Shown: positions 1 through 52,205 of the stretch, piece by piece
Layout of the letters: every line of letters starts with the position of its first letter
Position numbering within the stretch: position 1 is the stretch's first letter
From: Dehalococcoidia bacterium
Lineage (GTDB): Bacteria; Chloroflexota; Dehalococcoidia; Lucifugimonadales; UBA3495
DNA: 52,205 nt
Assembly: GCA_022823505.1 (NCBI GenBank)
Contig: JAJEIA010000024.1
Span: 1 to 52,205 of the forward strand
Direction of reading: 5' to 3'
Program-made: the position numbers and the translations under genes
The notes under the pieces: generated by a model
Seen by the model: the letters and a program-made list of their open reading frames with translations, nothing else
The model's database searches: none
Told to the model about the DNA's origin: nothing

Positions 1-66
1 TATCCCCGAAGCCGGGAGCACTTTCTTATCGCCTGACTACCCCGACAAACTCATCCTTTCGGTGGA

Positions 67-2073
67 TTGGGGATTAGAGAAGAAAACGGTGGCAAGGCGC
101 CGCGGGAACTCATTGAAGGGCTCCTCGAGCTGAACTCGACCGACCGCGACGCGCTTGTTGAACTGTACAACAGCACGGGCGGGCCGACATGGTTCAATGA
201 CGATAGGTGGCTCGAGACAGACAGCAACGCGAACGAATACGCGCTGGGATCGTGGTACGGGGTACAGACGGACTTAAGCGAACGGGTGGAAGGCATTGCT
301 CTGCCCAACAACAACCTGGAAGGTACGATCCCGGTATCGTTGGGTGATCTGGATAGGTTGAAGGCCTTGGATCTCGCCCACAATAAAATACAGGGAGAGA
401 TACCAGCAGCATTGGGCAACCTTAACATCCTGTTCACCTTGTACTTGAGCCGCAACGAACTCACCGGTCAAATTCCCGCGTCGTTGGGCGAATTGAGACG
501 CATGTATGCCTTGCTTCTTGATCAGAATGAGTTGTCTGGATCGATTCCGCCGGAACTCGGAATGGCGTCAGCGCTAATTTATCTTTGGCTGGCAGAGAAC
601 GACCTCACGGGAGAAATTCCGGCCGAGTTGGGTTTGCTGCCCGATTTGTCACATTTGTTACTGAACGATAATGAGCTATCGGGAGAGATTCCCGAAGAGT
701 TGGGCTCGCTGCTGGCGGCGACCAGGTTGGAACTACAACGCAACGACCTTACAGGAGAGATTCCAGGGGAACTCGGCGACCTCGAAAACTTGGTGACAAT
801 GGACTTGGGACTGAATGATCTGTCTGGCGAGATACCTGACGAATTTGGCTCCTTGACGAACCTGGAGATGTTGGATCTGGGCGGAAATCTCCTAACCGGC
901 GACATCCCAGAAACCTTCGAACAGTTGGAAGCGCTAAAGTTCTTGCACCTGGGAGGCAACGCATTTGCCGGCGATCCTGCTTCCTATGTCTCCAGACTGA
1001 CAAATCTCAATATCGAGCGCCTGTACCTTGACAACAACCAGCTTAGCGGTAACGTGCCCGTTCAGTTTGGCAGCCTCGCGTTGTCGCTGACCCGCTTGTA
1101 CCTGAATGAAAACCAACTCACGGGCAATATCCCGCCAGCACTCGGGGGGAGCTTGCCGCGGCTGGAACGCCTTCAACTCCACGACAATCAGCTCACGGGC
1201 GTGATACCCGACGAGTTGGGCCAGCTAGCCTTTCTGGACCGGCTGCGATTGGACACCAACCAACTCACCGGCGAAATCCCTGAAGAGTTGGGCGACCTGG
1301 AGCGTCTCGAAGTCCTCTACCTCAACGAAAACCAGCTCAGCGGATCCATACCGGAGGCCCTGGGCGGGCTGCACAACCTGGAACGCCTGCATCTCTACGA
1401 CAATGCCCTGACCGGATCAATACCGGCAGGCCTCGGTGAGCTGGGCGACCAGTCGGCGCTGACCGAGCTCCGCCTGCAAAACAACCAGCTTTCCGGCGCG
1501 ATACCCGCCGAACTGGGCGATCTGGTCAGCCTGCGCGAGCTGAATATCGGCAACAACTCGTTGGATAGCGCCATCCCCACCGCGCTGGGCAGCCTCGCCA
1601 ACCTGGAGGAGCTGCTCCTCAATAACAACGGCCTGACCGGCGCGATACCCGCCGAGCTGGGCGACCTGGCAGCCCTGGACGAACTTGATCTCAGCCACAA
1701 TCAGCTTGACCAGGCGATCCCCTCGGATCTGGGCGACCTCGCCCTCCTGCGAACCCTGCATCTGAACAACAACGCGCTCTCCGGTGCGATCCCCACCGAG
1801 CTGGGCAGCCTCGCCAATCTTGTGACCCTGCACCTCGACTCCAACCAACTGACCGGCGTCATCCCAACCGAGTTGGGGCAGCTCACCAACCTGGAGGAAC
1901 TGGTCCTCGATTCCAACATGCTGGAAAGTACCATTCCGGCAGAGTTGGCCAACCTGACCAATCTGGAAGTGTTGTACCTCTCGGGCAACACCATCACGGG
2001 GTGCATCCCGCAAGGCCTGAGCGACATCGCAGACAACGATCTGGACCAATTGTCCCTGGAAGAGTGCACCTAA
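67..2073 (+). CDS. Leucine-rich-repeat protein
   Basis: A 668-residue protein. Residues about 29-66 form the cap seen in many bacterial LRR proteins (ALVELYNSTGGPTW, then SWYGV). From about residue 74 to the end there are some two dozen 24-residue repeats of the type L..L.L..N.L.G.IP..LG, close to the plant-receptor/bacterial-surface class. Such proteins usually act in binding or adhesion; the ligand cannot be read from sequence. The only plausible start is TTG at 67, because an in-frame TGA lies at 34-36 and the first in-frame ATG is far inside the repeats. No signal peptide or anchor is visible from this start, which is odd for a surface-type LRR protein, so the true N-terminus may be lost by frameshift upstream. 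It converges on the next gene with a 45-base gap. Confidence 0.85.
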   Translation: MGIREENGGKAPRELIEGLLELNSTDRDALVELYNSTGGPTWFNDDRWLETDSNANEYALGSWYGVQTDLSERVEGIALPNNNLEGTIPVSLGDLDRLKALDLAHNKIQGEIPAALGNLNILFTLYLSRNELTGQIPASLGELRRMYALLLDQNELSGSIPPELGMASALIYLWLAENDLTGEIPAELGLLPDLSHLLLNDNELSGEIPEELGSLLAATRLELQRNDLTGEIPGELGDLENLVTMDLGLNDLSGEIPDEFGSLTNLEMLDLGGNLLTGDIPETFEQLEALKFLHLGGNAFAGDPASYVSRLTNLNIERLYLDNNQLSGNVPVQFGSLALSLTRLYLNENQLTGNIPPALGGSLPRLERLQLHDNQLTGVIPDELGQLAFLDRLRLDTNQLTGEIPEELGDLERLEVLYLNENQLSGSIPEALGGLHNLERLHLYDNALTGSIPAGLGELGDQSALTELRLQNNQLSGAIPAELGDLVSLRELNIGNNSLDSAIPTALGSLANLEELLLNNNGLTGAIPAELGDLAALDELDLSHNQLDQAIPSDLGDLALLRTLHLNNNALSGAIPTELGSLANLVTLHLDSNQLTGVIPTELGQLTNLEELVLDSNMLESTIPAELANLTNLEVLYLSGNTITGCIPQGLSDIADNDLDQLSLEECT

Positions 2074-2118
2074 CGCCGCAGAACGGCTGGTCCGGGGGCT
2101 GGTTGGCGGATGGAGGGT

Positions 2119-3222
2119 TCACCGGACAACCGGAGCGCACAGGAAACTGACCATGACGGTGCTCCGTTCTCCCGGTTCATCTTCCGCTCGCGTAACATCC
2201 CGGTCAAAAACTCTGGCTGGCGAATTCCCCGCGACATCCTCCAGGTTCGGTTCGACGACCAACCGGTACTCGGCTGCTCGCCAGTCGGCGACAGGCGCAA
2301 AGCACCAGCTACGCTCACCTCCACCAACCTCGACTGCGCCGTCCAGGATTGCGCCCTCTGCATCAACAACCGACAAGCAATGCAGCAGCAACCCGTGATC
2401 CAAAGGCCGGTCGAACTCGACCAGCAGCGGAGCCCGAGAGCCGACTGCGGGAACGGTCAATCGCCACGTTTGCGGGTCAATCCGCGACCGCAAGGCTGGC
2501 CCGATGCCGTAGCTGCGTTCCGCCTCAACCTTCAGCGGCTGTCCCGTCGCGTCGCGAAACGACGGGTCGATGCCGATGCTGACCGTCGTGCCCTCCACCA
2601 GCGGGTAGCCAAACTCCAGGTTGGGTACGAGACCACGCTTGATGCGGCCGGGGTCCAGCAGCATGGTCAGGCGCGTCCGCCCCACATCCCACAGTTCGGG
2701 CTCAGGCGGGAGGAAGACGTCGTCCAGCCTCTCCCCGGTGTCTGCCCGGCGGACCGTTATCGCCCGCGCCGCCCAGCCCTCGCTCATCGGAGCCGAGAAA
2801 TGCACGTACACCCGAAGCAGGTTCACCGGCAGTTCGGCGGCGGTGGGGTGGATTGCCACGACTTCCGCGGTGGGAGACGCCTCCGGAGACGGACGTTCGA
2901 TCTCCCACACCTCGGCGCCCAGCGTATCTTCGTCGGCCCGCACCAGCAGCGAATAGATCACGCCATCTGCGAAGGGAAACCGGGGCACGAAGCGGACAGC
3001 ACCGTCATGGGCCAGGAAACGCCCGGCCACGGGCGGAACAGCCGGCTTGCTCCCGCCCGGACGCAGAGCCTCGCTGGGATAAACGGCCAGACGCCGGGAC
3101 AATGCGCCGGCGTCTGGCCATCCGAACTCGCGAAGTTCAGCCCCGGTCCAGCCGCTGATCTTCAGGCAGTCGCGCCCCTCGTGCTGCGCCCACTCCAGTT
3201 GCAGGTCGCGGCCGCGGCTCAC
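2119..3222 (-). CDS. Hypothetical protein with SbsA/Big_5-type Ig-like domain
   Basis: A 367-residue protein of unknown role. Residues about 122-232 look like a bacterial Ig-like domain of the SbsA/Big_5 kind (the HFSAPMSEGW strand is typical), and the C-terminal part (LLVEFDRPLD) looks like a second, weaker copy. The open frame runs further upstream, but that part lies over the neighbouring gene and is not protein-like. I chose GTG at 3222, which overlaps the TGA of the upstream gene as GTGA and implies translational coupling. No signal peptide is seen at this start. It is the second gene of a two-gene operon with the propeller-like protein and probably works with it. Confidence 0.7.
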   Translation of the reverse strand: MSRGRDLQLEWAQHEGRDCLKISGWTGAELREFGWPDAGALSRRLAVYPSEALRPGGSKPAVPPVAGRFLAHDGAVRFVPRFPFADGVIYSLLVRADEDTLGAEVWEIERPSPEASPTAEVVAIHPTAAELPVNLLRVYVHFSAPMSEGWAARAITVRRADTGERLDDVFLPPEPELWDVGRTRLTMLLDPGRIKRGLVPNLEFGYPLVEGTTVSIGIDPSFRDATGQPLKVEAERSYGIGPALRSRIDPQTWRLTVPAVGSRAPLLVEFDRPLDHGLLLHCLSVVDAEGAILDGAVEVGGGERSWCFAPVADWRAAEYRLVVEPNLEDVAGNSPARVFDRDVTRAEDEPGERSTVMVSFLCAPVVR

Positions 3223-4307
3223 AGCGTCGCGGTGGCGTAGGTGCGCAGGTGGCTGCCGTCGTCGTCCTGCTGGAGCATCAACACGGCGTTCCCGTTGAGG
3301 TTGGCCATCCGCTTGACGCCGGGATGCGGCAGCAACTGGCGCGGCACTCCCACGCCCGGCGTGACCGGGTCGGCCGGCGAGGCGTCCAGCGAGTCGTCCG
3401 GCACCGTCAACGGGCCCTGTACGTCGATGTCCGTGCACGCGATCTTGAACAGCGGGTGCCGGTCGTTGCACACCAGCAGGTATTCGCCGCCTTCGTGCTC
3501 GTAGGAGATCAGGTCGATCGGATGGTTGTGGGAGCCCAACTCGGCCACGGTCTTGCCCATCACGTGCTTTTCCGTGTCGAAATCGGCCAGGGTGAACTGC
3601 ACCACCGGCGTGCAGGTGTAGCTGGCCAGGATGCTGGTGTTGTCCTGGTAAGGCACGAAGGCGCGGATGGGCGCGGCCGTCTCGTACACGCCGTGGGAGA
3701 CGTGGAAGATCTCCAGCGAGTTGGACTTGGCCTCGCCGTTGAATGGGAAGGGGATCCGACGCAGGGTGGAGGTGAACTCCTCGTTGGAGGTCCCGGCCAC
3801 CAGCAGGAGCCCGTCAACGTACGACATATCCGTTACGGTGACGGTGCGCAGCTGCATCCGCGTGACCAGGCGCGGGTCGTCAGCGTCGGCCGCATCCGTG
3901 ATGTCGTACTGCGAGAACGCCACATCCTCCAGCGACACGTCGCCGATTGAGCCGTCACCGGACACCCTGACAATCACCGGGATGGCGTCGTCGCCGCCGC
4001 CCCGCATGACGGAGCAGTACACGTTGCCCGACGTCGGGTGCGCCACGATGTCGCGTATGGTCACATCCTCGCGGGAGCATCCCAGGTAGGACGCCAGCGA
4101 CGCGTCAAAGTTGTCGAGGTTCACGTCCTGCGGTTCGCCGCTGTCCGTGTCGCCGACATCGATGGCGAAAATCGACGCGCCCACGTTGTCGGCGGCGAAC
4201 AGCAGACCCTCGGGTCCGAAGGCCAGCGCCCCCACCGACTTGATCGCCGGCGTGCCGACGGTCAGGCCGAATTTTTCCAGATCAGTAGCGGATTCGAGAC
4301 CAACCAT
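3219..4307 (-). CDS. Beta-propeller-like protein of unknown function
   Basis: A 362-residue protein with repeated short beta-strand blades, for example VGALAFGPEGLLFAADN near the N-terminus and DLISYEHEGGEYLLVCND near the C-terminus. This resembles NHL/WD-type propellers that form binding platforms. I cannot name a specific family and see no catalytic motif. The ATG at 4307 has a strong ribosome site (AGGAGG, 5-6 bases upstream). No signal peptide is present, so it is predicted cytoplasmic. It is the first gene of a coupled pair with the Ig-like protein and is divergent from the Rieske gene. A TGCTACACT extended -10 at 4353-4345 lies 37 bases upstream. Confidence 0.7.
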   Translation of the reverse strand: MVGLESATDLEKFGLTVGTPAIKSVGALAFGPEGLLFAADNVGASIFAIDVGDTDSGEPQDVNLDNFDASLASYLGCSREDVTIRDIVAHPTSGNVYCSVMRGGGDDAIPVIVRVSGDGSIGDVSLEDVAFSQYDITDAADADDPRLVTRMQLRTVTVTDMSYVDGLLLVAGTSNEEFTSTLRRIPFPFNGEAKSNSLEIFHVSHGVYETAAPIRAFVPYQDNTSILASYTCTPVVQFTLADFDTEKHVMGKTVAELGSHNHPIDLISYEHEGGEYLLVCNDRHPLFKIACTDIDVQGPLTVPDDSLDASPADPVTPGVGVPRQLLPHPGVKRMANLNGNAVLMLQQDDDGSHLRTYATATL

Positions 4308-4344
4308 GTCAACCTCCTACGCCTCGCGGCTCGTGTTTTCAGCG

Positions 4345-4353
4345 AGTGTAGCA
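4345..4353 (-). promoter_or_regulatory. Extended -10 promoter for the propeller/Ig-like operon
   Basis: Reads TGCTACACT on the minus strand, matching the TGN-TANNNT form seen elsewhere in the window. It lies 37 bases before the ATG at 4307. No -35 is recognised. Confidence 0.4.
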
Positions 4354-4399
4354 TTCGTGCCCTCACACCGCCACCAATGGTCAGAAATCGTCAGGATTT

Positions 4400-4408
4400 T
4401 GCTATACT
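4400..4408 (+). promoter_or_regulatory. Extended -10 promoter for the Rieske gene
   Basis: TGCTATACT is an almost ideal extended -10. A weak TGGTCA at 4378-4383 could serve as a -35 with 19-base spacing. The ATG is at 4472. Confidence 0.5.
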
Positions 4409-4471
4409 CTCGCCGTTCACAGACACCAGTCAATCTATGGCGCCGTGACAACGTCGGGGGAGGATGTTGCA

Positions 4472-4840
4472 ATGACTACCGAACGCCGCAGGGGCACCGT
4501 CACCCTACGCCAGGTCAGCGGCTCAGCCCGGTCCAAAAAGGTCAGGGTGGAACTGGGCGAGGAGTCCGCTTTCACCGACCTCCCTGCCCCCGTAAAGGTG
4601 GGGGACGCCAGGTATTTCCTGGTGCGCGGCCGCGACGGCTACAAGCTGCTGTCCACCATCTGCCCGCACCAGGGCGGCGAGATTGAGGACGAGGGCGACG
4701 AGGTGTTCGTCTGCGACGGCCACGGCTGGCAGTACGAGAAGGGCGAGGGCACCTGCGTCAACAACCCCGACTTCCGCATGAAGGCGTTCCTCGTTACCCA
4801 GCAGGAAGGCCGGCTGGTGGCGCTGGTTCCCGACGAGTAG
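4472..4840 (+). CDS. Rieske [2Fe-2S] ferredoxin-type protein
   Basis: A 122-residue soluble protein with a complete Rieske cluster site: C64-P-H66 and C81-D-G-H84, which bind a [2Fe-2S] cluster through two Cys and two His. It is the size of a Rieske ferredoxin that passes electrons to an oxygenase or other redox enzyme. No signal peptide or membrane anchor is visible, so it is not a bc1-type Rieske subunit. I chose ATG 4472 over GTG 4445 because GGGGGAGG at 4456-4463 sits 8 bases before it. No oxygenase or reductase gene is adjacent, so its partner is unknown. It is expressed alone, with a strong hairpin downstream. Confidence 0.88.
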   Translation: MTTERRRGTVTLRQVSGSARSKKVRVELGEESAFTDLPAPVKVGDARYFLVRGRDGYKLLSTICPHQGGEIEDEGDEVFVCDGHGWQYEKGEGTCVNNPDFRMKAFLVTQQEGRLVALVPDE

Positions 4841-4881
4841 GCTGCCCCAATCTGCTGCCAAGTCCGGTTGACATTTCGAAA

Positions 4882-4919
4882 TTCACCGTCATTCCCGCTT
4901 TCGCGGGAATGACGGTGAA
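4882..4919. repeat. Perfect 17-bp inverted repeat (REP/MITE-like hairpin)
   Basis: The arms at 4882-4898 and 4903-4919 are exact reverse complements around a TTTC loop. The core CATTCCCGC-TTTC-GCGGGAATG resembles a palindromic intergenic unit found in many bacterial genomes. It lies between convergent genes and may also act as an mRNA end. Confidence 0.75.
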
Positions 4920-4953
4920 ATGGCAACACGGCTTATGCAATCCGAATGAAACT

Positions 4954-4980
4954 GGCCCCGGAGCGCTATGCTCCGGGGCC
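4954..4980. terminator. GC-rich hairpin between convergent genes, probable bidirectional terminator
   Basis: A perfect 11-bp stem (4954-4964 with 4970-4980) around GCTAT lies between the Rieske stop (4840) and the amidohydrolase stop (5012, minus strand). No long T-run follows on either side, so efficiency is uncertain. Confidence 0.5.
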
Positions 4981-5011
4981 GTTCGCTTTCGCGTTGGCGA
5001 TCTGGACGGGA

Positions 5012-6688
5012 TCAGCCGACCATGTCGTAGCTGCGCAGCAGCTTGCCCGGCAACTCGCCCGTGCACTCGTTCTCGACGAATGTCACTACCCCGTTGACCA
5101 GGATGTAGCGGATGCCAGTCGGCTTCTGCACCAGCCTCTTCTCGCCGCCGGGGAAGTCGGTCTCGAACCGGGGCTTGTCGTACAGCAGGCCCAGTTCGTC
5201 CATGTTGTAGATCATGACATCGGCATAGTCGCCGACGCGCAGCGTGCCACGACCCTTCATGTCGGAGAACGCCGCCGGCAGCGCGCTCATCTTCTGGTGC
5301 GCCTGCTCCAGGGTCATCAGCTCGTTGTCGCGGATCCAGTGCCCCAAGAAGTACACCGGCCACACGCTGTTGACCAAGAACCGGGTGTGGGCGCCGCCGT
5401 CCGACACCGAGATGTGAACGAAGGGATTGACCAGCCGCTCGGCCCGTGCGTCGTCGCCCTGCCCGCCGGCCGGGTGAGCGAACTCCGTCTCCAGGTCCTC
5501 GTCGAGGGCGATGTCCAGGAACACGTCCAGCGGGTGCTTGCCCTCGGCCTCGGCGATGTCGGCGATGGACAGGCCCTCGTACTTGAGGTTGCGCTCCAGC
5601 GCCACTTCAACCACCTGCACCTGGGTCCAGTCGGTGCGCGCGTGGGGCCGCTCGATGACGTCACGTTTCATGCCCGAGCGGATGCCATCCTCAGACAGCT
5701 TGGCGATGCGCTCCTCCTTGGTCCCCACCAGCGGCTGCACCCAGTTGGGCATATAGTCGAACAGGTTGTACTCGGAAAGCTTGAACTCGGCGATGGTCGG
5801 CACCGAGCCCTGCTGGGCCAGCACGGGGAGGCCCTCCTGCCGGACTTCCTCCAGCCAGTCGTAGCCCTCCTCGTCGCCCAGCGCGACGTGCAGCGGGCGT
5901 CCGCTCATGCGAACCATCTCCGCCAGCATCTCCCGCTGGCCGGGCCGGTCGTCGGAGATACCGATGGTCCAGCCCAGGTGGCCCACGCCGAACTGGCTCA
6001 GGACCTGCGACAGGGCGTAGAACTCCTCGGGCGAGGCCACGTGGCTGGGCAGCCAGCTGCCGTCCTCGGGCCGGTCCTCCAGGTTCTTGTCGGCGGACAA
6101 CCCGAACGCCCCCGCCTTCATGGAGTCGTACAGGATCTGCTTCATCTGGTTCAGCTCAGCCTCGGTGACCGACGTGCGCTCCCGGGCCGGGATCATGCCC
6201 AGCACGTAGCCGCGCAGCGGGGAGAAGGGCACCAGCGCGCCGACGTTCACCCCCAGGCCCTGCCGGTCCAGGCTGTCCATGTATTCGGGGAAGGTCTCCC
6301 AGTCCCAGCGCATGCCCAGCCGCATGGACTCCAGCGGTATCGCCTCGATGCGGTTCATCATGCGCATGTTCAGGTCGCGGTCCTCGGGCCGCGTGGGCGC
6401 GAACCCGAAGCCGCACTGCCCCACCGTCAGCGAGGTCACACCGAACCATCCCGACAGAGACGCGTACGGGTCCCAGTTCAGCTGCGCGTCGTAGTGCGTG
6501 TGCAGGTCCACCGCCCCCGGCGCGACGATGCACCCGCTGGCGTCCAGTTCCCTGGCGCCGGCCGAGCTGATGCGCCCGCTGATCATGGCCACCCGCCCGT
6601 CCTTGATGCCGACATCGGCGCGGACGCGGGGCAGGCCGGTGCCGTCGATTACGGTTCCACCGCGAATTACCAAGTCAAACTCCGGCAT
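5012..6688 (-). CDS. D-aminoacylase-type amidohydrolase
   Basis: A 558-residue metal-dependent hydrolase of the N-acyl-D-amino-acid deacylase branch of the amidohydrolase superfamily. Metal-site motifs are H63-T-H65 in the DLHTHYDAQ segment, the cysteine ligand C92 in VGQCGFGFAP (typical of D-aminoacylases) and D430 in SDGGAH. The N-terminal IRGGTVIDGTG and C-terminal VGDYADVMIYN segments form the small beta-sandwich. It probably hydrolyses N-acyl-D-amino acids or similar amides; the substrate is not predictable. ATG 6688 is preceded by GGGAGG and is preferred to the longer frame starting at 6751. It is a single-gene unit with no adjacent transporter. Confidence 0.85.
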   Translation of the reverse strand: MPEFDLVIRGGTVIDGTGLPRVRADVGIKDGRVAMISGRISSAGARELDASGCIVAPGAVDLHTHYDAQLNWDPYASLSGWFGVTSLTVGQCGFGFAPTRPEDRDLNMRMMNRIEAIPLESMRLGMRWDWETFPEYMDSLDRQGLGVNVGALVPFSPLRGYVLGMIPARERTSVTEAELNQMKQILYDSMKAGAFGLSADKNLEDRPEDGSWLPSHVASPEEFYALSQVLSQFGVGHLGWTIGISDDRPGQREMLAEMVRMSGRPLHVALGDEEGYDWLEEVRQEGLPVLAQQGSVPTIAEFKLSEYNLFDYMPNWVQPLVGTKEERIAKLSEDGIRSGMKRDVIERPHARTDWTQVQVVEVALERNLKYEGLSIADIAEAEGKHPLDVFLDIALDEDLETEFAHPAGGQGDDARAERLVNPFVHISVSDGGAHTRFLVNSVWPVYFLGHWIRDNELMTLEQAHQKMSALPAAFSDMKGRGTLRVGDYADVMIYNMDELGLLYDKPRFETDFPGGEKRLVQKPTGIRYILVNGVVTFVENECTGELPGKLLRSYDMVG

Positions 6689-6935
6689 ACAGTTACCTCC
6701 CAGCGGCAGTGTGCTGCAATTTCGTAGCGATATGCTCGACGATATGAGCAAATCAAGGTGGCCGCAGTGTAAGTGCGCAGTATATCGCTGTCAATTTTGT
6801 GACGAATATCGCAATCATTGTGCAAAGCGACGCGGTTTTTGTTCCCGCCGAGCGGCAGGTGGTTGTCGGTTCACTCCACCACCGTGGGGGCCTGATACCA
6901 TGACTTTCACCAGATGACCACAAGGAGCCTCCTCC

Positions 6936-7820
6936 ATGGCCGATCAGCCCATCTCCGCCAACGATCCCCATCCCCGACGACGGGTCAAGGCCCTGGACGT
7001 CGAGCTATCCACCGTCGATACCGGTCAGGGCAACCCGGTGGTGTTCCTGCACGGCAACCCCACCTCGTCCTACCTGTGGCGCAACGTCATCCCCCACGTG
7101 TCCGGCCTGGCCCGCTGCCTGGCCCCCGACCTGCTGGGCATGGGCGAGTCGGACCCTGCCCCCGACGGCTCCTATCGGTTCGTCGACCATGCCCGCTACC
7201 TGGACGCCTGGTTCGACGCCCTGGGCCTGACCGAAAACGTCACCCTGGTGTGCCACGACTGGGGATCGGCCCTGGCGTTCCATTGGGCCCATCGACACCA
7301 GGAGCGGGTCAGGGGGATCGTCTACATGGAGGCCATCGTGCGGCCCCTGGCGTGGGAGGAGTGGCCCGATCGTTCCCGCGGGCTGTTCCAGTCCATGCGC
7401 TCACCCGACGGCGAGCAGATCATCCTGGAGCGGAACGTGTTCGTCGAGCGCATCCTGCCGGCCAGCGTGATCCGCGGCCTGGGCGAGGCGGAGATGGAGG
7501 TGTACCGTCGACCCTATCTGGATCCCGGCGAGTCCCGGCGCCCGACCCTCACCTGGCCCCGACAGATTCCCCTGGACGGCGAGCCCGCCGACGTGGTGTC
7601 CATCGTCGATGCCTACTCCCAATGGCTGTCCACCAGCAACGTCCCCAAGCTGTTCATCAACGCCGACCCGGGCGTTATCCTCACCGGCGCCCAACGCGAG
7701 CACTGCCGCGCCTGGCCCAATCAGACGGAGGTCACCGTCCCCGGCTACCACTTCATCCAGGAAGACTCCCCCGCCGAGATTGGGGAGGCGATTGCGGGGT
7801 GGGTGGCCTCGCTGCGGTAG
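6936..7820 (+). CDS. dhaA: Haloalkane dehalogenase (alpha/beta hydrolase, HLD-II-like)
   Basis: A 294-residue alpha/beta hydrolase that would convert haloalkanes to alcohols plus halide in the cytoplasm. The whole catalytic set is visible: nucleophile D108 in CHDWGS, general acid E132 in YMEAIV, base H272 in GYHFIQEDSP, and halide-binding N41 (HGNPTSSYLW) and W109. Acid at the MEA position and Asn after HG match subfamily II (DhaA/LinB). Length is normal for the family. ATG 6936 follows AAGGAG by 8 bases. It stands alone. Dehalogenases of this class occur widely in marine bacteria and need not mean pollutant degradation. Confidence 0.88.
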   Translation: MADQPISANDPHPRRRVKALDVELSTVDTGQGNPVVFLHGNPTSSYLWRNVIPHVSGLARCLAPDLLGMGESDPAPDGSYRFVDHARYLDAWFDALGLTENVTLVCHDWGSALAFHWAHRHQERVRGIVYMEAIVRPLAWEEWPDRSRGLFQSMRSPDGEQIILERNVFVERILPASVIRGLGEAEMEVYRRPYLDPGESRRPTLTWPRQIPLDGEPADVVSIVDAYSQWLSTSNVPKLFINADPGVILTGAQREHCRAWPNQTEVTVPGYHFIQEDSPAEIGEAIAGWVASLR

Positions 7821-8160
7821 CAATGTGACAATAGCGCTCACCTGGAAAAAAGGTCGTTCGGCAACCCGCAACACCCCGGCCGAAGAGCAGATTTACGGCT
7901 CCGGGCCCACATGCCACACGCCAATTTGCCGGGTTGATCCCCTCGCCCACGGTACTTGAGCGTACACAGTCCGTCTTGGATTAGGTCTCGGTAAAGGGAT
8001 GGTGCAGTCCCCATTCGAGCCACACACGCACCTAGCTGAGCGCGCAGGGTCGGGAGCATCCCAAGCCCTGCGCGCCCATCAATCGCGACGATGCTTGACG
8101 TGAAGCTAACTTACGTCCAGAGCCGGAACCATCCGGATACCCTCTGGCACCATCCTGTCC
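7821..8160. other. 340-base gap between convergent genes
   Basis: I see no credible gene here: frames are short and not protein-like. The only structure found is the hairpin at 8040-8075. Confidence 0.6.
8040..8075. terminator. Nested hairpin, possible terminator
   Basis: A perfect 10-bp stem pairs GCGCGCAGGG (8040-8049) with CCCTGCGCGC (8066-8075). The loop holds a smaller GGGA-GCA-TCCC stem. It lies between convergent stops at 7820 and 8161. There is no T-tract, so it could be a rho-independent-like end, an RNA-stability element or a protein site. Confidence 0.4.
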
Positions 8161-10050
8161 CTACTGTGTGAGATTGGGAGCGTACTCCAGCGCGGTCAGG
8201 TCCCGCGTTTCGGCGTAGTTCAGGTGCTCGGGCCAGGGTTCCGTGTCCCCACTCAGGGCGAACACCTGGTTCTGGGCATAGAGGCCGACACTCAGGGCGT
8301 TGTCGTACATGAACTTCGCGGCCTCAGCCATGATTGCGTACCGCGCTTCGTTGTCAACGGTACCCTGGGCTTCCGCCATCAGATCCCTGAGGACCGGGTG
8401 GTCGACGCCGAAGTTCCAGGCGGTATCGTGGTTGAAGGCGCCGGACCACCGGTCCAGGGGGTCGACCGCCACGTGGGTGTGCTGGTACGCCTGGTTGTAG
8501 GTCCGCTCCACTATGCTCGGACGGAAGGTCTTGTAGGGCAGGTTCTGCTGGTTGGCCTTGACGCCGATCTGGTCCCACATCTGGGCGATGGCCGAAGTCA
8601 CCTCGAGGTAATTCGAGCCGCCCAGGGGCGTGAGGGTGATCTCAAACCCGTCGGGATAGCCAGCCTCCGCGAGCAGTTGCCGGGCTTTCTCGGGATTGAA
8701 CTCCCACTGCCGGTACTCCGCCGGCAGCTTGTCCAGGTGGAACGACCACGCCGGCAGCGGGTCTGGGATTGCCTCTCCGCTCAGCAGGCTATCCGAGATG
8801 GTCTGGCGGTCGATGGCGATGGACAGGGCAGTTCGAACCTTGGCGGCGTTCTGCCATTCCTCGGATTCTGGGTTCGGGTTGCCGGAAGTCCAAGGCAAAG
8901 TGGGATCGAAGCCGGGGGCTCTTTCAATGTGCTCCGGCGTGCGTGATCCGTCCTCGTTGAGCCCCACGTACCAGTTGCCGTAGAAAGCCATGCTCGCCGC
9001 GCTGCCGCCGGCTATCTTGAACAGACTGGTGCCCGGGACGTCCTTGACTGCGGCGATGGAGTCCAGGTTCATCTCCAGCGCGGTGAGCTGCCCGGTCTGG
9101 AAGTTGGCGACGCGGGTGGATTCCTCGGGAATGTGCTGCCATACCATCTCGGCAAACTCGGGGGTCTGGCGCCAGTGGTCTTCCACCGCGGACCACCGGG
9201 TGAACTGATCGCTCTTGTGCTCCTGGAACTCCCATGGGGCGGTTCCGGACATGTTCCGGCTCGCCTCGTCCACACCCACATCCTCCAGTTGGAGCTTGCT
9301 TATGATGTTGACGTGCGGGAAAGCAAGCAGGCTCAGCGTGTCGTATTGCGGCGTCCCGGTGTTCAGCTCGATGGTGTACTTGTCGATCGCCTTTACCCGA
9401 CCTTCGTCGAGGATATCGGTGACGGTTTTGCCTTCCTTGACGTCTCCGGCGACTCCCCAGATTCTGCGGATATGGGCGTTATAGCCCACCCGGGAGCTTT
9501 TGCCGCCGCTGATCATCATGCTCCAGATGACCCCCTCCGCATCCAGTTCCCCGTAGCCCTTGTGGAACTGGGCGCCTTCCTGCAGCTTGAACGTCCAGGT
9601 GACGTTGTCCGGAGCGACGCTCCATTCCTTGAACAGCCGGGGAACAATCTCACGGTCTTCGTTCATGTGAACGAGGGTCTCCGAGGTGGTGAAACCGTTG
9701 TGGTGATACCCGGCCCCTTCCGTCACCGTCGGGAAAACGTGGAACGGAGGGACCAGGGGCAAACCGAATGTCAAAGTCCCTCTGGGCGCCGTCATGGCCG
9801 AGGTGTCCGGCATGGCCGTCGGTTCGGGCACGGTGGTAGCCGCGACACTTGACTCTCCCGAACTTGGGGCCGCGACGGGAGTGCTTTCCGCCATAGCCGC
9901 GGCGGGAGCGGGCACCTCGGTAGCCTGCGGAACCGCCGGAGCCGCGGCGGGCGCTTCCCCTGCTGTTCCGCAGGCTACCGCGATTACCAGGGCAAGAGCC
10001 AGTGATGCGAAAACGAACAGTCGAGGTGATGGGAGCCGTTGGTGCCTCAT
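8161..10050 (-). CDS. ABC transporter substrate-binding lipoprotein (oligopeptide/SBP_bac_5 type)
   Basis: A 629-residue solute-binding protein of the DppA/OppA class (family 5). The N-terminus has a lipoprotein signal with lipobox ending at C27 (AVAC), then an Ala/Pro-rich linker to about residue 95, then the binding fold (SETLVHMNED, VTWTFKLQEGAQFHKG, typical of this family). It would be membrane-tethered and deliver peptides or similar solutes to a permease. ATG 10050 follows GGAGG by 7 bases; the frame extends to 10188, but the lipoprotein signal fixes the start. No permease or ATPase gene is adjacent, so it is an orphan binding protein here. Confidence 0.88.
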   Translation of the reverse strand: MRHQRLPSPRLFVFASLALALVIAVACGTAGEAPAAAPAVPQATEVPAPAAAMAESTPVAAPSSGESSVAATTVPEPTAMPDTSAMTAPRGTLTFGLPLVPPFHVFPTVTEGAGYHHNGFTTSETLVHMNEDREIVPRLFKEWSVAPDNVTWTFKLQEGAQFHKGYGELDAEGVIWSMMISGGKSSRVGYNAHIRRIWGVAGDVKEGKTVTDILDEGRVKAIDKYTIELNTGTPQYDTLSLLAFPHVNIISKLQLEDVGVDEASRNMSGTAPWEFQEHKSDQFTRWSAVEDHWRQTPEFAEMVWQHIPEESTRVANFQTGQLTALEMNLDSIAAVKDVPGTSLFKIAGGSAASMAFYGNWYVGLNEDGSRTPEHIERAPGFDPTLPWTSGNPNPESEEWQNAAKVRTALSIAIDRQTISDSLLSGEAIPDPLPAWSFHLDKLPAEYRQWEFNPEKARQLLAEAGYPDGFEITLTPLGGSNYLEVTSAIAQMWDQIGVKANQQNLPYKTFRPSIVERTYNQAYQHTHVAVDPLDRWSGAFNHDTAWNFGVDHPVLRDLMAEAQGTVDNEARYAIMAEAAKFMYDNALSVGLYAQNQVFALSGDTEPWPEHLNYAETRDLTALEYAPNLTQ

Positions 10051-10438
10051 GTCAGAACCTCCGAAATCCGAAAAATTGGTGCGCATCAATAGGTCATGCC
10101 ACAGATCGCTCCATACGTACCAATATACGGACGAAAACTCGCTTCTCTTGGGATGTATCGAAAAGATAACCGTAAAATAGACTGCCATACTCTACGAGTC
10201 AATTGGGACACGGTGCGGCATCCTCAGCCGCCGTATGTCAGCTATGGAACATCCCACACCCGCACTGGGAGTACCGCCGGTATCCGGAGGCGCTGTGCGT
10301 CGCCTGGAATGCAGCAGGCAGTACTATCTGCTGTGGGGTTTTGTGGTCCGGCTGATCTGATTCATTGAAATACGAGAGCCGGAGGTGGCCACAACCCCCG
10401 GCCCTCGCAATGAGGAGAGGAAATGTCGTATTGAAGCC
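10051..10438. other. 388-base gap between amt and the binding-protein gene
   Basis: Both flanking genes are on the minus strand. The gap holds the amt terminator (10373-10407) and a minus-strand TATATT at 10127-10122 that could be a weak -10 for the binding protein. I see nothing gene-like in the rest. Confidence 0.5.
10373..10407 (-). terminator. Rho-independent terminator of the amt gene
   Basis: On the minus strand a 12-bp stem with two G-U pairs (GAGGGCCGGGGG with CCTCCGGCTCTC) is followed by a T-rich TATTTC. It begins about 30 bases after the amt stop. Confidence 0.65.
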
Positions 10439-11800
10439 CTAGCTGGTGGCGTACGACTCGGGGTAGGTCTGGATGCCGTGCTCGGAGATGTCCAGCCCCT
10501 GCATCTCTTCCTCTTCGCTGACGCGCACGCCCATGGTGAACTTCAGCAGGAAGAACAGCGCGAAGCCGGTGACCAGCGACCACACGACCACCGCCACCAT
10601 GCTCACGATCTGCGGCACCAGCAGCGACGCGCTGCCGCCCACCAGGCCGCCGTCCTTGGCGAAAATCGCAATGGCCAGCAGGCCCCACAGACCCGTCACG
10701 CCGTGCACGCTGATGGCGCCCACCGGGTCGTCGATCTTGAGGACCCGCTCCATGAGCATCACCGAGCCGTACATGATGGGCGCGGCGATGGCGCCGATGA
10801 CCACGGCGGCCCAGGGATCAACGAAGTTCACGGGCGCGGTGATGCCCACCAGGCCGGCCAGCGCGCCGTTGCACGCCATCAGGATGTCGGCCTTGCCCTT
10901 CACGATCAGCGTTATGTACATTGCCACGACCGCGCCGGTGGCTCCCGACAGCAGCGTGTTGACCGCGTTCAGGCCGATGTCGTCGCCCCAGCCGATGTTG
11001 AAGCCGAACCAGCCGAAGAACAGGATGAAGGTGCCCACCACCACGAAGGGGGTGCTGTGCGCGGGCAGCTCCTGCGCCACGCCGTTGACGAACTTGCCCA
11101 TGCGGGGCCCGACCACCACCGCGCCGGTCAGGGCGACGAATCCGCCCACCGCGTGCACCACGCCGGAACCGGCGTAGTCCAGGGCGCCCATGTTGGCCAG
11201 CCAGCCGCCGCCCCAGACCCAGTGTCCGTAGATGGGGTAGATCAGCGCGGAGACGATGAAGCTGTACGCCAGGTAGGTCTGCAGCTTGGTGCGCTCGGCC
11301 ATGGCCCCCGCGACGATTGTCGCAGCGGTGGCGGCGAACACCATCTGGAAGATCCAGCCCACGTAGTCGCCGGAGGTCAGGAACCAGCCGGTCAGGCCGA
11401 TGAACCCGCCCGCGGTGTCGCCCAGCATGAACGCGAAGCCGAAGGCCCAGAAGCCCAGCGACGCGATGGCGAAGTCCATGAATGACTTGGTGAGGTAGTT
11501 GGTGGTGTTCTTGGAGCGGATCAGACCGGCGCCCAGGAAGGCGAAGCCGGCCTGCATGAAGAAGACCAGGGCGGCGGCGACCACCGTCACTATGTTGTCG
11601 GCGTAGCCGTTGAGCCACTCGGTGGTGGGTCCGTCACCCTGCGCGAAAACCGCGTTGTACGTCGCCAGCAGGCCGATGGCGAACAGGCCGACTGCCAATG
11701 CCAGCAGCGTCCGCCGCAGCGAGAATGGGTACTCCCGCACCGCGGCGACGCTGTGAGTAAGCACTCCGTTGCCTAAGATTGATTTCGTGGCCGATATCAT
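10439..11800 (-). CDS. amt: Ammonium transporter Amt
   Basis: A 453-residue Amt/Rh-family channel that takes up ammonium at the cytoplasmic membrane. An N-terminal hydrophobic segment ending VFAQ (about residues 30-53) looks like a signal peptide, followed by about eleven membrane helices. The twin-histidine pore is present as H216 (GSGVVHAVGG) and H366 (ISVHGVTGLWG), and the conserved Asp is D208 (LDYAGSG). The cytoplasmic tail (SEEEEMQGLD) is the usual regulatory C-terminus. ATG 11800 has AAGGAGG 6 bases upstream. No PII (glnK) gene accompanies it, although amt is often paired with one. A good terminator follows. Confidence 0.95.
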   Translation of the reverse strand: MISATKSILGNGVLTHSVAAVREYPFSLRRTLLALAVGLFAIGLLATYNAVFAQGDGPTTEWLNGYADNIVTVVAAALVFFMQAGFAFLGAGLIRSKNTTNYLTKSFMDFAIASLGFWAFGFAFMLGDTAGGFIGLTGWFLTSGDYVGWIFQMVFAATAATIVAGAMAERTKLQTYLAYSFIVSALIYPIYGHWVWGGGWLANMGALDYAGSGVVHAVGGFVALTGAVVVGPRMGKFVNGVAQELPAHSTPFVVVGTFILFFGWFGFNIGWGDDIGLNAVNTLLSGATGAVVAMYITLIVKGKADILMACNGALAGLVGITAPVNFVDPWAAVVIGAIAAPIMYGSVMLMERVLKIDDPVGAISVHGVTGLWGLLAIAIFAKDGGLVGGSASLLVPQIVSMVAVVVWSLVTGFALFFLLKFTMGVRVSEEEEMQGLDISEHGIQTYPESYATS

Positions 11801-12040
11801 GTGTGCCTCCTTCCGAATTTGAGGCGTCGTCACGCAGCGTGTGACCTGAACACTGTGGACCGGCGTCCCGTTGGTATGTGACGAGCCGTAGATTAGTGAC
11901 AGGGTGTTAACCGTCCGTTGCGCGGCGATTAAAAAGTTATTGCGAATGCGTTACTTTTATGTTTCGCGGCTGGCCGTAATGTACCGAGCCTTTAGATCGG
12001 CGCTGGCCGGCGGGTGGGCTCGGGAGCGGCAAGTTCCTTG

Positions 12041-12049
12041 TGCTATGCT
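12041..12049 (+). promoter_or_regulatory. Extended -10 promoter for hepT-mntA
   Basis: TGCTATGCT, followed by GG as in several other promoters of this window. No -35 is seen. The rest of the 299-base stretch from 11801 to here has an AT-rich patch around 11930-11960 and no gene. Confidence 0.45.
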
Positions 12050-12099
12050 GGCCTCCGTCACCATGCCAACAACCGCTCGATCGCGCGTTCGCCGTCCCC

Positions 12100-12513
12100 G
12101 TGGAAACCGAACTAGACATTGCAGTCTTCCGAAACGCCCTGGCTCGTTTGGACGAAGCTTTGCTGGAGCGTCAGGCCCAGCCCCACAGCAGTTTCATTCG
12201 AGATTCCGTAATCCTGCGATTTACCGTTGCGTTCGAAGCAGCAGTTTCCGTCCTCGGACGGTACCTCCAACATGTAGCAGGTGTACGCGACACCAACCGC
12301 ATGTCTCCGCGACGCCGTCTCCGCGAAGCCGCGGATCTCGGGTTGATTTCCGAATGCGCGAATTGGATGGAGCATGTGAACAACCGAAACCGGACGGTTC
12401 ACGCGTACAGCGAACCGATGGCGGAAGCTATCGCCCGACGAATCCCCGGATTTGCCGCCGATGCGCGAGCGCTCTTGACTGCCATAGAGCGGGGGATAGC
12501 CGATGGCGGATGA
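12100..12513 (+). CDS. hepT: HEPN protein, HepT-like (nucleotidyltransferase partner)
   Basis: About 137 residues, of the HI0074/HepT family, which forms helical dimers with a minimal nucleotidyltransferase. The diagnostic HepT motif R-x4-H-x-Y is complete (R96 to H101 and Y103 in RNRTVHAY). In characterised systems this motif carries the RNase residues and the tyrosine that MntA AMPylates. The segment FIRDSVILRFTVAFEAA matches the family core. The start is uncertain: GTG 12100 begins where family similarity begins, but no ribosome site precedes it. It overlaps mntA by 11 bases, giving the usual hepT-mntA toxin-antitoxin order. Confidence 0.8.
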   Translation: METELDIAVFRNALARLDEALLERQAQPHSSFIRDSVILRFTVAFEAAVSVLGRYLQHVAGVRDTNRMSPRRRLREAADLGLISECANWMEHVNNRNRTVHAYSEPMAEAIARRIPGFAADARALLTAIERGIADGG

Positions 12514-12820
12514 CGCAGCGCGCGCTATCGACCTGCCGAAAGCGCATCAACAGCTGGTCCTGGAAATCATCCGCCGGCGTTTGCCGGATGCCACGATATG
12601 GGTGTACGGGTCGCGGGCCAAGGGCCGCGCCCGCCGTTACTCCGACCTGGATCTGATGCTGGACAATCGGGGCAAGGGCATCCCCGGGTCCGTAATGGGA
12701 AGCTTGGACGAGGACTTCGACGAATCCGACCTGCCCATCATCGTGGAACTCCGTGACATGGCGGAAACCGACGCGGCGTTCCTGGATCGGATACGAAAGG
12801 ATTTCCTGTTGCTGGAATAA
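12503..12820 (+). CDS. mntA: MntA-like minimal nucleotidyltransferase (antitoxin)
   Basis: A 105-residue minimal nucleotidyltransferase. The catalytic signature GS-x10-DxD is exact: G36-S37, then D48 and D50 (GSRAKGRARRYSDLDL). The usual third carboxylate appears as E82 (IIVELRD). In known pairs MntA neutralises HepT by adding AMP units to its tyrosine. It overlaps hepT, so the two are translated together. The pair is probably a toxin-antitoxin module acting in the cytoplasm; whether it defends against phage or only persists selfishly is unknown. Confidence 0.85.
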   Translation: MADDAARAIDLPKAHQQLVLEIIRRRLPDATIWVYGSRAKGRARRYSDLDLMLDNRGKGIPGSVMGSLDEDFDESDLPIIVELRDMAETDAAFLDRIRKDFLLLE

Positions 12821-12851
12821 ATCCCAACCTGAGAGCGCGCGATCCGCTGTG

Positions 12852-12857
12852 TATAAT
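12852..12857 (+). promoter_or_regulatory. -10 box upstream of the sulfurtransferase
   Basis: A consensus TATAAT, preceded by TGTG, lies 83 bases before the ATG at 12941 and just after the mntA stop. No clear -35 is seen. Confidence 0.45.
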
Positions 12858-12940
12858 GAGCCAGCCGGCCGCGAAGGCCGGAGATGACAGACAACGAAAC
12901 ACCGTCCCAACCGCAATTCCCAATAAGGAGAGGTGTAACC

Positions 12941-13789
12941 ATGGCTGAATACGCGCATCCCGAATCGTTGGTGACCACAGAATGGGTGGCTGAGCACGGC
13001 GGCGACGCCAACGTGCGGCTGGTGGAAGTCGACGTCGACACTTCCGCCTACGAGCAGGGCCACATCGCCGGCGCCGTCACCTGGAACTGGCAGAGCCAGC
13101 TTCAGCAGAACGTCGCACGGGACATCGTCTCCCGCGGCGAGATGGAAGCGCTGCTGAGCGGCAGCGGCATTGGTCCCGATACCACGATCATCCTGTACGG
13201 CGACAACAACAACTGGTTTGCCGCCTGGGCCTTCTGGCAGCTGCGCTACTACGGACACCAGGACGTGAAACTGATGAACGGCGGACGCGCCCTGTGGCTG
13301 GCGGAGAACCGGCCTACCACCACCGACGTGCCGTCCTACGCCGCCACCAGCTACGGCATCACCACGGAGAACACCGACCTGCGCGCCCTGCGGGACTACG
13401 TGCTGCAGGCCGTGAACAGCAGCAGCCACTCTTTGGTCGACGTGCGCTCGCCCGACGAGTTCTCCGGCGCGCTGAACGCCCCGCCGAACCTGCCCCAGGA
13501 AGGCTCCCAGCGCAACGGCCACATTCCCGGCGCGGCCAACATACCATGGGGGCAGGCGGTCAACGAGGACGGCACCTTCAAGTCCGCCGACGAGCTGAGC
13601 GCCCTCTACGGCGACAAGGGTGTGGACGGCAGCCGCGAGACCATTGCCTACTGCCGGATCGGCGAGCGGTCATCCCACACCTGGTTCGTGCTCAGTGAGC
13701 TGCTCGGCTACGACAACGTGCGCAACTACGACGGCTCCTGGACCGAATGGGGCAGCATCGTCGGCGCGCCGATTGAGCGGGACGTGTAG
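12941..13789 (+). CDS. Thiosulfate sulfurtransferase (two-domain rhodanese)
   Basis: A 282-residue tandem rhodanese that moves sulfane sulfur from thiosulfate to cyanide or another thiol acceptor. The inactive N-terminal domain holds EVDVDTSAYEQGHIAGA and the active C-terminal domain holds C238 in YCRIGERSSHTWF. Both are very close to the actinobacterial CysA-type enzymes, including the ending NYDGSWTEWG. ATG 12941 follows AAGGAGAGG. The longer frame from 12884 lacks a ribosome site. It is transcribed alone and ends at a hairpin shared with the convergent toxin gene. Confidence 0.92.
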   Translation: MAEYAHPESLVTTEWVAEHGGDANVRLVEVDVDTSAYEQGHIAGAVTWNWQSQLQQNVARDIVSRGEMEALLSGSGIGPDTTIILYGDNNNWFAAWAFWQLRYYGHQDVKLMNGGRALWLAENRPTTTDVPSYAATSYGITTENTDLRALRDYVLQAVNSSSHSLVDVRSPDEFSGALNAPPNLPQEGSQRNGHIPGAANIPWGQAVNEDGTFKSADELSALYGDKGVDGSRETIAYCRIGERSSHTWFVLSELLGYDNVRNYDGSWTEWGSIVGAPIERDV

Positions 13790-13815
13790 CCGGACATACT
13801 AACTATGCATCCACG

Positions 13816-13841
13816 TAGGGGCGAATGATTATTCGCCCCTA
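13816..13841. terminator. Hairpin between convergent genes
   Basis: A perfect 11-bp stem, TAGGGGCGAAT (13816-13826) with ATTCGCCCCTA (13831-13841), with loop GATT. The right arm contains the stop codon of the minus-strand toxin gene, so the hairpin can end transcription in both directions. Confidence 0.55.
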
Positions 13842-14156
13842 TTCGCTGTGCCGTATCTGTATCGTCCATACGCCGGGCGGCCATTCGTCCCAAGCCTTGA
13901 CGCTGTCGATGATGAATTGAGCTTCCACTTCATCCGGAACATCATCGTGAATCCGGAACAGGAGGACTCCATAGGGTGCCGGCATCCCTCGGAGGCGCAC
14001 TAACTCTCCGTAGTCGGTGTCATAGGTAATCAGGGTCCGTCGTTCCCGCGTCGCCAACTCCAGCAGGTCGTGGTCCGGGTCGCTGGGGTTGGTATCGCGA
14101 ACCCAACGTACATCGTGGCGGGCAGCCCGCAGCCCATCGACTACCAGACTCACCAT
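13839..14156 (-). CDS. DUF5615 PIN-like toxin
   Basis: About 105 residues of the DUF5615 family, PIN-like nucleases usually paired with DUF433 antitoxins. Visible motifs are RHDVRWVRDTNPSDPDHDLL and LITYDTDYGELV, which carry the acidic metal-site residues. The first acidic motif (I-L-A-D-E-N) lies in the same frame but upstream of the first ATG (14156), in codons 14174-14157. The real start may therefore be a non-standard ATA or CTG there, or the gene has lost its start codon. It overlaps the end of the double DUF433 gene and is translated after it. Confidence 0.72.
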   Translation of the reverse strand: MVSLVVDGLRAARHDVRWVRDTNPSDPDHDLLELATRERRTLITYDTDYGELVRLRGMPAPYGVLLFRIHDDVPDEVEAQFIIDSVKAWDEWPPGVWTIQIRHSE

Positions 14157-14722
14157 ATTTTCATCGGCCAGTATCCTCCCGATCTGCGCAGTTCGTCGGC
14201 ATCCATCAAGGCATTCAAATCGGCCCAGGTAAAGTTGGACAGTTTCGCCCCCGTCGCTTTGTACTTCGCGCAGGCGTCAACGTCCTCCACCCGGATGTGC
14301 GGATACCTGCGAACGATGTCCGCTGCGGTACGCCCTCCCCGCAGCAGATCCGTCACCAGTTCCACCGAAATCCGCGTATTCACGATCACCGGCTTGCCGC
14401 CCAATCTCCCGGGAACGCATTCGATACGGTCGCGCCAATCGGCAACCTCCTCCGGCGTCCGCTTCGGGGTTTTCCTGACGAACTCTGCGTATTCGCGTTC
14501 CCGCTGCTCTTCCCCGTAGCGGCGGCAAGCCTCGACGTCCGCCTCCGTAACGTGGAGGTAGTTGTCGATGATGGCTTCGAGGGTATATCCCCTCCACAGC
14601 AGTTGGTTCACCAGCGCCACGGCGATGCCGGTGCCTCTGATGGTCGGCTTGCCATCCAGTATTTCCGGATCGCAGACAATCCGCTGCCAGTCGGCGGGCG
14701 GGTCTTGTTTCGGCGCGGTCAT
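14150..14722 (-). CDS. Antitoxin with two fused DUF433 domains
   Basis: A 190-residue protein made of two DUF433 (VapB-like, helix-turn-helix) domains: residues about 14-69 (DPEILDGKPTIRGTGI, ending DVEACRRY) and about 99-154 (GRLGGKPVIVNTRISV, ending DVDACAKY). A charged linker joins them, and a short tail (LMDADELRR) may be the toxin-binding part. DUF433 antitoxins are normally single-domain, about 75-80 residues, as at 49877-50116. ATG 14722 has GGGAGA upstream. It likely neutralises the overlapping DUF5615 toxin and represses its own promoter through the ATGCAAT boxes. Confidence 0.82.
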   Translation of the reverse strand: MTAPKQDPPADWQRIVCDPEILDGKPTIRGTGIAVALVNQLLWRGYTLEAIIDNYLHVTEADVEACRRYGEEQREREYAEFVRKTPKRTPEEVADWRDRIECVPGRLGGKPVIVNTRISVELVTDLLRGGRTAADIVRRYPHIRVEDVDACAKYKATGAKLSNFTWADLNALMDADELRRSGGYWPMKIW

Positions 14723-14742
14723 GGCAGCGGTCTCCCGTAGGT

Positions 14743-14778
14743 ATGCAATGGGCCTAATTGCATTGTACCCGATGCAAT
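14743..14778. promoter_or_regulatory. Triple ATGCAAT operator over the DUF433/DUF5615 promoter
   Basis: There are three exact 7-base boxes: ATGCAAT (14743-14749), ATTGCAT (14757-14763) and ATGCAAT (14772-14778). The gaps of 7 and 8 bases make two overlapping inverted repeats. A minus-strand -10 (TACAAT, 14767-14762) lies between the second and third boxes, so bound protein would block transcription of the toxin-antitoxin pair. Confidence 0.65.
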
Positions 14779-14844
14779 AGACATCCCCGGCGGGCCGGGC
14801 TAGACTGCTCGTGACACAGGATACTTAACCGCAGAGGAGCCAAA

Positions 14845-15921
14845 ATGGCCGAATACAACCTGGCCGTCATCGCCGGCGACGGCATCGGGCCGGAGGTTAT
14901 AGCCGAAGGACGCAAGGTGCTGGACGCCGTTGCCGCGCAGACCGACGGACTTTCCTTCCGCGCCACCGAGTACCCGTGGGGCAGCGACTACTACCGTGAG
15001 ACCGGCCGCATGATGCCCGAGGACGGGCTGGAGCAACTTTCCTCCAGCGACGCGGTCCTGTTCGGTGCGGTGGGCGATCCGAACATTCCCGACCACGTGA
15101 CCCTGCAGGGTCTGCTGCTGCCCATGCGCCGGGCGTTCGACCAGGCCATCTGCGTACGGCCGGCCGTGCTGTTTCCCGGCGTTGAGTCGCCCGTCGCTGG
15201 CAAAGCCGCCGGCGACGTGGACATGGTCATCTTCCGCGAGAACACCGAGGGTGAGTACGCCCCCGTGGGCGGCCGGCTGTACGCCGGCACGGCCCATGAA
15301 ACCGTCATCCAGAGCGGGATTTTCACGCGGCGCGGCACGGAACGGATCATCCGCGCCGCCTTTGAGCACAGCGTCCGTCGCGGCGGCAGGAACAAGGTGA
15401 CCTCGGTGACCAAGTCCAACGCCCAGGCGTTCAGCATGGTGTTTTGGGATGAGGTGTTTGAGGACGTGGCGGCGGAGTATCCCCAGGTGCAAACCGAATC
15501 GCTGCTGGTGGACCGGGCGGCCATGGACCTGGTGCGATGGCCGGAGGACTTCGATGTGATCGTGGCGTCGAACCTGTTCGCCGACATTCTGTCCGACATC
15601 GCCGCCGTGGTCACCGGCAGCATGGGACTGGCGCCCAGCGCCAACATCAACCCGGAGGGCACGTTCCCGTCGATGTTCGAGCCGGTCCACGGCGCGGCCT
15701 TCGACATCACCGGGAAGAGCCTGGCCAACCCGCTGGCCACGATCTTCGCGGTCGCCATGATGCTGGACCACCTCGGAGAGTCTGCAGCGGCTGACCGGGT
15801 AAACGCGGCAGCGCTGCAGACGCTGAACGAGCGCAGGGTCGTCACCGGAGACCTGGGCGGCAACGCCAGCACGCAGCAGGTGGGCGACGAGGTGGTGCGT
15901 TTGCTGGAGACCTCCAGTTAG
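14845..15921 (+). CDS. Tartrate/D-malate dehydrogenase (isopropylmalate-dehydrogenase family)
   Basis: A 358-residue NAD-dependent beta-decarboxylating dehydrogenase. The family frame is clear (AGDGIGPEVIAEG, FRENTEGEY, EPVHGAAFDITGK). The segment YPWGSDYYRETGRMMPEDGL with GVESPVAGKAAGD is typical of tartrate dehydrogenase/D-malate dehydrogenase (TtuC/DmlA) rather than LeuB or isocitrate dehydrogenase, and no leucine genes are nearby. It would oxidise D-malate, tartrate or 3-alkylmalate in the cytoplasm. ATG 14845 follows AGAGGAG. It heads a plus-strand run in which the next gene begins 34 bases downstream. Confidence 0.85.
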   Translation: MAEYNLAVIAGDGIGPEVIAEGRKVLDAVAAQTDGLSFRATEYPWGSDYYRETGRMMPEDGLEQLSSSDAVLFGAVGDPNIPDHVTLQGLLLPMRRAFDQAICVRPAVLFPGVESPVAGKAAGDVDMVIFRENTEGEYAPVGGRLYAGTAHETVIQSGIFTRRGTERIIRAAFEHSVRRGGRNKVTSVTKSNAQAFSMVFWDEVFEDVAAEYPQVQTESLLVDRAAMDLVRWPEDFDVIVASNLFADILSDIAAVVTGSMGLAPSANINPEGTFPSMFEPVHGAAFDITGKSLANPLATIFAVAMMLDHLGESAAADRVNAAALQTLNERRVVTGDLGGNASTQQVGDEVVRLLETSS

Positions 15922-15955
15922 GTGACCGGCGATTTCAACGGCGAGGTGAGCGGCA

Positions 15956-16573
15956 ATGGGCATGAGATGGGAACGGCAGGAGTTCAACCTGCCCGAAGAT
16001 CACGGCTGGACGGCGAAGCCCGGCAACCGCGTCTTCGTGGCGAACCAGGGAGCGGTTCGATTCGAGGTGCCGAACACCTGGATCCTGGACATCCCCAAGG
16101 GTTCCCGGTCCTTCCTGTTCTACGACCGGAAACCGGAGGCGGACGCCGACATTCGGCTTGACGTGCGCGTGATGCCGCTGGCGGCCGCCCGGCCCGACGT
16201 GGACTGGTCGCAGTTGCAGCCCTGGGACGAGCCGCCCATCGCTGACTGGCTGAAAAAGAACCTCGCCACCGACGAGCGCGTCCCCACCCGGGTCGGCAAC
16301 CCCCTCACGCTGCGGTTGGACGGCACCACCATCGTGTGGGCCGAGATGGACTTCATCGACCCGGTGGAAAAACGCCCGGCCCACACCCGGCTGTGCTACG
16401 CGATGAAGACCCAGGCGGCGCTGCTGGCAATGATCGCCATGGACTACTGGGACGATCACGCCGACCGCGCCAAGGCCGCCTGGAACGATATTCTCGGAAC
16501 CCTGAAGGTGGGCGAGTTCATCGAAAGCCCCTTCCGCGGCCCGGATCGCCGTTCTCGACGGAAACCGCGATAA
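15956..16573 (+). CDS. Conserved hypothetical protein
   Basis: A 205-residue soluble protein that I do not recognise. It has a mixed alpha/beta look with conserved-looking blocks (RFEVPNTWILDIPKGSRSFLFY, in part, and YAMKTQAALLAMIAMDYWDDHADRA) and a basic tail. There is no signal peptide and no catalytic motif. ATG 15956 has GAGGTGAG 5 bases upstream, a good ribosome site. It lies 34 bases after the dehydrogenase and about 54 before the M20 hydrolase on the same strand, so it is probably co-transcribed with both. Confidence 0.65.
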   Translation: MGMRWERQEFNLPEDHGWTAKPGNRVFVANQGAVRFEVPNTWILDIPKGSRSFLFYDRKPEADADIRLDVRVMPLAAARPDVDWSQLQPWDEPPIADWLKKNLATDERVPTRVGNPLTLRLDGTTIVWAEMDFIDPVEKRPAHTRLCYAMKTQAALLAMIAMDYWDDHADRAKAAWNDILGTLKVGEFIESPFRGPDRRSRRKPR

Positions 16574-16627
16574 ACACGTCAGTAACCATTGACACCCGAT
16601 CACAACCACGGGACAACGGCAGGCAAC

Positions 16628-17878
16628 ATGACATCTACACCGGCATCCGCCGCCATCAACTCCGCCCGCTTGAACGACCACCTGAACGCGCTGGGCGCAA
16701 TCGGCCGCGACGAATTCGGGATGCAGCGGGTGGCGTTCTCCCGGCAGGACGTGGCCGGCCGCGACTACGTGAGCAGCCTGATGCAGGGCGCCGGCATGTC
16801 CGTCCGCATCGACCCGGCTGGAAACATCATCGGCCGTGTGGAAGGCTCCGATACCACGCTGCCCGCCATCGTGCTTGGATCCCACACCGACACGGTTCCC
16901 AGCGGCGGCGCTTACGACGGCGCATTGGGCGTGATCGGCGCCATCGAGGTGGTGGAGGCGTTGCGCGATGCCGGGCGCGCCACGCGGCATCCCATCGAGG
17001 TGATGGTGTTCACCAACGAGGAGGGCACCAGCTTCCACCGCTGGCTGCTGGGCAGCCGCGCCGTTGCCGGGCTGTGGGAGCCAGAGGACTTCGCCGCCGT
17101 CGCCGACGATGGCGCGACCCTGACCGATACCCTGCCCAACATCGGCGGCAACATTTCCCGCGTCGAGACGGCGCGCCGCCGGCCCGAGGAGTTCGCGTGC
17201 TACTTTGAACTCCACATCGAGCAGGGACCGACCCTGCATCGGGGCGGGTTCCCCATCGGAGTGGTGACCGGGATAACCGGACGCTCGGTGTATCACGTGG
17301 ACATCGTCGGCGAGGCCAACCACGCCGGCACCACGCCCATGGCATTACGGCGGGACGCCATGTCGGCGGCGGCGCAGATCGCCCTGGCCGTGCGACGCAT
17401 CGCCGGCGAAATGGAGGTGTGCCGGGTGGGCACGGTGGGCTCCATGGACGTGCATCCCAACGCGGGCAACGTGATCCCGGGACGGGTGCAGATGGGTGTG
17501 GAGTTCCGGGACGAGCGCATGGAATCGCTGGCCGGAGCCGAGGTGGAGTTGCGCCGCACCGCCGAGGAAGTGGGCCATGCCGAGCAGGTGGCCATCACGG
17601 TGACGGCCCAGCGCAACACCCCGTCGGTTCCCATATCGGGCAACATGCAGCAGTTGATTGCGGACGCATCGGAAATGGCGGGTCTGGAGCACGTCAGCCT
17701 GCCCAGCGGGGCCGGCCACGACGCCCAGGCCATCGCCGCGATAACGCCGGCGGCCATGGTGTTCGTGCCCAGCGTCAACGGCATCAGCCACGCGCCGGCG
17801 GAGTACAGCACCCCCGAGGACTGCGCCAACGGGGCCCAGGTGCTGCTGAACGCGGTTCTGATGGCGGACGTACGCTGA
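16628..17878 (+). CDS. Zn-dependent amidase/hydantoinase-carbamoylase (M20 family)
   Basis: A 416-residue M20 hydrolase of the N-carbamoyl-L-amino-acid hydrolase/allantoate amidohydrolase group, which cleaves carbamoyl amides in the cytoplasm. Metal ligands are visible: H86 and D88 (GSHTDTV), bridging D97 (GAYDGALG), the E131-E132 pair (TNEEGTSF) and a C-terminal His in the SGAGHDAQAI segment. The dimerisation domain follows TGITGRSVYHVDIVGEANHAG. ATG 16628 fits the family start; a TTG at 16589 would add 13 poorly conserved residues. It sits in the plus-strand catabolic run after the dehydrogenase. Confidence 0.88.
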   Translation: MTSTPASAAINSARLNDHLNALGAIGRDEFGMQRVAFSRQDVAGRDYVSSLMQGAGMSVRIDPAGNIIGRVEGSDTTLPAIVLGSHTDTVPSGGAYDGALGVIGAIEVVEALRDAGRATRHPIEVMVFTNEEGTSFHRWLLGSRAVAGLWEPEDFAAVADDGATLTDTLPNIGGNISRVETARRRPEEFACYFELHIEQGPTLHRGGFPIGVVTGITGRSVYHVDIVGEANHAGTTPMALRRDAMSAAAQIALAVRRIAGEMEVCRVGTVGSMDVHPNAGNVIPGRVQMGVEFRDERMESLAGAEVELRRTAEEVGHAEQVAITVTAQRNTPSVPISGNMQQLIADASEMAGLEHVSLPSGAGHDAQAIAAITPAAMVFVPSVNGISHAPAEYSTPEDCANGAQVLLNAVLMADVR

Positions 17879-17903
17879 TGAAATCTGGCTTGACGAGGTA
17901 GGA

Positions 17904-18587
17904 ATGCCGCCCGGTGATCTGAACAGTTTCTTTCCCACGGGAGTGAGCGTGGGCGAGGCCGCGCGGTTGCTGTGGCCGGTGGGCGCCTATGTGCTGGGCA
18001 TGGCCGTCTATGCCATCTTCATTTTCAAGTTTTACCGTTTCATCGCGGGGCGTGACATATTCACCCTGGATCTGAGCAAGAACGACAATGTCGCATTCCC
18101 GGTGGTTTGGGACATCATATTTCTCATTTGGTATGCCGCCAGGTATATCGTCCTGTTCCCCGCCTTTGCACTCTTCTGGTTCGCCGTCCTGACCTTGATG
18201 CTCGCGTTCCTGTCAGAGAACCGCAACCTGTCCGAGATCCTGCTGATAGCCCTGGCGACCGTAAGCACCATTCGCATCTCCGCGTACTACAACGAGGATC
18301 TGTCCCGGGACCTGGCGAAGATCCTGCCCTTCGCGGTGCTGGCAATCTTCCTGATCGACACGTCATTCTTCAACGTGGACGCCTCGATCGCGGTGCTGCG
18401 GCAGGCCAACGAGCAGCGGGAGACCATCTTCTACTACCTGATCTTCGTGGTAGCCCTGGAGCTGGTGCTGCGTCTGATCTATGGGTTGTTCCGGGCGGTT
18501 TTTCCGGCGAAGAAGGAAGAGACCCCGCGCCCCGAACCGGAGTCCAGGGTCGGTCCGGCCGAGGCTCCGGCGGCATCTGACAACTGA
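17904..18587 (+). CDS. Multi-spanning membrane protein of unknown function
   Basis: A 227-residue integral membrane protein with about five hydrophobic helices (residues about 22-46, 66-80, 82-104, 138-152 and 170-196) and a charged Pro/Glu-rich cytoplasmic tail. The YNEDLSRDLAKI loop between helices is strongly charged. I do not recognise the family and see no catalytic residues. ATG 17904 has GAGG just upstream. It begins 25 bases after the M20 gene and probably belongs to the same transcript, but no functional link can be drawn. Confidence 0.7.
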   Translation: MPPGDLNSFFPTGVSVGEAARLLWPVGAYVLGMAVYAIFIFKFYRFIAGRDIFTLDLSKNDNVAFPVVWDIIFLIWYAARYIVLFPAFALFWFAVLTLMLAFLSENRNLSEILLIALATVSTIRISAYYNEDLSRDLAKILPFAVLAIFLIDTSFFNVDASIAVLRQANEQRETIFYYLIFVVALELVLRLIYGLFRAVFPAKKEETPRPEPESRVGPAEAPAASDN

Positions 18588-18670
18588 CTTGTCGCTCGGC
18601 AAGCGGGTTGCGTTGGATGCGCACGTCGGACCCGTTGTTGCAGTCGCGGTAAATCTGAAAGCGCAGAGGC

Positions 18671-18679
18671 TGCTATAAT
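18671..18679 (+). promoter_or_regulatory. Extended -10 promoter placed for near-leaderless transcription
   Basis: TGCTATAAT is a perfect extended -10. The ATG (18689) is 9 bases after its end, so the start of transcription should fall 0-4 bases from the start codon. No ribosome site lies between. Confidence 0.6.
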
Positions 18680-18688
18680 CGCCGCGCC

Positions 18689-19123
18689 ATGGAACTTTCC
18701 GCTGATTACCATTTCGACAAGGAACCGCAGGCCGTCTGGGACGCGCTGATGAATCCCGACGTCCTGGCCGGCTGCATCCCCGGATGCCGCAGCATCGAGC
18801 CCGATGGGCCGGACCGCTACCGCGCCAGCGCGACGATCCGCGTGGGCCCGATCAGCGGTAACTTCACGGCGACGGTGGCGCTGTCCGAGTTGGACCCACC
18901 CCATTCCTACAAGATGACCATCGAGGGTTCCGGCAATCTGGGATTTGCCAACGGCGTGTCCAGCGTGACGCTGATTCCGGGGACCAATGGCGGAACCGAC
19001 CTGCACGTGGACACCGACGGCCAGGTGGGCGGCGCCGTAGCCCGGGTCGGCCAGCGCATGATGGGCTCGGTGGCCAAGGGAATGATGGACCGGTTCTTCG
19101 GCTGCCTGGCGGAATCGGCGTGA
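18689..19123 (+). CDS. CoxG-like SRPBCC-fold protein
   Basis: A 144-residue protein of the CO-dehydrogenase subunit G (CoxG) family within the START/SRPBCC ligand-binding fold. Typical blocks are DYHFDKEPQAVWDALMNPDV, LAGCIPGCRSIE and YRASATIRVGPISGNFTATV. Family members help mature molybdenum hydroxylases or carry quinones to them at the membrane; no such hydroxylase genes are in this window. A perfect extended -10 ends only 9 bases before the ATG, so it is probably translated from a leaderless or nearly leaderless mRNA. A dyad repeat follows the stop codon. Confidence 0.82.
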   Translation: MELSADYHFDKEPQAVWDALMNPDVLAGCIPGCRSIEPDGPDRYRASATIRVGPISGNFTATVALSELDPPHSYKMTIEGSGNLGFANGVSSVTLIPGTNGGTDLHVDTDGQVGGAVARVGQRMMGSVAKGMMDRFFGCLAESA

Positions 19124-19142
19124 TGATTGTCGCAAGTGTAAT

Positions 19143-19234
19143 GTCAGCAGCAGGATAAGCTGGGTTAGAGGATTTACCGGATTGCGGCCATGTAATCCTG
19201 AAAATCTCTTAATCCTGCAAATCCAGCTTCTGAC
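19143..19234. repeat. Dyad repeat, copy 1 (GTCAG...CTGAC family)
   Basis: A 92-bp imperfect palindrome. It begins GTCAGCAGCAGGAT and ends with the reverse complement of GTCAGAAGCTGGATTTGCAG. Both arms repeat GGATT at 8-10-base steps. It shares its pattern with 35205-35317 and 51710-51819. Confidence 0.75.
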
Positions 19235-19256
19235 GTACTCCTTATGAGGAGCAACC

Positions 19257-19934
19257 ATGCCACTCGCAGACGAACTCCGCACCAGGTATCACGACCAGTG
19301 GGAGGCGATGGTCACGCATCCCTTCGTGCTGGAGATGGGCGACGGCAGCCTGGACATCGCCAGGTTCCGCAACTACTTCCGGCAGGACTATGTCTTCTGC
19401 AAGGACCTGGTGAAGCTCACGTCCATTGCCATTGCCAAAGCGGCGCCGGACTACGAGGCCGGAAAGATACTCAACGGATTTCTGTCCAACTTCCTGTCCG
19501 CCGAGAACGACCTGTTCCTCAACGGGTTCCACGACCTGGGCGTCACGGCCGAGCAGTACCTGGAAACCGAGGCCAACCCGGTGACCCAGGGCTTCGGCGA
19601 CTTCATGGTGCGGACGGCGCTGGAGGGCGACTTCGACGACCTCATCGCCCTGTTCTATGTCACCGAGGGCACTTATCTGGATTGGGCTGAGCGGCTGATC
19701 AACTCCGGCGCGCAGCCCAACAACGCCGTGTACCAGGGCTGGATCGACATCCACAGCCCCGACGTGCTCGGCGATGTGGTGGCCTGGTTCACCGAGCGGC
19801 TCAACGACGCCGGCCAACGGGCCAGCGACACCAAAGCGGCCAACCTGGAGCGCATCTTCCGTACCACCCTGCGCTACGAGTACCAGTTCTGGGAGGCCTG
19901 CTACCACGGTCGGGACTGGCACGACCGAAACTGA
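19257..19934 (+). CDS. tenA: TenA/THI-4-family protein
   Basis: A 225-residue all-helical TenA-family protein. The start (YHDQWEAMVTHPFVLEMGDG) and FRNYFRQDYVFCKDLVKL are classic, with D44 and Y45 in the pyrimidine pocket. Family enzymes hydrolyse thiamin breakdown products to recover the pyrimidine. The catalytic cysteine of Bacillus TenA is absent; the matching segment reads YVTEGTYLDWAERL, with Thr-Glu there, as in the Glu-type (TenA_E) subgroup. ATG 19257 follows a GAGGAG site. The next gene begins 11 bases downstream. No other thiamin gene is nearby. Confidence 0.85.
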   Translation: MPLADELRTRYHDQWEAMVTHPFVLEMGDGSLDIARFRNYFRQDYVFCKDLVKLTSIAIAKAAPDYEAGKILNGFLSNFLSAENDLFLNGFHDLGVTAEQYLETEANPVTQGFGDFMVRTALEGDFDDLIALFYVTEGTYLDWAERLINSGAQPNNAVYQGWIDIHSPDVLGDVVAWFTERLNDAGQRASDTKAANLERIFRTTLRYEYQFWEACYHGRDWHDRN

Positions 19935-19945
19935 CGGAGGCAGCC

Positions 19946-20236
19946 ATGAACGATACGGCCCGCAATGCGGAACCCGATCTGAGGCAACAGGCCCGGGACC
20001 GCGTCGCTGCCAAACTCTCCTTCTTCGTGCACCTTGCCGTGTACGTCGTGGTCAACGTGCTGTTGGTGGCGGTTAACCTTCTGACCGTGCCGGAGCACCT
20101 GTGGTTCTACTGGCCCATGCTGGGTTGGGGAGCCGGCATCATTGTCCACGGTGCGGTTGTGCTGTTGTACACCAGGTGGAACTCCGTGGTCGGCGGCATG
20201 GAAGAGCGGGAGCTGCGCAGGTTGCAGGGAGAGTGA
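19946..20236 (+). CDS. 2TM-domain protein
   Basis: A 96-residue small membrane protein with two helices (about residues 25-46 and 53-76) separated by a short PEHLWFYWP loop, then a charged C-terminus (EERELRRLQGE). This fits the bacterial 2TM domain family (PF13239), often found alone or beside histidine kinases; its role is unknown. ATG 19946 follows a GGAGG site. It is 11 bases after the TenA gene, so they are co-transcribed. Confidence 0.75.
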   Translation: MNDTARNAEPDLRQQARDRVAAKLSFFVHLAVYVVVNVLLVAVNLLTVPEHLWFYWPMLGWGAGIIVHGAVVLLYTRWNSVVGGMEERELRRLQGE

Positions 20237-20353
20237 CCCGCGGCTCGGGGGTGTAAATCCATCCCCGTAACTTGCCATTCCCATCGCATGGTGGCAACCT
20301 TGCGTCGAACGCAACCGGCGTGACACGGATCGCGCCGATACGGAGGGACGCAC

Positions 20354-21277
20354 ATGACCACCAACCGACAAGCGCCCAGCAAAGAGGAAGTCCTCGGCTA
20401 CCTGAAGGACGACACCAACTGGGGCCGCTGGGGTCCCGACGACCAAAAGGGCGCGGTCAACATGGTTGACGACGCGAAGCGCCTGCGGGCCGCCGGCCTG
20501 ATCAAGACCGGCCGCGCGGTATCGCTGAGCCGGGAGTTTCCCGTGACGCCCGCGCCCAACAACCCGACCCCGGCTATCCATTACATGCGCAAGGGCCCCC
20601 GCGAACCGGGCGGCGGCATGTCCACCGACTACTACGGCATCTCCTACCATGGCACGGCGACTACCCACCTGGACGCGCTGTGCCACGTCTGGGACCACAA
20701 CGGCATGTGGAACGGCAAGGATCCCAATGAGATGATCCAGTTCGACGGTGCCAAATACGGCTCCGTGGAGCACTGGAAGGAAGGGATCATCACGCGGGGC
20801 GTGCTGCTGGACGTGCCGCGGCACCGCGGCACCGACTACGTAACCCAAGAGACGCCCATCCACGGCTGGGAATTGCAGGACATCTGCGACGCTCAGGGTG
20901 TGCAGATGGAGCCGGGCGACGCGCTGGTGGTCTACGGCGGCCGCGAGAAGTGGAACGCCGACGGCAATGCCATCTGGGGCAGCGACCCGACCCAGCGTCC
21001 GGGTCTCCACGCGTCGTGCCTGAAGTTCATCCGCCAGAGTGACTGCTGCGTGCTGGTGTGGGACATGATGGATCACACCCCGAACGGCTACGACCTGCCG
21101 TGGTCGGTACACGGGAGCATCTTCGCCTACGGCATCGGCCTGCTGGACAACGCCCTGCTGCAGCCGCTGGCCGAGGCCTGCGCCGAGGAGGGTCGGTGGG
21201 AGTTCATGCTGACCATCAACCCCCTGCGCGTGGTGGGCGGCACCGGCTCCCCGGTGAACCCGGTGGCGATACTGTAG
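20354..21277 (+). CDS. Cyclase-family metal-dependent hydrolase (kynurenine-formamidase-like)
   Basis: A 307-residue member of the cyclase family (PF04199). The metal motif HxxDxxxH-like THLDALCH is present, with H105, D107 and H111. Relatives hydrolyse formamides, isatin or cyclic amides and lactones. The N-terminal WGRWGPDDQKGAVN block is typical of the longer branch of about 300 residues. It is cytoplasmic and its substrate is unknown. ATG 20354 follows GGAGGG. It ends 21 bases before the DUF4258 gene, though that pair is probably an independent module. Confidence 0.85.
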   Translation: MTTNRQAPSKEEVLGYLKDDTNWGRWGPDDQKGAVNMVDDAKRLRAAGLIKTGRAVSLSREFPVTPAPNNPTPAIHYMRKGPREPGGGMSTDYYGISYHGTATTHLDALCHVWDHNGMWNGKDPNEMIQFDGAKYGSVEHWKEGIITRGVLLDVPRHRGTDYVTQETPIHGWELQDICDAQGVQMEPGDALVVYGGREKWNADGNAIWGSDPTQRPGLHASCLKFIRQSDCCVLVWDMMDHTPNGYDLPWSVHGSIFAYGIGLLDNALLQPLAEACAEEGRWEFMLTINPLRVVGGTGSPVNPVAIL

Positions 21278-21298
21278 CCGCGGATCCGGCGGCGATCC

Positions 21299-21622
21299 GT
21301 GCCGGGACTGCTGGAGCAAATTCAGGCATTGGTCGCCGCCGGGCGGTGGCAACCCAGTCAGCACGGAGGGCTTCGACGCGACGAGCGCGGAATGCATGAT
21401 GCCGACCTGGTGCATGGGTTGGCAGATGCTGTTGTGGTTGAGGAATATCCACCGGATGACATCGGTCCCAGCATTTTGTTACTACAATATGATCAGGATG
21501 GGTTACCGCTCCATGTGGTATGGGGCACCAGAACGGACAGCGTGAACCTGGCTTGGGTTATAACGGCGTACCGTCCAGATGATCGATGGGATGCGGATCT
21601 AATCACGAGGCGACGCCCATGA
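21299..21622 (+). CDS. DUF4258 protein, probable toxin-like component
   Basis: A 107-residue DUF4258 protein. The pattern SQHGGLRRDERGMHDADLV, VVEEYPPDDIG and PLHVVWGT...VITAYRPDDRW matches this BECR-like small-protein family, generally encoded beside an antitoxin-like partner. It starts with GTG at 21299 and has no strong ribosome site. The stop overlaps the next start (ATGA), so the partner is translationally coupled. Toxicity is inferred from family context and not shown by the sequence. Confidence 0.72.
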   Translation: MPGLLEQIQALVAAGRWQPSQHGGLRRDERGMHDADLVHGLADAVVVEEYPPDDIGPSILLLQYDQDGLPLHVVWGTRTDSVNLAWVITAYRPDDRWDADLITRRRP

Positions 21623-22146
21623 AACACCACGAAAAAGAGATCATCCACCGGATGGTCTACCACAAGGGATACGCAGTTCGCATGGAACAGGTACTGATAG
21701 ATCCCGACCATCCGCGGGGTATATTGGTTCGTGTTTTCGATTTGGACCGCATTGAAGACATTCGCCAAGCCCTGGAAAGAGAATATCTCGATTTCGCCGC
21801 TTCTTATGGGGACCTGTACAAGATGACCCCGGTTACGAGTGATCTGGACGGCATCACGGTACCAGAGTCTCAATACCCGCGTGCACGCACTCTCATGGTC
21901 GAATCCAACGGTTACGTGGTGGAAATGGAGATCGAGTTCTCCCACCCAGGTTCACCCTGGGGAGCAGGGATCCCGTTAGCCGATTCTGCCCGTTCCCAAG
22001 CCGCGTACCGGGCCCTGCTAGGCGGGGATCTGGAGACCGCCGCACAGTACGGAAAGGTCTATCGTCTCGACCGCGTGGATGTGGAACCGGCGGCGAAGCC
22101 GTGGCGTCCATCCGAACGCCTTTCCCAAACGGAATCGGCTGCTTGA
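21619..22146 (+). CDS. Unknown partner of the DUF4258 protein
   Basis: A 175-residue protein I do not recognise. It is rich in charged residues, with mixed alpha/beta prediction (RGILVRVFDLDRIEDIRQAL, TLMVESNGYVVEMEIEF). The tail is disordered. ATG 21619 overlaps the DUF4258 stop as ATGA. DUF4258 genes usually pair with a small zinc-finger or helix-turn-helix antitoxin; this partner is larger and lacks both. It converges on the next gene with only one base between the two stop codons. Confidence 0.65.
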   Translation: MKHHEKEIIHRMVYHKGYAVRMEQVLIDPDHPRGILVRVFDLDRIEDIRQALEREYLDFAASYGDLYKMTPVTSDLDGITVPESQYPRARTLMVESNGYVVEMEIEFSHPGSPWGAGIPLADSARSQAAYRALLGGDLETAAQYGKVYRLDRVDVEPAAKPWRPSERLSQTESAA

Positions 22147-22147
22147 A

Positions 22148-23350
22148 CTACGCCGGCCGTTTGTCGGAGACGACGCGGCCGTTTTTGATCACCAGCCGGA
22201 GCTGGCGCAGGTTGTTGATGTCTTCCAGGGGGTTGGCTGCGACGACGATCAGGTCGGCCAGCTTGCCGGCTTCCACGGTGCCCAGTTGATCCCCGACGCG
22301 GCATAGCTCTGCGGCGTTGCGGGTGGCAGCCACCAGGGTCTGCCAGGTGGTCGCGCCGTCGCGGACCCACAGGCCCATCTCCAGCAGGGCGGCCTCGCGC
22401 AGGGGGCGAATGTCGGAGCCCAGGGCCATCTTCGCGCCGGAGTCCAGGGCCCGGCGGAACCAGTGGGCGTGCTCGTCGGATGCGGCGTCGGCGCGGCACT
22501 GCAATTCCTGGGCGATGTTGCGCTGGGCCAGCCAACGTCGCTCGTAGTCGTTCTGCGCCTGGCCTTGGGTCAGGTGCGAAATGGCGAGAGTGGGCACGTA
22601 CCAGGTGGGCGACTCGGCCAGGGACGCAATGCACTCCTCGTCCATGATGTAGCCGTGCTCGACGGTGTGGGCGCCCAAGCGGAGGGCGGACTTGACGGCG
22701 TCGGGGTTGGCGGCGTGCGCCATGACCGGGAACTCCCGCTGCCGGGCAATGGCGAAGGCGGCGGTGAGCTCATCCTCGAGGAAGAATGAGTGCCAATGGC
22801 GGTCCCAGTCGGGACCCATGATGCCGCCGGTGAGGTTCAGCTTGATGTGGTCAACGCCGTTCTTGATCTGCTCCCGGATGGCCTGGACAAAGCCGTAGGG
22901 CCCGTCGCACTCCCGCGCCTGTCCGGAGGTGAGGAAGTGGCCGCCGGTGGTGGTCAGGAAGTAGCCGGAGGCGAAGACGCGCGGGCCAACCACGTCGCCG
23001 GAGTCGAAGGCCCGCTTCCAGGCCACGTCCATGAAGTGGGCCGCTCCGCCGCAGCGCACGGCGGTGACGCCACCCTCGGTGAGGGCCAGCGAAAGGGCGC
23101 GGCCGAAGTTGGCGGTCTCCTGGGCCACGGTGGTGCCGGGCGGGACCGGATACTCGGGATGGATGTGCACATCCCACAGGCCGGGCAGCAGGTACGCGCC
23201 CCGCAGGTCGATCACGGTGGCGCTGGGGGCTTTGGCGGAGCCAGCGCCGACTTCCACGATGCGATCGTCATCAATGACGACGGTGGCGTCCGGCGTGACG
23301 CCCTCCGTAACGCAGTCGATCAGGTTGGCGTTGGTCAGGATCAGTGACAT
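22148..23350 (-). CDS. Amidohydrolase, imidazolonepropionase/prolidase-like
   Basis: A 400-residue amidohydrolase-superfamily enzyme. Metal ligands include H62 and H64 (LWDVHIHPEY), a lysine in HIKLNLTGG, histidines in PVMAHAANPDAV and AHTVEHGYIMD, and the catalytic Asp in ALGSDIRPLRE. This is the order of the Xaa-Pro dipeptidase/imidazolonepropionase-like group. The C-terminal AGKLADLIVVAANPL strand closes the sandwich. The substrate is probably an amide, lactam or proline dipeptide. ATG 23350 follows GGAGG. The frame continues to 23842 but overlaps the divergent lipoprotein. A minus-strand TATAAT lies at 23378-23373. Confidence 0.86.
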   Translation of the reverse strand: MSLILTNANLIDCVTEGVTPDATVVIDDDRIVEVGAGSAKAPSATVIDLRGAYLLPGLWDVHIHPEYPVPPGTTVAQETANFGRALSLALTEGGVTAVRCGGAAHFMDVAWKRAFDSGDVVGPRVFASGYFLTTTGGHFLTSGQARECDGPYGFVQAIREQIKNGVDHIKLNLTGGIMGPDWDRHWHSFFLEDELTAAFAIARQREFPVMAHAANPDAVKSALRLGAHTVEHGYIMDEECIASLAESPTWYVPTLAISHLTQGQAQNDYERRWLAQRNIAQELQCRADAASDEHAHWFRRALDSGAKMALGSDIRPLREAALLEMGLWVRDGATTWQTLVAATRNAAELCRVGDQLGTVEAGKLADLIVVAANPLEDINNLRQLRLVIKNGRVVSDKRPA

Positions 23351-23372
23351 GGTGGAACCTCCGGCGGGCGGC

Positions 23373-23378
23373 ATTATA
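23373..23378 (-). promoter_or_regulatory. -10 box of the amidohydrolase gene
   Basis: Consensus TATAAT on the minus strand, 23 bases before the ATG at 23350. It is close to and divergent from the lipoprotein promoter. Confidence 0.5.
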
Positions 23379-23407
23379 AGGCACGAGCCGCTGCCATAGC
23401 GTGCGGG

Positions 23408-23416
23408 TGATATGAT
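23408..23416 (+). promoter_or_regulatory. Extended -10 promoter of the lipoprotein gene
   Basis: TGATATGAT lies 30 bases before the ATG at 23447. No -35 is recognised. Confidence 0.45.
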
Positions 23417-23446
23417 GCGGCATACTGCCGGGAGGTCTGCGGGATT

Positions 23447-25270
23447 ATGCTGCAAAGCTTGTTTGGCAGGATGGCCGTCGGGATTGTCATCGCGCTGACC
23501 GGTTTGGGGTTGGCGATGGCGTGCACGCCTCCGCAGCCCGCGCCGGCCGTGCCCACCGCGACGCCGGAGACGGCCGCTGCCGTGTCGCCGACCGAGCCAG
23601 CGACGCCGGCTCCGACGGCGACGGATGTGCCGACGCCAACCCCCAAAGCGGAGCCGACCGAGACACCCGTACCACCTACCAACACGCCGGCGCCGACGTA
23701 CACGCCCCGGCCCGAGCCGACGGGTACGCCCGAGCCGGTGCCCACTCGGACGCTTCGGCCAACGATAACGCCGCGTCCCACGAGCACTCCCGCGCCGCCG
23801 AGCCCGATCAAGGACTTGGAGAACGGGGCATGGTTGGACCAAAACAAGCGACCCAGGGCCATGGAACTACGGGCGCTGCCGTGGGTGGCCGACGGCGTGG
23901 ACGAGTCCGAGCAGGAAGCGGCTGAATTGCTCATTGGAGCGGCACGCTGGTATCCGGATGTGTTCGGAGAGTTGATCAAATTGCCGTGGGTGGGAGACAG
24001 CATCACGCCGGCGGAGACCGACGCGATTTTCGGGTTCCGATGGTTGGCACGACACGCCTATGGGCAGGCTGACGACCTGTTGGCGATGCCGTGGGCCCGA
24101 GACGAAATCACGGCGCCCGAGGGTAGAACGATCAGGTATTTCTACTTCGCGGACCGGAACGTGCGCCCGCTAACCAACAAACTGCTGGAGAAGTCATGGA
24201 TGCACGATGACATTACCGCCGATGAGGCAAGGGTTATCCAGTATCTCTATTGGACAGCGCGGGTGAGTGATGATGAAGAGCAACAATCGGCAGCTACCGA
24301 AGCCGCGTTGCGAATTCTGGATATGCCTTTCCTCGACGACGTCACCAGTCCCGACGTTCATGCCGTGAGGTCGTTGGAACGGCTGGGCGACTTTGGGACA
24401 GACGTACTGCTGGACGTGATGTCGCATCCGACGATCGACGACGGTATCACCGACGAAGAAGCCAAGATTGTAACTTTATTAGGAGGCACCTATTCGTACC
24501 GTCCAGAATCGGTCGAAGTGTTGCTGCGCGGGGCCGGAGTGTACGTGCAGGAGCGTGCTATCGAACTGCCGTTGTCCGGCGAAGTGCTGCTGACCATGAT
24601 ACGCATACGCGATCAGATCACGCCCAGCATGGACTTCCTCGAACACAGCTTGCGTACAATCGAAGAATTCATGGGCGTGCCCCTGCCGACCAACTACGTT
24701 GCATATTACTTTGACGATGCCGTACGAGCTACCGCGGGAGGTCAGCATTTTGGGACGCATATCGCTTCAAAATTGCACTACGACGTGGAAAACGGTTGGT
24801 CCTGGCACCGAACGCCCTTTCACATCGCCCACGAGGTCGGACATTACTATTGGAGAGGCGGTGGTCAGAAGTGGCTAAATGAGGGCGCGGCTGATTTTCT
24901 CGGTTCGGTTTCCGAGCACACTCGTGTCGACAAGCCCATGGAAACCACCCGAAATCCCTGCGCGTCCGCCGACAAGATCTTCCATCTCGAAGGGCTCGAT
25001 GCGGAATACGGGACCAACGAAGGCAAGTGCTTTTACTCGCTGGGTGAAAGCTTGTACCACGATTTATACGATGGCCTGGGCGAAGAGGCCTTCCGGCAGG
25101 GGTTCCGCAACCTGTACCTGAAGTCGCAGGCTGAGGACTATTCCGACGACTGCGAAGGCACGGCGTTGGGCATCTGCCACCTCGTCGCAGCGTTCAAGGC
25201 CGATGCGTCCGATGCCCAGGCTGCCATGGTGGACGAGATCGTCGCGCGGTGGTACGGGCCGCTGCCGTAG
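23447..25270 (+). CDS. Lipoprotein with six repeats and a gluzincin-like metallopeptidase domain
   Basis: A 607-residue predicted lipoprotein. Lipobox AMAC ends at C26. Residues 27-120 are a Pro/Thr linker (TPTPKAEPTETPVPP type). Residues about 144-345 hold six repeats of roughly 35 residues centred on [LM]PW..D.IT..E (starting near 144, 179, 214, 249, 293 and 327). The C-terminal domain has H462-E463-V-G-H466 with E479 in WLNEGAADF, the gluzincin zinc site with a shorter H-to-E loop than M1 peptidases. It is probably an outer-face peptidase or binding protein. The repeat is not one I recognise. ATG 23447 lies 30 bases after an extended -10. Confidence 0.82.
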   Translation: MLQSLFGRMAVGIVIALTGLGLAMACTPPQPAPAVPTATPETAAAVSPTEPATPAPTATDVPTPTPKAEPTETPVPPTNTPAPTYTPRPEPTGTPEPVPTRTLRPTITPRPTSTPAPPSPIKDLENGAWLDQNKRPRAMELRALPWVADGVDESEQEAAELLIGAARWYPDVFGELIKLPWVGDSITPAETDAIFGFRWLARHAYGQADDLLAMPWARDEITAPEGRTIRYFYFADRNVRPLTNKLLEKSWMHDDITADEARVIQYLYWTARVSDDEEQQSAATEAALRILDMPFLDDVTSPDVHAVRSLERLGDFGTDVLLDVMSHPTIDDGITDEEAKIVTLLGGTYSYRPESVEVLLRGAGVYVQERAIELPLSGEVLLTMIRIRDQITPSMDFLEHSLRTIEEFMGVPLPTNYVAYYFDDAVRATAGGQHFGTHIASKLHYDVENGWSWHRTPFHIAHEVGHYYWRGGGQKWLNEGAADFLGSVSEHTRVDKPMETTRNPCASADKIFHLEGLDAEYGTNEGKCFYSLGESLYHDLYDGLGEEAFRQGFRNLYLKSQAEDYSDDCEGTALGICHLVAAFKADASDAQAAMVDEIVARWYGPLP

Positions 25271-25286
25271 AAGGAGACACGCAGGT

Positions 25287-25988
25287 CTAGGGCGTTCCGG
25301 CGGTGTCCGGGCCGGCCGGTGGCATGAAGTCGGATACCGCCAGGACCACGTCGGGGAAGGCACGTGGGCTGATGCTCTCGCCGGCCCGGTAGGTTCGGAC
25401 GGCGGCATACTCAGAACCGGATGGCTCGGCGTACGCCGTGACTTCCTGCATCCGCAGGTTGGCGACCCACACCTCCGGTATGCCGGCGGCGGCATATCTG
25501 GCCAGCTTCGCGCCCCGGTCGTAGGCCAGGGAACTGTCGGCGAATTCGATGACCAGGTACACGTCCTCCGGCGTTGCACGCCCGGTTGCGCCGGAACCTG
25601 GCTCGGTCCACCGCTTCAGGGCAACGTCGGGCTCGGGGGCGGTGTGGTCGTTCAAATAGATCGGCCCTGCCAACTGTACCGTCGCCCGCCCGATCAGCGG
25701 TGGTACGAACAGCGTCGTTGCCCAATCAGTGCCGCCCACGTGACGGTCGCCTATTGGCGGCATAATGATTATCACTCCGTCGATCAATTCAACTCGGTCG
25801 GACTTGTACAGGATGCCGGATGCTTCCATAGCCACATAATCATCGACCGTGAACCGATGTCGGCCGGCCAGCACGTCGGCCTGCTCCCCCGCGTCGATGA
25901 TGCCGGCGCGGACCAGGGCGGCGCACTCTTCGGAGCTGAACGGTCGCTCGGGCGGCATCCCGACCATCGTCAGCGTCGTTGTAGTCAT
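25287..25988 (-). CDS. Uma2-family protein (DUF820, PD-(D/E)xK-like), copy 2
   Basis: A 233-residue Uma2/DUF820 protein with a restriction-endonuclease-like fold. Motifs are ELIDGVIIIMPPIGDRH, PEPDVAL and VYLVIEFADSSLAYDRGAK...GIPEVWV, which carry the acidic and lysine residues of the putative nuclease site. The function of the family is not established. It is closely similar to the upstream gene (26008-26691), beginning MTTTTLTMVGMPPERPFSSE against MTTTTLTMLGMPPARPFSSE. ATG 25988 has GGAGGAA upstream; the gap between the two copies is 19 bases. It converges with the lipoprotein gene. Confidence 0.85.
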   Translation of the reverse strand: MTTTTLTMVGMPPERPFSSEECAALVRAGIIDAGEQADVLAGRHRFTVDDYVAMEASGILYKSDRVELIDGVIIIMPPIGDRHVGGTDWATTLFVPPLIGRATVQLAGPIYLNDHTAPEPDVALKRWTEPGSGATGRATPEDVYLVIEFADSSLAYDRGAKLARYAAAGIPEVWVANLRMQEVTAYAEPSGSEYAAVRTYRAGESISPRAFPDVVLAVSDFMPPAGPDTAGTP

Positions 25989-26007
25989 CACGGATTCCTC
26001 CGCATCA

Positions 26008-26691
26008 TCAGGATGTCTCGCCGGCCGGTGGCATGAAGTCGGACACCGCCAGGACCACGTCGGGGAAGGCGAGTGGGCTGATGCTCTCGTCGGCCCGGTA
26101 GGTGCGAACGGCGGCATACTCGGAACCGGATGGCTCGGCGTACGCCGTTACTTCCTGCACCCGCAGGTTGGCGACCCATACCTCCGGTATGCCGTCGGCG
26201 GCGTACCTGGCCAGTTTCGCGCCCCGGTCGTAGGCCAGCGAGCTGTCCGCGACCTCGACGACCAGGTGCACGTCCGGCGGGAAATATGGCCCCACCTCGC
26301 TCAAAGGACGCTCACGCAACACCGCGATGTCGGGTTGAGGCGCGCTGCGGTCGTTCAGGCGGATTGCTCCCTGCACCCGCACGATTGCGCGACCGATTAG
26401 AGGTGGAACGAATAGTCTGGTCAGCCAATCAGTGCTGACCTCGTGAGGATCGCCGATGGGCGGCATAATGATTATTTCCCCGTCGATCAGTTCGATACGG
26501 TCGTCTTCGTGGAGAATGCCCGCCCTCTCCATGGCCAGGTACTCGTCCACAGTGAAACGACGGCGTCCGGCCAGCACGTCGGCCTGCTCCCCCGCGTCGA
26601 TGATGCCGGCGCGGGCCAGAGCGGCGCACTCTTCGGAGCTGAACGGTCGCGCCGGCGGCATCCCCAACATCGTCAGCGTCGTTGTAGTCAT
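26008..26691 (-). CDS. Uma2-family protein (DUF820), copy 1
   Basis: A 227-residue Uma2 protein, first of a tandem duplicated pair. It has the same blocks as the downstream copy: ELIDGEIIIMPPIGDPH, QPDIAVL and VHLVVEVADSSLAYDRGAK. The copies differ most in the middle (residues about 110-150), while both ends are nearly identical, which suggests recent duplication or gene conversion. ATG 26691 follows GGAGGAA. A minus-strand TGGTAAGAT extended -10 (26747-26739) lies 47 bases upstream, so both copies probably share one transcript. Confidence 0.85.
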   Translation of the reverse strand: MTTTTLTMLGMPPARPFSSEECAALARAGIIDAGEQADVLAGRRRFTVDEYLAMERAGILHEDDRIELIDGEIIIMPPIGDPHEVSTDWLTRLFVPPLIGRAIVRVQGAIRLNDRSAPQPDIAVLRERPLSEVGPYFPPDVHLVVEVADSSLAYDRGAKLARYAADGIPEVWVANLRVQEVTAYAEPSGSEYAAVRTYRADESISPLAFPDVVLAVSDFMPPAGETS

Positions 26692-26738
26692 GAGGGATTC
26701 CTCCGCCCGGGTCTGCGCCGGGGGCACATAATGGGCGA

Positions 26739-26747
26739 ATCTTACCA
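26739..26747 (-). promoter_or_regulatory. Extended -10 promoter of the Uma2 pair
   Basis: Reads TGGTAAGAT on the minus strand, divergent from the acs promoter only 11 bases away. Confidence 0.4.
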
Positions 26748-26758
26748 TGCCGGCGATG

Positions 26759-26767
26759 TGCTAATAT
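26759..26767 (+). promoter_or_regulatory. Extended -10 promoter of acs
   Basis: TGCTAATAT lies 47 bases before the ATG at 26815. No convincing -35 is seen. Confidence 0.45.
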
Positions 26768-26814
26768 CTGCGGGTGATTGACACTGTCGTTACCCGCTCC
26801 GGAGGTTCCTTACC

Positions 26815-28767
<1,953 letters not shown>

Positions 28768-28800
28768 TACCGCCTACGATCCTCACGACGCGATGCCCTC

Positions 28801-28832
28801 AAAGGGCCCTCTCCGTGAAGGGGAGGGCCTTT
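28801..28832 (+). terminator. Rho-independent terminator after acs
   Basis: AAAGGGCCCTCTCC pairs with GGGGAGGGCCTTT around GTGA (one bulge, one G-U pair) and ends in CCTTTAT. It starts 33 bases after the acs stop. Confidence 0.65.
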
Positions 28833-28884
28833 ATCAATGCCCAAAAATCGCGCCGACTTTACGCGACGGGCTCCGGTTTCTTCA

Positions 28885-28893
28885 TGCTATGTT
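28885..28893 (+). promoter_or_regulatory. Extended -10 promoter of the HEPN-TPR gene
   Basis: TGCTATGTT, followed by GG, lies 81 bases before the ATG at 28975. Confidence 0.4.
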
Positions 28894-28974
28894 GGCCGCC
28901 AGGAATGCAGATCAACCATTTCTGTGGAAGTTGATTTTTCGCTGGCCCCTCGGCGGTAACCTGGATGAAATCTC

Positions 28975-30003
28975 ATGACTGCCCCTGCGCCCTACAATAA
29001 CCACAGCCTGGTCGGTGAGGCCCTGCGACTGCTGGCCGCCGGGCTGGGACCCTACGTATCCGGCAAAATGCAGGAGGCCGTGGACGCCGGCCGGTACGTT
29101 CCCGACGACGCCGAAGCCATCGGCGAGATTGCCGGCGATATCGCGGTGACCCTGCGCGTGATGGCCGTCGGCTGGAACGACGTGTTCCGCGACGTCCTCG
29201 GGCCTGCCGAACGCAGCCTGGTGTCCGAGATCCGTGAAATTCGCAACCGCTGGGCGCACCAGGATGCTTTCGACGACGACGATCTGGACCGCGCGCTGGA
29301 CTCCATTGGCCGGCTACTGGCCGCGGTCGGCGCCATCGATGAAGCCAAGCGCATCGACGGGGCCAAACACCGCCTCCGCCTCAGACGCTACGGGGCGGCA
29401 TCGCCCCGGACAACCGCCACCGACGAGCCCGCACCCGAACCGGCAACGGATCCGGAACCGAGCGACGGGCCTCCCGCAATGCCGCCACTGTCTCCCGTCG
29501 GAGACGCGGACGTACGGCGCGCGGCCACGCCCGGCGCCATTGCCGAAGATCGGCCGGCGGATACTACCCCCGCGGATGAAAGCGCTCACGAGCGCCTGCT
29601 GCAGGAACACATCATCCAGGGTGTGGACCTCAGACGCCGTGAACACTTCGGCCACGCGATGGCCGAATTCGAGCAGGCGCTCCGCATCAACCCCAATCGG
29701 GCGGATGCGTGGTTCCATCGCGGCATGACCTGGGGTCTTATGGGCGATCACGGGCGGGCCATTGCCGACTTCAACCGCGCCATCGCCATTGCCCCTGATT
29801 ATGCCGAGGCCTACAACTGCCGTGGGTACGCCCACTTCTGCCTCGGCGAATACCGCCGGGCGGTGGATGACCTGGAGCGCGCCGACCGCTTGAGTCCTGG
29901 CGATGAGCTGATCCAGGGCAACTTGCAGCAGGCGCGGATGCGATTCCTGCAACAGCCCGGCAACCCCAATCCAACCAGGTACGGCTCCGAGCCACCCCGG
30001 TAG
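28975..30003 (+). CDS. Swt1-type HEPN domain fused to TPR repeats
   Basis: A 342-residue protein. Residues about 10-120 match the Swt1-like HEPN domain: REIRNRWAHQDAFDDDDLDRALDS contains the HEPN signature R90-x4-H95 of putative RNases. A Pro/Glu-rich linker (about 140-200) joins it to three or so TPR units (about 210-320; AMAEFEQALRINPNRADAWF, AIADFNRAIAIAPDYAEAYN). The first domain occurs in RNA-targeting or defence proteins, and TPRs mediate protein contacts. It is expressed alone. It may be a regulated RNase, but no activity is shown by sequence alone. ATG 28975 has only a weak ribosome site. Confidence 0.75.
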   Translation: MTAPAPYNNHSLVGEALRLLAAGLGPYVSGKMQEAVDAGRYVPDDAEAIGEIAGDIAVTLRVMAVGWNDVFRDVLGPAERSLVSEIREIRNRWAHQDAFDDDDLDRALDSIGRLLAAVGAIDEAKRIDGAKHRLRLRRYGAASPRTTATDEPAPEPATDPEPSDGPPAMPPLSPVGDADVRRAATPGAIAEDRPADTTPADESAHERLLQEHIIQGVDLRRREHFGHAMAEFEQALRINPNRADAWFHRGMTWGLMGDHGRAIADFNRAIAIAPDYAEAYNCRGYAHFCLGEYRRAVDDLERADRLSPGDELIQGNLQQARMRFLQQPGNPNPTRYGSEPPR

Positions 30004-30066
30004 CCGCGTTTCCCTTTCCACCACCTGGCGCCCGGTCGAAGTCAAGCCGGGGAGACGGCCTCGGGT

Positions 30067-31437
30067 TTATTGACGAGGCTCGAGTTCGTCCAGGTCTTCC
30101 AGCAGGGATGACATGGTTTCCGGGTCGGAGACTTCGTAGTGGGCGCCGTAGTAGTAGTGCTGGAATCCACTGACAATCCGCGCCACCGGCGGGTCGGGCA
30201 GGGTTTCACTGACGTCCCGATGGTGTTCCTCCGGGGTTTGGGACCCACGCCGCGGGAACCCGACGGCGTTGGCTACTTCCAGCATGCGGTGGTAGACCTC
30301 CCGGGGCGTGGCCGGCGGCGGTCGACGGCGGCGCAGGCCGGACGCGCGCGACATCCAGCCGGAAAGCGTGTCCGCCAGATCCTGTCCGGCCCCTCCCCAG
30401 GTGAAGATGGACTCGCGCACCTCGGCGTCGGCGTAGTCGCCGCCCACCAGCCTCCGACGTCGGAACATGCGGAACAGCACCCAGCCGGCCAGGGCGAGGG
30501 CGGCCAGAAAGGCCAGCCACTTGATGATCGTAAGGACCAAGTTGGGCGGGCCGTCACCCTCCACCTCCCGCAGGCTTTCGTGGAACTCCTGGATCTGTAA
30601 CCGGGCCAGTTCCAGCCCGCTGAGGTCACCCCCGCCAAACAGGCCGGACACCCAGTTGCCCACGGCCACCAGCCCGGCCGCCAGCAACCCCAACAGCAGC
30701 AGAACGGGACGCAGCGTCCACAGCCCCAGGAAGGCCGCGCCCTTCAGGATGGCGCGAGTGGCGTCGTCCAGTCCGCCCACGCCAATTGCACCCAGGATCA
30801 CCGCCAGCAGCAAAACGCCGCCAATGCTGCACAGTATGGCGAGCATCCACCCCCGGTTCATGCGACCGGCGGCGCCCTCGGCCGCAAAACGGCTGATGGC
30901 CAGGCCGGCCATACCGGCGGCGAAAAATACCAACAACAACGGCAGCCGGATGATGGCTACCGGCAGCAAGGTGTCGGCGGTCACGGCAACTATAACAACG
31001 ACCACGCCGCGAACGAAGGCGTTGCGGACCACGTCCAGCGTCACGTCGTCCCGGGCGAGGGCGGTCCCGCGCCACCAGAGCAGCAGCATGAAGATGGCGG
31101 ACAGGCCAAGCGCCGCCGCCGTGCGCAGGTCGCCGGAAAGAACCTCGCTGATGGGGAACCAGCCGGCGCCCATGCTGATGCCGGCCAGCACCAGCACCGA
31201 CACCGCGCTGAGTCCCAGGCCGATGACGCCCCGGAGGTTCAGAGAGAATCGGATGGTCTGTACGTACCAGGACAGGATGAACGACCACCCCACTGCGATC
31301 AGGGCTATGCCCAATGGAACGGAGGCGTCGGGCAACCGGATGACATGGGCGAACAGGCGGCAGCCGAGATATACCGCGAAGCCCTCCAGAAAGAGGGCGA
31401 TGCAGACGACGAGAGCGGAACGAGCAAATACGCCCAT
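30067..31437 (-). CDS. Membrane protein with C-terminal DUF4129 domain
   Basis: A 456-residue protein with about eight to nine membrane helices in the first 320 residues and a cytoplasmic C-terminal DUF4129 domain (PREVYHRMLEVANAVGFPRR, then GSQTPEEHHRDV). DUF4129 proteins usually sit in MoxR-DUF58-transglutaminase operons linked to envelope or extracellular protein maturation. Here DUF58 is upstream on the same strand, but a two-gene HEPN module lies between them, and no MoxR or transglutaminase gene is present. The start is ATG 31437. It is the last gene of the operon. Confidence 0.78.
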   Translation of the reverse strand: MGVFARSALVVCIALFLEGFAVYLGCRLFAHVIRLPDASVPLGIALIAVGWSFILSWYVQTIRFSLNLRGVIGLGLSAVSVLVLAGISMGAGWFPISEVLSGDLRTAAALGLSAIFMLLLWWRGTALARDDVTLDVVRNAFVRGVVVVIVAVTADTLLPVAIIRLPLLLVFFAAGMAGLAISRFAAEGAAGRMNRGWMLAILCSIGGVLLLAVILGAIGVGGLDDATRAILKGAAFLGLWTLRPVLLLLGLLAAGLVAVGNWVSGLFGGGDLSGLELARLQIQEFHESLREVEGDGPPNLVLTIIKWLAFLAALALAGWVLFRMFRRRRLVGGDYADAEVRESIFTWGGAGQDLADTLSGWMSRASGLRRRRPPPATPREVYHRMLEVANAVGFPRRGSQTPEEHHRDVSETLPDPPVARIVSGFQHYYYGAHYEVSDPETMSSLLEDLDELEPRQ

Positions 31438-31486
31438 AAATCCTAATCAGCCAACGAGAAAGACCGATGTGATCCTTGTCAATTCG

Positions 31487-31978
31487 TTAGATCCGTCGAT
31501 CCAGCAAAACGTAGACCGCAAAAGCCCGACGGTCTCTCGCAGAGCATTGGTTGAAACCGTGGATTATACCTTCGGCCACCCGAATGTCTTGAATAACATC
31601 CGATTTTACAAGACGAGTGATTGGATTGCGCATCGCATAAGGATCGTAGTCCGCCGAGTGCCTCTTCTTTTGCATATCGACAAACCGATCTGCGAAGTCT
31701 TGAATTTCGCTGGGGAAGCGGGCCACGACTGTAGATTGTTGACAACGCTGACGCGCGGTGCCGTGTTGCAGAGCCCGGTACGTCTGTCGCCACGCCGGGC
31801 GGCTACGGTTGGCGCCGGGCCCACCCACCAGCATGTTTGCGCAGCAGGCGGCCAGGCAGTGGAACAACGCGTAGTAGGTGGTGCTGACCGCTCGGCGCAG
31901 GTTGGTTTCCCGGGGACGACCCCGTTGGTCGGCGCGGGCTAATTCCAGGGCGGTAGTGAGGTAATTACGCGGAGTCAC
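31487..31978 (-). CDS. HEPN-like protein (UPF0332-type)
   Basis: A 163-residue helical protein resembling UPF0332/HEPN proteins: LRRAVSTTYYALFHCLAACC matches the family's S-R-A-Y-Y-A-x-F-H helix, and KKRHSADYDPYA matches the second conserved region. HEPN proteins of this sort pair with nucleotidyltransferases or act as RNases. GTG 31978 overlaps the preceding gene by 14 bases, so the two form a unit. The pair sits between DUF58 and DUF4129 genes. Its activity is not predictable, and the canonical Rx4-6H motif is not evident. Confidence 0.68.
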   Translation of the reverse strand: MTPRNYLTTALELARADQRGRPRETNLRRAVSTTYYALFHCLAACCANMLVGGPGANRSRPAWRQTYRALQHGTARQRCQQSTVVARFPSEIQDFADRFVDMQKKRHSADYDPYAMRNPITRLVKSDVIQDIRVAEGIIHGFNQCSARDRRAFAVYVLLDRRI

Positions 31979-32336
31979 TGCTCGACTCCGGGTTGTGGGG
32001 GCCCCAGGTACGCAGCATGGTTTCCCACTCGGATTTTTCGACCCATGAAGGACTGGGAAATTCAGTCACGTCGACTTCGTTCAATTTGGGGCGCAGGCGC
32101 CGAATCAAGCTGCCTGTCCAAGCCGGGTCCAGCTTTTTCTGGTCGCCATCAAAGACAATGATGATGCGGAGATAAGATTCGCCGGTAGCATCAGGACCCC
32201 ACTCGTCGATGGCTGGAGCCACGATAATCGGATCGAAAACGAAGTCGTCGGCAAAACGTTCCTCGACGGTTTCTCGAACGATGCGCGCGACCAAAGCCTC
32301 GCGCTCAGGGGTGATGGTCGGCTCTCGTAACATCAT
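31965..32336 (-). CDS. Unknown partner of the HEPN-like protein
   Basis: A 123-residue acidic protein I cannot assign. It has a strand-rich core (YLRIIIVFDGDQKKLDPAW) between helices (ALVARIVRETVEERF and SLIRRLRPKL). Its position before a UPF0332-like HEPN gene is where a nucleotidyltransferase would be, but the GS-x-DxD signature is missing. ATG 32336 has GAGAGGTG upstream, which fixes the start; the frame extends to 32429 without support. It overlaps the HEPN gene by 14 bases and starts 38 bases after DUF58. Confidence 0.62.
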   Translation of the reverse strand: MMLREPTITPEREALVARIVRETVEERFADDFVFDPIIVAPAIDEWGPDATGESYLRIIIVFDGDQKKLDPAWTGSLIRRLRPKLNEVDVTEFPSPSWVEKSEWETMLRTWGPHNPESSSDSA

Positions 32337-32374
32337 GCACCTCTCGTGGCCCCTACGCTGAATTGCGCAGACAT

Positions 32375-33655
32375 CTATTCTACTCGCGCGTGTTCCATCT
32401 CCGGCTCTGCGGCGTGGTCGCCCGTCCAATCGTCCCGCCAGACGTCCTCAAGATTGGACAGGCTGGACCCGGCCAGGAACACCGGTACCTCCGACGGCAG
32501 TTCGGACGCCGCGGGTCCGGGCGGCCCGTCTCCGGCGTAAAACACCACCACGCGATGGCCGCGCCGGCGAATCTGTTCGGTCTCGTGTACCACCGCGCGG
32601 GAGAGTATGGCGGTCACCACCACAACGGTGGCGTCGGAGGCCAGGGCGTCGCTCTCGGTGCGCAGGACTGCCGACAATTCGGCGACCCAGAAGGGGCCGG
32701 CCATGGCCAGGGATTCCAGCACGGCCTCGAGCTGCAGGCTTCCACCACCGGCGGGCACCGACATCCACTTGCTGGAATAGGACGCCACCGCGTTGCTGAC
32801 CAGACCGAAGGTGTAGCCCTCGCGTTCCGCGTACTCGGCCACCGAGGCGGCTACGGTTACGGCGCGCTCGAACAGTCGCCGGTTGCTGCCCTGCCAGGCG
32901 GCGTCACCGGTACGGGCGTTCATGGCGATCAGCATGTGCCGGGTTGCGGCCGGCTCGAAGACCCGAGCCTCGACCTTGCCGTGGCGGGCGGTGGCCTTCC
33001 AGTCGATGCGCTTCAGCGGGTCGGTGGGTCGGTAGTCCCGCAGGCCAACGAAACGGCTGGGGTCGTCCTGGATGAGGCGGCGGCCGCGGCTGGTTCCCAG
33101 GGGGCGCTCCCAGAGGTTCATCATCTGGCGCAGGTCGACGATGCGCGGGTATACCAGCAGGTATTCAACGTCGGGCACGTGCTTTTCGGCGGCGGAGATG
33201 CCGAACATGTCGCCGCTGCGCAGCCGTGCCGGCCCGATGCGATGATTGCCCCGCGCGCGGCACCGCACCTGGTATCGCCAGGTCACCCGCTGGTAGGGCA
33301 GCAGCGATGTGGTGATCCGGTGGTCCAATTCCGCCTCCGCGCCGACCCCGCGCTGGTGCGTCCCCCCGGTTTGCAGCCCGATGGGAAAGGCGTCGGAGAT
33401 ATCCAGCCAGATCATGGGAAGGATCTTGCCATTGTCGACGGTGATGTAATAGTCGACCACGTCGCCGATGAAGGCCCGTCGACGCGCCAGGCGGCGTTGA
33501 TAGGTGAGCCGCCCGAAGGCGTAACGGGGCCAGTGCTTGCCCGTTATCCAGATGAGCACGATCAGCACGCCGACCACGATCAGCAGCAACTGGCTGGCCA
33601 GGAGACCGGCCAAAATCAGGATGGCGGCGGCGATGACCCAGAGATCGCTGAGCAT
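32375..33655 (-). CDS. DUF58 domain protein
   Basis: A 426-residue membrane-anchored DUF58 protein. Two N-terminal helices (about residues 4-40) precede the core, which has the family signature LRDYRPTDPLKRIDWKATAR followed by a vWA-like region (HMLIAMNARTGDAAWQ). DUF58 proteins act with MoxR ATPases, probably in envelope maturation or stress response. ATG 33655 follows the broken MFS gene by 83 bases; the frame extends much further upstream but only over that gene. It heads the DUF58-HEPN module-DUF4129 run. Confidence 0.85.
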   Translation of the reverse strand: MLSDLWVIAAAILILAGLLASQLLLIVVGVLIVLIWITGKHWPRYAFGRLTYQRRLARRRAFIGDVVDYYITVDNGKILPMIWLDISDAFPIGLQTGGTHQRGVGAEAELDHRITTSLLPYQRVTWRYQVRCRARGNHRIGPARLRSGDMFGISAAEKHVPDVEYLLVYPRIVDLRQMMNLWERPLGTSRGRRLIQDDPSRFVGLRDYRPTDPLKRIDWKATARHGKVEARVFEPAATRHMLIAMNARTGDAAWQGSNRRLFERAVTVAASVAEYAEREGYTFGLVSNAVASYSSKWMSVPAGGGSLQLEAVLESLAMAGPFWVAELSAVLRTESDALASDATVVVVTAILSRAVVHETEQIRRRGHRVVVFYAGDGPPGPAASELPSEVPVFLAGSSLSNLEDVWRDDWTGDHAAEPEMEHARVE

Positions 33656-33738
33656 GGGCGCAGGATACCCGATTTGGGGATGCCGGTCATCCGCCGGGAG
33701 CGAGGCCGGGGTCGTACTCGATGATTCCGGCTCTCCAA

Positions 33739-35058
33739 CTATGCGGCAGCGCGCTGCTCGGCGAGCTCGGCGATCCTGGCGCCGGGTCGATTGTCGCCGA
33801 TGGTCCACACCAGCACGGCGGAGACCACCAGCAGGATGATGTTGGTCCAGATGGCGATCTCGTAGTTGCCGCGCAGGTCGAACAGATACCCGCTGAGCGC
33901 CGAGCCTATGCCGGAACCGATGGGCATCACCGCGAACATCGTCCCGTAGATCCGGCCCAGGTTGGTCGTGCCGAAGCCGTCTGAGGCGTAGGCGGCGGTG
34001 ATCCCAACCACCGCGTTCCACGAGAAGCCGACCAGCACCATCCCGATAACCAGGGGGACGACGCCCAGGGCAGGAACGCCCAGGAACGGCACTCCCATCG
34101 AAAGAAGGACGACTACGAACCCCCCCATGCGCAACTGGTAGGAAGCAGCCAACAGCCTCCGCCTGCCGTATTGGTCCGACAGATGCCCCAGCAGCAGCGA
34201 GCCGACGATGGCCGTGGCGCCGATCAGGCTGAACGCGCCGGCGCCCACCAGCGGCGAGAAACCCAGGTCACGGGCGTAGGTCACGAAATGAGCATTCACG
34301 AAGCTCATCGAGTAACCTCAAACGAAGTAGCCGAAGGTCAACCGGTAGAAGAACCCGGTGCGCAGGGCCTGTCCGAACGTGACGGGGTCCTGCGCCGCCG
34401 CCGGATTCCGCGGTCCGCCGGAGCCCGGTCCGCCCGCGCCGTCGGGAGGCTGGCCGTAGGGCTGCAAGCCCTTGTCCCCGGGCTGGTTCTTGATCAGGAA
34501 CGCCCCGATTGGAAACACCACCACCAGCAACAGCAAGCCCAGGAAGAGGTACGCTTCACGCCAGTCGAGCAAAACCAGAAAGATGGAAGTGGCCGGCACC
34601 AGCAGCATTGCGCCCATGGAGCCGGCGCCGCCGGTGATGCCCAGCGTCAGACCACGACGGGTCAGGAACCATTGGCTGACGATCTTGGTTAGAATGGGCC
34701 CGGTGCCCAGGGTGATGCCGGTGCTCATCACGCCGAACACCAGGTACAGCTGCCACAGGGTGTTGACCATGGGCAGCAACACCAGCATGAAACCCATGAT
34801 GGCCACGCCGCTGAGGGAAGCCCACTTTGCGTCGTACCGGTCGGCCAGGTACCCGGCCAGCGGTCGCAGCAGACCCGAAATCATGTAGGTGATCCCGAAG
34901 GCCAGCGACAGGGTCCCGCGGCTCCACCCGAACTCCTCGGTCATGGGGTGCAGAAACACGCCGAAGGAGAACTGGCCCCCGGACACGCCCAGAGTCACCA
35001 TGGCGCAACCGAAGACGACGTACCAGCCGTAGAAGGTGTTTCTGAGCGTCGATACCAT
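33739..35058 (-). pseudogene. MFS transporter (MCT/oxalate-formate antiporter-like) interrupted by one in-frame TGA
   Basis: Two adjacent open frames are in the same reading frame and together make one 439-codon, 12-helix MFS transporter: an N-terminal half (FYGWYVVFGCAMVTLG onward, 246 codons) and a C-terminal half (192 codons). They are separated only by TGA at 34320-34318 in the context FGYFV-stop-GYSMSFV. Relatives usually have Cys (TGC/TGT) there, so one base change explains it. The rest is intact, with no other stops or frameshifts. ATG 35058 (MVSTLRN) is the likely original start. The family exports or exchanges monocarboxylates. It may be a recent pseudogene, a sequencing error or a recoded UGA. 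Confidence 0.8.
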
Positions 35059-35204
35059 CGCAGTGGTCGACCATGCCTCAACGAGTGAGCCGCCTGTACT
35101 CGCCGCGCGGATGCGGGGCTGGCGCAATAGTAGATGCGCGGAAGACGGCGCGCAACCGTCGTGCCGACAGAGGCTCACGCGTACCCAGTTTGCGGCGGGG
35201 AAAC

Positions 35205-35317
35205 GTCAGAAGCAGCAGGATTTTCAAGATTTGAGGATTATCAGGATTGGAACCGTTGTGTGATGGAACTCTCCCAATCCTGCCCAATCATAAAATCCCG
35301 TAAATCCTGATTCTGAC
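35205..35317. repeat. Dyad repeat, copy 2
   Basis: A 113-bp imperfect palindrome from GTCAGAAGCAGCAGGATTTT to AAATCCTGATTCTGAC, with internal GGATT steps. It is preceded by CCCAGTTTGCGGCGGGGAAA, nearly identical to the sequence before copy 3 (51710). Confidence 0.8.
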
Positions 35318-35376
35318 GATTTACGAAAGTGGGTACGCATGAGGGGACCGCGGCGGGGCGGCTGCGATTCGGCCTA

Positions 35377-35385
35377 TGGTATGCT
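35377..35385 (+). promoter_or_regulatory. Extended -10 promoter of the AhpD-like gene
   Basis: TGGTATGCT, followed by GG, lies 30 bases before the ATG at 35416. Confidence 0.45.
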
Positions 35386-35415
35386 GGTCGCCAGTTTCAG
35401 CGGGAGGGTTTCGAG

Positions 35416-35964
35416 ATGGCACGGGTTCCTTACGTTGCACGGGAAGAGTTGGATGCTGGCGGGCAGGCGATTTACGACCGGATCCGCGAGGACCGCGGGT
35501 CGGCTGACGTGGGCCTCCAGTTCAGAGCCCTGCTGCACAGCCCGCAGGCCGCCGGCTACCTGACGTCCATGGGCGCGACGCTGCGGTTCCAGTCGTCGAT
35601 GTCCGACGACCTCAAGGAACTGGCCATCATCCTGGTGGCGCGCGAGTGGGATTCCGGTATCGAGTGGACCGGCCATGCCGTGGCCGCCGCCAACGCCGGC
35701 GTGAGCGCCGAGGCCATCGAGGGCATCCGCACCTGGCAGGCTCCCGACTGTCTGGAGGGCCAGCAGGCCGCCATTGCCCGGTTCGTACAGCAGATGATCC
35801 GTGAGAAGGACGTGTCCGACGAGAATTTCAGCGCCGTGCACGAGTTCCTGGGCGACCGGGGCGTCGTCGACCTGACCATGACCGTCTCCTATTACTCGGC
35901 CCTGGCGCTGGCGCAAATCGCGCTGCGTCCCGAGATGGGCGGAGACCGAGTGTCGACGCTGTAG
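35416..35964 (+). CDS. Carboxymuconolactone decarboxylase/AhpD-family protein
   Basis: A 182-residue protein of the CMD/AhpD alpha-helical fold (PRVPYVAREEL-type start, SDDLKELAIILVAREWDSGIEWTGH, AVAAANAGVSAEAIEGIR). The EWTGH segment replaces the E-x-x-x-C-x-x-C-x-x-x-H redox site of AhpD; both cysteines are missing (WDSGIEWTGH), so thiol peroxidase-linked activity is unlikely. It may be a decarboxylase or hydrolase-like member. ATG 35416 follows GGGAGGG. The TPR gene starts 57 bases downstream and is probably co-transcribed. Confidence 0.82.
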   Translation: MARVPYVAREELDAGGQAIYDRIREDRGSADVGLQFRALLHSPQAAGYLTSMGATLRFQSSMSDDLKELAIILVAREWDSGIEWTGHAVAAANAGVSAEAIEGIRTWQAPDCLEGQQAAIARFVQQMIREKDVSDENFSAVHEFLGDRGVVDLTMTVSYYSALALAQIALRPEMGGDRVSTL

Positions 35965-36021
35965 GGTTCAGCATTGCGCCCGCCCGATGATCGGACGGGC
36001 GTGAAGTTGGATGGTCGGGGC

Positions 36022-37206
36022 ATGAGCGACGCAACCGCGGACAGGTTGTTGGGCCGGTTGGCCGGCCTGCTGGAGTGGCACGGGTTGGGTTCGGCCGCGC
36101 TGACCCCCCGGCCCCGGGGCGGTCGCCTGACCGGCGAGGATGCGAAGGAGGTCGCCGGTCTCCTGGACCGGTTGGCCGATGCAGACTCCGGATTGCCCAC
36201 CGGGCGGAGTCCGAGGGGCCTCATCTTTGGCAACGGCTGCTTCGCCATCGGCCGATACGATGACGCGCACCGCGTGTTCGTGGAAATGTCGGCGCGACGG
36301 CCGGACGATTTCGCCGTCCGGTTCAACCTGGGCGTGACCTGCCTCCGGCTCAGGAGGCCGCACGACGCCGTCGATGCGCTGAGCGCGGCGCTGGATATCG
36401 ACGCCCTCTCAGCCCCGGCGTATTACCAAAGAGGCAACGCGCGGGATGATATGGGCGAACCCGAAGGCGCGCTCGTCGACTACGCGACGGCAATTGACCT
36501 GGACCCGCTGTTCCTCCAGGCTTACTACAACCGGGGCATCGTACTGAATAACCTGGGCCGGTACGCTGATGCCATCGCCGCTTTCGACGCGGTGGTGACC
36601 CTGCGTCCCGACATCTCCAACGTCTACCTGAACCGGGGCGTGGCCCGGGACGAGTTGGGCGACGGCGAGGGCGCGGTGGCCGACTATGACGAGGCCCTGC
36701 GGCACAATCCCGACAACGCCGACGCGAGGTTCAACAAGGCCCGGGTCTGCTACCGGCTGGGCCGATACGACGACGCGGTGACGAACTACACCGCAGCCAT
36801 CGAGCTTCGTCCCGACGACGTGGAGGCGATCAACAACCGCGGGCTGGCCCACGACGCCCAGGGCAAGTTCGCCGAGGCCATCGCCGACTACGACGCCGCG
36901 CTGGTGCTGCGACCGGATTTCGCGGAGGTTCTGAGCAACCGCGGCGCCGCACGTGAGAGCCTGGGCGATACCGAGGCGGCGCTGGCTGACTACCTGGAAG
37001 CGCAGACGGTGGTTCCGGAATTCGCCGCCGCCTACTACAACGCGGCGCGGCTGTACGCGGACCAGGGAGATATTCCCAGGTGCGCGGAGCAGCTATCGGA
37101 GGCGGTGCGGCTGCAGCCTGGCCTGTACACCGAAGCGGAATCTGACGAGATGCTGGGCTGGGTGCTCGACCTGTCGCGCATTCGGGACGAGCGGCAGGGC
37201 GGCTAG
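36022..37206 (+). CDS. TPR-repeat protein
   Basis: A 394-residue protein with about eight tetratricopeptide repeats from residue 70 onward (for example AIAAFDAVVTLRPDISNVYL, AVADYDEALRHNPDNADARF, AIADYDAALVLRPDFAEVLS). There is no signal peptide, so it is a cytoplasmic scaffold of unknown partners. ATG 36022 is preceded by a weak GGTCGGGG; a TTG at 35974 would add 16 residues and is less likely. It follows the AhpD-like gene and converges on plsY with an 8-base gap. Confidence 0.85.
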   Translation: MSDATADRLLGRLAGLLEWHGLGSAALTPRPRGGRLTGEDAKEVAGLLDRLADADSGLPTGRSPRGLIFGNGCFAIGRYDDAHRVFVEMSARRPDDFAVRFNLGVTCLRLRRPHDAVDALSAALDIDALSAPAYYQRGNARDDMGEPEGALVDYATAIDLDPLFLQAYYNRGIVLNNLGRYADAIAAFDAVVTLRPDISNVYLNRGVARDELGDGEGAVADYDEALRHNPDNADARFNKARVCYRLGRYDDAVTNYTAAIELRPDDVEAINNRGLAHDAQGKFAEAIADYDAALVLRPDFAEVLSNRGAARESLGDTEAALADYLEAQTVVPEFAAAYYNAARLYADQGDIPRCAEQLSEAVRLQPGLYTEAESDEMLGWVLDLSRIRDERQGG

Positions 37207-37214
37207 AAAGCGGT

Positions 37215-37955
37215 TTACGACGGCCGCTGGGTCTCGCTCTCCTCGTCGGGCGGGAGAACCTCGAGCAGGATCGCCTCTTCGCTGAGGCGGGCGGCTTCGC
37301 CGAGAACCTCGGGCCGGTCCTCGATGAGCAGTTCGGAATCGACCATCGCGGCTTTTTCGGGGCGGTGGTCGGCGTGAGTCAGGATGTTGTGGGTGATCAC
37401 CACCATGGCCAGGGCGGTCAAGCCAAACATGACGGCCCAATCGTGTCCACGGAGGGTGTTGAGGGCCAGCATGGCTCCGAACCCCATGAAAATACCGATG
37501 GACGATCGGAACACCGACCGGCGAGACAACAGCACGGTGACGATCCCGATGGCAATGCCCACGAGAATGTACCAATTGAGATAGGCAAGCGAAACGCCCA
37601 CCAGGACGACCATGCCGTCTCCGCCCTTGAACCCCGTGAAGATGCTCTTCCAGTGACCCGCGATCGCGGCCGCTCCGGCTACAATGGCCGCCAGCTCGGG
37701 TACGCCCAGCATCCAGGCCACCACCACAGCCAGGGCCCCCTTGATGACGTCGCAGGCGAAGACCAGCATGCCCCGCCGGCGCCCCACGTGCCAGAAGACG
37801 TTTGCGGTGCCGGCGCGCCGGCTTCCGGTGGCGAAGATGTCAACGCCCTTGAGGCGCGCCACCAGGTAGGCGAAAGGGATGCTGCCGAGGAGGTATCCGA
37901 CCAGCGCCGCCGCGAGCACGCGGGGGATCAGGGGTAGCAGATCGTCAAAGAACAT
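37215..37955 (-). CDS. plsY: PlsY-like glycerol-3-phosphate acyltransferase
   Basis: A 246-residue membrane protein of the PlsY family, which moves the acyl group from acyl phosphate to glycerol 3-phosphate, the first step of phospholipid synthesis. Family motifs are GSIPFAYLVARLKGVDIFATGSRRAGTAN (in pieces: G44-S45 to N52), D69-V-I-K-G and GHWKSIFTGFKGGDGM. The last differs from the usual GGKG (D113 in place of Lys), and the H101-W-K-S replaces GH..P. An acidic tail of about 45 residues follows residue 200. It is the last gene of the minus-strand operon with the radical SAM and methyltransferase genes, 54 bases after them. Confidence 0.85.
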   Translation of the reverse strand: MFFDDLLPLIPRVLAAALVGYLLGSIPFAYLVARLKGVDIFATGSRRAGTANVFWHVGRRRGMLVFACDVIKGALAVVVAWMLGVPELAAIVAGAAAIAGHWKSIFTGFKGGDGMVVLVGVSLAYLNWYILVGIAIGIVTVLLSRRSVFRSSIGIFMGFGAMLALNTLRGHDWAVMFGLTALAMVVITHNILTHADHRPEKAAMVDSELLIEDRPEVLGEAARLSEEAILLEVLPPDEESETQRPS

Positions 37956-38009
37956 TTAACAAGGCGATGGCCGGTCGGGTCGGCGAGATAATAGCACAGC
38001 AGGCGCCGC

Positions 38010-38801
38010 TCAGTACGGATTGCGTCCCACGTACAGCCAGTAGCCGATCTGTCCACGGGATACCGATTGCTCAACTCGATCCAGCAACCCGGGAGCGGTT
38101 TCGGCCAGGTCGGCGGTGAGTTCCAGCGAGGCCATGCCGACGGCCGCGCCCAGGGCGAGCTTGCCGCGCAGGTCCGCCAGCAGCGTCATCACCTCGTCGG
38201 AAAGGTCCTCCGGCTCGCTCGCGATAAAGCCGGAACACTCCAGGAGATCCTGGTACCCGTCGGCGGGCTGCGCGTCCGTCAGGCACAGCATCATGCCGAC
38301 CGTTCCGTCCAGCTCGGGCGGGAGGCTCCCCGGCTCCACCGTCACGTCGGAGATGCCGACCACGCCGCCGGGTCGGAGCAGACGGCGCACCCGCGAAATG
38401 GCGGCTGCCTTGTCCACGAACAAGCTGGTGGCGCACTCGATGATGACGGCGTCAAAGGCTCCCTCGCGGAAGGGTGGCATCTCGGCATCGCCGCGCACGA
38501 AAGCAACGTCGGCGGGAACCGGCTGCTCCAGCGCCCGCCGGCGGGAGGACGCCGAGGCCTCCGCGCCCAGCTCCAGGCCGATCACCCGGCAGCGGAAGAC
38601 GCGAGACAGGGCGGTGGCGCTGGTGCCCAGCCCGCACGCAAGGTCCAGGACGCGCCAGCCGGCCTGCAGGCCCATGGCGCGTCCCAGCCGGTTGGTGGCG
38701 CGCAGGCCGCCCGGATGCAGGCTGTCGCCCAGGATGAGGCGGGCCAGCTCCGAGGAGTAGAGATCGGCGCAGCAGATCTTCGCTGCGTAGGTGTCCAGCA
38801 T
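38010..38801 (-). CDS. Class I SAM-dependent methyltransferase paired with the radical SAM enzyme
   Basis: A 263-residue methyltransferase. SAM motif I is VLDLACGLGTSATAL (residues 51-65), then VIGLELGAEA, FVRGDAEMPPF and FDAVIIECATSLFVD. The N-terminal YSSELARLILGDSLHPGGL block precedes the fold. The ATG at 38801 lies 11 bases after the radical SAM stop, with little ribosome-site sequence, so translation is probably coupled. It likely methylates the product or substrate of the upstream radical SAM enzyme; a lipid or small-molecule target is inferred from the operon. The frame extends far upstream but only as a shadow. Confidence 0.82.
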   Translation of the reverse strand: MLDTYAAKICCADLYSSELARLILGDSLHPGGLRATNRLGRAMGLQAGWRVLDLACGLGTSATALSRVFRCRVIGLELGAEASASSRRRALEQPVPADVAFVRGDAEMPPFREGAFDAVIIECATSLFVDKAAAISRVRRLLRPGGVVGISDVTVEPGSLPPELDGTVGMMLCLTDAQPADGYQDLLECSGFIASEPEDLSDEVMTLLADLRGKLALGAAVGMASLELTADLAETAPGLLDRVEQSVSRGQIGYWLYVGRNPY

Positions 38802-38812
38802 CGCGGCGACCG

Positions 38813-40273
38813 TCAGGCCTTGCTCTCGCCGTTGCGGGCGACAGAGAGGATTTTCTGCCGGCCTTGCTCCATGGTCAGCTGCTCGCGGATCTGCTCCCGG
38901 TAGCCCACGGAGTTGTAGGAGCAGAAGGGGATGGCGCGGCCGTCCGGCGTAAGGATCCCGACGCAGCACTTCATGACCTGCTTGACGTTGAAGGTCCAGG
39001 CATCCAGGAAGTCCTTGATGGCGATCTGGAATACGTGCTCCTTGAGGTGGTTGACCTCGTAGGGCAGATCCAGGCCGGGTCCGCAGGCGCACTCGAACTG
39101 GCCGGCCGTCTGCTCGGTGCCCGCCACGGCGGACGCGGACCACAGGCCTTCCAGGGCCGTCTGGATGTCGGCGGCGTTGGGCGGCTTGGGCAGGGCGCGG
39201 TTGGTGATGTAGTCCAGGTACTGGTCGATGTCCAGCAGGCGTGGCAACGGTGTGACGGTGTCGCCGTCCACAAACAGGTAGGAATTGACCTGGCACGTCG
39301 GGAAGCAGCAGGGCACGGGAACGAAGTCCTCCAGCACAAAGCGGCCGTCCGTCTGGTCCACGATGCCGTGGATGATGTCGGGGATGGTCACGCGCGTCAT
39401 AGGGTCGAACTCGATGTGCCGGCCCACGTGGGTAACGGGTTGGAACACCACGCCGCGCACGGCCGGGTGCTTCAGGCCGAACTCTACGATGTCCCCCACC
39501 TCGTCGGTGTTCACGTCGCGCTCGATGGCGGCCACCAGCACGGCGGTCATGCCGGCGTCGGCCAAGCGGTCCAGGGCGCGCATCTTGGTGTCAAGCAGGG
39601 GCTCCCCGCGGATGGTCCGGTAGGTCTCGTCGCGGAGGCCGTCGAACTGGAAGTAGACCACCGGGTCCAGGGCCTGCATCTGGGCGAGGAAGCGGTCGTC
39701 ACGGGCCAGGCGCACGCCGTTGGTGTTGATCATCACCTGGCGGATGCCCCGGTCCTTGGCGGCCTGGATCATCTCGGGAAGCTGCGGGTGGATGGTTGGC
39801 TCGCCCCCGCTGAACTGGATCACCTCGGGGTCGCCCTCGATCTCCACGAAGCGGTCCAGCATGAACTCGACCTGCTCCAGGGTCAGGCTGTAGCCGGCGC
39901 CGGCGTTGGCGAAGCAGACCGGGCAATCGAGATTGCAGGCGGTGTTGACCTCGATCAGGGCCAGGCAGATGTGCTGCTTGTGCTCGGGGCAGAGGCCGCA
40001 GTCCAGCGGGCAGCCCTTGTCAACCTCGGTGCTGAATTCCAGGGGGATGGTGCCCGGCTTGTTGAACCGGATGCTGCCGACGTACATCTCCGCGTCGGAG
40101 CTGATGATGCCTTCGAACCACCCGTGTTCGGGGCAGCGTTTCCGCATGTAGACCTTGTTGTCGCGGATAATGACCTGGGCGTCGATGACCGTCTTGCACT
40201 CGGGGCAGATGGAACGGGTCAATTCGTGAAAGATATAGTCGGCGTCCTGCTTGATGCGGTTATTCGTCGTCAA
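38813..40273 (-). CDS. Cysteine-rich radical SAM enzyme, tetraether-synthase/MJ0619-like
   Basis: A 486-residue radical SAM protein. The SAM-cluster motif is C113-x3-C117-x2-C120 (CNLDCPVCF), with a GGEPTIHPQ binding loop. Before it come an N-terminal zinc/rubredoxin-like pair (C23-x2-C26 and RCPEHG with C47) and a second cluster motif (C88-PLD-C92-GL-C95, then C103), and the C-terminal third has more cysteines (CCFPTC, CACG, CC). This layout is that of the MJ0619/Tes family, whose members methylate pterins or join lipid tails in archaea. It starts at ATG 40273, overlapping the DNA methyltransferase stop (ATGA). The product is unknown. Confidence 0.82.
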   Translation of the reverse strand: MTTNNRIKQDADYIFHELTRSICPECKTVIDAQVIIRDNKVYMRKRCPEHGWFEGIISSDAEMYVGSIRFNKPGTIPLEFSTEVDKGCPLDCGLCPEHKQHICLALIEVNTACNLDCPVCFANAGAGYSLTLEQVEFMLDRFVEIEGDPEVIQFSGGEPTIHPQLPEMIQAAKDRGIRQVMINTNGVRLARDDRFLAQMQALDPVVYFQFDGLRDETYRTIRGEPLLDTKMRALDRLADAGMTAVLVAAIERDVNTDEVGDIVEFGLKHPAVRGVVFQPVTHVGRHIEFDPMTRVTIPDIIHGIVDQTDGRFVLEDFVPVPCCFPTCQVNSYLFVDGDTVTPLPRLLDIDQYLDYITNRALPKPPNAADIQTALEGLWSASAVAGTEQTAGQFECACGPGLDLPYEVNHLKEHVFQIAIKDFLDAWTFNVKQVMKCCVGILTPDGRAIPFCSYNSVGYREQIREQLTMEQGRQKILSVARNGESKA

Positions 40274-41142
40274 TTCGCTGCACTCCCAATGTCGACGGTT
40301 TGTGTTGCGTTATGGTGGTCGAAGTCGACCGTGCTCACATCATATTCCGCCAGCCGCGTTTGCATCACGCGTACCGCGTTCGGATTATTGTCAATCAGCG
40401 TGAACTCCCGGCCCTCCCGATGCGCCGCCTCCCCCAGCGTTCCGCTGCCGGCGAAGAAATCCAGCAGCCGGTCGCCCGGATTCGAGTGGACGCGGACGAT
40501 GCGGCTGACGATGGCCAGGGGTTTCTGGGTGGAGTAGCCGGTCTTCTCCCTGCCGGTGACGATGGTCTGCCACCAGACGTCGGTGGGCGTCTTGCCTCGC
40601 GCGGCCTTCTCCGGGCCGACCAGTCCGGGGGCCATGTAGGGGATCCGGTCCATGGCATCGTAGTTGAAGGTGTAGTTGACCGGATCCTTGGCGTACCAGA
40701 GGATGTTGTCGTGCTTGGCCGGCCAGCGGGTCTTCGGGCGGCCCCCATAGTCGTATGCCCAGATGATCTCGTTGATGAACGATTCGCGGCCGAAGATTTC
40801 GTCCAGCATCACCTTGCAGTAGTGAACTTCCCGGTAGTCGACGTGGAAGAACAGGCTGCCTTGGTCATCCAGCACCCGGTGGGCCTCCTCCATGCGAGGA
40901 CGGAGGAACCCGATGTAGTCGTCGAACATGTCGGCGTACTTGCTGCTGCCGACGACCTGGGTGCGGTAGCGGCGACCCTGGAATCCCGTGCGGTCGCCGT
41001 CGGGGTCGGGAGTCACCCGGATGCGGGTGCGGGCCTGTGCCCGGCCGGTGTTGAAGGGAGGATCGACGTAGATCAGCTGGAATTTGCGGTCGGCCAGTGT
41101 CCGCAGGACATCCAAATTGTCGCCGAGTATAATCTCGCCCAT
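40270..41142 (-). CDS. Orphan DNA methyltransferase (beta class, N6-adenine or N4-cytosine)
   Basis: A 290-residue site-specific DNA methyltransferase. Catalytic DPPF (27-30) comes before SAM motif FFAGSGTLG (229-237), which is the beta-class order; target amine is most likely N6-adenine. The motif GYSTQKPLAIVSRIV and the end segment are typical. No restriction gene is nearby, so it is an orphan or regulatory methyltransferase. ATG 41142 has GGAGG 6 bases upstream and a sigma70-type promoter (TTGACG, 18 bases, GATAAT). It overlaps the radical SAM gene by 4 bases (ATGA), so it is the first gene of the operon. Confidence 0.85.
   Translation of the reverse strand: MGEIILGDNLDVLRTLADRKFQLIYVDPPFNTGRAQARTRIRVTPDPDGDRTGFQGRRYRTQVVGSSKYADMFDDYIGFLRPRMEEAHRVLDDQGSLFFHVDYREVHYCKVMLDEIFGRESFINEIIWAYDYGGRPKTRWPAKHDNILWYAKDPVNYTFNYDAMDRIPYMAPGLVGPEKAARGKTPTDVWWQTIVTGREKTGYSTQKPLAIVSRIVRVHSNPGDRLLDFFAGSGTLGEAAHREGREFTLIDNNPNAVRVMQTRLAEYDVSTVDFDHHNATQTVDIGSAAN
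41128..41133 (+). promoter_or_regulatory. TATAAT -10 for the CoA-transferase gene (41222)
   Basis: Consensus TATAAT inside the first codons of the divergent DNA methyltransferase gene, 88 bases before the ATG at 41222. It could make the two divergent transcripts overlap. Confidence 0.35.
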
Positions 41143-41166
41143 CCCGTGCCTCCGATGCGAGGCCGC

Positions 41167-41196
41167 ATTATCCCGTGCGGCAATGGCGACCGTCAA
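41167..41196 (-). promoter_or_regulatory. Sigma70-type promoter of the DNA-methyltransferase operon
   Basis: On the minus strand TTGACG (41196-41191), an 18-base spacer and GATAAT (41172-41167), 24 bases before the ATG at 41142. It is one of the few promoters here with a good -35. Confidence 0.6.
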
Positions 41197-41221
41197 ACCG
41201 CGCACTCACCAGGTGGAATCC

Positions 41222-42454
41222 ATGACCCAGAACGATGCAACGCAGAACGGTCATCCGGCCGGCCCGCTGGCCGGCGTCAAGGTGCTGGACCTGACGCAGA
41301 TCATGGCCGGGCCGATGTGCACCATGCTGCTGGCCGACATGGGCGCCGACGTCATCAAGGTCGAGCGTCCCGGCACCGGCGACGACACGCGGCGCATGGG
41401 GTCGCGCCTGACCCACGACATCGCCGGCGGTTTCCTGGCGCTGAACCGCAATAAGCGCAGCATCGCCCTGGACCTGCGTTCGGACGAGGGGAAAGCCGTG
41501 TTCCGACGCATGGCCGAGACGGCGGACATCGTCGTGGAGAATTTCCGGCCCGGCGTCATGGACCGCCTCGGTCTGGGCTACGAGGCGCTGGCGGAAATCA
41601 ACCCGCGATTGGTGTACGCCAGCATTTCCGGTTTTGGCGGCACCGGGCCCTACCGCAACCGGGGCGGGTTCGACCTGGTGGCGCAGGGTATGAGCGGTTT
41701 GATGTCGATCACCGGCTTCCCCGGCGGGCCGCCGGCCAAGGTGGGCGTGCCCATCACCGACATCGGCGCAGGCAGTTTCACCGCCTTCGGCATCCTGGCG
41801 GCGTACATCCACGCCCAGCGCACGGGTCAGGGCCAGCAGGTGGACGGGTCGCTGCTGGAGGCCGGGATCGCGTTTACGGTGTGGGAGTCGTCGGAGTATT
41901 TCGCCAACGGGGAGATACCCGGGCCCCTGGGATCGGCCCACCGGGTCAACGCGCCGTACCAGGCGTTGCGCACCAGCGACGGCTACATCAACATCGGCGC
42001 GGCCTCCCAACCGACGTGGGAGCAGTTCTGCCGAGCCATCGGGCAGGAGGCCCTGATCGACGACGAGCGGTACCTGGAGCCCAACGACCGCAAGGCGCGA
42101 GAGGCCGAGTTGGCCGAACTCCTGGAGGGCATCCTGGCGGAGCACACCACGGCGCACTGGATGGAACAGTTGGAAGCCGCCGGCGTGGTGGCCGGCCCCA
42201 TCTACGACATGGAGCAGGTGTACAGCAACGAGCAGGTGCTGGCCCGGGAGATGAAGGTCACGCTGGACGACCCGGAACTGGGCGAGTTGAACCACATCGG
42301 CGTGCCGGTGAAGCTGTCGGCGACGCCGGGCAGCATCCGCCACCGTGGCCCGGCCCTGGGCCAGCACAGCCGGGAGATCCTGGCTGAGCACGGGTATGGT
42401 GCGGCCGAGATCGACGGGCTGGTCGACGGGAACACGGTGGGGACGCCGCAGTAG
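41222..42454 (+). CDS. Class III CoA-transferase (CaiB/BaiF)
   Basis: A 410-residue family III CoA-transferase that moves CoA between carboxylic acids. Family segments are VLDLTQIMAGPMCTMLLADMGADVIKVE, VVENFRPGVMDRLGLGY and SISGFGGTGPYRNR; catalytic D180 lies in GVPITDIGAGSFTAFGIL. Typical length is about 400 residues. The start is ATG 41222 after AGGTGG; the frame to 41084 covers the divergent methyltransferase and is rejected. The substrate is unknown. It converges with the three-gene CoA cluster (42480-46158), and the four CoA-transferases here probably differ in substrate. Confidence 0.9.
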   Translation: MTQNDATQNGHPAGPLAGVKVLDLTQIMAGPMCTMLLADMGADVIKVERPGTGDDTRRMGSRLTHDIAGGFLALNRNKRSIALDLRSDEGKAVFRRMAETADIVVENFRPGVMDRLGLGYEALAEINPRLVYASISGFGGTGPYRNRGGFDLVAQGMSGLMSITGFPGGPPAKVGVPITDIGAGSFTAFGILAAYIHAQRTGQGQQVDGSLLEAGIAFTVWESSEYFANGEIPGPLGSAHRVNAPYQALRTSDGYINIGAASQPTWEQFCRAIGQEALIDDERYLEPNDRKAREAELAELLEGILAEHTTAHWMEQLEAAGVVAGPIYDMEQVYSNEQVLAREMKVTLDDPELGELNHIGVPVKLSATPGSIRHRGPALGQHSREILAEHGYGAAEIDGLVDGNTVGTPQ

Positions 42455-42479
42455 CGACTAGGGCAACGGCTGCTATCCC

Positions 42480-43871
42480 TTATTCCGGCGGCTGGCTCGG
42501 GAAATCCGTATCGTAGTCCACTGTCCAGCCCAGCTCCACCTGGCGGTCCAGGGGCACCGACTCGGGTATGCGGGCGCCGGCCAGGGTCTGACCGATAGCC
42601 TCGGTTGATTCCAGGTCTGTGATGTGCGCGGCGGTGAGACCCAGCATATCGGACAGGATGAAACGGTTGTCCTCGCCGAGCATGGGGGCCGGCTTGTGGA
42701 TGCGGACGTCGCTGTTGGACATGCGCCAGCCCCGCGAGACGTACTCTCGGGCACCCAGCCCGGTCTCGGGGCGGTGCTGGGCCGTTTCGAAATAGCCCCG
42801 GGCGCGGAGGTGAGGATCGCCCAGCATGTCCCGCCCATCCAGCACCGGCCCGGCGGGCACGCCGGCATTCTGCAGGATGGTCATGACCTCGTACTTGGTG
42901 CGGGCTCCGGTCCACGCGGAGATGATTTCGTCCAGCGCATCCTGGTTGCCGTGGCGCGTCACCGGGTCGGCGAAGCGCGGGTCGGCGGCAAGCTGAGGCG
43001 TACCGATGGCGTCGCAGAACGCCCGCCAGTCATCATCGTCGCGCACGGCGATCACGGCCCACTGGTCGCTGCCCTGGCAGGGGTAGCAACCGTGGGGCGA
43101 CATCGACTCGTGCCGGTTGCCCATGCGGCGGGCGCGGCGGCCGTTGTAGGCATAATCTAGGATGCCCTCCCCTAGGAAGGACACACCCACCTGGTACATT
43201 GCCAAATCGACCCACATGCCCTGGCCGGTCCTGGCCCGGTGGATCAGGCTGACCATCACGGCAAGCTGGGCGGTCCAGCTGGCCAGGAAGTCGGTGTAGG
43301 AGTTGGCGATCTTGTTGGGTACCGTGCCGGCCGACGTGCGTCCGTCGCCGTCCACGTCAAGGTAGCCCATGAAGGCGCCGGTGCCGTGGGTGGGCTCGAG
43401 AGCGGTGGCCATTGCGCCGAAGTTGGCCCACGGGCCGGAATGGCCGTAGCCGGTGTTGGACACCATGATCAGGTCGGGTCGGACGGCCTTCAGGTTAGGG
43501 TAGTCCAATCCGAAGCGGCGCATCACGCGCGGGGTGAAGTTCTCCAGCACCACGTCGGAAATCGAGACCAACTCGCGCAGGACCTCCAGGGCATCGTCGG
43601 AGCGAAGGTCCAGGGTCACGCTGAGCTTGCCGCGGTTCAGGGTCTGGAAGGTGCCGCCACGCTCCCAGTAGAGTTCGCCCGGGTCGTTGTCCGGGTAAGG
43701 CCCGTTGAGCGTGCGCGTGGTGTCCACGAACTGGTTGTGGTGGGTATCGACCTTTATGACCTCGGCGCCCAGATCAGCCAGGTAGGCGCCGCAGTAGGGC
43801 ATGGCGAAAACCCGGCTCAGGTCGACCACGCGGATGCCCTCCAGCGGCAGATTGCGTTCCGGCATCGTCAT
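42480..43871 (-). CDS. Class III CoA-transferase (CaiB/BaiF)
   Basis: A 463-residue family III CoA-transferase, last of a three-gene minus-strand operon. It has EGIRVVDLSRVFAMPYCGAYLADLGAEVIKVD and VLENFTPRVMRRFGLDYPNL, with the probable catalytic Asp at D194 (SYTDFLAS). It is longer than the usual 400 because of an inserted region near residues 150-190 (LDVDGDGRTSAGTV). ATG 43871 overlaps the stop of the preceding CoA-transferase (ATGA), so the two are translated together and may form a heteromer. Confidence 0.88.
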   Translation of the reverse strand: MTMPERNLPLEGIRVVDLSRVFAMPYCGAYLADLGAEVIKVDTHHNQFVDTTRTLNGPYPDNDPGELYWERGGTFQTLNRGKLSVTLDLRSDDALEVLRELVSISDVVLENFTPRVMRRFGLDYPNLKAVRPDLIMVSNTGYGHSGPWANFGAMATALEPTHGTGAFMGYLDVDGDGRTSAGTVPNKIANSYTDFLASWTAQLAVMVSLIHRARTGQGMWVDLAMYQVGVSFLGEGILDYAYNGRRARRMGNRHESMSPHGCYPCQGSDQWAVIAVRDDDDWRAFCDAIGTPQLAADPRFADPVTRHGNQDALDEIISAWTGARTKYEVMTILQNAGVPAGPVLDGRDMLGDPHLRARGYFETAQHRPETGLGAREYVSRGWRMSNSDVRIHKPAPMLGEDNRFILSDMLGLTAAHITDLESTEAIGQTLAGARIPESVPLDRQVELGWTVDYDTDFPSQPPE

Positions 43872-45079
43872 ATCGCCCCCAGCGCGCGCAGTTGGGCCAG
43901 TTCGTTAGCGGAGCAGCCGAGCTCATCGCCGTAGATCTCCGAGTTGTGCTGCCCCAGCAGTGGCGCGTGGCGTCGCACCTGGTATTCGATTTGTAAAGAG
44001 TCCGGGCCCGACAGGCGCGGCCCCATGCCCGGATAGTCGGCGTCCCCGGCCACCGGGTGGGACACGGCGCGGAAGAACTCGCGCTCCTGCAGGTGGGGGC
44101 AATCGTGGAGGTCGCCGGCGTCCTGAGCCATGCCGAAGACCAGGCGGCGTTCGCCCGATGCCTGGTGCAGCGCCTTTCGGTCCCACTGGGCCAGTCCCTG
44201 GATCAGCAGGTCGTGGATCTCCTCCCCAAACTCGATGCGGCCTGAGCCGGAGGCGAACCGCTCGTCCTGGAGCTCGGGCACGCCGATGAGCTCGGCCACG
44301 GTGGACCAGGGCTGGGAGCCCTGCACCGAGGGGATCACGTAGCCGTCGCGGGCCGGCATCAGTTCCTCGAAACCGGAGCCGCGCACGGGCCGCCGGCCCT
44401 TGATGGCGCCCATGTAGCTGTAGTACGGGACCGCCTGCACCAGGTGCGAGGCCAGGCACTCCACGGTCGACACGTCGATGGCCTGGCCCTGGCCGGTGAA
44501 CATGCGCTGGAACAGGGCCGCGCCGGTGGCAACCGCGCCGTTTATGCCGGCCACGTAGAAGGACTGGTTCAGGGCGTTGCGCAGCGGCTCCTGGTCGGAG
44601 TCCCCGGAGTGGTACATCAGGCCGCTGATCGCGGTGGTCACGATGTCGGTGGCGGCGAAGTCGCGGTAGGGACCGGTCTGGCCGAAGGGCGTGATCGACG
44701 TGACGATCAGGCGCGGGTAGCGTTGCCGCAAACCCTCTGGTTCGATGCAGTGGGGCCTGGCGTCCGGCGGGTAGTTTTCCACCAGCACGTCGGCCGATTC
44801 GAGCAGCCTGTCCAGGAGACCGGCGCCGGCAACCGTTTCCACGTCCAGCGTGATGCCGCGCTTGTTGGTGTTGAGGTAGAGGAAAGGAATGCTCTTCTCC
44901 GGATGGGGATCATCTTCCGCGAAAGGACCCATCCGGCGTGCTTCGTCACCGGCGCCCGGCGGCTCGATCTTGACGACGTCGGCGCCGTAGTCGGCCAGCA
45001 GCTTGCCGCAATAGGGTGCGGAAACGTACCCGCCCAGCTCCAGCACCCGCACGCCGTCCAGCGGCAGTCCGAATGGCAT
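43868..45079 (-). CDS. Class III CoA-transferase-like protein with altered active site
   Basis: A 403-residue CaiB/BaiF protein (DGVRVLELGGYVSAPYCGKLLADYGADVVKIE, ENYPPDARPHCIEPEGLRQR, TPFGQTGPYRDFAATDIV). At the place where relatives have the catalytic Asp, the segment reads NQSFYVAGING with F174, so it may lack CoA-transfer activity or be a structural partner of the neighbour. I chose ATG 45079, 8 bases after the MaoC stop; a TTG at 45109 would overlap that gene by 22 bases. The stop overlaps the next CoA-transferase. Confidence 0.8.
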   Translation of the reverse strand: MPFGLPLDGVRVLELGGYVSAPYCGKLLADYGADVVKIEPPGAGDEARRMGPFAEDDPHPEKSIPFLYLNTNKRGITLDVETVAGAGLLDRLLESADVLVENYPPDARPHCIEPEGLRQRYPRLIVTSITPFGQTGPYRDFAATDIVTTAISGLMYHSGDSDQEPLRNALNQSFYVAGINGAVATGAALFQRMFTGQGQAIDVSTVECLASHLVQAVPYYSYMGAIKGRRPVRGSGFEELMPARDGYVIPSVQGSQPWSTVAELIGVPELQDERFASGSGRIEFGEEIHDLLIQGLAQWDRKALHQASGERRLVFGMAQDAGDLHDCPHLQEREFFRAVSHPVAGDADYPGMGPRLSGPDSLQIEYQVRRHAPLLGQHNSEIYGDELGCSANELAQLRALGAI

Positions 45080-45087
45080 ACCGGCGT

Positions 45088-46158
45088 CTACCACGGTTCC
45101 GCTTCCCAATCCAGGGGCAACGACTGGCCGCGCCGGGGCAGGACGACGGTGGCCGTGCCTGAGGCGGTCTGGTTGCCCCGGTCGTTCTGCAGGTTGACGG
45201 CGCAGTCCACCAGGCCGAAGCCGTTCTCCTCGCGCTTGCCGGTGATGATTCCGGCGGCGGTCAGCGTGTCCCCGGGGAAGTCCATGCCCCGGTGCTCCAC
45301 ATAGAACCGCCGGAACCAGCCCTCTTCACCGGCGAAATCCAGGAGCAGCTGGCCCAGGTACTGGTTTTTCAGGGATCCGTTGACCACCACGTTGGGCAGG
45401 CCCTGGGTCAGTTGCGCGAAGGGCAGATCCCAGTGGATGCGGGCGTAATTGCCGTTGGCGGCCGCCCAGCGGATCAGGTGGGTGGTGGTCATGGGGCCCT
45501 TTATCACCGGGGGCAGGCTGTCGCCCACGGCCACGTCCTCGAAGTGCCGCTGCGCGCCCCCGGCTGGCTGTGGCTTGGGCAGGATCACCTCGGGGTTCGG
45601 CGGGGCAACATCGACGGTGGTGAGATCCTCGGCCACCCGTGCCACGTCGGTGGGCTGCTCGCCGGCCGGCAGGGCGCGGTGGATGCTGACCCGACGGGCG
45701 CGGCTGATCTCCCGGTCGTGCTGGTCGGTCTGGATCTCCTCGCGCACGATGAAGACCAGCGCGCCGGATCGGCCCTGCTTCTCGAATATGTCCAGCATAC
45801 GGAACCGGCGGGTGATCCAGGTGCCGACGCGGACGGGCGCAAGGAACTGCCAGTCGCTGCCACCGTTGAGCCCGTAGCTGTTGAAGGGCAGCGGCACTTC
45901 GAAGTGCCACTCCTGGCCGGCTCCGAAGTAGCCGATGGGCGGCGCGATGTCCTTCCAGGCCGCCAGGGGCGGGCAGAGCAGGCTGCCAAAACGGCTGCGC
46001 TCGGCGTACTCGGGGTCGACGTACAGCGGGTTGTAGTCCTCGATGGCGTCGGCGACGTCGTAGGCCATCTCGGCGCTGATGGGAAACCGGTTGCGCTCGG
46101 GCTCCGATTCGGTGCCGATCAGGGCTTTGACTTCGTCGGTTATCAGGGTGCCGGGCAT
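45088..46158 (-). CDS. FAS1-like dehydratase/MaoC hot-dog protein
   Basis: A 356-residue protein built of two hot-dog domains. The N-terminal half (AIEDYNPLYVDPEYAERSRFGSLLCPPL) is FAS1-like dehydratase; the C-terminal half (VIKGPMTTTHLIRWAAANGNYARIHWDLPFA) is MaoC-type. Such proteins hydrate enoyl-CoA thioesters or dehydrate hydroxyacyl-CoAs. It is the first gene of the operon with the two CoA-transferases, consistent with activation and then hydration of an organic acid. ATG 46158 follows AGGAG. A TTGTAG-17-TAAAAT promoter lies at 46226-46198. Confidence 0.85.
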   Translation of the reverse strand: MPGTLITDEVKALIGTESEPERNRFPISAEMAYDVADAIEDYNPLYVDPEYAERSRFGSLLCPPLAAWKDIAPPIGYFGAGQEWHFEVPLPFNSYGLNGGSDWQFLAPVRVGTWITRRFRMLDIFEKQGRSGALVFIVREEIQTDQHDREISRARRVSIHRALPAGEQPTDVARVAEDLTTVDVAPPNPEVILPKPQPAGGAQRHFEDVAVGDSLPPVIKGPMTTTHLIRWAAANGNYARIHWDLPFAQLTQGLPNVVVNGSLKNQYLGQLLLDFAGEEGWFRRFYVEHRGMDFPGDTLTAAGIITGKREENGFGLVDCAVNLQNDRGNQTASGTATVVLPRRGQSLPLDWEAEPW

Positions 46159-46197
46159 CTGGATGCTCCTAATGTGCGGGCGGGAACGGTCGCGGGA

Positions 46198-46226
46198 ATT
46201 TTAGCCAAACGTGCTCAAATCTACAA
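46198..46226 (-). promoter_or_regulatory. Promoter of the MaoC/CoA-transferase operon
   Basis: Minus-strand TTGTAG (46226-46221), 17-base spacer, TAAAAT (46203-46198), 40 bases before the ATG at 46158. Confidence 0.5.
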
Positions 46227-46267
46227 ACCGGGTGGTGGACCGACCACTGATGGACTCGACGGGTCGA

Positions 46268-47011
46268 CTAGAGCACGCCCAGCAGTTCCCGAACCAGCAG
46301 CGAAACGCTGCCCACCACGGTCACGCCCACCACGACGTAGCGGAACGCCCGGAGGCTGATGCGGCTGGCAATCACGGCCGCGACCCCGGTTCCCAGCAGA
46401 ACCGCAAGGCTCAGGATACCGATGTTCTGGGTGGTGGCAATCCCGATGAGGCCGGTAACGGCAAAGAGGATCAACGCCAGTGCCGACGCCATGAAAAAAT
46501 ACATGGCCAGGGTGGCGCGGATTGTATCCCGCGACCAGTCCTGCTCGATGGCATAGAGCCCCGCCAGGGGTGCCCCGACGCCCAGGGTCGTGACGAGCAG
46601 CGTCGCGATGAAGCCACAGACCGGCGCGGCGACCCGGCTGCGAGCCCCAGGCAGATGCACCTGGAACAGGCTCATCATGCCCAAGGCCAAAATGACCACC
46701 ACGATGCTGAGCCGCAACGCGATCGGGTCCGCGCCGTGCAAGAGCAGCACGCCCAGGGGAACCGGCGGCAGGCCGGCCAGCACGAAGGGCCAGGATGATC
46801 TCAGGTCGATGTGCCGCCACGTCTGGATAATGGTTATGCCGGTGGTGAGGACGACCACGGCGTTGACGATCACCACCGCGTCCTGAGGGAGCAGGATGAA
46901 CAGCATGAAGGGCATCGCCACCGTGCCCAGCCCGAAGCTGATGGTTCCCAATACGATGGCCCCGAAGAACATCGCGGCCAGGCCCAGGGCGAGTTCCCAA
47001 CCGGCTAGCAT
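46268..47011 (-). CDS. TauE/SafE (TSUP) family permease
   Basis: A 247-residue membrane protein with about eight helices, of the TSUP sulfite/organosulfonate exporter family. The duplicated motif of TSUP proteins appears near the start (LGTISFGLGTVAMPFMLFIL) and again in the second half (LLVTTLGVGAPLAGLYAIEQ). It exports sulfite, sulfoacetate or other small anions; which one is unknown. The start is ATG 47011. It is transcribed alone, 109 bases upstream of the MaoC operon start. The 211-base gap to the PLD gene shows no gene. Confidence 0.85.
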   Translation of the reverse strand: MLAGWELALGLAAMFFGAIVLGTISFGLGTVAMPFMLFILLPQDAVVIVNAVVVLTTGITIIQTWRHIDLRSSWPFVLAGLPPVPLGVLLLHGADPIALRLSIVVVILALGMMSLFQVHLPGARSRVAAPVCGFIATLLVTTLGVGAPLAGLYAIEQDWSRDTIRATLAMYFFMASALALILFAVTGLIGIATTQNIGILSLAVLLGTGVAAVIASRISLRAFRYVVVGVTVVGSVSLLVRELLGVL

Positions 47012-47222
47012 GGGGCAGCGTCCGGACCGGAAGGCGGTTGCGCCCTCGTATGCACACCCCTTGGGACCGGTTCGAACTTAGCTGGATGATGCGATGGCAT
47101 CAACGCGAGGCGCTTTCGAGATCTGGGCCCGTTTGGTCGGATTGCTGGCTAACGGCTGGGCAGGACCGGTGCGCATTTGAGGCCGACTGCGACGTGGTTA
47201 CACCCTTGCACAGTCTGTGGAT

Positions 47223-47987
47223 TTATGATCGTCCACTGGACCCGTAGCAATCCACGCACAAGGGCTTGGCGAATGTGGTATCTCTCTGTTTGCCACAGGC
47301 ATGGCAATATTTTTCGGGATACGTTTCATTCTTGTATTTCACCCACTCTCTGTGGCACCTCCCACACAACGGTTTGTCCCTATCCATAGGTATGCGGTTC
47401 CCGCAGCGGATGCAAAATCCTTGCGTCGCCCGTTTATTGGACCCCTGAGTTGGCCTAGAATTGCGTGGCGCAGTTGGCACGGCTACGGTTGCTTCGTTAC
47501 GCTGCGGTTGCGGAGCACGCTGGGGGGTAGGAGTGTGTGTAGGTGCAGCCTGCATTCCCCATTTCAAATTGGCTTTGCTTCCCAGTCGCCGAGCCTCTTC
47601 ATATATCTGCTGATATAGCTCCGGGTCATCTGCACGGGTCGCCAGAATGCCCATTTCGTCATTGTTCTGCTGAGAGAACTCATACAGGTTCATTGATGTG
47701 ACGATCGCGGCAGATTCGTTTAGGTAGCACTTTGCATGCAAGTTGGAAATGAACCCGGTCTCTTGGGTGGTCAAGCGGTCGATCCAAGCATGTTCTTCGG
47801 CCCGCATGTCCCTTTTGCCATAGATGATCGTGAAACGAACTTGTCTGGAGTTCGCAAGATCAATGTCACTTTGGAGAAGCTCGTTGACCTTCACGTAAGG
47901 ACTGATGATGACTATCTCGTCCTTCGCGGATCGGATGAGGTTTACCAGCTCCGCAGAAATATGGGTGGTAGTCAGGAATTTTGGCAT
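47223..47987 (-). CDS. PLD-like protein with two C-terminal zinc ribbons
   Basis: A 254-residue protein. The first 130 residues are a phospholipase D-like domain with one HKD motif (H84-A-K86, N100, then E111: LHAKCYLNESAAIVTSMNL), similar to PLD nucleases such as those in restriction systems, which need dimers for activity. Residues about 150-190 are a disordered linker rich in Pro and Thr. The C-terminus holds two zinc ribbons (CIRCG...LCGRC and CHACG...LCVDC). This could be a DNA- or RNA-binding nuclease. ATG 47987 has GGAG 7 bases upstream. It is a single gene. Confidence 0.78.
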   Translation of the reverse strand: MPKFLTTTHISAELVNLIRSAKDEIVIISPYVKVNELLQSDIDLANSRQVRFTIIYGKRDMRAEEHAWIDRLTTQETGFISNLHAKCYLNESAAIVTSMNLYEFSQQNNDEMGILATRADDPELYQQIYEEARRLGSKANLKWGMQAAPTHTPTPQRAPQPQRNEATVAVPTAPRNSRPTQGSNKRATQGFCIRCGNRIPMDRDKPLCGRCHREWVKYKNETYPEKYCHACGKQRDTTFAKPLCVDCYGSSGRS

Positions 47988-48082
47988 GCGACGGCTCCGG
48001 TTGCGTTTGACCATGCTATCGTACACCAGGTGAGTGGCGAAAAACATAATCACCGCTGCCCGAGCGGTTTGGTGATTCGCGA

Positions 48083-48088
48083 TATACT
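48083..48088 (+). promoter_or_regulatory. -10 box of the CoA-transferase gene (48170)
   Basis: TATACT, flanked by CGCGA and CGCGG, 81 bases before the ATG at 48170. No clear -35 is seen. Confidence 0.35.
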
Positions 48089-48169
48089 CGCGGGCATCGC
48101 AACCAATGGCATTGCGGTCGGGTCTGGGAACAGCATCCTGCCGCAACTCTTGAGACCAGGAGCTTGAAG

Positions 48170-49354
48170 ATGGTTTTGAACGGTTCGACGGGCGTGCTGG
48201 ACGGAGTGCGCATACTGGAGTTGGCCCGCTGGCAGGCGGCGCCCCGGGGCGGGTTGATCCTGCAGGACATGGGGGCGGAGGTTCTCAAGCTGGAATGGCG
48301 CAAGGGAGCCGACCTGCGGAACTCCGGCCCCTTTGTCGGCGGCATGAGCGTCCAGTTCGCCGCGTACAACCGGGGCAAGAAGAGCGTGACCTTGAACATG
48401 CGGCACGAGAAGGGCAAGGAACTCTTCTTCCGGCTGCTGGAGGTGTCGGACGTCGTGCTGGAGAACTTCCGGCCCGGCACCATGGAGAAGATGGGGTTCA
48501 GCTACGAGGAAATGTGCAAGGTGAACCCGGGCATCATCCTGGCCTCGGTTTCAGGCTTCGGGCAGTACGGCCCATATCGCGATCGCCAGTGCTTCGATCC
48601 CATCATCCAGGCCATGAGCGGGTTCGGCGACCAGACCGGACGCGGGTTCGGCGAGCCGATCATGGGCAACGGCCCGGTGATGGACCGGACCGCCGCCCTC
48701 CACGCGGTGATCGGCATCCTGGGTGCACTACGGCACCGCGACCGCACCGGAGAAGGCCAGTGGCTGGAGGTGGCGATGCTGGACGGCGGCATCACCCTGG
48801 AGGAGGTCGCCCTGGCCATGTGCTACGACACCGGCACCAACGACTTCGTGCGGGTTGGCACCTTCCTGCGCTGCAAGGACGGCTGGGTCACCACCGGCGC
48901 CGCCCGGGCCGGCATGTGGGAACGGATGCTCCGGGTGATGAAGTTCGACGAGCTGGCGGAGGACCCGGAGTTTGCCGCGCCCATGTTCGCCACCGACATG
49001 GCGGAGATTCGCATGGAACTGCTGCGGGAGTGGTGCGAGGAGCGCACCGTTCAGGAGGTGGAGGATGCGCTGGTCGCCGCCGACATCCCCTTCGGCCCGG
49101 TCAAGTCGATCCCCGAGGTGCTGGCCGACAAACACATGTGGGAGCGTGAGGTGATGATGGAGGCCGACGCCCACGACCCGCCCGGCAAGAAGGTGCTGGT
49201 CCCAGGCCCTACGATCATCAAGTTCTCCAGGACGCCCACCTCTGCCGGCCCGATACCCAGGTACGGCGAGCACAACGGCGAGATCTACGGCAACCTGCTG
49301 GGCATGTCGAAAAAGCAGATGGAAACGCTGGTGGAGGAGGGGGTGATTACCTGA
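48170..49354 (+). CDS. Class III CoA-transferase (CaiB/BaiF)
   Basis: A 394-residue family III CoA-transferase (DGVRILELARWQAAPRGGLILQDMGAEVLKLE, VVLENFRPGTMEKMGFSYEEM, SVSGFGQYGPYRDR). Catalytic D172 lies in GPVMDRTAALHAVIGIL. It is divergent from the others: its first loop has ARWQAAPRG where most have the small-residue PxxG pattern. ATG 48170 follows AGGAG by 7 bases; the TTG at 48164 is less likely. It is transcribed alone. The 178-base gap to the next gene shows nothing gene-like. Confidence 0.9.
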   Translation: MVLNGSTGVLDGVRILELARWQAAPRGGLILQDMGAEVLKLEWRKGADLRNSGPFVGGMSVQFAAYNRGKKSVTLNMRHEKGKELFFRLLEVSDVVLENFRPGTMEKMGFSYEEMCKVNPGIILASVSGFGQYGPYRDRQCFDPIIQAMSGFGDQTGRGFGEPIMGNGPVMDRTAALHAVIGILGALRHRDRTGEGQWLEVAMLDGGITLEEVALAMCYDTGTNDFVRVGTFLRCKDGWVTTGAARAGMWERMLRVMKFDELAEDPEFAAPMFATDMAEIRMELLREWCEERTVQEVEDALVAADIPFGPVKSIPEVLADKHMWEREVMMEADAHDPPGKKVLVPGPTIIKFSRTPTSAGPIPRYGEHNGEIYGNLLGMSKKQMETLVEEGVIT

Positions 49355-49532
49355 CCCGACGGCAGAGGGTCGTTGAGAGCGCAGCGTGGGAATCTGGTTC
49401 TCCGGCGGAAATCCTCAGCCGCAGCAGTCGACACGTCTCCAAGCCCCGCACGATGACAAACTCGTGCGCGTGGGGATTGACCGTGCGCTCGGCGCAAATC
49501 GCGCCCCGGCAGCCGGAGAATGGAGGGTGTGG

Positions 49533-49865
49533 TCAGCGCAGCTCGATGAAAGCCCCGCGCTCGTCCTGGTAGAACTGCAGCAACTCGTCGTGATGGACCC
49601 GTAACAGCTCAGCGACAATCGCCGTTGGGCAGTTGCCCAGCCCGATACGAACTACTTTAGGCGGGTGACCCAGCCGGGCGCCGATGGCCAGGTAATCGGC
49701 ATCTTTGGTAACAATCATCAAGCCGTTGGTTCGAGCGTATTCCCATATCGCGAGATCTTCTTGATCGGCCATACCGGCGAGACGGACATGAGCCGATTGT
49801 GGGTACAAGTCTTGGAGCAATGCCACGAGCTGATACGACAGATTTTGATCAAACAGCAGCCGCAT
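49533..49865 (-). CDS. DUF5615 PIN-like toxin
   Basis: A 110-residue DUF5615 protein with all expected motifs: LLFDQNLSYQL near the N-terminus, QEDLAIWEYARTNGLMIVTKDADYLAIG in the middle. The acidic residues D-x-N and D-x-D form the presumed metal site of a PIN-like RNase. The ATG at 49865 is placed just before the family start, with GAAGG upstream; GTG 49880 would overlap the antitoxin stop as GTGA. It is the second gene of a DUF433-DUF5615 toxin-antitoxin pair and lacks the start-codon problem seen in the pair at 13839. Confidence 0.82.
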   Translation of the reverse strand: MRLLFDQNLSYQLVALLQDLYPQSAHVRLAGMADQEDLAIWEYARTNGLMIVTKDADYLAIGARLGHPPKVVRIGLGNCPTAIVAELLRVHHDELLQFYQDERGAFIELR

Positions 49866-49876
49866 GGCAGTCGCCT

Positions 49877-50116
49877 TCACTGGTATTTTGACAGGGATAC
49901 GATGCGCTCTCTGCGGAGGGCATCAAACTCGTGGCAGGCCAGAATGTCCTCGGGCGTCAGTTCGGGAAAATCGGCGAGAACCTCCGCCTCGGTCATCCCC
50001 CCGGCCAGATAGCCCAGCACGTCGTCAACGGTGATGCGCATGTTGCGGATGCAGGCCTGCCCGCTGCGCTTGCCCGGTTCGATTGTGATCCTGTCAATGT
50101 AAGACGGTGGCATCAT
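49877..50116 (-). CDS. DUF433 antitoxin (single domain)
   Basis: A 79-residue DUF433 (VapB-like HTH) protein: DRITIEPGKRSGQACIRNMRITVDDVLGYLAGG, ending DFPELTPEDILACHEFDALR. It is the normal one-domain size, unlike the fused form at 14150-14722. ATG 50116 is the first of two adjacent ATGs, preceded by AAAGG. Its promoter (TGATAAACT, 50163-50155) and a 10-bp palindrome lie just upstream, consistent with autorepression. Confidence 0.82.
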   Translation of the reverse strand: MMPPSYIDRITIEPGKRSGQACIRNMRITVDDVLGYLAGGMTEAEVLADFPELTPEDILACHEFDALRRERIVSLSKYQ

Positions 50117-50143
50117 GTCAACCTTTCGTAAGGCGTCGGTGGA

Positions 50144-50163
50144 AACTGCAGTTCAGTTTATCA
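50144..50163 (-). promoter_or_regulatory. Promoter and palindromic operator of the DUF433/DUF5615 pair
   Basis: Minus-strand extended -10 TGATAAACT (50163-50155) is followed by the perfect palindrome AACTGCAGTT (50153-50144) over the expected transcription start, 28 bases before the ATG. Confidence 0.5.
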
Positions 50164-50175
50164 TGCGGCGGTGTG

Positions 50176-51579
50176 CTACCCCGGCCTCATGACCGGACAC
50201 CCCGCGCACATCGCTCCCCGGCTGCCGGGTACGCACTCGTGCCCGGTCGTGTAGGAGGCCAGTGGTTCCATCACGGCGGAGAGGGACGGCGATTTGGGTG
50301 GCAGTAAGGCGACGCCCTCGGACTCGGCGGCGCGGCGGTACTGGGCCTCGCCGAACAGGTCCAGGCGCAGCTGTTTGGCGGAGGGCGGACGCTGGCCGGG
50401 GAACACCACGTAGGGCCAGGCCCGCTTCCGGACCACCCCCATGGCCTGCAGGTCGCGCCAGTTGTCGATGCTGTGCTGGTGGCGGTTCTTCAATATCCGG
50501 TCGGCCGACACCGGGCCGATGCCGGGGATGCGCAGCAGTTGATCGCGTGATGCGGCGTTGAGATCGATGGGAAAGGCGTCGAGGTTCTCCATGGCGATCA
50601 CGGTCTTGGGGTCCTGCTCCAGAGACAGAAAACCGGAGTGGTCGAAGGCCAGACCGATCTCGTCGCTGGAGAACCGGTACACGCGGCGCAACCAGTCCAT
50701 CTGGTACAGCCGGTGTTCCCGTCCGGCGTGGACGGGCGGCTTCTCCTCCATGGGAGTGTGGGTGGCGGGGCGGAAGGGCGGATAGTACACCCGCTTCAGG
50801 TTCCAGTCGGTGTACATCTGGTCGACGCGCCGGTAGATCTGCCGGTCCGACTCGTCGGCCGCACCGACCACGAACTGGGTGGCCTGGCCCACCGCGCCGC
50901 CGCTGGTGGAGGCGGTGAGTTCGTTGATCCATGCCATGGGATCCAGGATGTCACGCTGCAGGTCCTTGTGCGGGCTGATGCGGCGCATCATGTCCGGCTC
51001 CGGGGTTTCGATGTTCACCGACAGGCGGCTGCCCAGCCGGTGGGCGCGTTCGACCAGTTCGCGAGTGGCTCCGGGCATGACCTTGAGGTGGACGTACCCG
51101 CGGAAGCCGTGCTTCTTGCGGATGATCTCAACGGTCTCGACCATGCGCTGGGTGGTCTTGGTGCCGTCGCCGGCGATCCCGGAGCTGAGGAACAGGCCGT
51201 CCACGGACAGCCGGTTGTGCAGCTCCATGAAGGTGTCCGCCAGTTCCTCACGTTTGAAGGCGTACCGCTTGCGCGGCACGTAGATGCTGTTGGGACAGTA
51301 CGCGCAGTCCATCTTGCAGAAGTCGGTGAACATCACCCGCAGCAGGCTGATCTTCTTGCCGTTGGGCAGGCTGGACTTGTAGATGCCCGGCGTGGGGTTA
51401 TTGCGCGGGTCGGAGTAGGCGACACGGTTGGGTCCGGTGGTGGCATAGCCGCTGGCGAACTTCCCGGATCCTGAGAGGTCGGACCGGGCCGCGCCACCGG
51501 TGAGGATGTCGTCGGCGGCCACCATGCCGCCCAGGGTGCGCAGCTTGTCGTATCGGTCGGGCGAGGACTTGATGAGCAT
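50176..51579 (-). CDS. Radical SAM protein with HhH, DNA modification/repair type
   Basis: A 467-residue protein of the putative DNA modification/repair radical SAM group (TIGR03916). The cluster motif is C88-KMD-C92-AY-C95 (FTDFCKMDCAYCPN). Further blocks are DGLFLSSGIAGDGTKTTQRM and VHLKVMPGATRELVE. A helix-hairpin-helix follows near residues 325-360 (NAASRDQLLRIPGIGPVSAD), which supports DNA binding. The C-terminus ends with a Cys pair (CAGCPV). The usual partner, a uracil-DNA-glycosylase-like protein, is not next to it here. ATG 51579 is chosen over the 51645 frame start; GGGAG lies about 11 bases upstream. Confidence 0.85.
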   Translation of the reverse strand: MLIKSSPDRYDKLRTLGGMVAADDILTGGAARSDLSGSGKFASGYATTGPNRVAYSDPRNNPTPGIYKSSLPNGKKISLLRVMFTDFCKMDCAYCPNSIYVPRKRYAFKREELADTFMELHNRLSVDGLFLSSGIAGDGTKTTQRMVETVEIIRKKHGFRGYVHLKVMPGATRELVERAHRLGSRLSVNIETPEPDMMRRISPHKDLQRDILDPMAWINELTASTSGGAVGQATQFVVGAADESDRQIYRRVDQMYTDWNLKRVYYPPFRPATHTPMEEKPPVHAGREHRLYQMDWLRRVYRFSSDEIGLAFDHSGFLSLEQDPKTVIAMENLDAFPIDLNAASRDQLLRIPGIGPVSADRILKNRHQHSIDNWRDLQAMGVVRKRAWPYVVFPGQRPPSAKQLRLDLFGEAQYRRAAESEGVALLPPKSPSLSAVMEPLASYTTGHECVPGSRGAMCAGCPVMRPG

Positions 51580-51921
51580 GGTCAGGCGTCTCCCTTGAGG
51601 CCATGGCATCAGTTGCCCGGCAGTTTGGCGAACCGATGTTCGCACACGACCCCGCGCCGGGTCAACACGTGGGTGTCATTCATGCGGACCCAGTCTGAGG
51701 CGGGGAAACGTCAGCATCAGGATTTTCCGGATTTCATGATTCGGCAGGATTGGGAGCTTTGCATCTCGGAACGGTTCTAATCCCGATGAACCCTGCATCC
51801 CGAAAACCCCGCTTCTGACCGTTTGCACAACCGGATACCGGCCAGCCGCCAGGACTATCGCATATGAAAGTTGAGGTGCCGGTCATGCTGTTGTCCAAAC
51901 CGCGGCGGAGAGGAGGGCACC
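51580..51921. other. 342-base gap holding dyad-repeat copy 3
   Basis: Apart from the repeat at 51710-51819 I see no gene or hairpin; the remainder is probably the upstream region of the radical SAM gene and the degraded end of the transposase locus. Confidence 0.5.
51710..51819. repeat. Dyad repeat, copy 3
   Basis: A 110-bp imperfect palindrome from GTCAGCATCAGGATTTTC to CCCCGCTTCTGAC. It is preceded by CCCAGTCTGAGGCGGGGAAA, matching the sequence before copy 2 in 17 of 20 positions. Confidence 0.75.
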
Positions 51922-52090
51922 ATGAACGAGTTGGCCGATGCATTTCCCGATTTCGAAGACCCGCGCGGTCGGTGTGGTGGCATGAGATGGCAAGACTTGG
52001 CGCCGTTCTTACGACCGGGCCGCCGGGTAATCGCCGCTGCATCTGGTCGGCGCCTGGGCGGACGAGCAGCGCCTGGTGTTGGGCCAACTG
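51922..52090 (+). pseudogene. Remnant of an ISAs1-type transposase
   Basis: Two separate pieces match ISAs1-family transposases: an N-terminal piece (MNELADAFPDFEDPRGRCGG, from 51922 with GGAGG upstream) and an internal piece (LHLVGAWADEQRLVLGQL, 52037-52090) in a different frame. The middle and the DDE catalytic part are missing, so it is not functional. The matching family segments are FxDxxDPRxRxGxRW and HLVxAxAxxxRLVLGQ. No terminal repeats can be seen because the window ends at 52205. Confidence 0.6.
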
Positions 52091-52205
52091 TGAAACGCCG
52101 CGGACATTGAGCCAGTGATCGCCAAGGACTATGTACCACCTTGGGCGCGTGGCGATTTTGATCAATATCAGTTTGTGGTTGCCCGGTCAATCACCTCCTT
52201 TCGCG

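Follow-up and report, generated by a model that had tools for sequence, protein, structure and literature searches.

The window analysed here, a stretch of 52,205 nucleotides from a Dehalococcoidia bacterium (contig JAJEIA010000024.1), carries four tightly linked genes on its minus strand, and the question raised by this locus is whether the radical SAM enzyme encoded by the second of them makes membrane-spanning lipids in the manner of tetraether synthase (Tes), as an earlier note had suggested, or is an enzyme of another kind. The coordinates, the spacing and the four gene families given in that note were borne out by the sequence and by Pfam (Table 1): the radical SAM gene, which starts with TTG and has GGGAG just 5' of the start, overlaps the DNA methyltransferase gene by 4 bases, the SAM methyltransferase gene follows after a gap of 11 bases, and the PlsY gene after another of 54 bases. 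The DNA methyltransferase ORF has a longer, GTG-started form that extends to 41205. Chance is excluded by the match of the radical SAM protein to 7TOL (phmmer E 1.5e-85), together with the recurrence of the radical SAM-methyltransferase order in several phyla. A viral or mobile origin of the locus was rejected; a scan of viral contigs gave 72 loci with partial matches of 23-39% identity.

Table 1. Genes and residues of the locus, numbered along the window.
Feature	Position	Strand	Basis or conservation
DNA methyltransferase	40270..41142	-	N6/N4 type; 290 aa from ATG at 41142; Pfam PF01555
Radical SAM protein, paralogue of tetraether synthase Tes	38813..40273	-	486 aa; Pfam PF04055 + PF23545
N-terminal auxiliary [4Fe-4S] ligands C88, C92, C95, H98	39980..40012	-	kept in methyltransferase-paired and Lgt-paired rows, gaps aside
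Cys103, family marker	39965..39967	-	C in 47/47 and 24/24 paired rows with a letter; 0/45 Tes rows
Radical SAM CX3CX2C motif, C113/C117/C120	39914..39937	-	alignment and Pfam
C327, C-terminal cysteine common to Tes	39293..39295	-	alignment
Lys420, where Tes has Met439, labile cluster ligand	39014..39016	-	alignment
Ile440, where Tes has Tyr459	38954..38956	-	alignment
C-terminal cysteine region, C436/C437 to C451	38921..38968	-	alignment
Class I SAM methyltransferase, regular partner of the radical SAM gene	38010..38801	-	263 aa; Pfam PF08241/PF13649
Methyltransferase cysteine pair Cys10-Cys11, ahead of the HPGG motif	38769..38774	-	C in 43/46 and 46/46 rows
Methyltransferase Cys123, aligned with ArsM cysteine (SNC..PDK)	38433..38435	-	invariant in 38 rows
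Methyltransferase Cys173, aligned with the ArsM cysteine that follows	38283..38285	-	invariant in 38 rows
PlsY-type glycerol-3-phosphate acyltransferase	37215..37955	-	246 aa; Pfam PF02660

Alignment with MJ0619/Tes placed C23/C26/C47/H50 of the 486-residue protein at the rubredoxin iron ligands C9/C12/C33/H36, C88/C92/C95/H98 at the N-terminal cluster ligands C73/C77/C80/H83, and C113/C117/C120 at the radical SAM cluster ligands C98/C102/C105, and all the cysteines listed in the earlier note are indeed counterparts of metal ligands. The MJ0619 ligands are those of the list in PMC9433317, which gives no C-terminal cysteine numbers at that place, and the number of histidine 83 was taken from our own alignment. 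The C-terminal cysteines of Tes are present as well as the ligands of the three sites; C327, C436/C437 and C451 were absent from the list in the earlier note. The protein matched PF23545, the N-terminal HMPTM zinc-ribbon domain, with 69.4 bits against a cut-off of 27, and since the four ligand positions of this model are the rubredoxin site of MJ0619, the match is not diagnostic of pterin chemistry. The predicted structure (pLDDT 89.7) has the GDGT-MAS fold, with TM 0.82/0.80 against 7TOM, and the identity is 33.5% to MJ0619 over 93% of the protein (279 bits) and 27-33% to 12 other Tes rows. Fold and metal ligands together support the assignment to the Tes/MJ0619 superfamily.

The neighbourhood of the radical SAM gene was compared at the best 80 of 557 relatives, so that all fractions of 80 describe nearest relatives only, and partners were assigned from neighbour clusters within 7 kb plus four loci added by tblastn (L089, L090, L095 and L101). 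A methyltransferase gene lies near the radical SAM gene at 49 of the 80 loci (the label includes L009, a true TrsS), an Lgt-like gene at 23, both at none, and neither at 8, one of which is at a contig end. This exclusivity holds per locus and not per genome, for in G270 both kinds are present, with one gene each. The methyltransferase gene stands downstream on the same strand at 44/44 measurable loci, and 19 of the 20 best matches to NF045667 (DVU_1556/TrsM) in 251 Chloroflexota genomes adjoin the radical SAM gene; at 46 true-Tes loci, neither a methyltransferase nor an Lgt-like partner was found within about 1.5 kb. Neither partner label forms a single clade (p-AU 6e-7 and 1e-12 in a 40-row subset), indicating that partners have been exchanged. 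All five paired Lgt-like genes tested matched PF01790 over the cut-off, the Lgt-like partners carry conserved blocks GR.G, PT.LPW, HPTQLYE and RF..EF.R, which we take to be those of Lgt, and each of 11 Lgt-paired genomes searched has a higher-scoring Lgt elsewhere. The conserved unit is the radical SAM gene with the methyltransferase gene, a two-gene module of a widespread family, in agreement with the proposed partnership of the two enzymes. In the open-licence PMC literature, we found no description of a Tes-like radical SAM gene paired with a methyltransferase or Lgt, and nothing on DVU_1556 or on Lgt with radical SAM and tetraether, and TrsS appeared there only as a name listed in passages of one review.

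The four genes do not form a conserved operon, as the earlier note had supposed, since the search for gene order at the same 80 loci found the DNA methyltransferase at 3, only in the three closest kin, and PlsY, downstream on the same strand, at 5, all SAR202-type kin. The PlsY neighbourhood is real in these five relatives and was not found at the other loci examined; PlsY is perhaps a lineage-specific lipid accessory, and the DNA methyltransferase is probably a bystander. PlsY is not the sole acyltransferase of its kind, with three matches in the genome of the window; the genomes of L059, L063 and L066 gave 4, 5 and 3 matches, and three other Chloroflexota gave 1 each.

MJ0619 is the enzyme solved as tetraether synthase (7TOL/7TOM), and its authors state, in the section concerned, that they were unable to corroborate the older annotation (PMC9433317). 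The earlier note had treated Tes and MJ0619 as two separate enzymes, which they are not, and its proposed test, grouping with pterin-modifying MJ0619 enzymes, therefore decides nothing. Against the Tes model NF045702 the 486-residue protein scored 350.1 bits, under the curated cut-off of 450. In a tree of 94 rows (quick type with SH-aLRT and no bootstrap, the archaeal members L114, L120 and L131 being on long branches), the 16 Tes rows formed one side of a branch with support 100; nine of the named loci are missing from this tree, of which L106, L113 and L118 are short or cut, L101 and L065 are complete and were removed for thinning, and L069, L074, L088 and L105 were taken as copies of rows with other ids, which are themselves absent from the set. 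Placing the 486-residue protein with Tes as a constraint was rejected with p-AU 0.0002, this and the other AU tests being made on a chosen subset of 40 rows with groups named after the trees had been seen.

The positions of Met439 and Tyr459, reportedly invariant in 1,000 archaeal Tes homologues, are M and Y in 25/25 archaeal and 20/20 acidobacterial Tes rows. Among methyltransferase-paired rows with a letter, M was found in 1/48, namely the true TrsS L009, and Y in 0/48; among Lgt-paired rows with a letter, M was found in 2/23, both from Paenibacillus, and three rows outside both labelled groups also have M, two of them Paenibacillus copies (the alignment label "other" covers 35 rows, mostly copies of paired loci and loci at which no partner was found). 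As the Tes variants M439A, Y459F and Y459L are active, neither residue being needed for activity (PMC9433317), Lys420 and Ile440 mark the family but alone do not exclude the Tes reaction. A true Tes over the cut-off is also encoded in 4 of the 5 archaeal genomes that carry the paralogue with its methyltransferase. The 486-residue protein represents a separate radical SAM family of the Tes/MJ0619 superfamily, paralogous to Tes and not a Tes; orthology is ruled out by the clade, the AU test, the residue positions and the true Tes beside the paralogue in archaea. The synthesis of tetraether or other membrane-spanning lipids is accordingly the part of the suggested lipid role that was not supported, while a link to lipids as such has some independent support from the Lgt-like gene in the place of the methyltransferase at 23/80 loci and by PlsY in the five SAR202-type kin.

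The 263-residue methyltransferase is a distant relative of DVU_1556/TrsM and ArsM, scoring 126 bits with NF045667 (cut-off 155) and 62.9 bits with the ArsM model NF008823 (cut-off 263). Two late ones of the four conserved ArsM cysteines align (C123 and C173), and the C10-C11 pair lies near the N-terminus, where the alignment is uncertain. No ArsM was found among the 50 matches listed in the fold comparison, the top ranks being phosphoethanolamine and small-molecule methyltransferases; membership of ArsM by fold was ruled out on this ground, and the likeness to ArsM is one of sequence and cysteines only.

As the best explanation we tentatively propose that this separate radical SAM family acts on aliphatic C-H bonds of a substrate that is probably a lipid, with the partner alkylating the product and no tetraethers being formed by the Tes reaction. 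The enzyme would generate from SAM the 5'-deoxyadenosyl radical, which would abstract a hydrogen atom from a hydrophobic substrate, probably a lipid, at an aliphatic carbon that is not activated; the resulting carbon radical may be retained or functionalised by the C-terminal [4Fe-4S] cluster, as in Tes, and the product would then be methylated by the cysteine-lined methyltransferase in the lineage of the window, or handled instead by the Lgt-like membrane enzyme in other lineages. A lipid is the probable substrate by homology to Tes and by the Lgt-like partner, for which the PF01790 matches and the separate, higher-scoring Lgt in each Lgt-paired genome searched provide the hint. A counterpoint to the lipid reading is that, of the NCBIfam models, TrsS gives the higher score, and that a scan of ten proteins around the true trs pair showed none for lipids. 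It is rather unlikely, but conceivable, that the family forms a lipid C-S (or C-Se) bond, by setting sulfur onto an unactivated tail carbon and leaving the new thiol to be capped by the partner. Tes at limiting SAM accumulates a sulfur-bearing lipid, taken as an intermediate trapped with the C-terminal cluster, and the known chemistry of Lgt is alkylation of a thiol with a diacylglyceryl group. The species trapped in Tes would then be the real product of the paralogue, and its thiol would be S-methylated by the methyltransferase with its lining of cysteines, or alkylated by the Lgt-like enzyme where a lineage has that partner, which would explain why two unrelated partners interchange at one radical SAM gene and were never found together at one locus. 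If so, SAR202 and Ktedonobacteria would be expected to contain methylthio-lipids, and Planctomycetes and Paenibacillus to contain glycerolipids with thioether links.

Against the aliphatic C-H chemistry preferred here has to be weighed the doubtful, though serious, alternative that the pair is a TrsS/TrsM-like module for the metabolism of sulfur, selenium or other soft atoms, with a small-molecule or protein substrate, the Lgt-like and PlsY genes being coincidental or otherwise recruited. The best NCBIfam matches are indeed TrsS for the radical SAM protein (NF045646, 371.2 bits) and DVU_1556/TrsM for the methyltransferase, the cysteines C123 and C173 of the latter align with those of ArsM, and a true trs cluster over the cut-offs (TrsM 183, TrsS 543, DVU_1553 ligase 343 bits), which also encodes a C-GCAxxG-C-C protein and, close to a selenium-associated model, a LysR protein, uses a similar gene pair. 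Both matches are, however, below the curated cut-offs (490 for TrsS), and a scan of 20 proteins of the window, half of them at E 0.01 and half at E 1e-15, gave no match to other trs families and neither a C-GCAxxG-C-C protein nor a DVU_1553 ligase as at L039. Furthermore, the radical SAM protein of the true trs cluster (L009) had a long branch and did not join the paired clade in a tree that lacks 18 of the intended rows, and the repeated Lgt-like partner is left unexplained by this alternative.

A bacterial synthase joining the acyl tails of two phospholipids into tetraether or membrane-spanning lipids, to which the methyltransferase and PlsY add branches and acyl chains, is very unlikely: the identity to MJ0619, the retained metal ligands and the 7TOM fold agree with it, and bacterial Tes homologues have been proposed for branched GDGTs in passages of PMC8941075, PMC10087280 and PMC11868695, but the clade is separate from archaeal and acidobacterial Tes, the score is under the Tes cut-off, the Met439/Tyr459 places are altered and Cys103 is gained, true Tes stands beside the paralogue in 4 of the 5 archaeal genomes, and the partner genes are missing from all 46 Tes loci. 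Scarcely probable is an organoarsenical (or organoselenium) lipid, for which the radical SAM enzyme would join arsenic to a carbon of an alkyl chain, and this arsenic would be methylated by the ArsM-like enzyme (cf. ArsL/ArsM, ArsS/ArsM). Pairs of radical SAM enzyme and ArsM make arsinothricin and begin arsenosugar synthesis, as described in a part of PMC8552651, two ArsM cysteines are invariant in the methyltransferase rows, and some relatives carry marine titles (SAR202, ALOHA). Many carriers, however, have soil or groundwater titles, no ars-like genes were noticed among the 14 neighbour clusters common to at least 5 loci, judged mostly by eye, the genome of the window has a separate ArsM match (263.4 bits, cut-off 263) far above the score of the methyltransferase, and the Lgt-like partners fit poorly.

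Branched GDGTs serve as proxies of temperature and pH, and the bacteria that produce them are guessed at from counts of "Tes homologues". In a survey of the Black Sea, in the parts on its criteria and counts (PMC11868695), the thresholds were E < 1e-30 and identity of at least 30% to Methanococcus aeolicus Tes; 281 bacterial MAGs are reported there to have homologues, including 111 of Chloroflexota and 110 of Planctomycetota. Judged from its match to MJ0619 in place of the M. aeolicus query, the 486-residue protein would probably pass. We found Tes over the cut-off in 0 of 251 Chloroflexota genomes and in 2 of 149 Planctomycetota genomes, whereas 27 and 22 genomes, respectively, gave some match at E <= 1e-60. 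Many hits of the survey type therefore look like the paralogue of the window or other groups below the cut-off, as judged from other genomes than those of the survey, and counts of "Tes homologues" in Chloroflexota are probably misleading. The Met439, Tyr459 and Cys103 positions together with the neighbour gene can sort such hits, and the presence of the paralogue is no sign that a bacterium makes membrane-spanning lipids. A radical SAM enzyme that switches between methyltransferase and Lgt-like partners makes the pathway directly testable in cultured Ktedonobacter and Paenibacillus.

Among known systems, Tes/GDGT-MAS (MJ0619, 7TOL/7TOM, NF045702) shares with the 486-residue protein the domain plan, the rubredoxin site, the N-terminal, radical SAM and C-terminal cysteines and the fold (TM 0.82), whereas the paralogue stands in a separate clade below the cut-off, has Lys and Ile at the Met439 and Tyr459 places, and has the extra conserved Cys103 and Cys437 and a regular partner gene. 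TrsS with DVU_1556/TrsM (NF045646, NF045667) is likewise an adjacent radical SAM and methyltransferase pair of the same superfamilies, but the gene order in the window is reversed and the radical SAM proteins are 34-36% identical to L009. ArsM with ArsL or ArsS resembles the module as a radical SAM enzyme with a class I methyltransferase, the two late ArsM cysteines being conserved, but the best matches of the radical SAM protein here are TrsS and Tes, the methyltransferase is far below the ArsM cut-off, and ars neighbours were not noticed at the radical SAM loci. The alternative partner matches the family of Lgt, prolipoprotein diacylglyceryl transferase (PF01790), and has the conserved blocks that we take for those of Lgt, whereas the copies linked to the radical SAM gene are set apart, in a tree of 48 rows, from 19 other Lgt copies that form one branch (99).

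The four linked genes described in the earlier note were present in the window with the spacing it had given (see table), in a genome of 3.7 Mb on 164 contigs with completeness of 87% and contamination of 7%.

Coordinates, strand and spacing of the four linked genes in the window
Gene	Position	Strand	Spacing
DNA methyltransferase	40270-41142	minus	
Radical SAM	38813-40273	minus	overlaps DNA methyltransferase by 4 bases
Class I methyltransferase	38010-38801	minus	11-base gap after radical SAM
PlsY	37215-37955	minus	54-base gap after class I methyltransferase

The partners were searched within 7 kb around the radical SAM gene in 80 named loci (L-numbers), the best 80 of 557 confirmed relatives, and we found a methyltransferase in 49, an Lgt-like gene in 23, both in none and neither in 8; one of the 8, L106, is cut off by the end of its contig, and profile searches of the remaining seven gave no further partner. 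The methyltransferase was downstream on the same strand in all 44 loci of this sample for which tblastn gave both ends, 38 of them with the two genes within 300 bases, while the 23 Lgt-like genes, all likewise on the strand of the radical SAM gene, lay downstream of it in 13 loci and upstream in 10. Among 251 Chloroflexota genomes sampled separately, 31 carried a radical SAM match (TrsS model, E <= 1e-60), 19 of the top 20 DVU_1556-family methyltransferase matches adjoined a radical SAM gene (the exception is on contig C29 of genome G121), and an Lgt-like gene was present in 7 of 20 regions taken around the radical SAM genes. The conserved unit is the radical SAM gene plus the methyltransferase, not the four-gene operon. 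The six closest named relatives among the best 80 of 557 are 81-92% identical to the window radical SAM gene and come from MAGs entitled Chloroflexi/Chloroflexota, Dehalococcoidia or SAR202 cluster bacterium, which makes a SAR202-type Chloroflexota bacterium the most likely host.

Among these 80 loci, the methyltransferase is followed by a PlsY on its own strand only in L059, L060 and L061 (73-85% identical to the window copy) and in L063 and L064 (46-51%); L087 carries one on the opposite strand. The TPR gene beyond PlsY is syntenic in the same five loci, as is the CoA-transferase gene at the opposite end, the latter also in L062, and this order, confined to a few kin, looks like lineage synteny and not general linkage. 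The PlsY neighbourhood proposed earlier was therefore kept in five relatives and not across the best 80. The DNA METHYLTRANSFERASE, also proposed as an operon member, is next to the radical SAM gene in L059 and L060, is about 1.2 kb off in L061 and was not found in any further locus of the 80; it is probably a bystander. Since PlsY matches are several per genome (3 in the genome of the window, 4 in that of L059, 5 in that of L063, 3 in that of L066; one each in three other Chloroflexota), the window copy may be specialised. Elsewhere in the window, 41129-45109 holds three consecutive class III CoA-transferase-type ORFs (PF02515 in two, the third similar by tblastn), and a second radical SAM protein at 50176-51645 (minus) resembles TIGR03916 (292 bits, cut-off 343.5), the model of a putative DNA modification/repair radical SAM protein. 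Two neighbouring ORFs at 33739-35178 (minus) match positions 241-377 and 2-223 of NF049980, different portions of a single MFS transporter model; either the gene is split or frame-shifted, or the assembly is wrong here.

The partner was exchanged more than once, as neither partner label forms one clade: a single clade was rejected for both (p-AU 6e-7 for Lgt, 1e-12 for methyltransferase), and in the 94-row tree the methyltransferase-paired L066 groups with the Lgt-paired L067 and L099 (support 98). Both pairings are represented in one genome, G270, by a single gene each. An FAD disulfide-oxidoreductase-like gene, MerA-like by eye, occurs in 18 of the 80 loci (e.g. L074, L079, L088, L102) at no more than 7 kb from the radical SAM gene, and a CRP-like regulator in 7.

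The window radical SAM protein carries PF04055 and an N-terminal PF23545, and its top NCBIfam models are TrsS (371 bits, cut-off 490) and then tetraether synthase, Tes (350 bits, cut-off 450). Its best solved relative is 7TOL, the GDGT-MAS of Methanocaldococcus jannaschii (E 1.5e-85; 4e-123 by profile search), and its AlphaFold model (pLDDT 89.7) matches 7TOM with TM 0.82/0.80 over 505 columns, the next protein being SkfB (0.36/0.45). Aligned with MJ0619, whose metal ligands are listed in PMC9433317, it keeps the rubredoxin ligands C23/C26/C47/H50, the N-terminal cluster C88/C92/C95/H98 and the radical SAM cluster C113/C117/C120, and C327, C436/C437 and C451 have counterparts; the Tes/MJ0619-type cysteine layout noticed earlier was thus confirmed.

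That the protein is Tes itself was ruled out by its score below cut-off and by several further results. A branch of support 100 parts 16 Tes rows from the other 78 of the 94-row tree, and grouping of the window protein with Tes was rejected (p-AU 0.0002, 40 rows), so that the kind of tree proposed in the earlier note placed the protein outside the Tes clade. Met439 and Tyr459 (Tes numbering) are present in all 25 archaeal and 20 acidobacterial Tes rows, whereas 48 of the 49 methyltransferase-paired rows have a letter there, with Q or K predominating at the first place and I or F at the second, M in one (L009, the true TrsS) and Y in none; the window protein has Lys420 and Ile440, and the 23 Lgt-paired rows that have a letter show M in two and Y in none. 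Cys103 is found in 47/47 methyltransferase-paired and 24/24 Lgt-paired rows with a letter, and in 0/45 Tes rows. Four of five archaeal genomes with a methyltransferase-paired gene (MAG titles Thaumarchaeota, Nitrosotalea, Heimdallarchaeota, Thorarchaeota and Thermoplasmatota) carry a separate Tes over cut-off (571-698 bits), their paired genes scoring 253-278 bits, and neither partner profile was detected at E <= 1e-3 in flanks of about 1.5 kb, or up to the contig end, of 46 true-Tes loci. As Tes variants M439A and Y459F/L are active, according to PMC9433317, these positions serve as a family marker but are no proof that the Tes reaction has been lost.

By NF045702, the Tes model, genomes over cut-off numbered 0 of 251 in Chloroflexota (27 with any match at E <= 1e-60), 2 of 149 in the phylum of L127 (Planctomycetota title; 22), 26 of 149 in that of L079 (Acidobacteria title; 87) and 57 of 61 in that of L110 (Nitrosotalea title; 59 at E <= 1e-40). 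Surveys accepting any match of about 30% identity as Tes therefore likely mix Tes and the paired family. A further, third group of paralogues, in Acidobacteria genomes (L219, L221, L239), sits on a long branch among the acidobacterial Tes rows, keeps Met439 in 3/3 and Tyr459 in 2/3 (one gap) and has lost the N-terminal cluster ligands; many similar-scoring Tes-model matches in the phylum of L079 may belong with it. The Chloroflexota homologues L037 and L038 lie on a very long branch, in a group with two rows devoid of N-terminal cluster ligands, probably these two. One Tes-like match (G358:C89:18779-19708) contains a single in-frame TGA, of note since TrsS includes selenoproteins.

The partner METHYLTRANSFERASE, of class I and 263 aa, is nearest among NCBIfam models to DVU_1556/TrsM (126 bits, cut-off 155), ahead of the ArsM-type models. 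Its cysteines are well kept in 46 rows (Cys10 in 43, Cys11 in 46, Cys71 in 39, Cys123 in 45, Cys173 in 44), and Cys123 and Cys173, invariant in a 38-row alignment, fall on two cysteines common to five aligned ArsM proteins, including the match of the window's own genome (263.4 bits, cut-off 263). According to PMC8552651, catalysis by most ArsM enzymes requires four conserved cysteines. A simple ArsM reading is nevertheless disfavoured by the predicted fold and the profile ranking: for the AlphaFold model (pLDDT 90.2), phosphoethanolamine methyltransferase, AtmM, TleD and similar proteins rank first with no ArsM among the 50 listed matches, and PDB ArsM chains come tenth or lower by sequence profile.

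An independent hint of lipids comes mainly from the Lgt-like partner. All five linked copies tested match PF01790 (91-156 bits, cut-off 24.9), and all 11 Lgt-paired genomes searched hold at least one further, higher-scoring Lgt; 19 such other copies form one branch (99) of a 48-row tree, apart from the linked copies. L327, labelled unlinked in that tree, groups among the linked copies, and its coordinates place it some 2.5 kb away from a radical SAM gene in genome G259. The established reaction of Lgt is the attachment of diacylglyceryl to the thiol of a cysteine. We propose that the radical SAM protein would form a radical from SAM and abstract hydrogen from an sp3 carbon of a hydrophobic substrate, that the substrate radical would be stabilised at the C-terminal cluster, and that the partner would then alkylate the product. 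Tes itself is reported to pass through a carbon-sulfur bonded intermediate with this cluster, detected at limiting SAM as a sulfur-bearing lipid (PMC9433317). Insertion of sulfur (or selenium) might be the real reaction of the paired family, the partner capping the new thiol; such a reading would explain why a methyltransferase bearing ArsM-type cysteines and an Lgt-like enzyme replace each other, although we consider it improbable.

A true trs cluster was found in G121 (L039), with TrsM (183 bits, above 155), TrsS (543, above 490), a DVU_1553-type ligase (343, above 300), a C-GCAxxG-C-C protein, a CoA-disulfide-reductase-like protein and a LysR gene (234 bits against 250 of the selenium-associated model). 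The G121 radical SAM protein has Cys103 and Met at the 439 place. It is 34-36% identical to that of the window, and its long branch lies outside the paired clade. The window pair is thus related to trs in design but falls short of trs membership, both its proteins scoring below the trs cut-offs (371 of 490 and 126 of 155 bits). The window pair shares with trs a related radical SAM and methyltransferase design, and its radical SAM protein has the metal-site equipment of Tes.
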